DNA from: Eubacteriaceae bacterium
Lineage (GTDB): Bacteria; Bacillota; Clostridia; Eubacteriales; Anaerofustaceae
DNA length: 40,926 nt
NCBI GenBank assembly: GCA_017551505.1
Contig: JAFZLL010000002.1
Location: 1-40,926, forward strand
Reading direction: 5' to 3'
Below, piece after piece: positions 1-40,926 of the stretch. A program made the position numbers and the translations under genes. Each line of letters opens with the position of its first letter. The first letter of the stretch is position 1. The notes under the pieces are model-generated. The model was not told where the DNA came from. It searched no databases and saw only the letters and a list, made by a program, of their open reading frames with translations.

Positions 1-435
1 GTAGTTGCCTCCGGCCAAAACGGTGATGATGCCGTATCTGGCTGTGGATGTGAAGTTCTTGGACCCGTGCATCATGATGTAGCTGATGGCGATGATCGCA
101 AACTTCGCTCCCATCGGCAGCCCGCTTATCGGCAGTACCTGCCCGATCGCGCCTAAAGCGACTGTCCAGCGGAATATCTCAACGATCGGCAGATATTTGC
201 CTTTCTTGAAGTTTGCCGATTCGATGATGGCGCCGGACGTGGCGCAGATTACGAAGTCCATGACCTTCGCCACAAGGAAGATCGTGCCCATCATGGCCAT
301 GGAAATGCCAAGATAAGTTGTCATGAACATCGTTCCGTAGCTGTACGGGATCATGATCGTGAAGCTGTCGAAGACAGTCATCAGAGCATTTGCCCATACC
401 GCACTAGTCCTTACGGTACGTTTTTGTTCTGTCAT
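1..435 (-). CDS. GPH/MFS_2-family transporter, partial (N-terminal 145 residues)
   Basis: This is the N-terminal part of a multi-pass cation-coupled symporter, cut by the left edge of the window. It begins with MTEQKRTV, as its three downstream paralogues do. It shares their blocks: TMFMTTYLGIS, a D..IC..SGA.IESANFKKGKYLPI segment, and MMHGS followed by VLAGGNY at the edge. The NFKKGKY loop corresponds to the G..D....GR.RP loop after helix 2 of the melibiose-symporter (GPH) family. Start: the ATG at 435 follows a GGAGAC ribosome binding site (448-453, 12-nt spacing). A TTGACC-17-TAAAAT promoter lies upstream. The substrate cannot be read from sequence. It is one of four tandem, separately transcribed copies. 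Confidence 0.85.
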   Translation of the reverse strand, partial: MTEQKRTVRTSAVWANALMTVFDSFTIMIPYSYGTMFMTTYLGISMAMMGTIFLVAKVMDFVICATSGAIIESANFKKGKYLPIVEIFRWTVALGAIGQVLPISGLPMGAKFAIIAISYIMMHGSKNFTSTARYGIITVLAGGNY

Positions 436-463
436 GATAAGAATTATGTCTCCTTTTTTTATT

Positions 464-479
464 CCCATAGTTTTATGGG
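464..479 (-). promoter_or_regulatory. Leader stem-loop of first transporter gene
   Basis: Perfect 6-bp inverted repeat CCCATA/TATGGG with a 4-base loop, between the promoter and the ribosome binding site. The three paralogues carry different stems at the corresponding place. Confidence 0.5.
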
Positions 480-488
480 TCATACTTT

Positions 489-609
489 GTGAATATTGTT
501 GAAATTACACATGAATATTCACTATTTATTTACATTTTAACACAGGGCAGATTAGAGGTCAACATAATAAAATAAAAATGCAATATATAAATCAATATGT
601 AATATTCAC
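489..609. repeat. Three copies of a GTGAATATT/AATATTCAC motif around the promoter
   Basis: GTGAATATT lies at 489-497. AATATTCAC lies at 514-522, inside the perfect palindrome TGAATATTCA (512-521), and again at 601-609. The copies flank the promoter of the first transporter gene, which suggests binding sites for a dimeric regulator. No matching regulator was identified. Confidence 0.4.
534..562 (-). promoter_or_regulatory. Promoter of first transporter gene
   Basis: Minus strand: TTGACC (562-557), 17-bp spacer, TAAAAT (539-534). The predicted start of transcription is near 527, giving a leader of about 90 nt. Confidence 0.55.
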
Positions 610-706
610 TTTCATCTCATTAGTCTTACAAAATCGTCCCGTGGGAAAGTGTACGTTAACGCTATTGGTATATCTTGATGCTTCTGAAACCGAAGAATAT
701 CATAAT

Positions 707-736
707 AAAAAAGGAGGACCGTATAAAACGGTCCTC
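707..736 (-). terminator. Intrinsic terminator of second transporter gene
   Basis: Nine-bp stem GAGGACCGT/ACGGTCCTC (714-722 and 728-736) with a 5-base loop, followed on the minus strand by six T (712-707). It lies 28 bases beyond the stop codon. The GGACCGT core recurs in the terminators of the next two paralogues. Confidence 0.85.
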
Positions 737-763
737 AATTGTGTAAAAACAGCTTGATTATAC

Positions 764-2212
764 TTATTCTGCCTTAGCTGCTGCGGCGGCCTTTGCGGCG
801 TTCTCCTTAGCATAGAAGACTGCCTTGTCGTCGGTGATCTTATAGAATTTCTTGAAGATGATGAATCCGATCACGGAGCAGGCAAGAGGTACAAAGCAGT
901 AAACATTCATATAGGAATTCTGGAACTTCTTGAATTCTTCACTGGCTCTGTCGAGAGTGCCGGCGTTGTTCTCTGCATTGAACTTATCGAATCCGATCTT
1001 AGCAAGGAACAGAGGTCCGATAAGTCCGCCCAGGACAGAGGTCATCTTCATGGGCACGAAGGAGAAAGCGGAAACGACTGCTCTGTAGTCCTTGCCTGTC
1101 TTGTAGTATCCATACTCGCCGATATCAAGGACATAGTTCGCGCCGAAGCCTGACTGCAGGTACAGAATACCGCTGTTGATGACGCCGATCAGGGTCATGA
1201 AGTAAACGCTCTTAAGACCGAGCAGTCTGTAGAGAACGTAGGCGGCCCATCCGGCAAACTGAGCGATGTAAAGGCTCTTGAGCTTTCCGAGCTTGACACC
1301 GATCTTCGGCACGAACAGGGAGAAGATGAAACCGGCGGTCGTCGAGATTCCCATGCCGATGGAATACCAGTTGAGGTATGCGCTGGAGCCGTCCGGCATT
1401 GCCATGACGAGCGTCCAGTAGTAAATGCCGATAACGGACACGATCTGTGTGCCAAGCTGGACAACGATCTGCCAGATCAGGTAGACGATCAGCTGGTCGT
1501 TGCCGCCGACAGCCTTTACCATATCTCCGAGGGTGACGATCCTTCTCGGGGCGTTGGGGTCTCTCGGCTGCTCCTTGCCCTCGATCGATTTAACGAACAG
1601 CATGGTAAGGATGAGGTAGATAACGGCGCCGATAGCAGTATAAATCGTATATCCCAGTTCGGCGTTATTCGCAAGCTTTCCGATGAGGGTGATAACAGGA
1701 ACCGTTCCGAAAGAACGAAGGATTCCCATACCTGCGGAGATCTGAGTATTCCTCTGGGCAATGGCGATACGGTCAGTGTAGTTGCCGCCTGCCATGACGG
1801 ATACGAGGCCGTATCCGACGGTGGACAGGTAGTTCATTGAACCGTGCATCAGGATGTAGCTGACTGCAATGATAGCGAACTTGGCAGCGAACGGCATCCC
1901 GCCGATAGGAAGCATCTGTCCTACGGCGCCGATGGTGACTGTCCAGCGGAAGATCTCCAGAATGGGCACATACTTGCCTTTCTTGAAGTTGGCTGATTCG
2001 ATGACTGCGCCGGCTGTGAGGCAGATGAAGAAGTCCGCGACCTTGGCGACCGTGAAAACGGTAGCCATCTGGACCATGGTGATTCCCAGATATGTGGTCA
2101 TGAACATCGTGCCGTACATGTACGGGGTCATGATGGCTATAGTCTGGAAGGACGACATCAATGCGTATATCCAGATCTGGCCGTTCGAAACAGTACGTTT
2201 TTGTTCTGTCAT
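764..2212 (-). CDS. GPH/MFS_2-family transporter, paralogue 2
   Basis: A 482-residue polytopic membrane protein, the usual length for glycoside-pentoside-hexuronide:cation symporters, with about 12 hydrophobic segments. After MTEQKRTVSNGQIW come the VADFFICL and NFKKGKY segment, MMAGGNYTDRIAIAQRN-like text, and a soluble central loop EGKEQPRDPNAPRRIV before the second half. A conserved DIGEYGYYKTGKDYRAVV segment follows, and the end is lysine- and alanine-rich. Start: ATG at 2212 with GGAGA upstream, the same arrangement as in the next gene. It is nearly identical to the gene at 2530-3978, so these two are the youngest duplicates. Substrate unknown; a sugar or sugar acid is only the family expectation. 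Confidence 0.88.
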   Translation of the reverse strand: MTEQKRTVSNGQIWIYALMSSFQTIAIMTPYMYGTMFMTTYLGITMVQMATVFTVAKVADFFICLTAGAVIESANFKKGKYVPILEIFRWTVTIGAVGQMLPIGGMPFAAKFAIIAVSYILMHGSMNYLSTVGYGLVSVMAGGNYTDRIAIAQRNTQISAGMGILRSFGTVPVITLIGKLANNAELGYTIYTAIGAVIYLILTMLFVKSIEGKEQPRDPNAPRRIVTLGDMVKAVGGNDQLIVYLIWQIVVQLGTQIVSVIGIYYWTLVMAMPDGSSAYLNWYSIGMGISTTAGFIFSLFVPKIGVKLGKLKSLYIAQFAGWAAYVLYRLLGLKSVYFMTLIGVINSGILYLQSGFGANYVLDIGEYGYYKTGKDYRAVVSAFSFVPMKMTSVLGGLIGPLFLAKIGFDKFNAENNAGTLDRASEEFKKFQNSYMNVYCFVPLACSVIGFIIFKKFYKITDDKAVFYAKENAAKAAAAAKAE

Positions 2213-2249
2213 GATAAGAATTATTTCTCCTTAATATTTTTATTCTTCA

Positions 2250-2271
2250 ATCCTTCCGCGTAGGTAAGGAT
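2250..2271 (-). promoter_or_regulatory. Leader stem-loop of transporter paralogue 2
   Basis: ATCCTT (2250-2255) pairs with AAGGAT (2266-2271), with possible extra CC/GG pairing inside. It lies in the 5' leader, about 20 nt upstream of the ribosome binding site. It is part of a ~78-bp block (2213-2290) almost identical to 3979-4056. Confidence 0.5.
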
Positions 2272-2275
2272 CAAA

Positions 2276-2288
2276 TTCAAAATTTGAA
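2276..2288. promoter_or_regulatory. Palindrome TTCAAAATTTGAA in transporter leader
   Basis: Arms TTCAAA/TTTGAA around a central A. The same 13-bp sequence occurs at 4042-4054 in front of paralogue 3, downstream of its promoter, where a repressor or an RNA structure could act. Confidence 0.4.
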
Positions 2289-2323
2289 GCGCTTCTTAAC
2301 GATACTAATTTTAATACACGATT

Positions 2324-2352
2324 AATATACCACTGACATATCTGTATGTCAA
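2324..2352 (-). promoter_or_regulatory. Promoter with embedded palindrome, transporter paralogue 2
   Basis: Minus strand: TTGACA (2352-2347), 17-bp spacer, TATATT (2329-2324). A perfect inverted repeat TGACATA-TCTG-TATGTCA (2334-2351) overlaps the -35 element and most of the spacer, a typical operator position. The right arm is degraded in paralogue 3. Confidence 0.7.
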
Positions 2353-2480
2353 TCTAAACACAGGGTAAAAACGAAAAAGACAAATTGAAATACAATTACA
2401 TTTCTGATTAATAGCTTGCGGATATTTCTTTGATCCAGTAACGCAAAAGAAGGAAGAACAAAGAACAGATGAATTACATA

Positions 2481-2505
2481 AAAAAGGGACCGTTTGAACG
2501 GTCCC
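2481..2505 (-). terminator. Intrinsic terminator of transporter paralogue 3
   Basis: Stem GGGACCG/CGGTCCC (2486-2505), followed on the minus strand by a T run (2485-2481 are all A on the plus strand). It lies just past the stop codon at 2530. Confidence 0.82.
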
Positions 2506-2529
2506 TAAATCTGCAAGAATAGCTTTTGT

Positions 2530-3978
2530 TTATTCTGCCTTAGCTGCTGCGGCCGCCTTTGCTGCATTCTCTTTAGCATAGAAGACAGCCTTGTCATCGG
2601 TGATCTTGTAGAATTTGGCGAAGATGATGTATCCGATTATGGAGCATACTAACGGAGCAAAGCAATAAACGTTCATGTAAGAATTCTGGAACTTCTTGAA
2701 TTCCGCGCTGTTCCTGTCGAGGGTGCCCGCAGCGTTTTCAGCGTTGAACTTATCGAATCCGATCTTCGCAAGGAACAGAGGTCCGACAACACCGCCGAGG
2801 ACGGAAGTAAGCTTCATGGGAACGAAGGAGAAAGCTGAAACGACAGCTCTGTAGTCCTTGCCTGTCTTATAGTATCCGTATTCGCCGATATCCAGAACGT
2901 AGTTCGCGCCGAAGCCTGACCTGAGGTAAAGGATACCGCTGTTGATGACGCCGATCAGGGTCATGAAGTAAACGCTCTTAAGACCGAGCAGTCTGTAGAG
3001 GATGTATGCAGCCCATCCGGCAAACTGGGTGACGTAAAGGCTCTTGAGCTTTCCGAGCTTGACACCGATCTTCGGTACGAACAGTGAGAAGATGAAGCCA
3101 GCGGTCGTAGAGATTCCCGATCCGATGGAGTACCAGTTGAGGTAGGCGCTGGAGCCGTCCGGCATTGTCATGATGAGCGTCCAGTAGTAAATGCCGATAA
3201 CGCTCATTACCGATGTGCCGAGCTGGACGACGATCTGCCAGATCAGGTAAACGATCAGCTGGTCGTTGCCGCCGATAGCCTTCATCATGTCTCCGAGGGT
3301 GACGATCCTTCTCGGGGCGTTGGGGTCTCTCGGCTGCTCCTTGCCTTCGATCGATTTGACGAACAGCATGGTCAGAACGAGGTAAATGACGCATGATACA
3401 GCGGTCCAGATCGTATATCCCAGTTCAGCATTGTTCGCAAGCTTGCCGATGAGGGTGATAACAGGAACCGTTCCGAAGGCACGAAGGATTCCAATACCTG
3501 CGGAGATCTGAGTATTTCTCTGAGCAATGGCGATACGGTCAGTGTAGTTGCCGCCTGCCATAACGGATACGAGACCGTATCCGACGGTGGACAGGTAGTT
3601 CATCGAACCGTGCATAAGAATGTAGCTGACCGCTATGATAACGAACTTCGCGGCGAACGGCATTCCGCCCATCGGGAGCATCTGTCCTACAGCGCCGAGG
3701 GTAACTGTCCAGCGGAAGATCTCAAGAATAGGCACATACTTGCCCTTCTTGAAGTTGGCTGATTCGATGACCGCGCCGGATGTAAGGCAAATGAAGAAGT
3801 CCGCGACCTTGGCGACCGTGAAAACGGTAGCCATCTGGACCATGGTGATTCCCAGATATGTGGTCATGAACATCGTGCCGTACATGTACGGGGTCATGAT
3901 GGCTATGGTCTGGAAGGACGACATCAAAGCGTAGACCCAAATCTGGCCATTCGTAACAGTACGTTTTTGTTCTGTCAT
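2530..3978 (-). CDS. GPH/MFS_2-family transporter, paralogue 3
   Basis: A 482-residue multi-pass transporter, colinear with paralogue 2 and differing mainly by scattered conservative substitutions. It keeps the SGAVIESANFKKGKYVPI loop, the EGKEQPRDPNAPRRIV central loop, the DIGEYGYYKTGKDYRAVV segment and the AAKAAAAAKAE-like tail. The start ATG at 3978 and the leader block (3979-4056) match paralogue 2 almost base for base, so the duplication unit included regulatory DNA. It has its own promoter and terminator and is likely an independent transcription unit. Substrate unknown. Confidence 0.88.
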   Translation of the reverse strand: MTEQKRTVTNGQIWVYALMSSFQTIAIMTPYMYGTMFMTTYLGITMVQMATVFTVAKVADFFICLTSGAVIESANFKKGKYVPILEIFRWTVTLGAVGQMLPMGGMPFAAKFVIIAVSYILMHGSMNYLSTVGYGLVSVMAGGNYTDRIAIAQRNTQISAGIGILRAFGTVPVITLIGKLANNAELGYTIWTAVSCVIYLVLTMLFVKSIEGKEQPRDPNAPRRIVTLGDMMKAIGGNDQLIVYLIWQIVVQLGTSVMSVIGIYYWTLIMTMPDGSSAYLNWYSIGSGISTTAGFIFSLFVPKIGVKLGKLKSLYVTQFAGWAAYILYRLLGLKSVYFMTLIGVINSGILYLRSGFGANYVLDIGEYGYYKTGKDYRAVVSAFSFVPMKLTSVLGGVVGPLFLAKIGFDKFNAENAAGTLDRNSAEFKKFQNSYMNVYCFAPLVCSIIGYIIFAKFYKITDDKAVFYAKENAAKAAAAAKAE

Positions 3979-4015
3979 GATAAGAATTATTTCTCCTTAA
4001 TATATTTATTCTTCA

Positions 4016-4037
4016 ATCCTTCCGCGTAGGTAAGGAT
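4016..4037 (-). promoter_or_regulatory. Leader stem-loop of transporter paralogue 3
   Basis: ATCCTT/AAGGAT stem identical to that of paralogue 2 (2250-2271). The TTCAAAATTTGAA palindrome follows at 4042-4054. Confidence 0.5.
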
Positions 4038-4089
4038 CAAATTCAAAATTTGAAGCACATACAAATGATATTATTTTTAATACATGTCT

Positions 4090-4118
4090 AATATATCATC
4101 GCCATATCAACATGTCAA
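4090..4118 (-). promoter_or_regulatory. Promoter of transporter paralogue 3
   Basis: Minus strand: TTGACA (4118-4113), 17-bp spacer, TATATT (4095-4090). The spacer keeps only the left half of the TGACATA palindrome found in paralogue 2. Confidence 0.65.
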
Positions 4119-4236
4119 CAAAACACCTGGCAAAATAAAATACAAAACCATATATAATTCATTGCCTGACAACAGATTGAAGATATCACAAAACTGTTAT
4201 TACAAGAGAAGGAAAAACAAGAGCCAGATGGGCTAC

Positions 4237-4266
4237 AAAAAAACGGGAACCGTTTATACGGTCCCG
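4237..4266 (-). terminator. Intrinsic terminator of transporter paralogue 4
   Basis: CGGG(A)ACCGT pairs with ACGGTCCCG (4244-4266), with one bulged A and a 4-base loop. Seven T follow on the minus strand (4243-4237). It shares the ACCGT core with the terminators of paralogues 2 and 3. Confidence 0.82.
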
Positions 4267-4295
4267 CTTTTATTGATAATAATCAACGTTACAGC

Positions 4296-5753
4296 TTATT
4301 TTGCAGGAGCAGCTTTGGCAGCTTCAGCAGTTTTCTTGGCATTCTCCTGTGCATAGAATACAGCCTTGTCGTCGGTGATCTTGTAGAATTTCTTGAAGAT
4401 AAGGAAGCCTATCACGGAGCAGGCAAGAGGCACAAAGCAATAGACAGCCATGTACTGTTTCTGGAATTTCATGAATTCAGCACTATTTCTGTCCAGCGTA
4501 CCGTCGAGATTGGCCTGATTGAACTTATCGAATCCTATGAAGGAAAGGAAATAAGGAGCTATAGCGCCTCCAATGACGGCAGTAAGCTTCATGGGCACTG
4601 ATGTAAATGCAGTGACAACAGCTCTGTAGTCCTTGCCTGTCTTGTAATATCCGTATTCGCCGATATCAAGGACATAGTTGGCACCGAAGCCCATCTGCAG
4701 GTAGCGTACAGCAGACACAGCAAGTCCGATGGCTGTCATCCAGTAAACGCTCTTCAGACCCAGGAACCAATAGAGGATATATGCAACCCACCCGCCGTAC
4801 TGCGCAAAAAACAGGCTCTTAAGTTTTCCGAGTTTAACACCTAATTTAGGGATAAACAGCGAGTATACAAAACCTGCGCAGGTATTGAGGCCCATACCGA
4901 TGGAATACCACTTGAGGTAAGCGCTGGAACCGTCAGACATGACCATGACAAGCGTCCAGTAGTATATTCCGATAACTGAAACAATTTGGGTACCAAGCTG
5001 AATTACGATCTGCCATACCAGATAGACGACCAGCTGATCGTTCCCAGTAAGCGCCCCCAGCATATCCTTGATCTTGACGACCCGTCTCGGGGCGTTGGGA
5101 TCTCTGGGCTGTTCTTTACCGGTCATCTCCTTGGCCAGCCAGAATGTGCAGGCGATATAAAGGATAATAAAGAATATCGTATACACGGTGTAACCGAGTT
5201 CCGGCTTTCCTAAAAGCTTCCCCAACAAGGTGATGAGAGGCACAGTTCCGAAAGAGCGCAGGATGCTGACGCCTGCAGAAATCTGGGAGTTGCGCTGAGT
5301 GATTGCGATACGGTCGGAGTAATTGCCTCCCGCCAGGACTCCAATCAATCCTGTATTGGCAGTCGACAGGAAGTTCATCGATCCATGCATCATGATGTAA
5401 CTGATGGATATGATCGTGAATTTAAGTGCCATCGGCAAATTGCCTATGGGAAGCATCTGCCCCAGTGCGCCGATAGTAACTGTCCATCTGAAGAGCTCAA
5501 TTATCGGAAGATACTTGCCCTTTTTGAAGTTTGCGGACTCAATGACGGCTCCCGAAGCCATGCAGATAATGAAATCCATGAATTTTGCCACGAGGAAAAT
5601 CGTTCCCATCGTTGCCATGGAAATGCCCAGATAAGTGGTCATGAACATGGTACCGTACATGTACGGGGTCATGATGGTGAACGTTTGCATCGCGCTTGTC
5701 AGTGCATAGGCCCAAATCGCACTGTTGGAAATAGACCGCTTCTGTTCAGTCAT
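4296..5753 (-). CDS. GPH/MFS_2-family transporter, paralogue 4
   Basis: A 485-residue multi-pass transporter and the most diverged complete member of the array. It shares MTEQKRS, TMFMTTYLGIS, SGAVIESANFKKGKYLPI, GKEQPRDPNAPRRVV and DIGEYGYYKTGKDYRAVV. It differs in the 5'-half helices and ends in AKAAPAK rather than AAAKAE. Start: an in-frame ATG exists 36 bases further upstream, but the ATG at 5753 aligns with the MTEQKR starts of the paralogues and has AGGAGAA (5765-5770) 11 bases before it. Promoter, leader hairpin and terminator are its own. Substrate unknown. Confidence 0.87.
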   Translation of the reverse strand: MTEQKRSISNSAIWAYALTSAMQTFTIMTPYMYGTMFMTTYLGISMATMGTIFLVAKFMDFIICMASGAVIESANFKKGKYLPIIELFRWTVTIGALGQMLPIGNLPMALKFTIISISYIMMHGSMNFLSTANTGLIGVLAGGNYSDRIAITQRNSQISAGVSILRSFGTVPLITLLGKLLGKPELGYTVYTIFFIILYIACTFWLAKEMTGKEQPRDPNAPRRVVKIKDMLGALTGNDQLVVYLVWQIVIQLGTQIVSVIGIYYWTLVMVMSDGSSAYLKWYSIGMGLNTCAGFVYSLFIPKLGVKLGKLKSLFFAQYGGWVAYILYWFLGLKSVYWMTAIGLAVSAVRYLQMGFGANYVLDIGEYGYYKTGKDYRAVVTAFTSVPMKLTAVIGGAIAPYFLSFIGFDKFNQANLDGTLDRNSAEFMKFQKQYMAVYCFVPLACSVIGFLIFKKFYKITDDKAVFYAQENAKKTAEAAKAAPAK

Positions 5754-5789
5754 GAAGAATGATTTCTCCTTATATAGTATATTTTTCAA

Positions 5790-5807
5790 CTCCGCATGTT
5801 AACGGAG
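5790..5807 (-). promoter_or_regulatory. Leader stem-loop of transporter paralogue 4
   Basis: CTCCG (5790-5794) pairs with CGGAG (5803-5807) around an 8-base loop, about 20 nt before the ribosome binding site. The position matches the hairpins of the other three genes, but the sequence is unrelated. Confidence 0.45.
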
Positions 5808-5854
5808 AAGAATTCACATAGCGTATCATTATTCATTAAATTTCAACATTTATA

Positions 5855-5883
5855 AGAATATCATTTTATTAAAATAGTGTCAA
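5855..5883 (-). promoter_or_regulatory. Promoter of transporter paralogue 4
   Basis: Minus strand: TTGACA (5883-5878), 17-bp AT-rich spacer, TATTCT (5860-5855). Confidence 0.65.
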
Positions 5884-6225
5884 TTGATAATAATACCTTA
5901 TAAGAATATAACAATAATGCAGTGCCTCAAGGATCCATCCATTAATCATGCCTGCGCAATACGCATCACCGTTTCGATACATGCAAAAATCTCTGTATCC
6001 TGCTCTCTGCCTTACTTATGGATACTTATCTATGCTGACAGCCGAACAGATATTACTAAAGGACACAGATTCCCCATGCTGTTTTCCAGTTCTGTATGCC
6101 TGAAATCTGTCAGGATTGTCCAGAACAGGTTTCACTTCAGTACAACACCCTTATTCAGCAGCTATCCTTTGCCTGACATGTTATTGGCAAAACACATCCT
6201 CACGGGCAAACGTCAGATACGTAAA
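5884..6225. other. Intergenic stretch without a recognised gene
   Basis: About 340 bases between the paralogue 4 promoter and the terminator at 6226. A 124-codon plus-strand reading frame (5884-6258) is open, but it has no ribosome binding site, runs into the terminator stem and has no recognisable motif. I see no gene here. Confidence 0.6.
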
Positions 6226-6263
6226 AAGCCTTATACCGCAGTGCTGGTTGCGGCATAAGGCTT
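6221..6263 (-). terminator. Terminator downstream of the amidase-like gene
   Basis: AAGCCTTAT(A)CCGCA (6226-6240) pairs with TGCGG(C)ATAAGGCTT (6249-6263), a ~14-bp stem. TTTTT follows on the minus strand (6228-6224 region). It lies ~70 bases past the stop codon of the gene ending at 6336. Confidence 0.75.
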
Positions 6264-6335
6264 CTGTTTATAAAATGTTCTGGTTCAGGTCGATATGATA
6301 ATGCGATGAAAAAAGCTGTTATTCAGGCATCTTTC

Positions 6336-7619
6336 CTACTCAGGCTGAACAGCGGAGTAATCGTTCCAGCCGTAAATCCTGACTGGAAGGCAGCTAGAAT
6401 ACAGACAGGCTGATAGCGGATAGTTTCTGCGGTTTGTACTGTTCGAATCCACCAGCATATCAACGATATTGCCTTCTTTGTCATATGCAGGGGCTATTAC
6501 TACCATCGTGTGCACATAGTCTCCGTCAATACCCTCCATGATGATCAGATCCCCGGCTTCCAGAGCATACATGTTCACGCCGGTATCACAGCACAGCCCG
6601 TAACCTGTGTTTCCCTTCGCATAATCGGCGAAACTGGAACTAGCCGTCCATGACGGTGTCCTCCCTTTCTGGGCAGAGGTGGTGTCGTAGGAATCGTCGA
6701 AATACTTCCATTTGAAGTCGCCTTCGGTGTCATTCGGGATACCTCCGCTGCGCATCACCTGGGAAGCATAATTCTGGCAGTTCCCGCCTATAGTAGTGAA
6801 ATCAAGGAATGAGGCATTGCGGGAAAATACATATGTCGAAGCATATCTAAAAGCGCTCACACGATCGTACCTGTGATCGCAGGCGATATCCTCTGGGTAT
6901 CTACCGGATATGATATCGGCACGCTGCTTTTCGGTGACGGTCATGGAATTCCTGAGCTTATCGATCCAGCTGATCCTTGCAGCGTCCATGGCTGTTTTAA
7001 TGTTCCCAGAAGCTCCTTCCTTATCGATCTTCGCGGCGTCCACTACGCTGAAAAAATCATCCTCGCGTTCATAGGCAGTGAGCTTGTCATTGCTGTCTAA
7101 CTCAAAGGTTATACGTATATCCGCGCTCTGGGAACTTACCGCAGGACACATAGCGAAAAAGCATTCGCTCTTTTCATAGGCAGTGACGACCGTTTTGCCT
7201 GCAGACTCAGAGATTGATCCTATATATAAAGTAGTATCGCACCTTACCATCCTCAGGTCTCCCGGACGGACAAGCCGTGAGGCAATAAGTGTAGATAGGG
7301 ATCCCTGTGTTCTGAGGGCCTGATAACCGCCGGGAGAAGCAAAGAAATATGTCAGATCTTCTTCTTTGAGCTCCGCCAAACATCTGTAAAGCTTATCATT
7401 GAATTCCTTAAGCAATGAAGAGACACCGCCGTCTTCATATGATATGGACGGATCGAATTCTACTGAGGTGGAAACATAAGCGGGAACATCCTCATTCTCA
7501 TCAGTCGGCGTTTTTTCTGAAACACTGCGCTTTTTCAGTACTGAAATACCTTTGGCAGCAGCGCTGACTGTGATGACGATGCACATGAGGATGATAATCG
7601 ATCTGGTTCTTAACTTCAA
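6336..7619 (-). CDS. Membrane-anchored amidase_6-type protein (putative cell-wall amidase)
   Basis: A 427-residue protein. Residues ~4-25 (IIILMCIVITVSAAAKG) form one hydrophobic anchor, so the rest is expected outside the cell. The C-terminal ~170 residues match the putative amidase domain (amidase_6, Pfam PF12671): YASTYVFSRNASF, then GGNCQNYASQ with the probable catalytic Cys281, an SWTASSSF segment, and GDYVHTMVV with the probable catalytic His370. The middle (~50-240) is an unrecognised extracellular region. Start: a TTG at 7619 is chosen because GGAGGTG (7632-7626) sits 6 bases before it; an earlier in-frame TTG at 7664 has no ribosome binding site. The TetR gene lies 74 bases upstream without a visible terminator, so co-transcription is possible. 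The substrate (peptidoglycan or a small amide) is inferred only. Confidence 0.75.
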   Translation of the reverse strand: MKLRTRSIIILMCIVITVSAAAKGISVLKKRSVSEKTPTDENEDVPAYVSTSVEFDPSISYEDGGVSSLLKEFNDKLYRCLAELKEEDLTYFFASPGGYQALRTQGSLSTLIASRLVRPGDLRMVRCDTTLYIGSISESAGKTVVTAYEKSECFFAMCPAVSSQSADIRITFELDSNDKLTAYEREDDFFSVVDAAKIDKEGASGNIKTAMDAARISWIDKLRNSMTVTEKQRADIISGRYPEDIACDHRYDRVSAFRYASTYVFSRNASFLDFTTIGGNCQNYASQVMRSGGIPNDTEGDFKWKYFDDSYDTTSAQKGRTPSWTASSSFADYAKGNTGYGLCCDTGVNMYALEAGDLIIMEGIDGDYVHTMVVIAPAYDKEGNIVDMLVDSNSTNRRNYPLSACLYSSCLPVRIYGWNDYSAVQPE

Positions 7620-7693
7620 GCTGTTCACCTCCGATGTCTCCCGGTCGCCTGAGATATCTTGCAACGATGAACAGGCAGGATATCAGGCAATTG

Positions 7694-8419
7694 TCATTCG
7701 AATTTTACATTATCAAGAAGATCAAGCACTGGCTCATCTTTCAAGATGCTCTTGTGGTAAAGATAAACAGAAGGATCGGACAGTTCCGGGTGTTCCTCCA
7801 TCAGCCTGGCGCTGATCTCCTCTGCCCTGCCGATAATATCGGCGACTTCGTCATCTTTGTATATCCTGCCCAAGGCATACATCTGATTCCTGATCATGAA
7901 GCCGATATATTCGCGGAACTTCTCATCGCTGAGTTTTCCGGATCCGCAGGAAACAAGATAATAATACTTTATCCCCAGGCGGAGAGCGTAGAACAGCGAG
8001 TCAATCTGAGTATTCTTCAGAGCCTTCTTATCGGCCATGCCGATCAGGGCGTTCAAATGGCTCTTGGCTACAAAGTTATATACCTTGCTTCCATTAAGCA
8101 GTTCGCCGGATGCCTCCGAGACAAACCTGGCCATAAGAGGAGAAGCTGAACAGATACGGTGGATGACGAATTCATATACCGCATCGGCAAGCAGCGGATC
8201 CTTAATACTGTCGGTATATTGTACTACATAAGAAAAAACTATCTGATAGTTTTCGGCAAATATCACCCCCGCCACATTGCCGAGTTCCTTAAAGTAGTAA
8301 TTTATCATGCTCTGGTTTATCCCCGACAGTTCCGAAACCCTGCGTTTTGTCGTATTCTTGAACCCTTCCTCAAAGAATAGAATCTTGGCACATTCGTATA
8401 TCCTCTGTTTCGAATCCAT
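7694..8419 (-). CDS. TetR/AcrR-family transcriptional regulator
   Basis: A 241-residue DNA-binding regulator. The N-terminal ~47 residues form the TetR helix-turn-helix: RIYECAKILFFEEGFKNTT, then RRVSELSGINQSMINYYF, the recognition-helix pattern ending in YYF. The long C-terminal half would be the ligand and dimer domain, and the ligand is unknown. Start: ATG at 8419 with GGAGGT (8433-8428 region) before it; the upstream 30 in-frame codons look like leader. An extended -10 promoter (TGCTATAAT) lies 34 bases upstream. It is unlinked to any divergent efflux gene, and the nearest possible target is the amidase gene downstream on the same strand. Confidence 0.85.
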   Translation of the reverse strand: MDSKQRIYECAKILFFEEGFKNTTKRRVSELSGINQSMINYYFKELGNVAGVIFAENYQIVFSYVVQYTDSIKDPLLADAVYEFVIHRICSASPLMARFVSEASGELLNGSKVYNFVAKSHLNALIGMADKKALKNTQIDSLFYALRLGIKYYYLVSCGSGKLSDEKFREYIGFMIRNQMYALGRIYKDDEVADIIGRAEEISARLMEEHPELSDPSVYLYHKSILKDEPVLDLLDNVKFE

Positions 8420-8452
8420 GATTAGAACCTCCCTTTTCGATGTTCTAATAAA

Positions 8453-8461
8453 ATTATAGCA
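8453..8461 (-). promoter_or_regulatory. Extended -10 promoter of the TetR gene
   Basis: TGC-TATAAT on the minus strand (8461-8453). The -35 region at 17 bp is poor, as extended -10 promoters allow. Confidence 0.5.
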
Positions 8462-8630
8462 AGAAAAAATATTTTGGACTATATTTTGTACGTAAAATAT
8501 GGCAAACAATTAAATTCAACTCGAAATGCCATTTTAAAACACGTTAAACAGTTTTATAACCTCAATATTAACAGTATGTTCACGAATTTATGATTTATAA
8601 AACAAAGGAACTCCCGGACAGAGTTCAAAA

Positions 8631-8665
8631 TAAAAGAATGCTGCCGGCAGGGTACCGGTCAGCAT
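8631..8665 (-). terminator. Terminator of the nnrDE-dipeptidase operon
   Basis: ATGCTG.CCGG (8638-8647) pairs with CCGG.CAGCAT (8655-8665). A T-rich stretch follows on the minus strand (TTCTTTTATTTTG). It lies ~80 bases past the dipeptidase stop codon. Confidence 0.7.
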
Positions 8666-8741
8666 CCATGTTATGAAACGGAATTATCATTCAATGCGCC
8701 CGGTATCCCAGGCGCATATCATTAACATGTATATCCATTTT

Positions 8742-9713
8742 TCAGCCGAGAACGTCCTCGAACACCCTCATGGCGTTCTTGTAGCCGAACTTTTCTATCT
8801 GGCGCTCTGTGAAGCCCGCCTTCTCCATGGCCATGATAAGTTCCTGCATATGAGAAAAATCGGGTATTTCCAGAGGGCCTCCGATACCGTCCGAATCGGT
8901 ACCACAGGCAAGGATATCCTCACCGCCGACTTTAAGGAAGTGCTGCAGATGCCTTACCATGCCTTCGATGGTGCTTCCGTTCTTCTCGTCGATGAATTCC
9001 GGGCAGAAGTTCAGTCCCGACACGCCGCCCTTATCAGCGAGGGCTCTTATCATCTCATCTGTCAGGTTGCGCACGTGGCCGCATACTTCCCTGCAGTTTG
9101 AATGGCTGGCGATGAATGGCCCCTTGCAGATATCGATCAGATCCCAGAAACCGCCGTCGGAAAGATGGGAGCAGTCAGGGATAATCCCCAGTTCGTTCAT
9201 GTATTCCACTGCCTCCTTGCCGAACGGCTTCAGCCCATCGTTCATGTGCGGGAACTTTGCAGGATCAGTCTCCCCTTCAGGCACGTCCGTGGTGTTTCCG
9301 TAGCCCACGCAGTTCTCGAAATTCCATGTAAGGCTCATAATGCGGAAACCGTAGTCGTATTCGGCTTTCAGGATATCCAGACTGCCGTTGATGCAGCCGA
9401 TGTCCTCCTTGGTCAGCATGAACATCTGTTTTCCGGAGCCCTCGTATTTCTTTATGTCCGAGGCGCTCTTCACGATGACGACCTTATCCGAGTACTTTTC
9501 GAACATTTTTGAAGCGAAAGCTTCATTTTCTTTGAACTTCTCGTAATCGTAGTTGCTCATCGGTTTGAAATCGAAGAAACCGAGAGCCTGGACATAGCTT
9601 TCGCCGGATTTGAGCTTGGTCAGGTCAATCATGAAGTCGTTATTCTCAAAATCCTCCTCGCCTTTCATCTTCATGCCCAGGATCGTATCGCTGTGCAAAT
9701 CAATGATCTTCAT
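8742..9713 (-). CDS. Membrane dipeptidase (peptidase family M19)
   Basis: A 323-residue zinc-dependent dipeptidase of the renal dipeptidase family, which hydrolyses dipeptides including those with D-residues. Visible landmarks in order: the HxD zinc pair in DLHSDTI (His7, Asp9), LTKEDIGC in the bridging-Glu region, the LTWNFEN segment, DCSHLSDGGFWDL, and ASHSNCREV with the second-site histidines, then GTDSDGIGGP near the C-terminus. No signal peptide is visible, so it is probably cytoplasmic as in other Clostridia. Start: ATG at 9713 preceded by AAAGGAGAG. It overlaps the end of the upstream nnrDE gene by 14 bases, implying translational coupling. Confidence 0.92.
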   Translation of the reverse strand: MKIIDLHSDTILGMKMKGEEDFENNDFMIDLTKLKSGESYVQALGFFDFKPMSNYDYEKFKENEAFASKMFEKYSDKVVIVKSASDIKKYEGSGKQMFMLTKEDIGCINGSLDILKAEYDYGFRIMSLTWNFENCVGYGNTTDVPEGETDPAKFPHMNDGLKPFGKEAVEYMNELGIIPDCSHLSDGGFWDLIDICKGPFIASHSNCREVCGHVRNLTDEMIRALADKGGVSGLNFCPEFIDEKNGSTIEGMVRHLQHFLKVGGEDILACGTDSDGIGGPLEIPDFSHMQELIMAMEKAGFTERQIEKFGYKNAMRVFEDVLG

Positions 9714-11241
9714 ATTCTCTCCTTTGCTTTTTTATTATTTTATATTTCTTCTCGTATATCTTTTTTATCACTTCTGGGATATGGCGTATCGTATCGCTTG
9801 CCAGAGCGCTGACTTCTCCCTTCTCCCTGGCCGCCGCTTCTCCGGCCTTGCCTGCTATGAATGCCCCCGCTGCAGCTTTGAGCGTGATATCGCTGCCGTT
9901 GACCCGGCTCTGGGCCAAAATCCCGGCGATAAGTCCGGTCAGCGCGTCACCGCTGCCTCCTTTAGCCATTCCGGGACTGCCTGAGGAAGTAAGAAATACT
10001 CTTTCCCCGTCGGTAATGACAGTCGCTGTCCCTTTTAGCAGGACCGTTACCCTGTATTCCCGGGCGAACGACACGCTTAAGCCGATCGGATCCGCCAGCA
10101 CTTCCGGTATGCTGCGTCCTGTAAGTCTTGCAAATTCCCCGGGATGCGGTGTCAGGACGACATCGTTCCTTACCTTCAATATTTCCAGATCGCCTTCCGC
10201 AAGGATATTCAGCCCGTCCGCATCGATGACTGTCGGCATATCGTAATTCTTTATAATCTCCTCAAGTATCTTCCGGTAATCCTCTCCGCGTCCCCAACCG
10301 AAACCGACAGCTGCCGAGCTGGCGCCTCTTAAAGCACCGCTTATCTTTTCCCGGTCAAAGACCATGGAACCAAGCTTTTCATTCATCAGGAACAGCGTAC
10401 TTTCCGGAAACCCGGAGGCAACGGTTCCGGCAATATTCTCTGGCACCGCCAGACGGACCAGTCCGCTTCCTGCGAGGGCAGCGGCAGCCCCCATCCCGGC
10501 TATCCTTGCTGCCCCGGAGTATTCCATCCTTCCGCCGAACAGCACAGCGGTCCCGAAAGTTCCTTTATTGGTATTATGCTCCCTGTTGGGAAACACGGTT
10601 TCCAGATCGCTGTCTTCCAGCAGAAAAAACGGGGCATGTGGCTCCAAGCCTATGTCGCAGATCTCCGTCTTGTCTATCTTGTCTGCAGCGTCATTCAGTA
10701 TATGGCCGGGCTTCAAAAAACCAACGGCCAGCGTAAGGTCGGACCTAACAGTCTCTTTACCGAGTCCGTTTGAGGCATTCAGCCCGCTGTTGATGTCGGC
10801 GCTTACGACATAGGCACCGCTGGCATTGATTTTATTGACCGCTGACAGTTCGTCTCCTTTCAGTTCTCCTGAAAAGCCTATACCGAATAAGCAGTCCAGT
10901 ATCACGTCATAGCCTGAGAACTTAAAGGAATCACTGTAAGCCGATATCCGGATATTCCTCTTTCTGCATTGCGAAAGATAGTATTCGCCGGCATCTGTTG
11001 CTTTATCAGTAAGTCTCAGGATGTCGCAGAAGACATCTCTGTCATCCAGAATAAGGGCCGCCGCGTAACCGTCTCCGGCGTTATTCCCGCTTCCGGCAAC
11101 TATTAGCACGCTCTCACACGGAGGCATCCTGTCGACGATGGCTTGAGCCGCCCTTCCCATCAGCTCCTCGGGAGAAACTCCGGCCGCAAAAGCCTCTCTT
11201 TCGGATAAGCGCATGTTTTCCGGAGACAAAACCATTTTCAT
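9700..11241 (-). CDS. nnrD: Bifunctional NAD(P)HX epimerase / ADP-dependent NAD(P)HX dehydratase
   Basis: A 513-residue metabolite-repair enzyme that converts hydrated NAD(P)H back to NAD(P)H. The N-terminal half (~1-205) is the YjeF_N epimerase, with AGSGNNAGDGY at 49-59 and the VVSADINSGLN segment near 145-155. The C-terminal half (~225-500) is the ribokinase-like carbohydrate-kinase domain, with NKGTFGTAVLFGG, VIDADGLNIL, LTPHPGEFARLTG and GGSGDALTGLIAG at 428-440, the ATP/ADP site. The length is normal for the fused form. No ribosome binding site precedes the ATG at 11241. A GATAAT element sits only ~6 bases upstream, so the message may be leaderless. The last 14 bases overlap the dipeptidase gene. 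Confidence 0.93.
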   Translation of the reverse strand: MKMVLSPENMRLSEREAFAAGVSPEELMGRAAQAIVDRMPPCESVLIVAGSGNNAGDGYAAALILDDRDVFCDILRLTDKATDAGEYYLSQCRKRNIRISAYSDSFKFSGYDVILDCLFGIGFSGELKGDELSAVNKINASGAYVVSADINSGLNASNGLGKETVRSDLTLAVGFLKPGHILNDAADKIDKTEICDIGLEPHAPFFLLEDSDLETVFPNREHNTNKGTFGTAVLFGGRMEYSGAARIAGMGAAAALAGSGLVRLAVPENIAGTVASGFPESTLFLMNEKLGSMVFDREKISGALRGASSAAVGFGWGRGEDYRKILEEIIKNYDMPTVIDADGLNILAEGDLEILKVRNDVVLTPHPGEFARLTGRSIPEVLADPIGLSVSFAREYRVTVLLKGTATVITDGERVFLTSSGSPGMAKGGSGDALTGLIAGILAQSRVNGSDITLKAAAGAFIAGKAGEAAAREKGEVSALASDTIRHIPEVIKKIYEKKYKIIKKQRREYEDH

Positions 11242-11247
11242 AAATCG

Positions 11248-11256
11248 ATTATCGCA
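11248..11256 (-). promoter_or_regulatory. Extended -10 element close to the nnrDE start
   Basis: TGC-GATAAT on the minus strand ends at 11248, so transcription would begin near the ATG at 11241. The 17-bp upstream position is only a run of T. Confidence 0.4.
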
Positions 11257-11282
11257 TATCGCCAGTATAAAAAAAAGCCATG

Positions 11283-11291
11283 TGCTATAAT
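11283..11291 (+). promoter_or_regulatory. Extended -10 element of the alpha/beta-hydrolase-like gene
   Basis: TGC-TATAAT (11283-11291). The predicted transcript start, ~11298, coincides with the GGAGG ribosome binding site at 11298-11302. The two divergent -10 elements are only ~35 bases apart. Confidence 0.45.
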
Positions 11292-11309
11292 TCCTTCGGA
11301 GGCATGACT

Positions 11310-12326
11310 ATGGTCAAGACTGTATTTATCGTGCTGGACGTTCTCCTGCTCATATATATCCTAATAGTTCTCAGGATATATACTTTAACGACGAACCGTC
11401 AGCCCGACGATAAGAAGAAGACGTTCCCGGATAAAAATATCCCGGGCGACAAGGAGCCATTCATGACCGTCATCAAGGCAGGACGGAACTGGTACAATGA
11501 GCAGGAAAAACAGACTGTCAGAATGAAAAGCTATGATGACCTCATAATAAAGGCACACTTCATCCCCGCACAGGATTCCAGAGGGGCGATCATCCTGGCT
11601 CACGGCTACATGAGCGACGGCATCACCGATTTTGCCTGCCTGTACAGGTATCTGCATGATCTCGGCTATGACCTTCTGAATATATTCCAGAGAGGCTGCG
11701 GTCTGAGCGCCGGGCAGACCTACATGCTCGGCGCCGGGGAGCGCATAGACACTCTCGCATGGGCAACGTACCTTGCCAATGGGCCTGCAAAAGGAAAAGA
11801 TATCTTCATATTCGGGATGGGCATGGGAGCAGCGGCGGCTCTGATGGCTTCCTCTCTGGGATTGCCCGAAAACGTCCGGGGCATCATTGCCGAGGCCCCT
11901 TTTACCTCCGCATGGGAAGAAATGAGACATGAGCTGAAAGGGAAACTCGGATTCCTCACAACACCGACACTGTTCATCGTCGACGGGCTCTGCAGATGGA
12001 GGGGGAAATTTTCCCTGAGAGACGGCAATGCCTCCGATTCCGTAAAGAGATCGCGGCTGCCTGTCCTCATTTTCCACGGCGGGGCTGATAAGGTGACGCC
12101 GGTATCCATGAGTGAGGATATCTATTCAGCTGCGTCAGGAGAAAAGGAGATGTTTACCGTTCCAAATGCCGGCCATCTGACATCATTCATGACCGAAGAG
12201 GCTGCGTGCCGGGAGAAACTGGAGAAATTCCTTAATAAGTACGCTTCCACACCGGCAGGAACAGTGCAGCAGGCATCAGGAGCTGATGCGGATGATGAAG
12301 AAGGTGAAAAAGCGGAACCGCAGTAA
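11310..12326 (+). CDS. Alpha/beta-hydrolase-fold protein lacking the nucleophile serine
   Basis: A 338-residue protein with an N-terminal membrane anchor (~1-24) and an alpha/beta-hydrolase domain resembling the YqkD-type serine hydrolases. AIILAHGYMSDG is the oxyanion-loop strand, followed by FQRGCGLSAGQ, AEAPFTSAWEEM, LIFHGGADKVTP (the acidic residue) and NAGHLTSF (the histidine). The nucleophile elbow, normally GxSxG, reads GMGMG at residues 169-173 (codon 11820-11822 is GGC), so the catalytic Ser is Gly. It is probably catalytically inactive or altered. The C-terminal ~20 residues are low-complexity and acidic. Start: ATG at 11310, 7 bases after GGAGG; an ATG at 11304 is too close to that site. 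Divergent from nnrDE. Confidence 0.8.
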   Translation: MVKTVFIVLDVLLLIYILIVLRIYTLTTNRQPDDKKKTFPDKNIPGDKEPFMTVIKAGRNWYNEQEKQTVRMKSYDDLIIKAHFIPAQDSRGAIILAHGYMSDGITDFACLYRYLHDLGYDLLNIFQRGCGLSAGQTYMLGAGERIDTLAWATYLANGPAKGKDIFIFGMGMGAAAALMASSLGLPENVRGIIAEAPFTSAWEEMRHELKGKLGFLTTPTLFIVDGLCRWRGKFSLRDGNASDSVKRSRLPVLIFHGGADKVTPVSMSEDIYSAASGEKEMFTVPNAGHLTSFMTEEAACREKLEKFLNKYASTPAGTVQQASGADADDEEGEKAEPQ

Positions 12327-12411
12327 AGAAAGTATATGACAGCCTCTCTGTACGGTTGAGCAGAGAGCTGGCATCAAGGCTCATCAGATCTTTCAAAAAC
12401 AGCTGAAGCAG

Positions 12412-12446
12412 AAAACGGACGGAGACCCGTCCGTTTTCTGTTTTTT
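12412..12446 (+). terminator. Terminator of the alpha/beta-hydrolase-like gene
   Basis: Stem AAAACGGACGG/CCGTCCGTTTT (12412-12437) with a 4-base loop, then six T at 12441-12446. It lies between convergent genes and could also serve the minus-strand nucleotidase gene that ends at 12466. Confidence 0.85.
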
Positions 12447-12465
12447 AAGTCTTTTCCTGAGAATC

Positions 12466-14199
12466 TTAGAATATCTTGATCCTGCCTTCACCGTAAGGAT
12501 TGGCGTAAGTCTCGGGAACGACACCGCCCAGATCTTCGGTGATGTAGTCGATGAGAACCTGGTTGTCGATCATAACTTCGTCAAGAAGGAGAGTATCCCC
12601 ACCGAACATATTGAAACCGTCGCCCTGCTGCTTGAGCATGTAGTTGTGTGAAGCGAGGGTATATTTCTTTGTCAGGTCGATGGGAGCTCCTCCGATCATG
12701 ATGTTCTGGACACGGCTCTGATCGCCGTAGGTGTAGCCGGCCTGCATGCCTGTATACACGGAGGTCGCGGCGTCAAATTCGATCTTCGGTGCTATATCGG
12801 TATGGATCTCATATGTAAGTCCGCTTACCTGCAGGAATCCGCCGAGTTCTGCGGTGTAGTCCGCAACAGCGGCTCTGCTTCCCCATTCAAGAGCCTGCCA
12901 GATCTGTTCACCGGTCACTTCCACGACGCATGCCATATTGCCGTAAGGATGTATCTTGACGATATCGCCATATGTTATAGAATCCTGGATCTCAGCGCGG
13001 ATACCGCCGCCGTTGACGAAAGCAACATCGACAGGTTTGCCGAGCGCACGGCTGAGCACGACCCTGTACGCATCGGCGCACAGATCACCGAGATTGCATT
13101 CCCTGGATCTGACGATCCTATCGCCAGTTGCCGGATCCTTAATGACCAGCGGAGTTGTCGTACTGCCGACGACTGTAGCCACGAGGGCCTCATACTGTAC
13201 CTTGATATCGTCAACAAAAGCAGCAGTTGCTTTGTAGGCATCGCTCGTAACGAGTCCGAGATCTGCCACATCCTGAGCGGACACGAGCTTTACGGAAAGA
13301 GTGCCGTCGGTCCCGATATCCAGCTGTCCGACGTTGGCAAGCTTGGTGCCGGTCTGCGCGAGGATAACGTCCTTGCCGTCCTTATCCTTGACGACCTCGT
13401 TGAGTACCGTGTGGGAATGTCCGTCGAGGAATACGTTGATGCCGGTGGTCGCAGCGATAAGTTCCTTGCTGGTCCAAGGAGAAGATGATTCATCGACTCC
13501 GAGATGTCCGACAGCCACGACGTAATCTGCTTTCTTCTGTGCTTCATTCACGGCGTTCTGTATGGTAGTCACGAATGTCTTGAAAGCCGCATCTGTAGTA
13601 TCTCCGGCATTGCCGAAGCTGTAGATGTAATTGCCATCCTTGTCCTGGAAGAATACCGGGGTAGACTTTGTTATCGATTCCGGTGTGGATATACCGAGGA
13701 AAGCGATCTTCGTTCCGCCGAAGGTGAGTACCTTGTACGCATCGTAGACAGGCTTGCCTTTCTGATCGAGGAAGTTGCAGCTTACATAAGTGTACTTTGC
13801 CTTCTTCGTAAGGTCAAAGAGCTTGTCCATGCCGTAGTCGTACTCATGATTGCCGAACGTGGCGACGTCGTATCCGACTTCGTTCATGATGTCGACGAGG
13901 TAAGAACCATTGGAGAGCGTTCCGATAACATCGCCCTGGATAGAGTCTCCGTCGTCAACGAGCACGACGTTGGGATTGGAAGCCTTTACAAATGCCTTGT
14001 ATGCGGCCAGCCCTGCATATCCCATTGTTTTGTACGCGGTGATATTGCCGGATTCATCGGCATCTCCCGTCGGGTCGATCCCGCAGTGCACATCGTTGGT
14101 GAAAAGTACTGTGACTGCTTCTGGCGCTTTCTTGCATGAAACCGCCGTGCCGGCGATGAGCAATACCGCCAGCAGGATCGCAAGTAACTTCTTCTTCAT
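12466..14199 (-). CDS. Lipoprotein 5'-nucleotidase / 2',3'-cyclic phosphodiesterase family
   Basis: A 577-residue surface-anchored nucleotide-hydrolysing enzyme of the UshA type. The N-terminus is a lipoprotein signal: KKK, a hydrophobic stretch and AVSC with the lipid-attached Cys22. The metallophosphatase domain follows, with FTNDVHCG (metal ligands near 35-38), DDGDSIQG, GNHEYDYG, VGHLGVDE and DGHSHT, all intact. The C-terminal 5'-nucleotidase domain includes NLGDLCADAYR, FVNGGGIRAEI and the GDGFNMFGG substrate-stacking region. Family members release nucleosides and phosphate from external nucleotides. Start: ATG at 14199, preceded by GAGGAGG. It stands alone with its own promoter. Confidence 0.92.
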   Translation of the reverse strand: MKKKLLAILLAVLLIAGTAVSCKKAPEAVTVLFTNDVHCGIDPTGDADESGNITAYKTMGYAGLAAYKAFVKASNPNVVLVDDGDSIQGDVIGTLSNGSYLVDIMNEVGYDVATFGNHEYDYGMDKLFDLTKKAKYTYVSCNFLDQKGKPVYDAYKVLTFGGTKIAFLGISTPESITKSTPVFFQDKDGNYIYSFGNAGDTTDAAFKTFVTTIQNAVNEAQKKADYVVAVGHLGVDESSSPWTSKELIAATTGINVFLDGHSHTVLNEVVKDKDGKDVILAQTGTKLANVGQLDIGTDGTLSVKLVSAQDVADLGLVTSDAYKATAAFVDDIKVQYEALVATVVGSTTTPLVIKDPATGDRIVRSRECNLGDLCADAYRVVLSRALGKPVDVAFVNGGGIRAEIQDSITYGDIVKIHPYGNMACVVEVTGEQIWQALEWGSRAAVADYTAELGGFLQVSGLTYEIHTDIAPKIEFDAATSVYTGMQAGYTYGDQSRVQNIMIGGAPIDLTKKYTLASHNYMLKQQGDGFNMFGGDTLLLDEVMIDNQVLIDYITEDLGGVVPETYANPYGEGRIKIF

Positions 14200-14251
14200 T
14201 ATTTTCCTCCTCTTTGGAAATGATTGAGTTACACGCTTTGCGTTCGACTAT

Positions 14252-14280
14252 AATATAGCATACTGTCTTCTTCTTTTCAA
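14252..14280 (-). promoter_or_regulatory. Promoter of the 5'-nucleotidase gene
   Basis: Minus strand: TTGAAA (14280-14275), 17-bp spacer, TATATT (14257-14252), about 45 bases before the ribosome binding site. The rest of the intergenic stretch up to 14571 holds no recognisable gene. Confidence 0.6.
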
Positions 14281-14571
14281 CGATTAAATTCTCATACCGC
14301 CTGAACTCGCCCGATGCTTCCTGCAGATTTTCAGAAATAAAAAAGCAGGCAGGCAGACAACAGGATTCGGACAGGATAGCAGCCCGATCGATTCAAAAAT
14401 CCAAGCGCCGTTTCATAAACATGACAGAGCCATGCATTTAAGCACTGCATCATCTGCTCAGGCAGATCATTCTTAAAGGGGCAACAAAAAACGATTTTCT
14501 TTCGAAGTTATTCGGTCGCAGCATATTCTGTGATAGGATATGAAATAAATCTCCGAAACGAAAGGCTTTCT

Positions 14572-15150
14572 ATGAATATATATTCATTAATGCTCCTGGG
14601 AGTGAGCTTGGCGATGGACTCCTTTTCAGTATCAGTATGCAAGGGGCTGGCTGTAGGCAGACCGTCATGGAAAGGCGGCATCCTCTGCGGAGCATGGTTC
14701 GGCGGTTTCCAGGCACTCATGCCGCTCATCGGCTTTTTCCTTGGAACAGGCTTCCGCGAATACATCACAGCCATAGATCACTGGGTTGCTTTTGCGCTGC
14801 TGGCATTTATCGGCGGAAACATGATCAAGGAGAGCTTCTCGGCGGAGGAGGATACTTCCAGCGCATCCTTCTCATTCAAAACGATGTTCCTCATGGCCGT
14901 AGCCACCAGCATAGACGCACTTGCCGTAGGGATCGCGCTCGCCATGGAGACGGGTACGGATATCTATCTGGCTGTCCTGATCATCGGAGTAGTCACCTTT
15001 ATCCTTTCAGCTGTAGGGTTCAAAGTGGCTGCGCGTTTTGGAAAGAAATATGAGAAGAAAGCCGTGTTTGCAGGAGGAGTGATCCTGGTCTTTCTCGGGA
15101 CAAAAATACTCTTCGAGCATCTGGAAATAATGGAAAAGCTCTTTGGCTGA
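14572..15150 (+). CDS. mntP: Manganese efflux pump MntP
   Basis: A 192-residue, six-helix inner-membrane exporter (DUF204) that lowers cytoplasmic Mn2+. The two pseudo-symmetric halves each show the conserved aspartate motif: SLAMDSFSVSVCKGL near the N-terminus and ATSIDALAVGIALAM in the second half. GGxxxxMP-like text (GGFQALMPLIG) also fits, and the length is that of the family. Start: ATG at 14572 with AAAGG 7 bases before it; the upstream 14 in-frame codons lack a site. Many mntP genes lie under a yybP-ykoY manganese riboswitch, but none is apparent here. The gene is single and has no clear terminator. Confidence 0.93.
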   Translation: MNIYSLMLLGVSLAMDSFSVSVCKGLAVGRPSWKGGILCGAWFGGFQALMPLIGFFLGTGFREYITAIDHWVAFALLAFIGGNMIKESFSAEEDTSSASFSFKTMFLMAVATSIDALAVGIALAMETGTDIYLAVLIIGVVTFILSAVGFKVAARFGKKYEKKAVFAGGVILVFLGTKILFEHLEIMEKLFG

Positions 15151-15338
15151 CATGGTTGCTTTAAGGACGGATGCGTCCGAACATTTCCGCATCGAAGAGA
15201 ATGCATCTTTCTGAAATATACGATCCTGCTGGTTTCAGTTCGATCCCGAAGGTCGTGTTCTTTATAGTTCGTCAAGTCATCGGCGATGCCTGAATGTGTT
15301 CTAAGGGCTTAATCAAGCAAAATATTCGCATTTTCCGC

Positions 15339-15367
15339 TTGCTTTTTTTTATACAATCTGATATTAT
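15339..15367 (+). promoter_or_regulatory. Promoter of the cold-shock gene
   Basis: TTGCTT (15339-15344), 17-bp spacer, TATTAT (15362-15367) with TG one base upstream region. The predicted leader is ~100 nt. Confidence 0.6.
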
Positions 15368-15443
15368 ACGCCATGTATTCATGATAAAGATTTCTGCTCG
15401 CCTGCGTTTTTTGCTATCTTTTTCGAGCGTGGCTATATTTATT

Positions 15444-15471
15444 GGGTACAAATATAAGACAGGAGGTACCC
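15444..15471 (+). promoter_or_regulatory. Leader hairpin enclosing the csp ribosome binding site
   Basis: GGGTAC (15444-15449) pairs with GTACCC (15466-15471). The 16-base loop holds most of the AGGAGG site (15461-15466). It could make translation depend on temperature or structure. Confidence 0.45.
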
Positions 15472-15473
15472 CA

Positions 15474-15689
15474 ATGAACAGCGGTACTGTTAAATGGTTC
15501 AATGCCGAGAAGGGATATGGCTTCATCTCTGACGACAACGGCAGCGGAGATGTCTTCGTACACTTCACGGCCATCAATGCCGAAGGGTTCAGGACGCTCA
15601 AGGAAGGACAGCACGTCACCTTCGATACAGAGCCGGATCCCAAAGACTCCGCAAAGCTCAGAGCAGTCAACGTCACACCGTTAGACTGA
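15474..15689 (+). CDS. Cold-shock protein, CspA family
   Basis: A 71-residue single-domain nucleic-acid chaperone. It carries RNP1 in KGYGFIS and RNP2 in DVFVHFTAI, after the family opening [11 protein letters not shown]. It binds single-stranded RNA and DNA in the cytoplasm and melts RNA structure. Start: ATG at 15474, with AGGAGGT (15461-15467) 6 bases before; the reading frame is open further upstream, but only this start gives the family length. It is monocistronic with its own promoter and terminator, and its long 5' leader is typical of csp genes. Confidence 0.95.
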
Positions 15690-15704
15690 TCGTAATGCAA
15701 AATC

Positions 15705-15730
15705 GCTCCGCTCAAAGCGGAGCTTTTTTA
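15705..15730 (+). terminator. Terminator of the cold-shock gene
   Basis: Perfect 8-bp stem GCTCCGCT/AGCGGAGC (15705-15723), loop CAA, then TTTTTTT (15724-15730). Confidence 0.92.
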
Positions 15731-15840
15731 TTGCAGTAGCAGATGGTTATGTCCGGATCTGCGAGTATTTATGAGCCATAGTAATAAACAATCATCCAAT
15801 AACGAAAACCGCCCTGTATCGGACGTCCGGACTTGACATG

Positions 15841-16773
15841 TTACTGTTCTTTCCCATAACCGGAAGGCTTGAGCGGAGGCTTTTCCAGCCTGCGCAGCAG
15901 TGTCACTCCGCCTATGAGAAGTCCCACACCGACGAAATAATAGATCAGCAGTCCGAGATTTGATTCAAGGAAAGGTCCGGCACTGTCGGGCAATGTGACG
16001 TAGTTCATCAAGTTAAAGGCGGAATGGACCATAAACGGCGCCAGGATATTCTCCGTCTTGCAGTATATCCAGCCGAGGAAGATACCGAGAACGGTAGCAT
16101 ATATCATCTGGAGGACTGACCCGGCATGCATGCTGCCGAAAAAGGACGCACTAATGACCACTGAGATCGCTTCAGGCATCATCTCCCTCATTCTGTTAAA
16201 ACACATGCCCCTGAAGTACAGTTCCTCCACCATCGGCGCCATGAGCCCGAATAAGAGCATTTCCAGCCAAAGGCTGCCCATATCAAGGGAGACCATGGCC
16301 TGATTATGCTGGTCAATCAAAACGGACATATCAAACAATCCCGAAAGGATAGTGAGTACGATATCCACCGCAAGGTACATTCCTGCGCCGAGCATGATCG
16401 CACAGACAACAGAAGTAAGCCCAAGCCTGCTCTCCCTTGCGTTGTCGTAGTTTTTCCAGTCGTTGCGGAAAAAGAAGAAAAGACCCAGAACGAGGGCAAC
16501 AGCATAGCCCAGAAGGTCAGACTTCCAGCTTTCCGCCATAAGGTATGTATACACCTCTGCGGTGACCTCTGCGGCAGTCTTTCCTGCAGAGAAGGAGATT
16601 GCACCGGAGAAGTACCCGTAAGCAATCAGGGCGAACACGGCAAAGTACATTATTGCGAACATTGCCATCACCGGCCGCACGCAGTAGAAAAAACCCTTCC
16701 TGCTGTTTCTTCTCCTGATGCGTTCCTTTTCCTCAGGCGTCAGATCCTTGTTTTCTTCGTTGTTATCCATCAT
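15841..16773 (-). CDS. CPBP-family intramembrane glutamic protease (Abi/CAAX-like)
   Basis: A 310-residue membrane protein with about eight hydrophobic segments. The C-terminal half carries the three family motifs: EELYFRG (EExxxR), FFGSMHAG (FxxxH) and HSAFNLMN (HxxxN). These residues form the active site in Rce1-type proteases. The N-terminal ~25 residues are charged and cytoplasmic. Bacterial members serve in peptide maturation, bacteriocin immunity or membrane stress, and the target here is unknown. Start: ATG at 16773 (or 16770), only 6 bases after the stop of the GH1-like gene, so both are probably one transcript. Confidence 0.88.
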   Translation of the reverse strand: MMDNNEENKDLTPEEKERIRRRNSRKGFFYCVRPVMAMFAIMYFAVFALIAYGYFSGAISFSAGKTAAEVTAEVYTYLMAESWKSDLLGYAVALVLGLFFFFRNDWKNYDNARESRLGLTSVVCAIMLGAGMYLAVDIVLTILSGLFDMSVLIDQHNQAMVSLDMGSLWLEMLLFGLMAPMVEELYFRGMCFNRMREMMPEAISVVISASFFGSMHAGSVLQMIYATVLGIFLGWIYCKTENILAPFMVHSAFNLMNYVTLPDSAGPFLESNLGLLIYYFVGVGLLIGGVTLLRRLEKPPLKPSGYGKEQ

Positions 16774-16779
16774 ATCCCG

Positions 16780-17874
16780 CTAATCGTCAAGGCCGAACAT
16801 CATTGCCATTTCCCTGTCTACATGCCGCCTCTGGTTAAGCATATTCAGATACTCGGCGGATACCTGATCGCCGAGGAGCGCATCCGGACAGCAGACCCTG
16901 CCGATATCCAGCCCGCTTTCGGATATTTCCCTAAAGGCTTCATAATAATACATCAGCAGCTCATATTCCGGGGCATCCCTTCTAAGTATCGTCAGACGTA
17001 CAGGCTTATTGCCGAGGCCGCATGCTGAAATCGTACCGAGCCATTCATTGATCCGGCTGCCTGACAGACGAACGGACTTACCGCCATCCCATTCCGCTGC
17101 TTCCTTCTTTCCATCAGTGTAATAACCGCCTTCATAGGATAGGCTGATGTAGTCGGCATAGTCCCCCTTGAGATTCTTTTTAATTCTTATCGGTCCGGAA
17201 GAAATTCCCGCACTCATTGTCCTGAAAGCTGAAAGTCCCCTGAGCGCAGCGTATCCGGCGGCATCCTTATCTGAACCGTTTGCTGGAAAATACACTTTCG
17301 CATTCATCGTAAAGGAGACACTTATCTCATCTCCGAGATAGCGGTGGAGCAGTTCATAAGCGGCTATATGGCAATCGGCTATATTCTCCAGACACTTCTT
17401 ATATGCGCTCCTGCTTTTAGCAAAGGGAGGCTCGCTGCCGATCAGCCAGCTCCTGAATGCATACTCATTAGGTTCATCGAAGGTAATGAAATCCTCTGCC
17501 AGATCCTTCAAGGCCTCGGCTGTCCTTCTTATATAGTTGAGATAATCCTCCTTGCAGGAAGGGGAAAGGAAACCGCCGTCTTTCATGAACCACTGCGGGC
17601 CGCCGCTCACGAAAAGGATCACCTGCGGCGAGATCCCCGCTTCCCTAAGTGCCTTCAGCACGTACTGCACTTTTACGGTATAATAGGTATCAAAGATGCC
17701 TTTCACCGGCTCAGCCTCAGCCCATTCATATATAAAGGGGCAGTAGGTGACTCCTCCCTCTTTTAAAGTCGATATATACTCATTAAGCTCGTCCCCAAGC
17801 ATCCCGGTGTTTACGCTGCCGGCGAAGGAGATGACCTGGCCTTTCTGCAAAACATAACGCTCCATGACTGTCAC
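16780..17874 (-). CDS. GH1-like (beta/alpha)8 protein lacking the nucleophile motif
   Basis: A 364-residue protein that reads as a shortened glycoside hydrolase family 1 barrel. EWAEAEPVKGIFD matches the SWSRIEPxxGxFD block, and ITFDEPN (Glu134) matches the TFNEP acid/base motif. LENIADCHIAAYELL matches the H..LLAHG..V helix, ADYISLSYEGGYY matches DFIGINYYT, and KPVRLTILRRD (290-300) takes the place of KPIYITENG. The nucleophile Glu is therefore missing, and the N-terminal substrate Gln segment is not recognisable. It is likely a binding protein or an enzyme with altered chemistry. No signal peptide. Start: the GTG at 17874 lies 4 bases and the ATG at 17865 lies 13 bases after AAGGAGG, so the choice is uncertain. 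Co-transcribed with the CPBP gene. Confidence 0.6.
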   Translation of the reverse strand: MTVMERYVLQKGQVISFAGSVNTGMLGDELNEYISTLKEGGVTYCPFIYEWAEAEPVKGIFDTYYTVKVQYVLKALREAGISPQVILFVSGGPQWFMKDGGFLSPSCKEDYLNYIRRTAEALKDLAEDFITFDEPNEYAFRSWLIGSEPPFAKSRSAYKKCLENIADCHIAAYELLHRYLGDEISVSFTMNAKVYFPANGSDKDAAGYAALRGLSAFRTMSAGISSGPIRIKKNLKGDYADYISLSYEGGYYTDGKKEAAEWDGGKSVRLSGSRINEWLGTISACGLGNKPVRLTILRRDAPEYELLMYYYEAFREISESGLDIGRVCCPDALLGDQVSAEYLNMLNQRRHVDREMAMMFGLDD

Positions 17875-17885
17875 GCGCCCTCCTT

Positions 17886-18445
17886 AAAGGCTGTACTGTC
17901 TGTAATTGTAACACAACACTTACTTATTATACAGCCATACCGCCGCATTTGCCCTGTCAGAACCGTCTGCCGTCGACTTTTTTATCTGATTATCCATATC
18001 TGGAATTGATACCGCACCCTAAGCAATGCGCCGGATCCATCTTACTGATCCAACATCGGGCAAGAAAATAAAGATCATAAGAATCCCGGCACTGCCTGCG
18101 GCCGAGATCATTGGTCCAGCGCCGCTTTTCAAACGTGCATGGAAAACACCGGACGACATTGAAGAGTAATCTATCATTGCAAAAGCCATTCGATCGTAGA
18201 TCCCACAGTATGGAGATCAGGGCAGACGGCGGGGAATACAGCATGGAAATCAACGATCCCCAATGGGATCTTCTGCCGAACGGAACATACAGTATTCCCT
18301 TTCGCAAAGACGGAAAAGCCAGCCGCCCGAATCAGGCAGGCGGTATTCTTCTCCACCCGGTACCGCCGGAATCGTACCGAGGCTCTGAGTGTTTCAGCAT
18401 AAGGTCCGGCACGGCTTTCCAGCGTCGGGATAGTTGATAATAATG
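17886..18445. other. Long intergenic stretch without a recognised gene
   Basis: About 560 bases. A 108-codon plus-strand frame (18111-18437) and a 105-codon minus-strand frame (17990-18307) are open, but neither has a ribosome binding site, hydrophobic pattern or known motif. It may be gene debris. Confidence 0.5.
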
Positions 18446-18474
18446 TTGACAATTTGAAATCCAAATTGTATAGT
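18446..18474 (+). promoter_or_regulatory. Promoter with internal operator, UroD-family gene
   Basis: TTGACA (18446-18451), 17-bp spacer, TATAGT (18469-18474). An inverted repeat ACAATTT-N7-AAATTGT (18449-18469) fills the space between the two elements and touches both, a classic repressor position. An 8-bp leader hairpin CGGACTGC/GCAGTCCG (18516-18536) follows. Confidence 0.75.
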
Positions 18475-18597
18475 AATTTTGGTTATTTCAGTTTGAATCA
18501 GCTTTTTCGTTCGTGCGGACTGCACACAGCAGTCCGGGCCCGATCCGAGCTGCATGGATATCGGAAATAACGCATTTGATACCAGGAGGTTTATTTC

Positions 18598-19647
18598 ATG
18601 GCAAAAGTAACGCCTAAGGAAAACTTTTTAAAGCTGCGCCATGGCGGATTCCCGGATTATGTACCTTTCTACTCGATAATGGGGACACCGTACAAAGGCG
18701 AAGCTTCTGTAGTCGGAGCGATGGATCCGTTCTGGACACGTCCCAGAGGAACAATGGTTCCCGGACAGCCGTACAAGGATCTCTGGGGAGTACCGTATAA
18801 GGCACCGGAGAATCTGGCTTCAGCTATGCCCGATACAACAGTTACGATCCTCGAGAACATCCACGATTGGTCCAAAGTGATCAAATTCCCCGAACCAAAT
18901 CAGAACGTCGATCTGGAGCAGACCTATAAAGAGGCAATGACCCATATCGACCGCACACAGTCCTGCCTGAAGATCGGCCCGAACCTGCAGCCCTTCCAGG
19001 AATTAGTCGCGCTGATGGGCTTCGAAGGAGGCCTCGTGGCCCTTTACGAAGAGCCGGAAGAGGTCAAGGCAATGCTCAACGCGATGGTAGACCATCTCGA
19101 ACCGTACTATACAAAGTTTTTTGAAGTATATAAACCCGATTTCTGGGGCATGACCGACGACACGTGTGCGAAGCTTGCTCCGTTCTTCTCACCGGACGTA
19201 TACGAGGATGTGTTCCTGCCCATCTACAAGAGGCTTTCAAAGCCCGCACAGGACAATGACGTTCCCGTTCTTTTCCACAACTGCGGTAAGGAAGACGCTT
19301 TCCTTGATTTCATGGTGGATTTCGGAGTCGAAGTCACAGAACCCTCCCAGGAAGTCAACGATATCCTCGCCCTCAAAGAGGAATATAAGGGCAAGATGAC
19401 CTTCGCGGGCTGCTGGGGATGGACCGACCACATGCCCAAAAACTACCCCGATTTCGATGAAGAAGAACTGCGTGCAGATATCCGCGCGACCATAGATAAA
19501 TATGCCCCGGGCGGAGGATTCGCTTTCGCCGGATTCCCTGTCAGCGTCAAAGGAGATACGGCTATCGACAGAGTATGGGAGATCATGCGCGACGAAGTAT
19601 ATTACTACGGCAAGAAAGTTTACGGCTATACCGGAGATATCGACTGA
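18598..19647 (+). CDS. UroD-fold methyltransferase-like protein (uroporphyrinogen decarboxylase family)
   Basis: A 349-residue cytoplasmic protein of the URO-D superfamily, which covers heme-pathway decarboxylases and the corrinoid:coenzyme M or O-demethylation methyltransferases. It carries VLFHNCGKED, the HxC zinc-ligand pair of MtaA-like methyltransferases (His227, Cys229), and a later FAGCWGW with Cys272 as a possible third ligand. The N-terminal arginine signature of true HemE is absent. This favours methyl transfer, but no corrinoid protein or partner methyltransferase is adjacent. Start: ATG at 18598 with AGGAGGT just before. It is monocistronic with a strong, operator-bearing promoter, so probably inducible. 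Substrate unknown. Confidence 0.75.
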   Translation: MAKVTPKENFLKLRHGGFPDYVPFYSIMGTPYKGEASVVGAMDPFWTRPRGTMVPGQPYKDLWGVPYKAPENLASAMPDTTVTILENIHDWSKVIKFPEPNQNVDLEQTYKEAMTHIDRTQSCLKIGPNLQPFQELVALMGFEGGLVALYEEPEEVKAMLNAMVDHLEPYYTKFFEVYKPDFWGMTDDTCAKLAPFFSPDVYEDVFLPIYKRLSKPAQDNDVPVLFHNCGKEDAFLDFMVDFGVEVTEPSQEVNDILALKEEYKGKMTFAGCWGWTDHMPKNYPDFDEEELRADIRATIDKYAPGGGFAFAGFPVSVKGDTAIDRVWEIMRDEVYYYGKKVYGYTGDID

Positions 19648-19751
19648 TAATCAGAAGAATGACAGCCGACCGATGTGACATATCCGCCGCAGTGACCGGA
19701 AGATAATCGATTCCCGAACCGGCACTGAAAGGATATTTACACTGAACTTCA

Positions 19752-19800
19752 AAGCACTGAGACGTACTTACGGATGGCTCAGTGCTTCTTTATTGTTTTA
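19752..19800 (+). terminator. Terminator of the UroD-family gene
   Basis: Perfect 10-bp stem AAGCACTGAG/CTCAGTGCTT (19752-19761 and 19778-19787), followed by a T-rich tail. Confidence 0.85.
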
Positions 19801-19977
19801 TTGTTATAAAATTTTACAGAGTCCCGAGCTCTTTGAATCGAAGTACGAAAGTCTGCCATATGACTGATATTCCGGATAAAACAGACCGCAGTTCTGCTTC
19901 AGTGCGTCTCCTTATTCCGGACCATTCGTTACAGATCCTTTATTCCTTTCCGGAACTCGGATCTACTGACGGCAAAT

Positions 19978-20454
19978 ATGAGGTCGGACGGCCGTTCCCG
20001 ATTCCTCCCTGATTACAGATTCACGAATACGATAAGCGAAACGATAGACATTTCCGGAACGAAAACCTGGGTAGACGGCGGCAAGGAGCATGACAACGCT
20101 AAGGAGATCACCCTGACGCTGAAGCGCAAGAGCGCTAAGGAAGGCGCTCAGGAAGAGACCGTCGAAGCCACACCCACATGGGAAGGAAGCACCTACACCT
20201 TCTCCGAACTGCCCAAGTATGAGATTGTTGATGGTGAACTATACGAGTACACCTGCACCGTTTCCGAAGAAGCGATAGAAGGCTATAAGACAGTTCAGGA
20301 TGGTTTCAATTTCACTAATCGGAGCGATGGAATACCGCAGACCGGCAACAACCCCAATTTTGTCGCCTGCATGCTGCTGATGATCCTGTCATATGTAGTA
20401 GCGATATCGGTCATGGTGGTTATGAAAATCCGCAAAAGAAGGCATGCATGCTGA
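19978..20454 (+). pseudogene. Decayed C-terminal remnant of a Cna-B/LPXTG surface protein
   Basis: 158 codons hold one Cna B-type domain (~20-115: ISGTKTWVDG, YTFSELPKY, YTCTVSEEAIEGY, FNFTN). A sortase-like IPQTG (119-123), a membrane helix (~127-150) and a basic tail RKRRHAC follow. Such domains form the stalks of wall-anchored adhesins and pilins. There is no signal peptide, ribosome binding site or promoter. The frame opens at DYRFTNT, the usual end of a preceding repeat. Codons in another frame at ~19935-19985 (ILYSFPELGSTDGKYEV) resemble the matching part of that lost repeat, which implies a frameshift. It is therefore probably the tail of a broken gene. Confidence 0.65.
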
Positions 20455-20579
20455 CTGCGGTTCATTAATTATTCACAAGTCATAAGCATATATCCTCTGC
20501 GGATAAAATCGAGTAAGGTTACTAAAGCAATTAAATGCTTATACCGCTTGATTACAAACATACCGGACAAAGAGAAAAG

Positions 20580-20613
20580 ACCTCCTTACTGATGAGTCAG
20601 CGGGGAGGTTTTT
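20580..20613 (+). terminator. Terminator beyond the Cna-B remnant
   Basis: ACCTCC (20580-20585) pairs with GGAGGT (20604-20609), with a nested CTGA/TCAG stem, then TTTTT. It is probably the surviving terminator of the broken adhesin gene. The surrounding stretch 20455-20750 holds no gene I can support. Confidence 0.6.
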
Positions 20614-20750
20614 CATATTCTGATCTATGCGGGAATGTATCCGTCAGGAAAATCGGCAACAAATCAGATACGCAGTACGAGCAGGATAATCATACTGAGC
20701 GGAATATCCTGTTCCCATATATCCTATGCATGTCGACCTTAGCTTCGCAT

Positions 20751-20812
20751 AAAAAAGCCTCCCTTCGATATGTGTCCAGGATTCTGGGTACATATCACTT
20801 TTCAGGAGGCTT
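20751..20812 (-). terminator. Terminator of the nagB-glmM operon
   Basis: AAGCCTCC (20755-20762) pairs with GGAGGCTT (20805-20812), with a nested GATATGT/ACATATC stem. Six T follow on the minus strand (20756-20751). It lies about 30 bases past the last stop codon. Confidence 0.8.
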
Positions 20813-20840
20813 GCGTTCAGTTCATCTTTATTCAGCGTTG

Positions 20841-21506
20841 TCAGTATTTTTCTACGATATTGTCCTTATCCTTATATATGTGGTTAGCCGGGACAAAGCC
20901 TCTGACGGATGAAGTGGGATAGATGTTGCTGCCTCTTCCGATGACTGTGCCCGGATTCAATACGCTGTTGCAGCCTACTTCCACATAATCTCCAAGGAAC
21001 GCTCCGACCTTTTTGCGGTTCGTTTCGATCTTTTCCTCACCGCATTTGATCACGACGTTCTTCTTATCGCTCTTGACATTCGATGTGATGGAACCTGCAC
21101 CCATATGCGCATGGAATCCCAGAACAGAGTCCCCCACATAATTGTAGTGCGGTGTTTCCACATTGTCGAAGAGCACGCAGTTCTTCAGTTCCGCAGAATT
21201 TCCCACGACGGAGTTTTTTCCTATGATCGCACTGCCCCTGATAAAAGCGCAGTGACGTACCTCGGCACCGTGATCTATTATGCACGGAGGTGTGATGAAT
21301 GCAGAGGGATATACCCTGGCGTCTTTGGCGATCCAGACATTCTCCTGTGGGTTGTCGTATTCATCGGGATCAAGCGTTTGACCCAGTCTGATGATAAAGT
21401 CGGAAATCTCCCCGAGCACCTCCCACGGATAGGTCTTGCCATTGAAAAGCTCAGCGGCTATTGTGTGCTCAAGATCAAATAATTCACTGATCTCAGCGCA
21501 TTTCAT
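20841..21506 (-). CDS. Left-handed beta-helix (hexapeptide repeat) protein, GlmU C-terminal-like
   Basis: A 221-residue cytoplasmic protein. Residues ~55-210 form hexapeptide repeats of the acyltransferase beta-helix (VYPSAFI, AIIGKNSVVGNSAEL, GDYVEVGCNSVLNPGTVIG). They contain the GlmU-type block GDSVLGFHAHMGAGSITSNVKSD. The N-terminal ~50 residues replace the pyrophosphorylase domain of full GlmU, so uridylyl transfer is not expected. It may be an acetyltransferase acting on glucosamine-1-phosphate or a related sugar. Start: ATG at 21506; ATGA overlaps the glmM stop by 4 bases, and GGTGAG serves as ribosome binding site. Placement directly after glmM supports a UDP-GlcNAc role. It is often annotated as UDP-GlcNAc pyrophosphorylase. 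Confidence 0.8.
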   Translation of the reverse strand: MKCAEISELFDLEHTIAAELFNGKTYPWEVLGEISDFIIRLGQTLDPDEYDNPQENVWIAKDARVYPSAFITPPCIIDHGAEVRHCAFIRGSAIIGKNSVVGNSAELKNCVLFDNVETPHYNYVGDSVLGFHAHMGAGSITSNVKSDKKNVVIKCGEEKIETNRKKVGAFLGDYVEVGCNSVLNPGTVIGRGSNIYPTSSVRGFVPANHIYKDKDNIVEKY

Positions 21507-22867
21507 ATTCTCACCTTTACCAGCTGGCCGCTCTCCCTCAACGCATCGATGATGAAATCGACAGCGCCTTCGCATTCCTCGGGAGTAGGCGCCTCCGCCA
21601 TGATCCTCAGGACAGGTTCGGTTCCGCTGGGACGCACAAGAACGCGTCCGTCACTTCCCGGTTTTTCACCTATTTCCTTGATCGCCTTCGCAACTACAGG
21701 ATGCTCCTGCGCATGAGCCTTATCTGTGACTTCGCAGTTTTTCAAGACCTGAGGGAATATCTCTATGTCTCTGACAAGTTCAGAGAGGGTGCATTTTCTA
21801 TCCAGCATTACCTGCATGATCTTCAAGGCTGTCAGCAGCCCATCACCGGTGTTCGCATACTGTCCGAAAATAACGTGTCCGCTCTGTTCGCCGCCAATCA
21901 GATGCCCATTGGCTCTCATACATTCGTAAACAAACCTGTCCCCCACCGCAGTCTGCTCATACTCGATTCCCAAAGCAGTGAGTGCCTTATAGAGACCTAT
22001 ATTGCTCATGATCGTAGTGACGACTTTGGTGTCTTTCAGAATCCCTTTATCCTTCATATAGCGGGCAGCCAGATACATTATCATATCACCGTCGACCAAA
22101 TTGCCGTGTTCATCGCAGGCAAGGCAGCGGTCTGCGTCCCCGTCGAAGGCGAAACCGGCGTCTATGTCACCGCGTTCCTTAACGAAATTCAAAAGCCCGT
22201 CGATATGAGTGCTGCCGCAGTCCTTGTTTATGTTCAGCCCGTTCGGTGTATTGTTCAGGATAAAAGTATTTGCTCCCAATGCGTTGAAAACGCTGCCGGC
22301 GATCTGCCAGGTCGAACCGTTGGAACAGTCGAGGGCTATATTCTTGCCTTTGAAGGAGTGAGTGCCGAGGCTGATCAGATATCCGATGTAGCGGTTGCGC
22401 CCTTCCGAATAATCAATCGCGCGCCCGATGTCGTCTCCCGTCGCCATTGGGGGTTCAGGAATGACTTTGTCGATATATTTCTCCACCTCGTCTATTACGG
22501 CGTCGTCCATTTTTTCTCCCTGATCGTTCAGGAGCTTGATGCCGTTGTCCGTGTACGGATTGTGGGAAGCAGAGATCATGATCCCGCAGTCGAAGTTGTC
22601 GACTCTGGTAATGTAACTGACGGAAGGAGTGGTAGTCACATGCATCAGGAAAGCATCTGCCCCGCTGGCAGTAAGCCCTGCGGTAAGCGCGTTCTCGAAC
22701 ATGTAGCAGGATATCCTGGTATCCTTTCCGATCACGATTCTTGCCTTGCGGCCCAGTCTCGCGCCGTAATACCAGCCCAGGAAACGGCCGATATCGTATG
22801 CGTGGACAGCAGTGAGTTCTTTGCCGGCTTCACCGCGGAAACCGTCGGTACCGAAATATTTAGCCAT
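21503..22867 (-). CDS. glmM: Phosphoglucosamine mutase
   Basis: A 454-residue enzyme that interconverts glucosamine-6-phosphate and glucosamine-1-phosphate on the way to UDP-GlcNAc and peptidoglycan. The alpha-D-phosphohexomutase domains are all present. The N-terminus FGTDGFRG is followed by ISASHNPYTDNGIK with phosphorylated Ser101, then FDGDADR as the metal loop, GGEQSGH as sugar loop, and RPSGTEPVLR as phosphate loop. The family's usual length is ~450. Start: ATG at 22867 with TAGGTAA upstream, 15 bases after the nagB stop. It is coupled to the downstream beta-helix gene by an ATGA overlap. Confidence 0.96.
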   Translation of the reverse strand: MAKYFGTDGFRGEAGKELTAVHAYDIGRFLGWYYGARLGRKARIVIGKDTRISCYMFENALTAGLTASGADAFLMHVTTTPSVSYITRVDNFDCGIMISASHNPYTDNGIKLLNDQGEKMDDAVIDEVEKYIDKVIPEPPMATGDDIGRAIDYSEGRNRYIGYLISLGTHSFKGKNIALDCSNGSTWQIAGSVFNALGANTFILNNTPNGLNINKDCGSTHIDGLLNFVKERGDIDAGFAFDGDADRCLACDEHGNLVDGDMIMYLAARYMKDKGILKDTKVVTTIMSNIGLYKALTALGIEYEQTAVGDRFVYECMRANGHLIGGEQSGHVIFGQYANTGDGLLTALKIMQVMLDRKCTLSELVRDIEIFPQVLKNCEVTDKAHAQEHPVVAKAIKEIGEKPGSDGRVLVRPSGTEPVLRIMAEAPTPEECEGAVDFIIDALRESGQLVKVRI

Positions 22868-22882
22868 AATTATTACCTATTA

Positions 22883-23608
22883 TTATTTAGTCAGAAGTTT
22901 TGCCGCGTCGTGATCGAGATAGAAGGTCACATCCGGATGCAGCTGCAGCACGCTCGCGGGAACCTTCTCGGTAACAGGACCTTCCAGAGTGTCCTTGATG
23001 CACTGCGCCTTGTTCTCACCGATCGCCATAAGGATGACGCTTCTGGCATGCATGACGCTCTTGATGCCCATACTGATGGCATGAGTGGGGACTTCGTCGA
23101 TGGAATGGAAGAATCTTTTGTTAGCCTGCCTGGTGGAATCGGTGAGCTCGACTATATGCGTAAGGCTGCCGAATGGGGTTCCCGGTTCATTGAATCCGAT
23201 ATGGCCGTTGACCCCTATGCCAAGTAGCTGCAGATCTATGCCTCCGGCCTCTTCGATCATCTTGTCGTAATCCGCGGCATTCTGCTGGTTAGATGAGATT
23301 CCGTCGGGTACGTGAGTCTCACCGATATTGATATCGATATTCTTGAAGAGATTTTCGTTCATGAAATACCTGTAGCTCTGGTCATGATTTCCGTCAAGCC
23401 CAATATATTCATCCAGATTGAACGAATGAGCTTTGGCGAAGGATATCTCGCCGGCTTTGCACATCCCGCTTAAAACGGCATAAAGCCCGAGCGGAGTGGA
23501 TCCGGTGGCGAGTCCGAGCACTGCGTCAGGCTTGGCTGCCAATAGTTCCTTATACTGCTGCGCGGCTAAAAGCGCAATATTCTCGCTTGTATCTATGACT
23601 ACTTTCAT
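22883..23608 (-). CDS. nagB: Glucosamine-6-phosphate deaminase
   Basis: A 241-residue cytoplasmic enzyme converting glucosamine-6-phosphate to fructose-6-phosphate and ammonia. Landmarks: VLGLATGSTPLGLY (phosphate loop), FNLDEYIGLD with the catalytic Asp, GIGVNGHIGFNEPG with the catalytic His and Glu, and THAISMGIKSVMHA. It is short, like other Bacillota NagB proteins that lack the allosteric extension. Start: ATG at 23608 with GGAGGC before it; the further upstream in-frame codons lie in the promoter. It is first gene of the operon, so amino-sugar breakdown and cell-wall synthesis (glmM) are expressed together. Confidence 0.95.
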   Translation of the reverse strand: MKVVIDTSENIALLAAQQYKELLAAKPDAVLGLATGSTPLGLYAVLSGMCKAGEISFAKAHSFNLDEYIGLDGNHDQSYRYFMNENLFKNIDINIGETHVPDGISSNQQNAADYDKMIEEAGGIDLQLLGIGVNGHIGFNEPGTPFGSLTHIVELTDSTRQANKRFFHSIDEVPTHAISMGIKSVMHARSVILMAIGENKAQCIKDTLEGPVTEKVPASVLQLHPDVTFYLDHDAAKLLTK

Positions 23609-23636
23609 ATCGTGCCTCCAAAGGAATTTACAGCCT

Positions 23637-23665
23637 ATGATAACATAATAAGGTATTACAGTCAA
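23637..23665 (-). promoter_or_regulatory. Promoter of the nagB-glmM operon
   Basis: Minus strand: TTGACT (23665-23660), 17-bp spacer, TATCAT (23642-23637). A palindrome CAATTAATTG (23663-23672) overlaps the -35 element and could be an operator. Confidence 0.65.
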
Positions 23666-23799
23666 TTAATTGTATTTATTGCGCCTCGTATTTATTTTCG
23701 ATCCGCCTGACAGCATCATTGCAGGGTCTATCCGGAGATTCATCCGTTTTTCATCGCAGCCAGATCCAATGACATTTTTATCTTTTTTGTCCGCGGCTA

Positions 23800-23828
23800 T
23801 TGCAGAGGTGCAGGTAAGAGGATATACT
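23800..23828 (+). promoter_or_regulatory. Promoter of nrdJ
   Basis: TTGCAG (23800-23805), 17-bp spacer, TATACT (23823-23828). The predicted transcript start is near 23835, at the first NrdR-like box. Confidence 0.55.
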
Positions 23829-23833
23829 TTTCA

Positions 23834-23880
23834 ATACTAGATATATGCCAAGTCTGGCTTACGCATACAATATATAGGGG
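23834..23880 (+). promoter_or_regulatory. Tandem NrdR-like boxes upstream of nrdJ
   Basis: The published NrdR core is CwAtATaTwG. The box at 23868-23877 (CAATATATAG) matches all ten positions, and the box at 23837-23846 (CTAGATATAT) matches eight. The cores are 31 bp apart, the spacing expected for paired NrdR sites three helical turns apart. NrdR represses ribonucleotide reductase genes when dATP is high. Confidence 0.7.
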
Positions 23881-23885
23881 GTCAC

Positions 23886-26843
23886 ATGAAAGATTCAGTT
23901 TCCATGCTCTTCAAACGCAATTTCACCGGTGAGCTTGAAGTCAACAAGGACAAGACGGTTTACGACCTGTTCGAGTATAAGCGGGTGGACGCTTATCTCA
24001 CAAACTATTCCACGGGGGAAGTCATCCTCGACATGAAAAACCTGGAATTCCCCGAATCCTACTCCAAGAACTGCTGCAACATCATAGCAAGCAAGTATTT
24101 CCGCAAAGCGGGCTGCAACACGCCCACCGGAGGCGAGACTTCCATGAAGCAGGTAGCTGACAGGATGGTCGGCTTCTGGGCGGATGCGCTCATGGACGAA
24201 GGCATCATCAAGAATAAGTCCCAGTGGCAGATCTTCTATGACGAATTGGTCTATGCGCTGCTTGCCCAGCTCTGGGCGCCCAACTCCCCCCAGTGGTTCA
24301 ACACTGGATTAAAGCGCAATTACAATATCGTCGCCGACAGCGACCAGCTTTATTACTATGACCCCGAGAAGAAGGAAGTGGTGATGAGCGGGGATCGTTA
24401 CACCCGTACCCAGGCTTCAGCATGCTTTATCCTTTCCATCAGAGACACTCTTATCGGCGACCACTCGATAAGCGAACAGTACGTCACCGAAACAAAGCTC
24501 TTCAAGGGCGGCAGCGGTGTAGGCACCAACTTTTCCGACATCAGAGGCGTCAACGAGGCGCTCTCCTCCGGAGGGTTCTCCAGCGGCGTCATGAGCTTTT
24601 TAAAGGGTCTGGACCGCAATGCCGGGGCTATCAAATCCGGCGGTACGACAAGGCGTGCAGCTAAGATGGTCATCCTGGACGTGGATCATCCGGAGATCGA
24701 AAGCTTCATCACTTGGAAGGCAAAGGAAGAAGACAAGGTCCGCGCACTGGCCAAGATGGGCTATGATACCGGCATGGACGGAGAAGCGTACTCCACCGTG
24801 TCCGGACAGAACGGCAACAACTCCGTGAGAGCCACAGAGGAATTCATGCAGAAGGTATGCAACCTCTCGGAGGATCCGGATGCAACGATAGAACTAAAGG
24901 GAAGAGTGGATTCCAAGGTCAACAAGAAGGAATCCGTAAGAAAGCTCTGGGACCTCATAGGCAAGAGCGCCTGGTCCTGCGCCGATCCGGCAGTACAGTT
25001 CGACGATCTGTACAACGCATGGCACACATGCCCTGCAGGTGAGGATGGTGTATACGGAGCGAAATACAACCGCATAAACGCCACCAATCCCTGCAGTGAA
25101 TACGCATTCCTGGACGATTCTTCCTGCAACCTGGCATCTATAAATATCTACAACTTCTACGACAACGCCAACAAGCGCTTCGATATGGAGAACTATGTGC
25201 ACCTGGTCGGCCTCGTTCAGCTTGTACTGGAAGCATCCATCTTCCGCGGGCAGTTCCCGACGAAGGATATCGCACGCAAGACCTATATGTTCCGTGCCAC
25301 CGGACTTGGAATCGCGAACCTGGCCTCACTTCTGATGGTGATGGGCTACGGCTATGACAGCGAGGAGGCCCGCCAGGTCTCCGCGGCTCTGGTCAGCGTG
25401 CTCACAGGTTATTCATACTATGTATCCGGCCTTATGGCCAAAGCCGTCGGTCCTTTTGAGAAATATGATGTCAACGAAAAGTATCTGAAGAGAGTACTGC
25501 GCAATCACGCAAGGTGCGCTTTGGCTCTTAACGACGATTTTGAGGATATCTCCTACAGGCCATATATGCTGGACAAGGACCTCCTTGAGAGGATCGGGTG
25601 CGGCAGCTTCCTGAACAAAGCGGTGCAAGTCTGGAAAGAAGCCCTTTCCTACGCTGACGAGTACGGCGTCAGGAATGCCCAGGTCTCAGTTATCGCCCCG
25701 ACGGGGACCATAGCCTTCGCCATGGACTGCGGAGCGACCAGCGTAGAGCCTTATTATTCGCATGTCATCTATAAATCCCTGGCCGGCGGCGGGACTATGA
25801 CGATCGTGAACCCGATAGTCGATCAGAGCCTCGCCAACCTTGGCTACAGTGAGGAAGACATCAAGAAAGTCGACGATTACATGCTCGAAACGGACGAGCG
25901 CGGCATGTTCGTGAACTACACCCTCGAAAACTGCCCCTACATCAAGGAGGGTGACAAGGGAGTATTCGCCACAGCCAATGAAATATCCCCCTACGGACAC
26001 GTGATGATGGTAGCCGCGATCACGCCGATGATCTCCGGATCCATTTCCAAGACCGTCAACCTCCCCGCCTCCGCCACAGTGCAGGATGTGCAGGATGTTT
26101 ACCTCCTGGCATACAAAAAGGGCGTCAAGGCCATTTCCCTCTACCGCGACGGCTGCAAGGCAGCCCAGCCTCTGCACACCGCAGATGAGATCAAGGATGA
26201 GAACGACCTGAACAATCTGACATATGACCAGCTGCTCAATTTCGCAAAGAACTGTCACAATTCAGTACCTGAAAGAGCACGTCCTTCAGGCATGAGGCTG
26301 TCCCGTACGCATTCCGCCAAGATAGGAGACATCGAGCTGTACATCACTGTCGGCTTCTACCAGAACGGAAAAATGGCAGAGATATTCGTTTCCTCCGATA
26401 AGGAAGGCACTGTGGTCAAAGGACTCCTGGCCTCTCTGTCGAAAGCCCTTTCCAACATGCTACAGTACAATGTGCCTGCCGCTGAGATATCGCGCATATT
26501 GAGGGGACAGCAGTTCGAACCGAGCGGTTTCGTATCCCGCCATCCATACATTAAGAACGCTTCCTCGCTTGCCGACCTCATCAGCAAGGTGATCGATATC
26601 GAGCTCGGAGATTTCTCACGCATCCAGGTCAAACCCGATGACTTCAAGCCCGTAGCAGAGACCGCGCTGTCCCAGGCGAGCGAATCCGGACACGATGATC
26701 ATGGTGAAGAAGTCCATACCGACACCACAGGAATGGAACGCCTTTACGGCGATGTCTGCCCCAACTGCGGGTCATCCAGGATGTACACCAACGGAACATG
26801 CAAGGTATGCGCTGAATGCGGAACTACCACGGGATGCTCCTGA
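23886..26843 (+). CDS. nrdJ: Adenosylcobalamin-dependent ribonucleotide reductase (class II)
   Basis: A 985-residue cytoplasmic enzyme that reduces ribonucleotides to deoxyribonucleotides using a B12-generated thiyl radical, without oxygen or an R2 subunit. Features in order: APNSPQWFNTG, SACFILSI with a redox Cys, FKGGSGVGTNFSDIRG, and NPCSEYAFLDDSSCNLASINI with the radical Cys on the finger loop. IAPTGTIAFAMDCGATSVEP and KTVNLPASATVQDV follow. The end is a Cys-rich zinc-ribbon-like tail (CPNC..., CKVCAECG, CS) that re-reduces the active site. The length suits the large TIGR02504-type NrdJ. Start: ATG at 23886 after AGGGGGT. No cobalamin riboswitch was seen; control is probably by NrdR. Confidence 0.95.
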   Translation: MKDSVSMLFKRNFTGELEVNKDKTVYDLFEYKRVDAYLTNYSTGEVILDMKNLEFPESYSKNCCNIIASKYFRKAGCNTPTGGETSMKQVADRMVGFWADALMDEGIIKNKSQWQIFYDELVYALLAQLWAPNSPQWFNTGLKRNYNIVADSDQLYYYDPEKKEVVMSGDRYTRTQASACFILSIRDTLIGDHSISEQYVTETKLFKGGSGVGTNFSDIRGVNEALSSGGFSSGVMSFLKGLDRNAGAIKSGGTTRRAAKMVILDVDHPEIESFITWKAKEEDKVRALAKMGYDTGMDGEAYSTVSGQNGNNSVRATEEFMQKVCNLSEDPDATIELKGRVDSKVNKKESVRKLWDLIGKSAWSCADPAVQFDDLYNAWHTCPAGEDGVYGAKYNRINATNPCSEYAFLDDSSCNLASINIYNFYDNANKRFDMENYVHLVGLVQLVLEASIFRGQFPTKDIARKTYMFRATGLGIANLASLLMVMGYGYDSEEARQVSAALVSVLTGYSYYVSGLMAKAVGPFEKYDVNEKYLKRVLRNHARCALALNDDFEDISYRPYMLDKDLLERIGCGSFLNKAVQVWKEALSYADEYGVRNAQVSVIAPTGTIAFAMDCGATSVEPYYSHVIYKSLAGGGTMTIVNPIVDQSLANLGYSEEDIKKVDDYMLETDERGMFVNYTLENCPYIKEGDKGVFATANEISPYGHVMMVAAITPMISGSISKTVNLPASATVQDVQDVYLLAYKKGVKAISLYRDGCKAAQPLHTADEIKDENDLNNLTYDQLLNFAKNCHNSVPERARPSGMRLSRTHSAKIGDIELYITVGFYQNGKMAEIFVSSDKEGTVVKGLLASLSKALSNMLQYNVPAAEISRILRGQQFEPSGFVSRHPYIKNASSLADLISKVIDIELGDFSRIQVKPDDFKPVAETALSQASESGHDDHGEEVHTDTTGMERLYGDVCPNCGSSRMYTNGTCKVCAECGTTTGCS

Positions 26844-26858
26844 TATGCCTGAACTCAA

Positions 26859-28025
26859 ATGGAAAACGAAAACGTAACACATATAGAAATTGACGGCAGG
26901 GACATATACCTGATCGGAACGGCCCACGTCTCCTCCCAAAGCGCCGAGGAGGCGGGCCGCCTCATCGATGAGATCCGTCCTGATTCCATCTGCGTCGAAC
27001 TTGACGACGAGAGGATAGAGAGCATCAAGGATCCTGACAAGTGGAAGAACACCGATATCATCACAGTCATAAAGCAGAAAAAAGCGATGTACCTGCTTGT
27101 CAGCCTGATCCTTTCCTCCTACCAGAAACGGCTCGCCAGAAGCTTCGGCGTTTCCGCGGGAAGCGAGATGCTCACCGGCATCAATAAGGCTCAGGAGACA
27201 GGAGCTGTCCTCACCGCCGCCGACAGGCCCATAAAGACCACATTTACCCGGATCTGGCGGAAGATGAGCGGGAAGGGAAAGATCAAGCTTCTGACGGGCC
27301 TTTTTTCCGCCCTGTTGGACGATGAGACGATCAGCGAAGAGGAAATGGAGCAGCTCAAACAGAAAGATATTCTTGAAAGCGCCATGGGCGAGATGGCCCA
27401 GCACTTCCCGGAGCTGAAAAGATATCTGGTGGATGAGCGTGACGCCTTCCTTGCGGAAAAGATCCGCAACTCGCCTGGACAGAAAATAGTTGCCATAGTC
27501 GGAGCCGCTCATGTACACGGAATAACGGAGATACTCACTTCCGGCAGCCCGGTCGATATCGGCGAGCTGTCCTCTCTGCCCGAGAAAAAACCGCTTGCGA
27601 AATTTGCAGGCTGGGCGATCCCGTTTCTGGTACTTGTAATGTTCGCTGTGACTTATCTTAAGGATCCCTCGTCCTTCGGAACGCAGATGCTCAAATGGGT
27701 CATCTACAACGGAACTTTTTCAGCCGCCGCAGTACTGCTGGCGGGAGGTAGTATCATCTCTGCCCTGACTGCGTTTATTGCGGCCCCGATCACGTCGTTG
27801 AACCCGATCCTCGCAGCCGGATGGTTCGCAGGATTGGTCCAGGCCAAGATCGCTCCTCCTAAAGTCGCCGACTTTGAAAGCGTCACTGATGATATCACGA
27901 CGCTGAAAGGCTTTTATGGCAACAAACTGCTGAAGGTCCTCGTTGTAGCCGCAGCAGGCAACATAGGCAGCACCATCGGGACTTTCGCCGCAGGAATCGG
28001 ATTGTTCTCATCCCTGTTTAATTAG
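26859..28025 (+). CDS. TraB/PrgY-family membrane protein
   Basis: A 388-residue protein. The N-terminal ~220 residues are the TraB domain: LIGTAHVSSQSAEE, a DSICVELDDERI strand, and VAIVGAAHVHGI with the second GxxH motif. These match the Tiki-like metal-dependent hydrolase fold. The C-terminal ~140 residues have about four hydrophobic helices. Relatives include the enterococcal pheromone-shutdown protein PrgY, but in non-conjugative bacteria the role is unknown. Start: ATG at 26859, 15 bases after the nrdJ stop with a poor ribosome binding site, so it is probably translated by read-on from nrdJ. A strong terminator follows. Confidence 0.87.
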   Translation: MENENVTHIEIDGRDIYLIGTAHVSSQSAEEAGRLIDEIRPDSICVELDDERIESIKDPDKWKNTDIITVIKQKKAMYLLVSLILSSYQKRLARSFGVSAGSEMLTGINKAQETGAVLTAADRPIKTTFTRIWRKMSGKGKIKLLTGLFSALLDDETISEEEMEQLKQKDILESAMGEMAQHFPELKRYLVDERDAFLAEKIRNSPGQKIVAIVGAAHVHGITEILTSGSPVDIGELSSLPEKKPLAKFAGWAIPFLVLVMFAVTYLKDPSSFGTQMLKWVIYNGTFSAAAVLLAGGSIISALTAFIAAPITSLNPILAAGWFAGLVQAKIAPPKVADFESVTDDITTLKGFYGNKLLKVLVVAAAGNIGSTIGTFAAGIGLFSSLFN

Positions 28026-28036
28026 TAATGAATATA

Positions 28037-28073
28037 AGAAATGGCATGATCTCCGGTCATGCCATTTCTTTTT
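28037..28073 (+). terminator. Terminator of the nrdJ-traB unit
   Basis: Perfect 13-bp stem AGAAATGGCATGA/TCATGCCATTTCT (28037-28069) with a 7-base loop, then a T run to 28073. Confidence 0.95.
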
Positions 28074-28218
28074 CCGTCAATCACTTTATATTCTACAATC
28101 TATTGTTGAGCTTCGATGAGAACAGATTTCACCCACCGGCAGAGAAGTACTTCAGTGGACATCACAAGGGATGCAGTGCTGACAGAAAAGCCTGGATCTG
28201 GTGATTCGGATTTTTTTC

Positions 28219-28247
28219 TTGACATGCAAGAAACAATCTAGTAATAT
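28219..28247 (+). promoter_or_regulatory. Promoter of the lysine transporter operon
   Basis: TTGACA (28219-28224), 17-bp spacer, TAATAT (28242-28247). The L-box RNA begins ~45 bases downstream. The stretch 28074-28218 before it holds no gene I can support. Confidence 0.75.
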
Positions 28248-28290
28248 GGTTATTACGCGTGAGGCATCACGCTAGGCAGGAATGCTTGTA

Positions 28291-28458
28291 CAGATAGAGG
28301 CGCGAAGCTCATCATTAACACCGGGGAGCCGCTCAAACGGCAACAGCACCCGGATGCGAAAGGGATCTTCGCCGAAATAGCGGCTGTTTTGAGACTGCCG
28401 CCGTTGGGCGCCGGGATAATATCCCTCCGACTGTCACAGAAATGTGGAGCGCTATCGT
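28291..28458 (+). ncRNA. Lysine riboswitch (L box)
   Basis: The conserved blocks of the L-box aptamer appear in order: ATAGAGGCGCGAAGCTCATCA, shortened at 28294-28313, then GGGGAGCCGCT, GGGATCTTCGCCGAA and TTGGGC, and finally CTGTCACAG with TGTGGAGCGCTATCG near the end. P1 closes by GATAG (28293-28297) with CTATC (28452-28456). The RNA senses free lysine. It sits between a strong promoter and a terminator, upstream of an amino acid ABC importer, which points to lysine as the imported substrate. Confidence 0.92.
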
Positions 28459-28491
28459 TCTTAGCATAAATACCCTTCTTGGGGTCAATTT

Positions 28492-28528
28492 ATAGCGGCT
28501 GGGCGATATCTCCTGCCGCTATTTTTTT
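28492..28528 (+). terminator. Riboswitch-controlled terminator
   Basis: Stem ATAGCGGC/GCCGCTAT (28492-28499 and 28515-28522), then TTTTTTT. The 5' arm ATAGCG (28492-28497) is complementary to CGCTAT (28450-28455), the 3' strand of riboswitch P1. Ligand-bound RNA therefore frees the terminator, while free RNA forms the antiterminator. Confidence 0.9.
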
Positions 28529-28552
28529 ATCCTGGAAGGAGGATCCAATACT

Positions 28553-29386
28553 ATGCACCGTTCTAGATTCATTACAGTCCTGCTCATCATCTCCATGCTT
28601 TTTTCTCTCGCTTCCTGCGGGGGGAACCAGCAGCAGGAAGAAACAATCAAGGTAGGCATGGAATGCAATTATGCGCCATTCAACTGGACGCAGTCGAATG
28701 AGACAGCAACATCAGTGCCTATCGATTCCGTCCCGGGCGCCTATGCCGACGGCTATGACGTTCAGATGGCCAGGAAGATTGCCGAAGGCCTCGGCAAAAA
28801 GCTCGTCATCGTCAAGCTGGAATGGGACGGACTTACTCCAGCGCTCGTAGCCGGAGAGATCGACCTGATCATCGCGGGGATGAGCCCCACAGCAGAGCGC
28901 AAGCTTACCATAGATTTCACTGACGCATATTACGCCAGCGAACTGGTCGTGGTCGTGAGAAAAGACAGCCAATACGCCGGTGCCGACAGTCTTGACGATT
29001 TCGCCGGGGCAGTCATTACGGGACAGCTGAACACCGTTCACTATGATGTCATCGACCAGATGGATGGAGTCACGAAAGAAAACGCCATGGAGACATTCCC
29101 GGCCATGATCGTCGCCCTCACCTCGGGGAAGATCGACGGGTACATCAGCGAACTGCCGGGAGCTGTTTCCGCAGCTGCAGCAAACAGTGACCTGACTTAC
29201 GTAAGATTCGCCGAAGGGCAGGGTTTCGTAGCAGCAGAGGAAGACATTACCGTCGCTGTGGGCGTCAGGAAAGGTGAGACGGATCTGGTCAACAATATCA
29301 ATGACATCCTGGCAGGCATTTCCGGTGACGAAAGACAACAGATGATGCAGGACGCTGTTTCGAACCAGCCCCTAAGCGACATGTGA
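28553..29386 (+). CDS. Polar amino acid (probably lysine) ABC transporter, substrate-binding lipoprotein
   Basis: A 277-residue extracellular solute-binding protein of family 3. A lipoprotein signal ends in LASC with Cys22 lipid-anchored. The binding domain then opens with KVGMECNYAPFNW, typical of this family, and continues with GYDVQMARKIAEGLG, EIDLIIAGMSPTAERKLTIDFTDAYY (shortened here: IIAGMSPTAERK, FTDAYY) and SGKIDGYISELPG. It delivers the amino acid to the membrane permease. Start: ATG at 28553, 10 bases after GGAGG. It is first gene behind the lysine riboswitch, so lysine is the likely ligand. Confidence 0.92.
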   Translation: MHRSRFITVLLIISMLFSLASCGGNQQQEETIKVGMECNYAPFNWTQSNETATSVPIDSVPGAYADGYDVQMARKIAEGLGKKLVIVKLEWDGLTPALVAGEIDLIIAGMSPTAERKLTIDFTDAYYASELVVVVRKDSQYAGADSLDDFAGAVITGQLNTVHYDVIDQMDGVTKENAMETFPAMIVALTSGKIDGYISELPGAVSAAAANSDLTYVRFAEGQGFVAAEEDITVAVGVRKGETDLVNNINDILAGISGDERQQMMQDAVSNQPLSDM

Positions 29387-29387
29387 T

Positions 29388-30152
29388 ATGCCAGACAGCT
29401 TTTGGCAGTGGGTCGTATTCATACTGAATGAATACGGAGGGCTTTTTCTGACAGGCCTGAAGAACACTATGATGATCGCCGTGCTCTCCACGGTCTTCGG
29501 ATTCCTGATCGGGCTTCTCGTCGCCTCACTTCGTTCGATAAAGGTCAGCCGGCACGAAGGGGCAGTCAAGCGCATCTGCGCGAAGCTGCTTGATATACTT
29601 CTTGCGGTATACGTCGAAGTTTTCCGCGGCACACCCATGATCGTACAGGCGATGGTCATCTACTACGGATTATTCCGAAATGTGGACATCGGAAAGATGA
29701 CGGCAGCCGTGTTCATCGTATCGATTAATACCGGCTCGTACATGGCGGAGATCATTCGCGGAGGCATACTCTCCGTGGATAAGAGCCAGGAGGAAGGCGC
29801 TTATTCAATAGGGATGACCCATTCACAGGCGCTGCGTTATGTGATCCTGCCGCAGGCAATCAGGAACGTGATGCCCTCGATCGGAAACGAATTCGTCGTC
29901 AATATCAAGGACAGCTCGGTACTCTCCGTCATTTCCGTCTTTGAGCTGTTCTTTGCAGGCAAATCCGCATCGGGCACCTACCTGAGGTATTTTGAAGTCA
30001 ATTTCATCATAGCCGTTATCTACCTAATCGTCACATACACGGTGACACGCGGAATGAGGCTCATAGAAAAAAGGCTCGAAGGACCTGGTGTCGTGACCAT
30101 AACCGGGAGCCAGAGTGATTCCCGCAGCGTTATCACAGTAAGGGAAGACTGA
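29388..30152 (+). CDS. Polar amino acid (probably lysine) ABC transporter, permease
   Basis: A 254-residue membrane permease of the HisM/GlnP type with about five helices. [19 protein letters not shown] is the family motif after helix 2 (read as [10 protein letters not shown] plus IYYGLF). [22 protein letters not shown] is the EAA loop ([19 protein letters not shown]) that docks on the ATPase. It probably forms a homodimer, since only one permease gene is present. Start: ATG at 29388, one base after the TGA of the binding-protein gene, so translation is coupled. Confidence 0.93.
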
Positions 30153-30153
30153 A

Positions 30154-30897
30154 ATGGCAGAAGAAAAGATACTGGAATTATCGCATATTTCCAAGAGCTT
30201 CGGAGATTCCGTGATCCTTAAGGACATCAGCTTCGATGTTGAGAAGGGCGGTGTCATCAGCATCATCGGCTCTTCCGGAAGCGGAAAGAGCACTCTGCTA
30301 AGATGCATCAACCGCCTCGAGGAGATCGACGGCGGAGAGATATTGTTCCGCGGATCTCCGATACCGGTATCCGGCAAGGCGCTCTCACGGTACAGGGCGA
30401 AGGTAGTCATGGTGTTTCAGCAGTTCAATCTGTTCAACAACATGGATCTGCTCACGAATTGTTCCATCGGAGCCGTAAAGGTACTGGGGATCAGCGAGGC
30501 GGATGCCAGAAGGACAGCCATGGAGAACCTTGAAAAGGTAGGCATGGCGCCTTTCGCCAGATACCGTCCCGCGAATATATCCGGAGGCCAGAAACAGCGG
30601 GCCGCCATAGCCAGGGCACTGACGATGTCACCGGACGTGCTGCTGTTTGACGAACCGACTTCCGCACTTGACCCACAGATGGTGGGAGAAGTACTGTCGG
30701 TCATGAAAGACCTTGCAGACAGCGGACTGACCATGATCGTCGTGACCCACGAGATGGCCTTTGCCAGAGACGTATCGGATGAAGTGATCTTCATGGACGG
30801 AGGCGTCATCGAGGAAGCCGGCAGCCCGCATAAAATCTTCTCGGATCCTGAAAAGGAACGCACCAGAGAATTTCTGTCCAGATTCCTGAACGGGTGA
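30154..30897 (+). CDS. Polar amino acid (probably lysine) ABC transporter, ATP-binding protein
   Basis: A 247-residue cytoplasmic ATPase that powers the importer. Walker A is GSSGSGKST (~38-46), the Q loop lies in VFQQFNLF, and the signature is ISGGQKQR with Ile in place of the usual Leu. Walker B is [13 protein letters not shown], and the H loop is VVTHEMAFA. The length and motifs are those of the GlnQ/HisP group. Start: ATG at 30154, one base after the permease stop. Last gene of the operon before a terminator. Confidence 0.95.
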
Positions 30898-30924
30898 TGG
30901 CAGCCGCTCTCGATAAAAGCATCC

Positions 30925-30949
30925 AGCCGGATCGAAAGATCCGGCTTTT
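30925..30949 (+). terminator. Terminator of the lysine transporter operon
   Basis: Perfect 9-bp stem AGCCGGATC/GATCCGGCT closed by a GAAA tetraloop (30925-30946), then TTTT. Confidence 0.9.
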
Positions 30950-31061
30950 CTTGATCATATTTCTCTCTGCGGCAGGAATTGATCCCGAAGGCGTTTCGAT
31001 ATCCGGTATCCATATGCGCCGGGAGACCGGGCCTGCGGGATACCTGAGGAGCCGGATCCAT

Positions 31062-31085
31062 AAAAAAACTCCCCTCGGAGGGGAG
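31062..31085 (-). terminator. Terminator of the UlaG-like gene
   Basis: Perfect 7-bp stem CTCCCCT/AGGGGAG (31069-31085) with a 3-base loop. Seven T follow on the minus strand (31068-31062). Confidence 0.88.
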
Positions 31086-31090
31086 CCTCA

Positions 31091-31136
31091 TGACTGCTTA
31101 TATCTGTTTATATCTGTTTATGTCTGTTTATATCTG
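31091..31136. repeat. Decamer tandem repeat over a stop codon
   Basis: Units of TATCTGTTTA: exact at 31101-31110 and 31111-31120, one change at 31121-31130, a partial unit at 31131-31136, and a diverged unit at 31091-31100. The array spans the stop codon and last codons of the UlaG-like gene. Confidence 0.85.
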
Positions 31137-31919
31137 GAAGCTCTGGCCGATAGTATCGAACATTGTTGTCGGAGGGAATTCCGCGAAATACTTCGTATGT
31201 GCGATCTTTGTCTTTTCAGTGAGTTTGTTGGCGTCCTTGGACTCATCCGGAAGGTGAACGACCACCAGCTTTTTCGGGGCAATCTTCTTGATTATCTCCC
31301 TGCCCGATGAAAGACCGATAAAGGTGAACGGAACAAAGAGCACCTCTACCTTCTTGCCATAAACACCAGCTGACTCAAATACGGCGTCGTCCGCCTTGGC
31401 ATCGCCTAAAAACAGCATATCATGGCGGTCCATGCGTACCAGATAGGCGTTGTTCACCGTGGTATCGGCGCTGGCGCCGTCATGGGTGATGCAGAAGATC
31501 TCAATATCGATATCCTTGAGAGAAAGCACTATCGGCTTGACCGGTGAGGCTTCGATAGACTTGATCTGGCTTGCCAGTTCATCGTCATACTCCGGGCAGC
31601 TCTTCACCTTATCCGCAACGCTCTGCGGCCCGACAAGCTGCAGATGCTTGTTCTTTTTCAGGGCTTCCACACAGTATGTCGCGTTAAAATGATCGGAATG
31701 GTCATGCGTGACCAGCAGGATATCCATAAGATTATACGGTTCCTTTGAGAGGATGATATCCTCCGCGGTCTGCGGATCGGTAGAAAAATAGAACCCGGCT
31801 TCGCTCTTATGCAGCCCGTCCACTAGGATCTGTTTTTTACGCCCGGTCACCGCGACTCCGGAATTCGCGATATATGTTATCGTAAGTTTGCTGTTAAACA
31901 AGTCCGCCACGCCTTTCAT
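31128..31919 (-). CDS. Metallo-beta-lactamase-fold hydrolase, UlaG-like
   Basis: A 263-residue cytoplasmic hydrolase of the UlaG/YtnP type. VTHDHSDHFN is the HxHxDH metal motif, followed by FCITHDGASADTTVNNAYLV with a further His ligand and LFLGDAK with the bridging Asp. FVPFTFIGLS and VVVHLPDE complete the fold. Members act as lactonases or phosphodiesterases, so the substrate is open. Start: ATG at 31919 lacks an obvious ribosome binding site but follows an extended -10 promoter by ~40 bases. The 3' end runs into a decamer tandem repeat, so the C-terminal residues could vary. Confidence 0.82.
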   Translation of the reverse strand: MKGVADLFNSKLTITYIANSGVAVTGRKKQILVDGLHKSEAGFYFSTDPQTAEDIILSKEPYNLMDILLVTHDHSDHFNATYCVEALKKNKHLQLVGPQSVADKVKSCPEYDDELASQIKSIEASPVKPIVLSLKDIDIEIFCITHDGASADTTVNNAYLVRMDRHDMLFLGDAKADDAVFESAGVYGKKVEVLFVPFTFIGLSSGREIIKKIAPKKLVVVHLPDESKDANKLTEKTKIAHTKYFAEFPPTTMFDTIGQSFQI

Positions 31920-31958
31920 TCTGATTCACGTATTTAAACTATTATATAACCTATTGGC

Positions 31959-31967
31959 ATTATAGCA
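31959..31967 (-). promoter_or_regulatory. Extended -10 promoter of the UlaG-like gene
   Basis: TGC-TATAAT on the minus strand (31967-31959). A second TATAAT-like hexamer lies nearer the gene. Confidence 0.5.
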
Positions 31968-32006
31968 TATCTGCGCCCCTTTTTTTGTAATCCTATTTTA
32001 ATCATG

Positions 32007-32034
32007 TTCGAACTCCGCGTTAATAAAATATAAT
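32007..32034 (+). promoter_or_regulatory. Promoter of the small membrane protein / two-component unit
   Basis: TTCGAA (32007-32012), 16-bp spacer, TATAAT (32029-32034). Confidence 0.5.
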
Positions 32035-32058
32035 TAGTATGAGATTAAAGAGGTTCCC

Positions 32059-32421
32059 ATGGCTAAAAAACAACAGTCTCCCCTGTATCCCGTCAAGTGG
32101 CTCTACGACCACATCATGGGCGAAAAAAGCAAAACCATGTATATTTCTTCCGACGGGGAGCACGTCATGTCCTTCCCATGGATGCTGGCGGTATTGTTTC
32201 TGACAGTCTTCGACGTGCCATCATGGGTCATAGGCTGTCTGCTGCTTTGCCTGATCATATTTGACCTCGATCTCAACGTTGAGACCAACACCCCGGCATC
32301 CGGGGAAGAGAGTCTTATTCTGGCAGAAGTAGTGGATACGGAAGGATACAGGCAGTCCCATCCCCCTGAAGACCAGCCTGTGGATGAGGGGGACGGTTTC
32401 TACAGCATCACGATAAAATAA
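32059..32421 (+). CDS. Small membrane protein of unknown function
   Basis: 120 residues. A short basic and aromatic N-terminus (VKWLYDHIMGEKS) is followed by a segment with positive charge, then a hydrophobic stretch at ~40-68 that could hold two short helices. The C-terminal ~50 residues are acidic and hydrophilic. I do not recognise the family. Start: ATG at 32059 after AAGAGG. It lies 12 bases upstream of the response regulator gene and is likely co-transcribed, so an accessory role in the two-component system is possible but unproven. Confidence 0.7.
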   Translation: MAKKQQSPLYPVKWLYDHIMGEKSKTMYISSDGEHVMSFPWMLAVLFLTVFDVPSWVIGCLLLCLIIFDLDLNVETNTPASGEESLILAEVVDTEGYRQSHPPEDQPVDEGDGFYSITIK

Positions 32422-32433
32422 AGGAGCTATAAA

Positions 32434-33114
32434 ATGAAAAAGGTACTTATCATAGAAGACGAGGCTAAGATATCACGTTTCCTCCAGCTGGAGCTGGAGC
32501 ACGAGGGCTATGCCCCTGATATCGCGGAGGAAGGCCGAAAGGGCTATAACATGGCCCAGGCCGGCAAATACGATATCATCATTCTTGATCTGATGCTGCC
32601 GAACCTGAGCGGCATCGAGATATGCAGGAGGCTGAGAGCGGAAGGCATCAACACCCCGATCATCATGCTCACCGCCAAGGACGATGTTTCCGATAAAGTA
32701 ACCGGGCTTGACGTCGGCGCCAATGACTACATGACCAAACCGTTCGCAATCGAAGAGCTTCTGGCACGCATGCGCGTGGCCCTGAAGAACGGAGATAAGG
32801 TCGTCTCATCCCCGGTGATCAAAGCCGGACGCCTCACGCTTGACAGGGATAAATACGAAGTAAAATTCGATGACACCCCGATCACTCTGACAAAAAAGGA
32901 ATTCGAGCTGTTAAGCTATCTGATGGTCAACAAGAACATCGTGCTCTCCCGCGAACAGATCGTTGAGAGCGTTTGGGGATACGAGTATGAAGCGGAAACC
33001 AACGTCACCGATGTATATATCCGCTATCTCAGGAGCAAAATAGACGAGGTCTTCGGGACCAGTTATATCCGTACGGTGCGCGGCGTCGGATACCAGTTCA
33101 AAGATGAAGAATAA
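32434..33114 (+). CDS. OmpR/PhoB-family response regulator
   Basis: A 226-residue DNA-binding regulator. The receiver domain (~1-118) has the acidic pair in IIEDE, phosphorylated Asp52 in LDLMLP, a Thr in MLTAKDD and Lys102 in TKPF. The winged-helix domain (~128-224) includes LTKKEFELLSYLM and the TNVTDVYIRYLRSKID recognition helix, ending RTVRGVGYQF. Start: ATG at 32434 with AAGGAGC before. The 3' end overlaps the kinase gene by 11 bases, so the two are translated together. The target genes are unknown. Confidence 0.96.
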   Translation: MKKVLIIEDEAKISRFLQLELEHEGYAPDIAEEGRKGYNMAQAGKYDIIILDLMLPNLSGIEICRRLRAEGINTPIIMLTAKDDVSDKVTGLDVGANDYMTKPFAIEELLARMRVALKNGDKVVSSPVIKAGRLTLDRDKYEVKFDDTPITLTKKEFELLSYLMVNKNIVLSREQIVESVWGYEYEAETNVTDVYIRYLRSKIDEVFGTSYIRTVRGVGYQFKDEE

Positions 33115-34546
33115 CAGGGAAAAACTGATCAGAGATTTCTTTTCATCTTACAGATATTCCATAAAGCGAAGGATAAGGGCGACCTACTCCTTCGTTTATA
33201 TATTGATCTGCGTTATGGTCCTGGTGCTATTCGCGGCGGCATTCGGCTATTCGGGCTGCAGGCAGCTTTCCGAGAATACTCCAGTATATTCCGACAGCAT
33301 ATTCCAGCAAGCCAAAAAGACAAGCATATTCTCCAGCAGCTTTTCCGTCTACCTGAATACTCTGGTAGGCCTGGACGACATCGCTGAGATATACATAACA
33401 GACAGCACCGGGCTCATAATAGCAGGCTCCGCCGGTGCCGGCAACAATAAGAACATCGCACCCGTACGGGGAGAAAACTCCAATATATTCACCGATATCT
33501 TTCCGAAATATGCGAGGGTCGGCAACGGGCTGTATCTGGACATCACCCCTTTCGGCTATACCGAAGGCGACCAGGCTCTTTATCTGGTCATCGCCTACTC
33601 CCTGAAAAGCGTTTTTGAAAACCTCCTTTTCATCGGCAGGATACTGGGAGTCACCATGGCGGCCGGATTCCTCCTCTTCAATATCGCCGGAATAACCCGC
33701 ACGGACAGGATGCTGAGACCGATTAAAGACATCAGTGAGGCAGCCAAGAAGATATCAGCCGAAAACATGGATGTGCATATCGACGAGAAAGCCGCCAAAT
33801 ATGAACTCGGTGAACTGGCCTCCACTATCAATGAAATGGTCGACCGCCTGCGCATAGCTTATGATAAGCAGAAACGTTTCGTTTCCGATGTGTCACACGA
33901 ACTGAGGACGCCTATCGCCGTCATATCCGGCTATGCAGGCATGCTGAAGCGCTGGGGCAAAGACGACCCCAAGATACTGGACGAGAGCATCGACGCAGTG
34001 ATCTCGGAGAGCGAGAACATGAAGGAGCTGGTCGAAAGGCTGCTTTTCCTCACCCGCAACGACAACGACAAGATCGTTTACGAGATGATGCCGACCGATA
34101 TCGGTGAGCTTGTCATGACTACGGTAAAGGAAGAGAACATGGTATATACCGAGTTCGATTTCACCTACGATATAGATGAAGGCATCATCTGCAGCGTTGA
34201 CAGTTCCCGTATCAAGCAGACTCTCAGGATCCTTTTGGACAATGCGGTGAAGTACTCAGGAGAATCCAGGTCTGTCGAAGTGTATCTGCGAAAAAACATT
34301 GACTCGTTTACGATAACCGTGGCGGACCACGGCGTAGGAATATCCGAAACAGACCTGCCATATATATTCGAAAGATTCTACCGTGCCGACACATCCCGCA
34401 CCAAGGAAACAGGCGGTTACGGGCTTGGATTGGCTATCGCAAAGGCTATAGTAACGGGACACGGCGGCACGCTCAAAGTAAAAAGCAAACCGGGCGAAGG
34501 AAGCGAATTCTCGTTCACGATACCGATAACTCTCAGCAATAACTAA
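33104..34546 (+). CDS. Sensor histidine kinase
   Basis: A 480-residue membrane kinase paired with the preceding regulator. TM1 is at ~28-48 and TM2 at ~171-195, enclosing a ~120-residue external sensor with a PDC-like IYITDSTGLIIAGS segment. The HAMP linker (~205-258) follows, then the HisKA domain with FVSDVSHELRTP (phospho-acceptor His265). The HATPase domain carries the N box DNAVKYS, G1 DHGVGI, the F box FERFYR and G2 GYGLGLAIAKAIV. All catalytic motifs are intact. The overlap with the regulator gene indicates a dedicated pair, but the signal is unknown. Confidence 0.95.
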   Translation: MKNNREKLIRDFFSSYRYSIKRRIRATYSFVYILICVMVLVLFAAAFGYSGCRQLSENTPVYSDSIFQQAKKTSIFSSSFSVYLNTLVGLDDIAEIYITDSTGLIIAGSAGAGNNKNIAPVRGENSNIFTDIFPKYARVGNGLYLDITPFGYTEGDQALYLVIAYSLKSVFENLLFIGRILGVTMAAGFLLFNIAGITRTDRMLRPIKDISEAAKKISAENMDVHIDEKAAKYELGELASTINEMVDRLRIAYDKQKRFVSDVSHELRTPIAVISGYAGMLKRWGKDDPKILDESIDAVISESENMKELVERLLFLTRNDNDKIVYEMMPTDIGELVMTTVKEENMVYTEFDFTYDIDEGIICSVDSSRIKQTLRILLDNAVKYSGESRSVEVYLRKNIDSFTITVADHGVGISETDLPYIFERFYRADTSRTKETGGYGLGLAIAKAIVTGHGGTLKVKSKPGEGSEFSFTIPITLSNN

Positions 34547-34547
34547 G

Positions 34548-34577
34548 GCGGATTTCACAAAAATCTGTCTTTTTTTT
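34548..34577 (+). terminator. Weak terminator of the two-component operon
   Basis: A short GGATTT/AAATCT stem (one G-U pair) just past the kinase stop, followed by eight T. Confidence 0.45.
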
Positions 34578-34627
34578 ATGCGATATGATATATTTGTTGA
34601 TGTGAGATGATTCTCCGTTTTGGATAT

Positions 34628-34676
34628 AAACGGCGCGGCGGCATTTTCGGGTTCGATCGTTTGTTCGCCCGTTTTT
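34628..34676 (+). promoter_or_regulatory. Possible terminator or attenuator before the DUF1846 gene
   Basis: AAACGGCG (34628-34635) can pair with CG(C)CCGTTT (34666-34674) across a long structured loop, followed by TTTTTT. It lies ~70 bases before the next start codon, so it could end the upstream transcript or attenuate the downstream one. Confidence 0.35.
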
Positions 34677-34743
34677 TATATGCAGTCTAAACTGGACTTC
34701 TGCGGAGCACATCAGGAGTCAACACTTTTACAGGACGTTTGGC

Positions 34744-36240
34744 ATGAGCGGATCGAGAAATTGTTTTGACAACGAAAAGTATATCAGGCTTCAGTCGGAG
34801 CAGATATCAAAACGCATCAACGAATTCGGGGGGAAGCTTTACATGGAATTCGGAGGAAAGATGTTCGACGATTACCACGCTTCCCGCGTACTGCCAGGTT
34901 TCGAACCGGACAGTAAAGTGAAAATGTTCCTGAATCTCAAGGAAGATGCCGAGATAGTGATCGTCATATCTGCTGAGGACATAGCGAGGAGCAAGGTCAG
35001 AGGAGATCTGGGAATAACATACGACGACGACGTTTTGCGGCTCATCGATTCCTTCCGCAGCGTAGGGCTGTATGTCGGCAGCGTGGTCATAACCCGTTAT
35101 TCCGAAGACGGACCCGCTAAAGATTTCCGCAGGAAGCTTGAAGAACTCGGCATAAAGGTCTATGCCCATTACAGGATCGAGGGATACCCGAACAATGTGG
35201 ACCATATCCTTTCTCCTGACGGTTTTGGCAAGAACGACTATATAGAGACCAGCCATAAGCTTATCGTAGTCACTGCTCCGGGACCCGGAAGCGGCAAAAT
35301 GGCCGTATGTCTGTCCCAGATCTACATGGACTCCCTGCACGGCGTGAAATCAGGCTATGCCAAGTTCGAGACTTTCCCGGTATGGAACCTGCCGCTGAAA
35401 CATCCTGTGAATCTTGCCTATGAGGCAGCCACCGCCGATCTCAACGACGTCAATATGATCGATCCGTTCCATCTGGAGGCCTACGGGAAACAGGCTGTCA
35501 ACTATAACAGGGACGTGGAGGTATTCCCGATCCTGAACAGTGCTTTTGAGCGCATTTTCGGAAAATCCCCGTACAAATCCCCGACCGATATGGGGGTAAA
35601 CATGCTGGGCTTCTGCATATCGGATGAAAAGGGAGCAGAGGATGCAAGCAGGCAGGAGATCATAAGACGCTATTATTCCGCTCTCTGTGCCAAGATGAAG
35701 GGCACCGGGGGGACCGCTGACGAAATATACAAGCTTGAGCTGCTGATGCGCCAGGCGGGAGTATCCGCTGAAGACAGGCCGGTCATAACCGCTGCCAAAG
35801 CCAAGGAGAGTTCATCCGGCACACCGTCGGTTGCCATCCAACTGCCCGACGGAAGGATCGTCACAGGAAGAACCTCTGCACTTTTGGGAGCCTGTTCGGC
35901 TGCGCTGCTGAACGCTTTGAAGACCCTTGCGGGGATCGACGACGATACGATGCTTATCTCGCCTGACATCATCGAACCGATACAGGATCTGAAGGTGAAT
36001 CGCCTGGGGAACACGAACCCCCGGCTTCATTCTGAGGAGACACTTATGGCATTAACGATATGCGCGGCTACGGATCCTACAGCCAAGAAAGCCGTTTCCC
36101 AGCTGGAACGCCTGTCCGGATGCGAGGTGCACTCCACGACGATGCTTTCCTCAAACGATGAGAACCTGCTGCGTTCGCTGAAGATGAATCTGACCAGTGA
36201 CCCGGTTTTCCAGACGACAAACCTTTACCATAGAGACTAA
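34744..36240 (+). CDS. DUF1846 family protein
   Basis: 498 residues, full length for this conserved, mostly Gram-positive family. It opens CFDNEKYIRLQSEQI, then EFGGKMFDDYHASRVLPGFEPD (read here as EFGGKMFDDYHA plus RVLPGF), VIVISAEDI, and HKLIVVTAPGPGSGKMAVCLSQ. The last stretch resembles a P-loop-like phosphate-binding turn, but no reaction has been established that I can rely on. Soluble, with no signal peptide. Start: ATG at 34744 with AGGA 9-12 bases before. The stop lies 17 bases before the aldolase gene, so DUF1846, aldolase and tex probably form one transcript. Confidence 0.9.
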   Translation: MSGSRNCFDNEKYIRLQSEQISKRINEFGGKLYMEFGGKMFDDYHASRVLPGFEPDSKVKMFLNLKEDAEIVIVISAEDIARSKVRGDLGITYDDDVLRLIDSFRSVGLYVGSVVITRYSEDGPAKDFRRKLEELGIKVYAHYRIEGYPNNVDHILSPDGFGKNDYIETSHKLIVVTAPGPGSGKMAVCLSQIYMDSLHGVKSGYAKFETFPVWNLPLKHPVNLAYEAATADLNDVNMIDPFHLEAYGKQAVNYNRDVEVFPILNSAFERIFGKSPYKSPTDMGVNMLGFCISDEKGAEDASRQEIIRRYYSALCAKMKGTGGTADEIYKLELLMRQAGVSAEDRPVITAAKAKESSSGTPSVAIQLPDGRIVTGRTSALLGACSAALLNALKTLAGIDDDTMLISPDIIEPIQDLKVNRLGNTNPRLHSEETLMALTICAATDPTAKKAVSQLERLSGCEVHSTTMLSSNDENLLRSLKMNLTSDPVFQTTNLYHRD

Positions 36241-36257
36241 TATATTAGGGAGTGATT

Positions 36258-37295
36258 ATGAGCTTATTTCTATGCGACTACGCTGAAGGCGCTCATCCTG
36301 CGATCATGAAGAGGATGGAACAGACAAATTTCGAGCAGACCTACGGATACGGAAACGATCCTCACTGTGAGAAAGCCAAAAATTACATAAAGGACCTCTG
36401 CAAAGCTCCGGATGCCAGCGTATATTTCCTTGTTGGAGGGACCCAGACGAACATGACTGTGATTGCTGCCGCACTCAGGCCGCATCAGGGCGTGATATCC
36501 CCCGACACCGGACATATAAACGTGCATGAGAGCGGAGCTATCGAGCACACCGGCCATAAAGTCCTTGCATGCCCTACCCCGGATTCCAAGCTCACCGGCG
36601 ATATGGTAAGGGAGGTTGGCAGGGAAGACATCAACAACCATACCCGCACCCACACGGTCCAGCCTAAAATGGTCTATATTTCTGTGCCCACAGAGCAGGG
36701 CATGATGTATTCCAAAGCAGATCTCGAGGATCTCAGGGCAGCCTGCGACGAATATGGCTATTACCTTTACGCCGACGGGGCAAGGCTCGGCTATGGAATG
36801 ATGAGTGAAGGAGCTGACATAACTCTTGCCGATATGGCGGCATTGACCGATGTATTCTATATCGGAGGCACCAAGGTCGGTGCGCTTTTCGGGGAAGCGG
36901 TGGTTATTACCAATGCTTCTATTGCAGAGGATTTCAGCTATATCGTGAAGCAGAACGGAGGCCTCCTGGCAAAGGGAAGACTGCTCGGGATCCAGTTCGA
37001 GACGCTGTTTGAGGATAATCTGTACTTTGAGATATCCAGACACGCCATCGATATGGCCATGAGGATAAAAAACGCCTTTAAAAAAGCCGGCTGTTCCTTT
37101 TTGATAGACAGCCCGACCAACCAGCAGTTCCCGCTGCTGACCGACAAAGAATACAGTGCCTTTGAAGGCAGATGCGAATTATGGGGGGATGCCGCGGATG
37201 GGTTCAAAGCTGTGCGCTTCTGCACCAGCTGGGCAACTAAGGAAGAGGATGTCGCGGCGTTAGAAGAAGAGATAGCAAGAGTCTGCGTCAGGTAA
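36258..37295 (+). CDS. Low-specificity threonine aldolase (PLP-dependent beta-eliminating lyase family)
   Basis: A 345-residue cytoplasmic enzyme, expected to cleave threonine to glycine and acetaldehyde. Landmarks: YGYGNDPHCEKAK, VGGTQTNMTVI, INVHESGAIEHTGHKV, YLYADGARLGYGM with the cofactor Asp near 173, and FYIGGTKVGALFGEA with the probable Schiff-base Lys206. It belongs to fold type I. The relation to other beta-eliminating lyases leaves substrate specificity open. Start: ATG at 36258 with AGGGAG 5-6 bases before; a GTG six bases upstream overlaps that site and is less likely. Confidence 0.9.
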   Translation: MSLFLCDYAEGAHPAIMKRMEQTNFEQTYGYGNDPHCEKAKNYIKDLCKAPDASVYFLVGGTQTNMTVIAAALRPHQGVISPDTGHINVHESGAIEHTGHKVLACPTPDSKLTGDMVREVGREDINNHTRTHTVQPKMVYISVPTEQGMMYSKADLEDLRAACDEYGYYLYADGARLGYGMMSEGADITLADMAALTDVFYIGGTKVGALFGEAVVITNASIAEDFSYIVKQNGGLLAKGRLLGIQFETLFEDNLYFEISRHAIDMAMRIKNAFKKAGCSFLIDSPTNQQFPLLTDKEYSAFEGRCELWGDAADGFKAVRFCTSWATKEEDVAALEEEIARVCVR

Positions 37296-37337
37296 AACTG
37301 GAATTCATACGGACTCGCGCTGTTCACAGGAGTAAAA

Positions 37338-39581
37338 ATGGATATTACGGAAACGCTGGCCAGAGAATTCAGGAAAAGCCAGCCACATATCAAAAACATC
37401 ATCAGCCTCATCGACGAAGGGAACACGATCCCTTTTATTGCACGTTACCGCAAGGAAATGCACGGTTCCACCGATGACCAGACTCTGAGGGAGATCGCAG
37501 AAAGGCTGGATTACCTGAGAGGGCTTGAATCACGCAAAACCGAGATCAAAGCATTGCTCGATGGAATGGGCAAACTTACGGAGGATCTGTCCTATCAGAT
37601 CGATTCATGCGTTATGCTCTCGGAGGTGGAGGACATTTACCGCCCGTTCCGCCCGAAGAGGAGGACCAGAGCTACCGCAGCGAGGGAGGCAGGACTCGAA
37701 CCTCTGGCTGAATACATCTTCGCGCAGACGGAAAACGGGAAAACCCTCGAGGAGAATGCAGCCGAATACGTCAACGCCGAAAGGGGAGTGCAGACTCCAG
37801 CGGATGCAATATCGAAAGCACGGGACATCATCGCCGAGGATATTTCCGACAACTCCAAGGCAAGACGCAACCTGCGCACCTATCTGAGAGGCAGCGGCTA
37901 CATCAGATGCGTAGGAGCAAAAGATGAGGACAGCGTTTACCGCAATTACTATGACTTCAGAGAACCTGTCCGCAAGATCGCTGGGCACAGGGTTCTGGCC
38001 ATCAACAGGGGCGAGAAGGAAGGCTTCCTTAAAGTCTCGATTGAAGCAGACCGTGACAACGCGATCAAGCTCTTGAACATGATATTTGTGAACGGTGAAA
38101 ACTTTCTTTCCGATGAGGTGAAAAAAGCCGCCGCAGACAGCTGGGACAGACTCATCGAACCGTCTCTGGCAAATGAGGTCAGGTCAAGCCTCACAGATGA
38201 GGCCAACCACAGCGCGATAGCCTCCTTCGGCGTGAACCTGAAGGCTCTGCTGATGGCCCCTCCGATAAAGAATACCGTCACCATGGGATTCGACCCCGCA
38301 TTCCGCACCGGATGCAAGCTGGCTGTTGTGGATGGGACTGGCAAAGTATTGGATACAGCCGTAATATATCCCACGCCGCCGCACTCCAAGACGGAAGAAT
38401 CCAAAGCCGTGATGAAGGAGCTTATCGACAAATACAATGTCAGGCTCATAGCCATAGGGAACGGTACGGCCTCCCGCGAGAGCGAGCTATTTGTGGAGAG
38501 CGTGATAGAGGATACCGATGTTAAATACATGATAGTCAGCGAAGCTGGAGCCAGCGTCTATTCGGCATCCAAACTCGCCAAGGAAGAATTCCCCGACTAC
38601 GACGTATCCTTAAGAAGCGCGGTTTCGATCGCGCGGCGCACACAGGATCCTCTGGCGGAACTGGTCAAGATCGACCCAAAGAGCATCGGCGTCGGGCAAT
38701 ACCAGCATGATATGCCTTCCAAGATGCTTGACGATTCCCTCTCCGGCGTGGTCGAAGACTGCGTGAACTCCGTCGGGGCCGACCTGAATACGGCATCGGC
38801 ATCCCTCCTTTCGAGGATAGCGGGCATCAATTCGGCGGTAGCCAGAAACATCGTCGCATACAGAGAAGAAAAAGGCGAATTCTCCGGACGGGAGGAATTG
38901 CTGCAGGTGGATAAGCTGGGAGAGAAGACGTTCGAACAGTGCGCGGGATTCCTGCGTATCCCCGGCGGTAAGAATATACTGGACAATACCGGCGTGCATC
39001 CTGAAAGCTATAAGGCTGCTGAAAAGCTGCTTAACCTCACAGGCTATGATCTTGAATCCGTAAAAGAAGGAAAGCTTTCCGGCTTTCCGGAAGCGGTGAC
39101 AGCATACGGCGATAAGAAAGCGGCAAAGGAATGCTCGATCGGACTGCCCACTCTTAAAGATATAGTCAAGGATCTGATGAAACCAGGAAGAGACCCTCGT
39201 GAAGAGCTGGGCAGCGTACTGCTCAGAAGCGACGTGCTCTCGATAGACGACCTTACCGAAGGAATGATCCTTACCGGCACCGTGCGCAATGTTGTAGATT
39301 TCGGCGCTTTCGTCGACATCGGCGTCCATCAGGACGGGCTTGTCCACGTATCCCATATCACGGATAAGTTCGTCGCCAATCCGACAGACGTACTTACCGT
39401 TGGCGACATCGTTCAGGTGAAGGTGATAGGAGTGGATAAGGAAAAGAACAGGATATCCCTTTCAATGAAAGGCATCAAACAGGGCTCTGATGGGAAAACG
39501 CGCGGCGGAAAGCCCAAGAAACAGACGAAACCTTCCGGGCAGACAGAAGCAGCGTCCCAGGATGAGAAGGCAGCTGAATAA
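37338..39581 (+). CDS. tex: Tex, S1 RNA-binding transcription accessory protein
   Basis: A 747-residue cytoplasmic nucleic-acid-binding protein related to eukaryotic Spt6. The N-terminal helical domain contains IPFIARYRKEMHG. The YqgF-like nuclease-fold domain (~315-450) holds TMGFDPAFRTGCKLAVVD and AIGNGTASRESE. The helix-hairpin-helix region holds VNSVGADLNTASASLL and REELLQVDKLGEKTFEQ (short forms quoted). The C-terminal S1 domain (~638-705) holds GMILTGTVRNVVDFGAFVDIG and VHVSHI. A basic, low-complexity tail follows. Start: ATG at 37338 after AGGAG. It is last gene of the DUF1846-aldolase-tex run and ends before a strong terminator. Confidence 0.95.
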   Translation: MDITETLAREFRKSQPHIKNIISLIDEGNTIPFIARYRKEMHGSTDDQTLREIAERLDYLRGLESRKTEIKALLDGMGKLTEDLSYQIDSCVMLSEVEDIYRPFRPKRRTRATAAREAGLEPLAEYIFAQTENGKTLEENAAEYVNAERGVQTPADAISKARDIIAEDISDNSKARRNLRTYLRGSGYIRCVGAKDEDSVYRNYYDFREPVRKIAGHRVLAINRGEKEGFLKVSIEADRDNAIKLLNMIFVNGENFLSDEVKKAAADSWDRLIEPSLANEVRSSLTDEANHSAIASFGVNLKALLMAPPIKNTVTMGFDPAFRTGCKLAVVDGTGKVLDTAVIYPTPPHSKTEESKAVMKELIDKYNVRLIAIGNGTASRESELFVESVIEDTDVKYMIVSEAGASVYSASKLAKEEFPDYDVSLRSAVSIARRTQDPLAELVKIDPKSIGVGQYQHDMPSKMLDDSLSGVVEDCVNSVGADLNTASASLLSRIAGINSAVARNIVAYREEKGEFSGREELLQVDKLGEKTFEQCAGFLRIPGGKNILDNTGVHPESYKAAEKLLNLTGYDLESVKEGKLSGFPEAVTAYGDKKAAKECSIGLPTLKDIVKDLMKPGRDPREELGSVLLRSDVLSIDDLTEGMILTGTVRNVVDFGAFVDIGVHQDGLVHVSHITDKFVANPTDVLTVGDIVQVKVIGVDKEKNRISLSMKGIKQGSDGKTRGGKPKKQTKPSGQTEAASQDEKAAE

Positions 39582-39631
39582 AACAGACTGAAGCTTTTAG
39601 AGAATATCCAAAGGACATTTATCGGTATTTG

Positions 39632-39664
39632 AAACGGCATGACCTGAAGGTCATGCCGTTTTAT
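39632..39664 (+). terminator. Terminator after tex
   Basis: Perfect 13-bp stem AAACGGCATGACC/GGTCATGCCGTTT (39632-39661) with a 4-base loop, then T-rich sequence. Confidence 0.92.
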
Positions 39665-39796
39665 TTCCGGCAGTCTTGTTTTGAGATGATCCCGAACAGT
39701 CAGAAGAGGATCGAGGACCGGTATATCGAAGAACAGGGACGTAGATGCTCGTGCTGAAGCGGAAATGATGAGATAATAAACAGCCGCGATAATACA

Positions 39797-39838
39797 GATA
39801 CCGGCCTGCCGCATAAGCAGCAGACCGGTATCCTTTTA
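39797..39838 (+). terminator. Second hairpin between tex and tuf
   Basis: GATACCGG (39797-39804) pairs with CCGGTATC (39825-39832) around an inner CTGC/GCAG stem, then CTTTT. On the minus strand it lies ~95 bases past the tuf stop and could serve tuf despite a poorer T tail. Otherwise the 39582-39925 gap holds no gene I can support. Confidence 0.55.
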
Positions 39839-39925
39839 CAATCCTTGCCAGGCAGATGCCCGGATGAAACAGATCCTTTCGGTAATCATCAGCCTGAGAA
39901 GGGGTTATCCTGTATCTAATCGGAA

Positions 39926-40926
39926 TTAGAGCAGCTCAGCGACGACGCCGGCTCCGACTGTTCTTCCGCCTTCTCTGATAGCGAAGCGGAGCTCCTTCTC
40001 AAGAGCGATCGGGGTGAGCAGTTCGACTGTCATGGTGACGTTGTCTCCGGGCATGACCATCTCAACGCCTTCAGGGAGCTGGATGGTGCCGGTAACATCA
40101 GTCGTTCTGAAATAGAACTGCGGCCTGTAGCCGTTGAAGAACGGAGTATGTCTGCCGCCTTCATCCTGCTTCAGAACGTAGACCTGAGCAGTAAACTTTG
40201 TGAGAGGCTTAATGCTTCCGGGCTTGGCGACGACCTGTCCCCTTTCGATCTCGGTGCGGTCGATACCTCTGAGCAGAAGACCGACGTTGTCTCCGGCTTC
40301 GCCGTAGTCCAGGATCTTCCTGAACATCTCAACACCGGTAACGACAGACTTCCTGATCTCTTCCTTGACGCCGACGATCTCGATTTCTTCGCCGACCTTG
40401 ATCCTTCCTCTTTCAACCCTGCCCGTAGCAACGGTGCCGCGGCCGGTGATGGAGAACACGTCCTCAACAGGCATAAGGAACGGCTTGTCGATGTCTCTTT
40501 GCGGTTCGGGGATGTAGGAATCTACAGCGTCCATGAGCTCGAGGATCTTGTCGCCCCATTCGCTGTTGGGATCTTCAAGAGCTTTGAGAGCGGATCCGAC
40601 AACGATCGGGGTATCGTCTCCGGGGAATTCGTACTCGTTCAGGAGGTCTCTGACTTCCATCTCAACGAGCTCGATCAGCTCGGGGTCGTCCACCATGTCT
40701 GCCTTGTTCAGGAAGACGATGATGTACGGAACGTTAACCTGACGGGCGAGCAGAACGTGCTCTCTTGTCTGGGGCATAACACCGTCGGATGCGGCAACTA
40801 CGAGGATAGCTCCGTCCATCTGGGCGGCGCCGGGGATCATGTGCTTTATTTAGTCGGCGTGTCCCGGGCCGTCAACGTGAGCAGAGTTTCTGTTCGGGGT
40901 CTCAGATTCGAGGTGAGCGGCGTTGA
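39926..40926 (-). CDS. tuf: Elongation factor Tu, partial, with an in-frame stop near the window edge
   Basis: The C-terminal ~333 codons of EF-Tu, the GTPase that brings aminoacyl-tRNA to the ribosome. From 40840 downward the protein is canonical: [22 protein letters not shown] (G4), GSALKAL (G5), the [13 protein letters not shown] of domain 2, and [15 protein letters not shown] and [12 protein letters not shown] at the end. Upstream, the frame continues to the edge as GPGHAD, but the invariant Tyr of GHADYVKNMITG is a TAA (40852-40850). The next residues read IKH and MIP instead of VKN and MIT. The VDCPGH motif reads VDGPGH, and several more conserved residues differ. Errors at a contig end are the simplest explanation. 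Confidence 0.9.

Follow-up and report, generated by a model that had tools for sequence, protein, structure and literature searches.

The UroD-type methyltransferases I (MT I) of acetogens (MtvB, OdmB, VdmB and CdmB) have the UroD fold in common with the protein described here, and CdmBCA shows a three-part layout of UroD protein, corrinoid protein and MtrH-type methyltransferase II (MT II) (PMC13222342) that resembles two loci of its relatives (L212 and L213). In E. limosum, three MttB-type enzymes (MtpB, MtcB and MtyB) are described as methylating one MtqC; the benefit proposed was that enzymes encoded apart can be induced separately (PMC8604678). MtaA and core-MetE resemble our protein in fold (Z 22.0 to 4ay8) and in a His-x-Cys (HxC) pair, and core-MetE also in an acidic residue 19 positions after the Cys (PMC7005905). 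COG0523 GTPases of subgroup 13 are found beside corrinoid methyltransferases in methanogen and clostridial loci (PMC2770081); likewise, by gene context, a CobW-type GTPase adjoins UroD genes of the subfamily studied here.

The locus differs from each of these systems. Unlike the genes for MtvB, OdmB, VdmB and CdmB, ours has no adjacent carrier or MT II, and in its genome UroD genes greatly outnumber carriers; the likeness is one of fold and of the relatives' layout. With the MtqC hub (PMC8604678) it would share the plan of many donor-specific enzymes encoded apart and served by one carrier, one MT II and one activase; however, the enzyme families are unrelated (MttB there, UroD here), and the sharing that was shown there we infer here. 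In contrast to MtaA and core-MetE, the protein lacks the distal Cys, and it scored 36.6 bits with the NCBIfam MtaA model against a cut-off of 400. Compared with COG0523 subgroup 13, the GTPase of the relatives is ~200 aa long, with the His-rich part in a separate ORF without a Pfam match, and our gene itself has no such GTPase neighbour.

The window, by which we mean the whole analysed stretch of 40,926 nt from a Eubacteriaceae bacterium, contains the gene at 18598..19647 (+ strand; 349 aa). It stands alone between a divergent GH1-match ORF (16780-17874, upstream) and a Cna_B protein (19978-20454, downstream). Reading the ORF list of the window by eye revealed no corrinoid gene, and neither of the two B12-binding matches listed for the genome lies on the window contig. 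The closest regulator-like ORF that we noticed in the window, 10 kb from the gene, is a TetR_N match below cut-off (7694-8509, − strand; 20.5 bits against 24). The first-pass annotation's description of a gene with neither a corrinoid protein nor a regulator beside it thus holds. The TetR_N-match ORF is perhaps self-regulated; a 7-bp-arm palindrome lies over a 10/12 promoter-like site at its likely promoter (8478-8505). Elsewhere in the window, three tandem, closely similar transporters of 482, 482 and 497 aa, the first an MFS_2 match, occupy 764-5789 (− strand), and the promoter-like site upstream of the first (2324-2352, − strand) also has a 7-bp-arm palindrome; MFS_2-like genes occur near some other UroD genes too (L018, L093, L107 and L150). 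The Cna_B-domain protein (+ strand) ends in an IPQTG-like C-terminal sorting motif and a transmembrane tail.

Upstream of the gene is a predicted sigma-70-type promoter, TTGACA-17-TATAGT (18446..18474, + strand), with 11/12 consensus matches: the predicted −35 is at 18446-18451 and the predicted −10 at 18469-18474, with a 17-nt spacer. By itself the consensus match is weak, since the 2.2-kb stretch around the gene has three promoter-like sites where 2.4 were expected from shuffles, of which this one scores best. The spacer is filled by a perfect palindrome, ACAATTTG-N5-CAAATTGT (18449..18469), with 8-bp arms and a 5-nt centre, that overlaps the final three bases of the −35 and the first base of the −10. 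A promoter spacer, with both hexamers clipped, is a usual position for a repressor, and we regard the palindrome as a candidate operator. The inverted repeat at a near-consensus promoter that had been noted at first is therefore present, but its arms are 8 bp rather than 7 and it overlaps the hexamers rather than lying exactly between them.

The palindrome could still be a chance product of a strong promoter that no repressor binds, which we consider a real though doubtful possibility; it bears on the switch and not on the enzyme. Part of the symmetry already comes from the −35 hexamer and from the T(G)T that precedes the −10. No second copy of the 16-base palindrome with two or fewer mismatches was found in the own genome, so a search for the same repeat near a regulator or a corrinoid gene, as had been proposed, drew a blank; in the genus's other genome there is a single site, with two mismatches. 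A looser 14-base pattern gave two further 2-mismatch sites in the own genome against one for the reversed control, i.e. second sites appear only at two mismatches and at control level. The palindrome is likewise absent upstream of the other UroD ORFs, the next best being 4 mismatches off, in a set of 164 ORFs (162 with at least 200 nt upstream) that includes repeats from overlapping loci and counts the window gene three times (L002, L009 and L015). Against chance, only 0.08% of random 17-nt spacers give arms of at least 8 bp, and when 308,575 bp of the own genome (about one-fifth of it) were scanned, the window promoter alone had them out of 112 promoter-like sites (≥10/12), where 0.09 were expected. 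Arms of at least 7 bp are also in excess (4/112 versus 0.48 expected from random spacers), and a relative (L119) has a different palindrome, with 9-bp arms, across a 9/12 promoter-like site. Arms of this length at a promoter are unusual, not overwhelming. A candidate operator private to the window gene is plausible from these patterns; we identified no cognate regulator for it, and the tight operator control proposed at first is at most plausible. Within L011:1501-2048, one 14-base, 2-mismatch copy lies 84 bp upstream of an ORF (1605-2048) that reads by eye like Lrp/AsnC. We rejected it as a second operator because the arms do not match perfectly and a site turns up with the reversed control as well, and at control level it is a weak lead only.

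Between promoter and start codon, the leader contains a predicted hairpin, CGGACTGC-N5-GCAGTCCG (18516..18536, + strand), the core of a larger fold (18476-18600) with a folding energy of −37.7 kcal/mol (z −2.66; 2/200 shuffles equally stable), in keeping with the stable leader hairpin first proposed. A conserved leader RNA was rejected: no Rfam family reached its gathering score in the leader, and no matching hairpin was seen by eye amongst 18 upstream stretches. The ribosome-binding site, AGGAGG (18584..18589, + strand), is 8 nt ahead of the ATG.

The only Pfam match of the protein is PF01208 (residues 90-256; 40.4 bits, gathering cut-off 23.9), which places it in the URO-D superfamily. An AlphaFold2 model built on an input alignment with 11 relatives and paralogues (mean pLDDT 86.4, pTM 0.86) had UROD entries as its best structural matches (Z up to 23.1), the fold match spanning residues 4-344. 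M. mazei MtaA (4ay8) was matched over 298 residues at 14% identity, and MetE with a Z of about 13. By sequence, the only solved structure found was MtaA 4ay7 (E 0.71; profile E 0.0026), and a C45 paralogue matched nothing useful amongst solved structures. The best NCBIfam matches are MtaA-type models, far below cut-off, and the cut-offs for MtbA (20.8 of 600 bits) and CmuA (25.9 of 235.4 bits) were similarly not reached. Motif columns, Pfam and the model support a UroD-superfamily, methyltransferase-like protein other than HemE, as the first-pass annotation had read it, and we propose that it is a methyl-donor:corrinoid protein methyltransferase I.

The HxC pair reported earlier is present, as H227-N-C229. 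The motif residues are D187, D188, H227, C229, E248, N254 and D255, of which D187, D188, H227, C229 and N254 are kept in 17/17 own paralogues and D255 in 16/17. E248 is 19 residues after C229, and 7/17 own paralogues have Asp or Glu at that column; in core-MetE, Cys217 and Asp236 are likewise 19 apart (PMC7005905). The zinc site of MtaA and core-MetE combines His-x-Cys with a distal Cys, and where those enzymes have the distal Cys our protein has Gly. Three of the four expected zinc ligands are therefore possible, as judged from the alignment. Amongst corrinoid-linked enzymes, the crystallised UroD-type MT I CdmB is described as being without zinc, a metal that the same source attributes to the veratrole and vanillate O-demethylases (PMC13222342). 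The original comparison with the HxC zinc pair of corrinoid-linked methyltransferases is thus correct as to the pair itself, but is weakened by the absent distal Cys and the zinc-free CdmB.

We examined the methyl-transfer genes of the own genome (G000; 1.56 Mb), which encodes 17 UroD homologues. Its corrinoid carriers, each with B12-binding and B12-binding_2 domains, are of type A (contig C38) and type B (contig C18), and a third B12-binding_2 match was counted. By eye, no methyltransferase was recognised beside the type-A carrier. The end of contig C17 holds another type-B start, of which 12 residues, identical to those at C18, are visible before the contig stops, and contig C45 begins with what reads by eye as a corrinoid-protein C-terminus, followed by two UroD genes; contigs C17, C18 and C45 may break within repeated corrinoid genes. 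MtrH-like proteins are encoded on C16 (60% to the MtrH of L212) and C17 (44%). The latter is most similar to a G014 MtrH adjoining a type-A carrier (L178, 340 bits), so the genome may have two hubs. The activase RACo is on contig C17, beside apparent folate C1 genes (by eye), and acetyl-CoA synthase is on contig C26. MttB and UroD were the user families looked for in G000; there are no MttB candidates, so the users of the carriers here are not MttB enzymes. Carrier, MT II and activase are all encoded in the same genome as the window gene, at other loci, and the lack of any corrinoid system, which had been named as evidence against the first proposal, was not what we found.

Two TetR genes in this genome each diverge from a type-B corrinoid gene start (L076:588-756 and L069:16272-16457), and both intergenic regions carry TTACCGTGGT-N6-ACCACGGTAA (exact at L076:615, two mismatches at L069:16368). 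Across 18 own-genome stretches, the only other site with five or fewer mismatches was L062:18864 (5 mismatches), just under 9 kb away from that stretch's UroD gene. On this result, we rejected this sequence as an operator common to corrinoid hub and spoke.

Relatives were collected from genomes that are mostly MAGs, with genes taken as simple ORF selections and neighbours found by phmmer (20 query proteins, E 1e-5). The closest proteins are 61-68% identical (L082-L090) and derive from MAGs whose titles point mostly to ruminant guts. The best relative in the other genome of the genus (G001) is at most 44% identical, so the window gene looks accessory. In a tree of 63 selected UroD proteins (quick search, SH-aLRT; arbitrarily rooted, with two long rows meeting, and with HemE, MtaA and O-demethylase references left out), the protein clusters with the L082 and L083 tandem pairs (support 95), and this cluster falls within a 12-row clade (100) to which CobW-linked members also belong. 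At 16 loci (L022 and L024-L038, of which L038 is cut by a contig end), a subfamily gene adjoins a CobW-type GTPase in 16/16 and a His-rich ORF in 15/16. The same UroD-CobW-His-rich arrangement is found at the own paralogue on C30 and in L088-L090 and is a recurrent cassette; the GTPase appears with no recognised His-rich ORF in L084, L111, L113 and L114 (Sporobacter termitidis). His-rich ORFs of ~150 aa following the GTPase (L065:6640-7095, L090:7622-8071 and L192:8912-9379) look like a split-off metal-binding part of CobW, and the two scanned (L065 and L192) had no Pfam match.

Links to corrinoid genes are rarer. In two of the 16 CobW-linked loci (L028 and L031), a corrinoid gene lies immediately upstream, and the corresponding wider stretches, L212 and L213, carry in a row on one strand MtrH, a corrinoid gene, a UroD gene of the subfamily, a CobW GTPase and a His-rich ORF, an apparent operon that encodes the UroD protein with both a corrinoid protein and an MT II, an arrangement absent at the window. 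Our own type-B carrier is 65-67% identical to their corrinoid proteins. No corrinoid or MtrH match was seen in four 20-kb cassette stretches (L192-L195), and amongst 79 loci from named genomes, many with short flanks, a corrinoid match was found in one (L132), 4.9 kb off and on the other strand. For the closer relatives, the corrinoid link therefore rests on gene inventory, and L212 and L213, as the best evidence, suggest a corrinoid-linked subfamily with a separable partner; their UroD proteins are ~37% identical to ours and nearer to own paralogues C30 and C33a. In two further loci (L091:3266-10495 and L092:3274-10509), UroD orthologues (54%) are flanked by a glycyl-radical enzyme gene and, in convergent orientation, by DUF3786, RACo and a CooC-like ATPase. 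MtrH adjoins a type-B carrier in G004 and G005, the pair in the latter being placed between folate C1 genes (by eye) and a CdhD-type protein; in G000 and G001, MtrH follows genes reading by eye as rnpA, yidC and jag.

The ratio of enzymes to carriers was compared across the order, with UroD counted as homologues of the window query (lower bounds; 34 candidates were scored in G002, G005 and G010) and B12-binding_2 counts including MetH. The own family has at least 172 UroD homologues to 17 B12-binding_2 matches in eight genomes with UroD hits (5/13 genomes have none), genus g10 at least 280 to 422 (17 genomes), family f5 at least 80 to 91 (six genomes) and the 10 remaining genomes with hits at least 28 to 135. 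The ratio is thus ~10:1 in own-family genomes with the subfamily, versus 0.2-0.9:1 in other genomes of the order (rank test on the first three groups, P 3.6e-5, relatedness ignored). Counting against a hub-and-spoke arrangement, G007 has carriers and MtrH with no hit of the subfamily, so carriers have other users there.

The protein might instead run the transfer in reverse: in the manner of MtaA, core-MetE or the Mlp proteins, it would be a zinc-thiol enzyme that passes a methyl group from a methyl-corrinoid protein to a thiol or selenol. HxC and zinc are best known from thiol-methylating enzymes, which counts against a donor-side methyltransferase and suits this alternative, as do the core-MetE-like acidic residue, the MtaA-type models as top, if far sub-threshold, NCBIfam matches, and the GTPase of a family linked to metal insertion that adjoins many members. 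We nevertheless judge it unlikely: the distal Cys is absent, L212 and L213 already have MtrH as the methyl-accepting enzyme, and 17 thiol methylases in 1.56 Mb would be difficult to explain. A corrinoid-free UroD-fold enzyme, e.g. a zinc enzyme with direct transfer or a lyase reaction, would fit the flanks of 78/79 loci, which have no corrinoid gene, the tens of paralogues per one or few carriers and the conserved pairing with a metal-chaperone-like GTPase. It too is improbable, given the rows with MtrH and corrinoid genes in L212 and L213, and the RACo activase and CooC-like ATPase adjoining the gene in L091 and L092, though convergent. Uroporphyrinogen decarboxylase proper (HemE), a placement that would have told against the first proposal, is ruled out, as no HemE NCBIfam model matched up to E 0.1 and the HemE signature P-x-W-x-M-R-Q-A-G-R is absent.

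The reading that we favour, and consider probable on sequence and analogy, is that of a donor-specific methyltransferase I 'spoke' acting in trans with shared corrinoid 'hubs' encoded elsewhere, perhaps under its own switch. It gains from the 17 paralogues set against two carrier types, and from members of the same subfamily standing in line with MtrH and a corrinoid gene in two related genomes. An inducible demethylation component working in trans had been one of the initial suggestions; the paralogue count and the L212/L213 layout argue for it. Starting from what is directly established (the sequence anatomy, predicted fold, gene inventory and contexts of the relatives), we infer activity, substrate, partner, metal or zinc, direction of transfer and regulation by a repressor along the following lines. 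The enzyme would demethylate a single kind of small methylated compound and load the methyl group onto a corrinoid protein in the Co(I) state, for which the type-B carrier of contig C18 is the likeliest candidate. From there, the MtrH-like methyltransferase of C16 or that of C17 would transfer it to tetrahydrofolate, feeding the Wood-Ljungdahl pathway, and cobalt that had become inactivated would be reduced again by RACo (C17). The window gene would be one of 17 spokes sharing one or two hubs, held silent by a repressor bound to the 18449-18469 palindrome for as long as its substrate is absent.

Hub sharing by MttB enzymes is known; a UroD version, with the window gene as one member, would be apparently new, as we found no account in the open-access literature of UroD methyltransferases sharing a carrier or outnumbering carriers ten-fold. 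More broadly, and tentatively, at slightly less than an even chance, a Eubacteriaceae-like gut and sediment lineage may have rebuilt its methyl feeding as a UroD hub-and-spoke system of 10 to >30 substrate-specific spokes, of which many stand by themselves and some have a switch of their own, with 1-3 carriers and in part with a split CobW/His-rich metal-insertion pair, the window gene being a spoke. How the 26 methyltransferase systems of Acetobacterium dehalogenans are regulated has been described as largely unexplored (PMC13222342). If our reading is true, a gap of this type becomes testable, and the window promoter offers a compact site at which to look for the regulator of an orphan UroD methyltransferase. 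Such a bacterium could then take up the use of a further methylated substrate by gaining a single gene, and its complement of orphan UroD genes would tell which plant or drug compounds are open to it.
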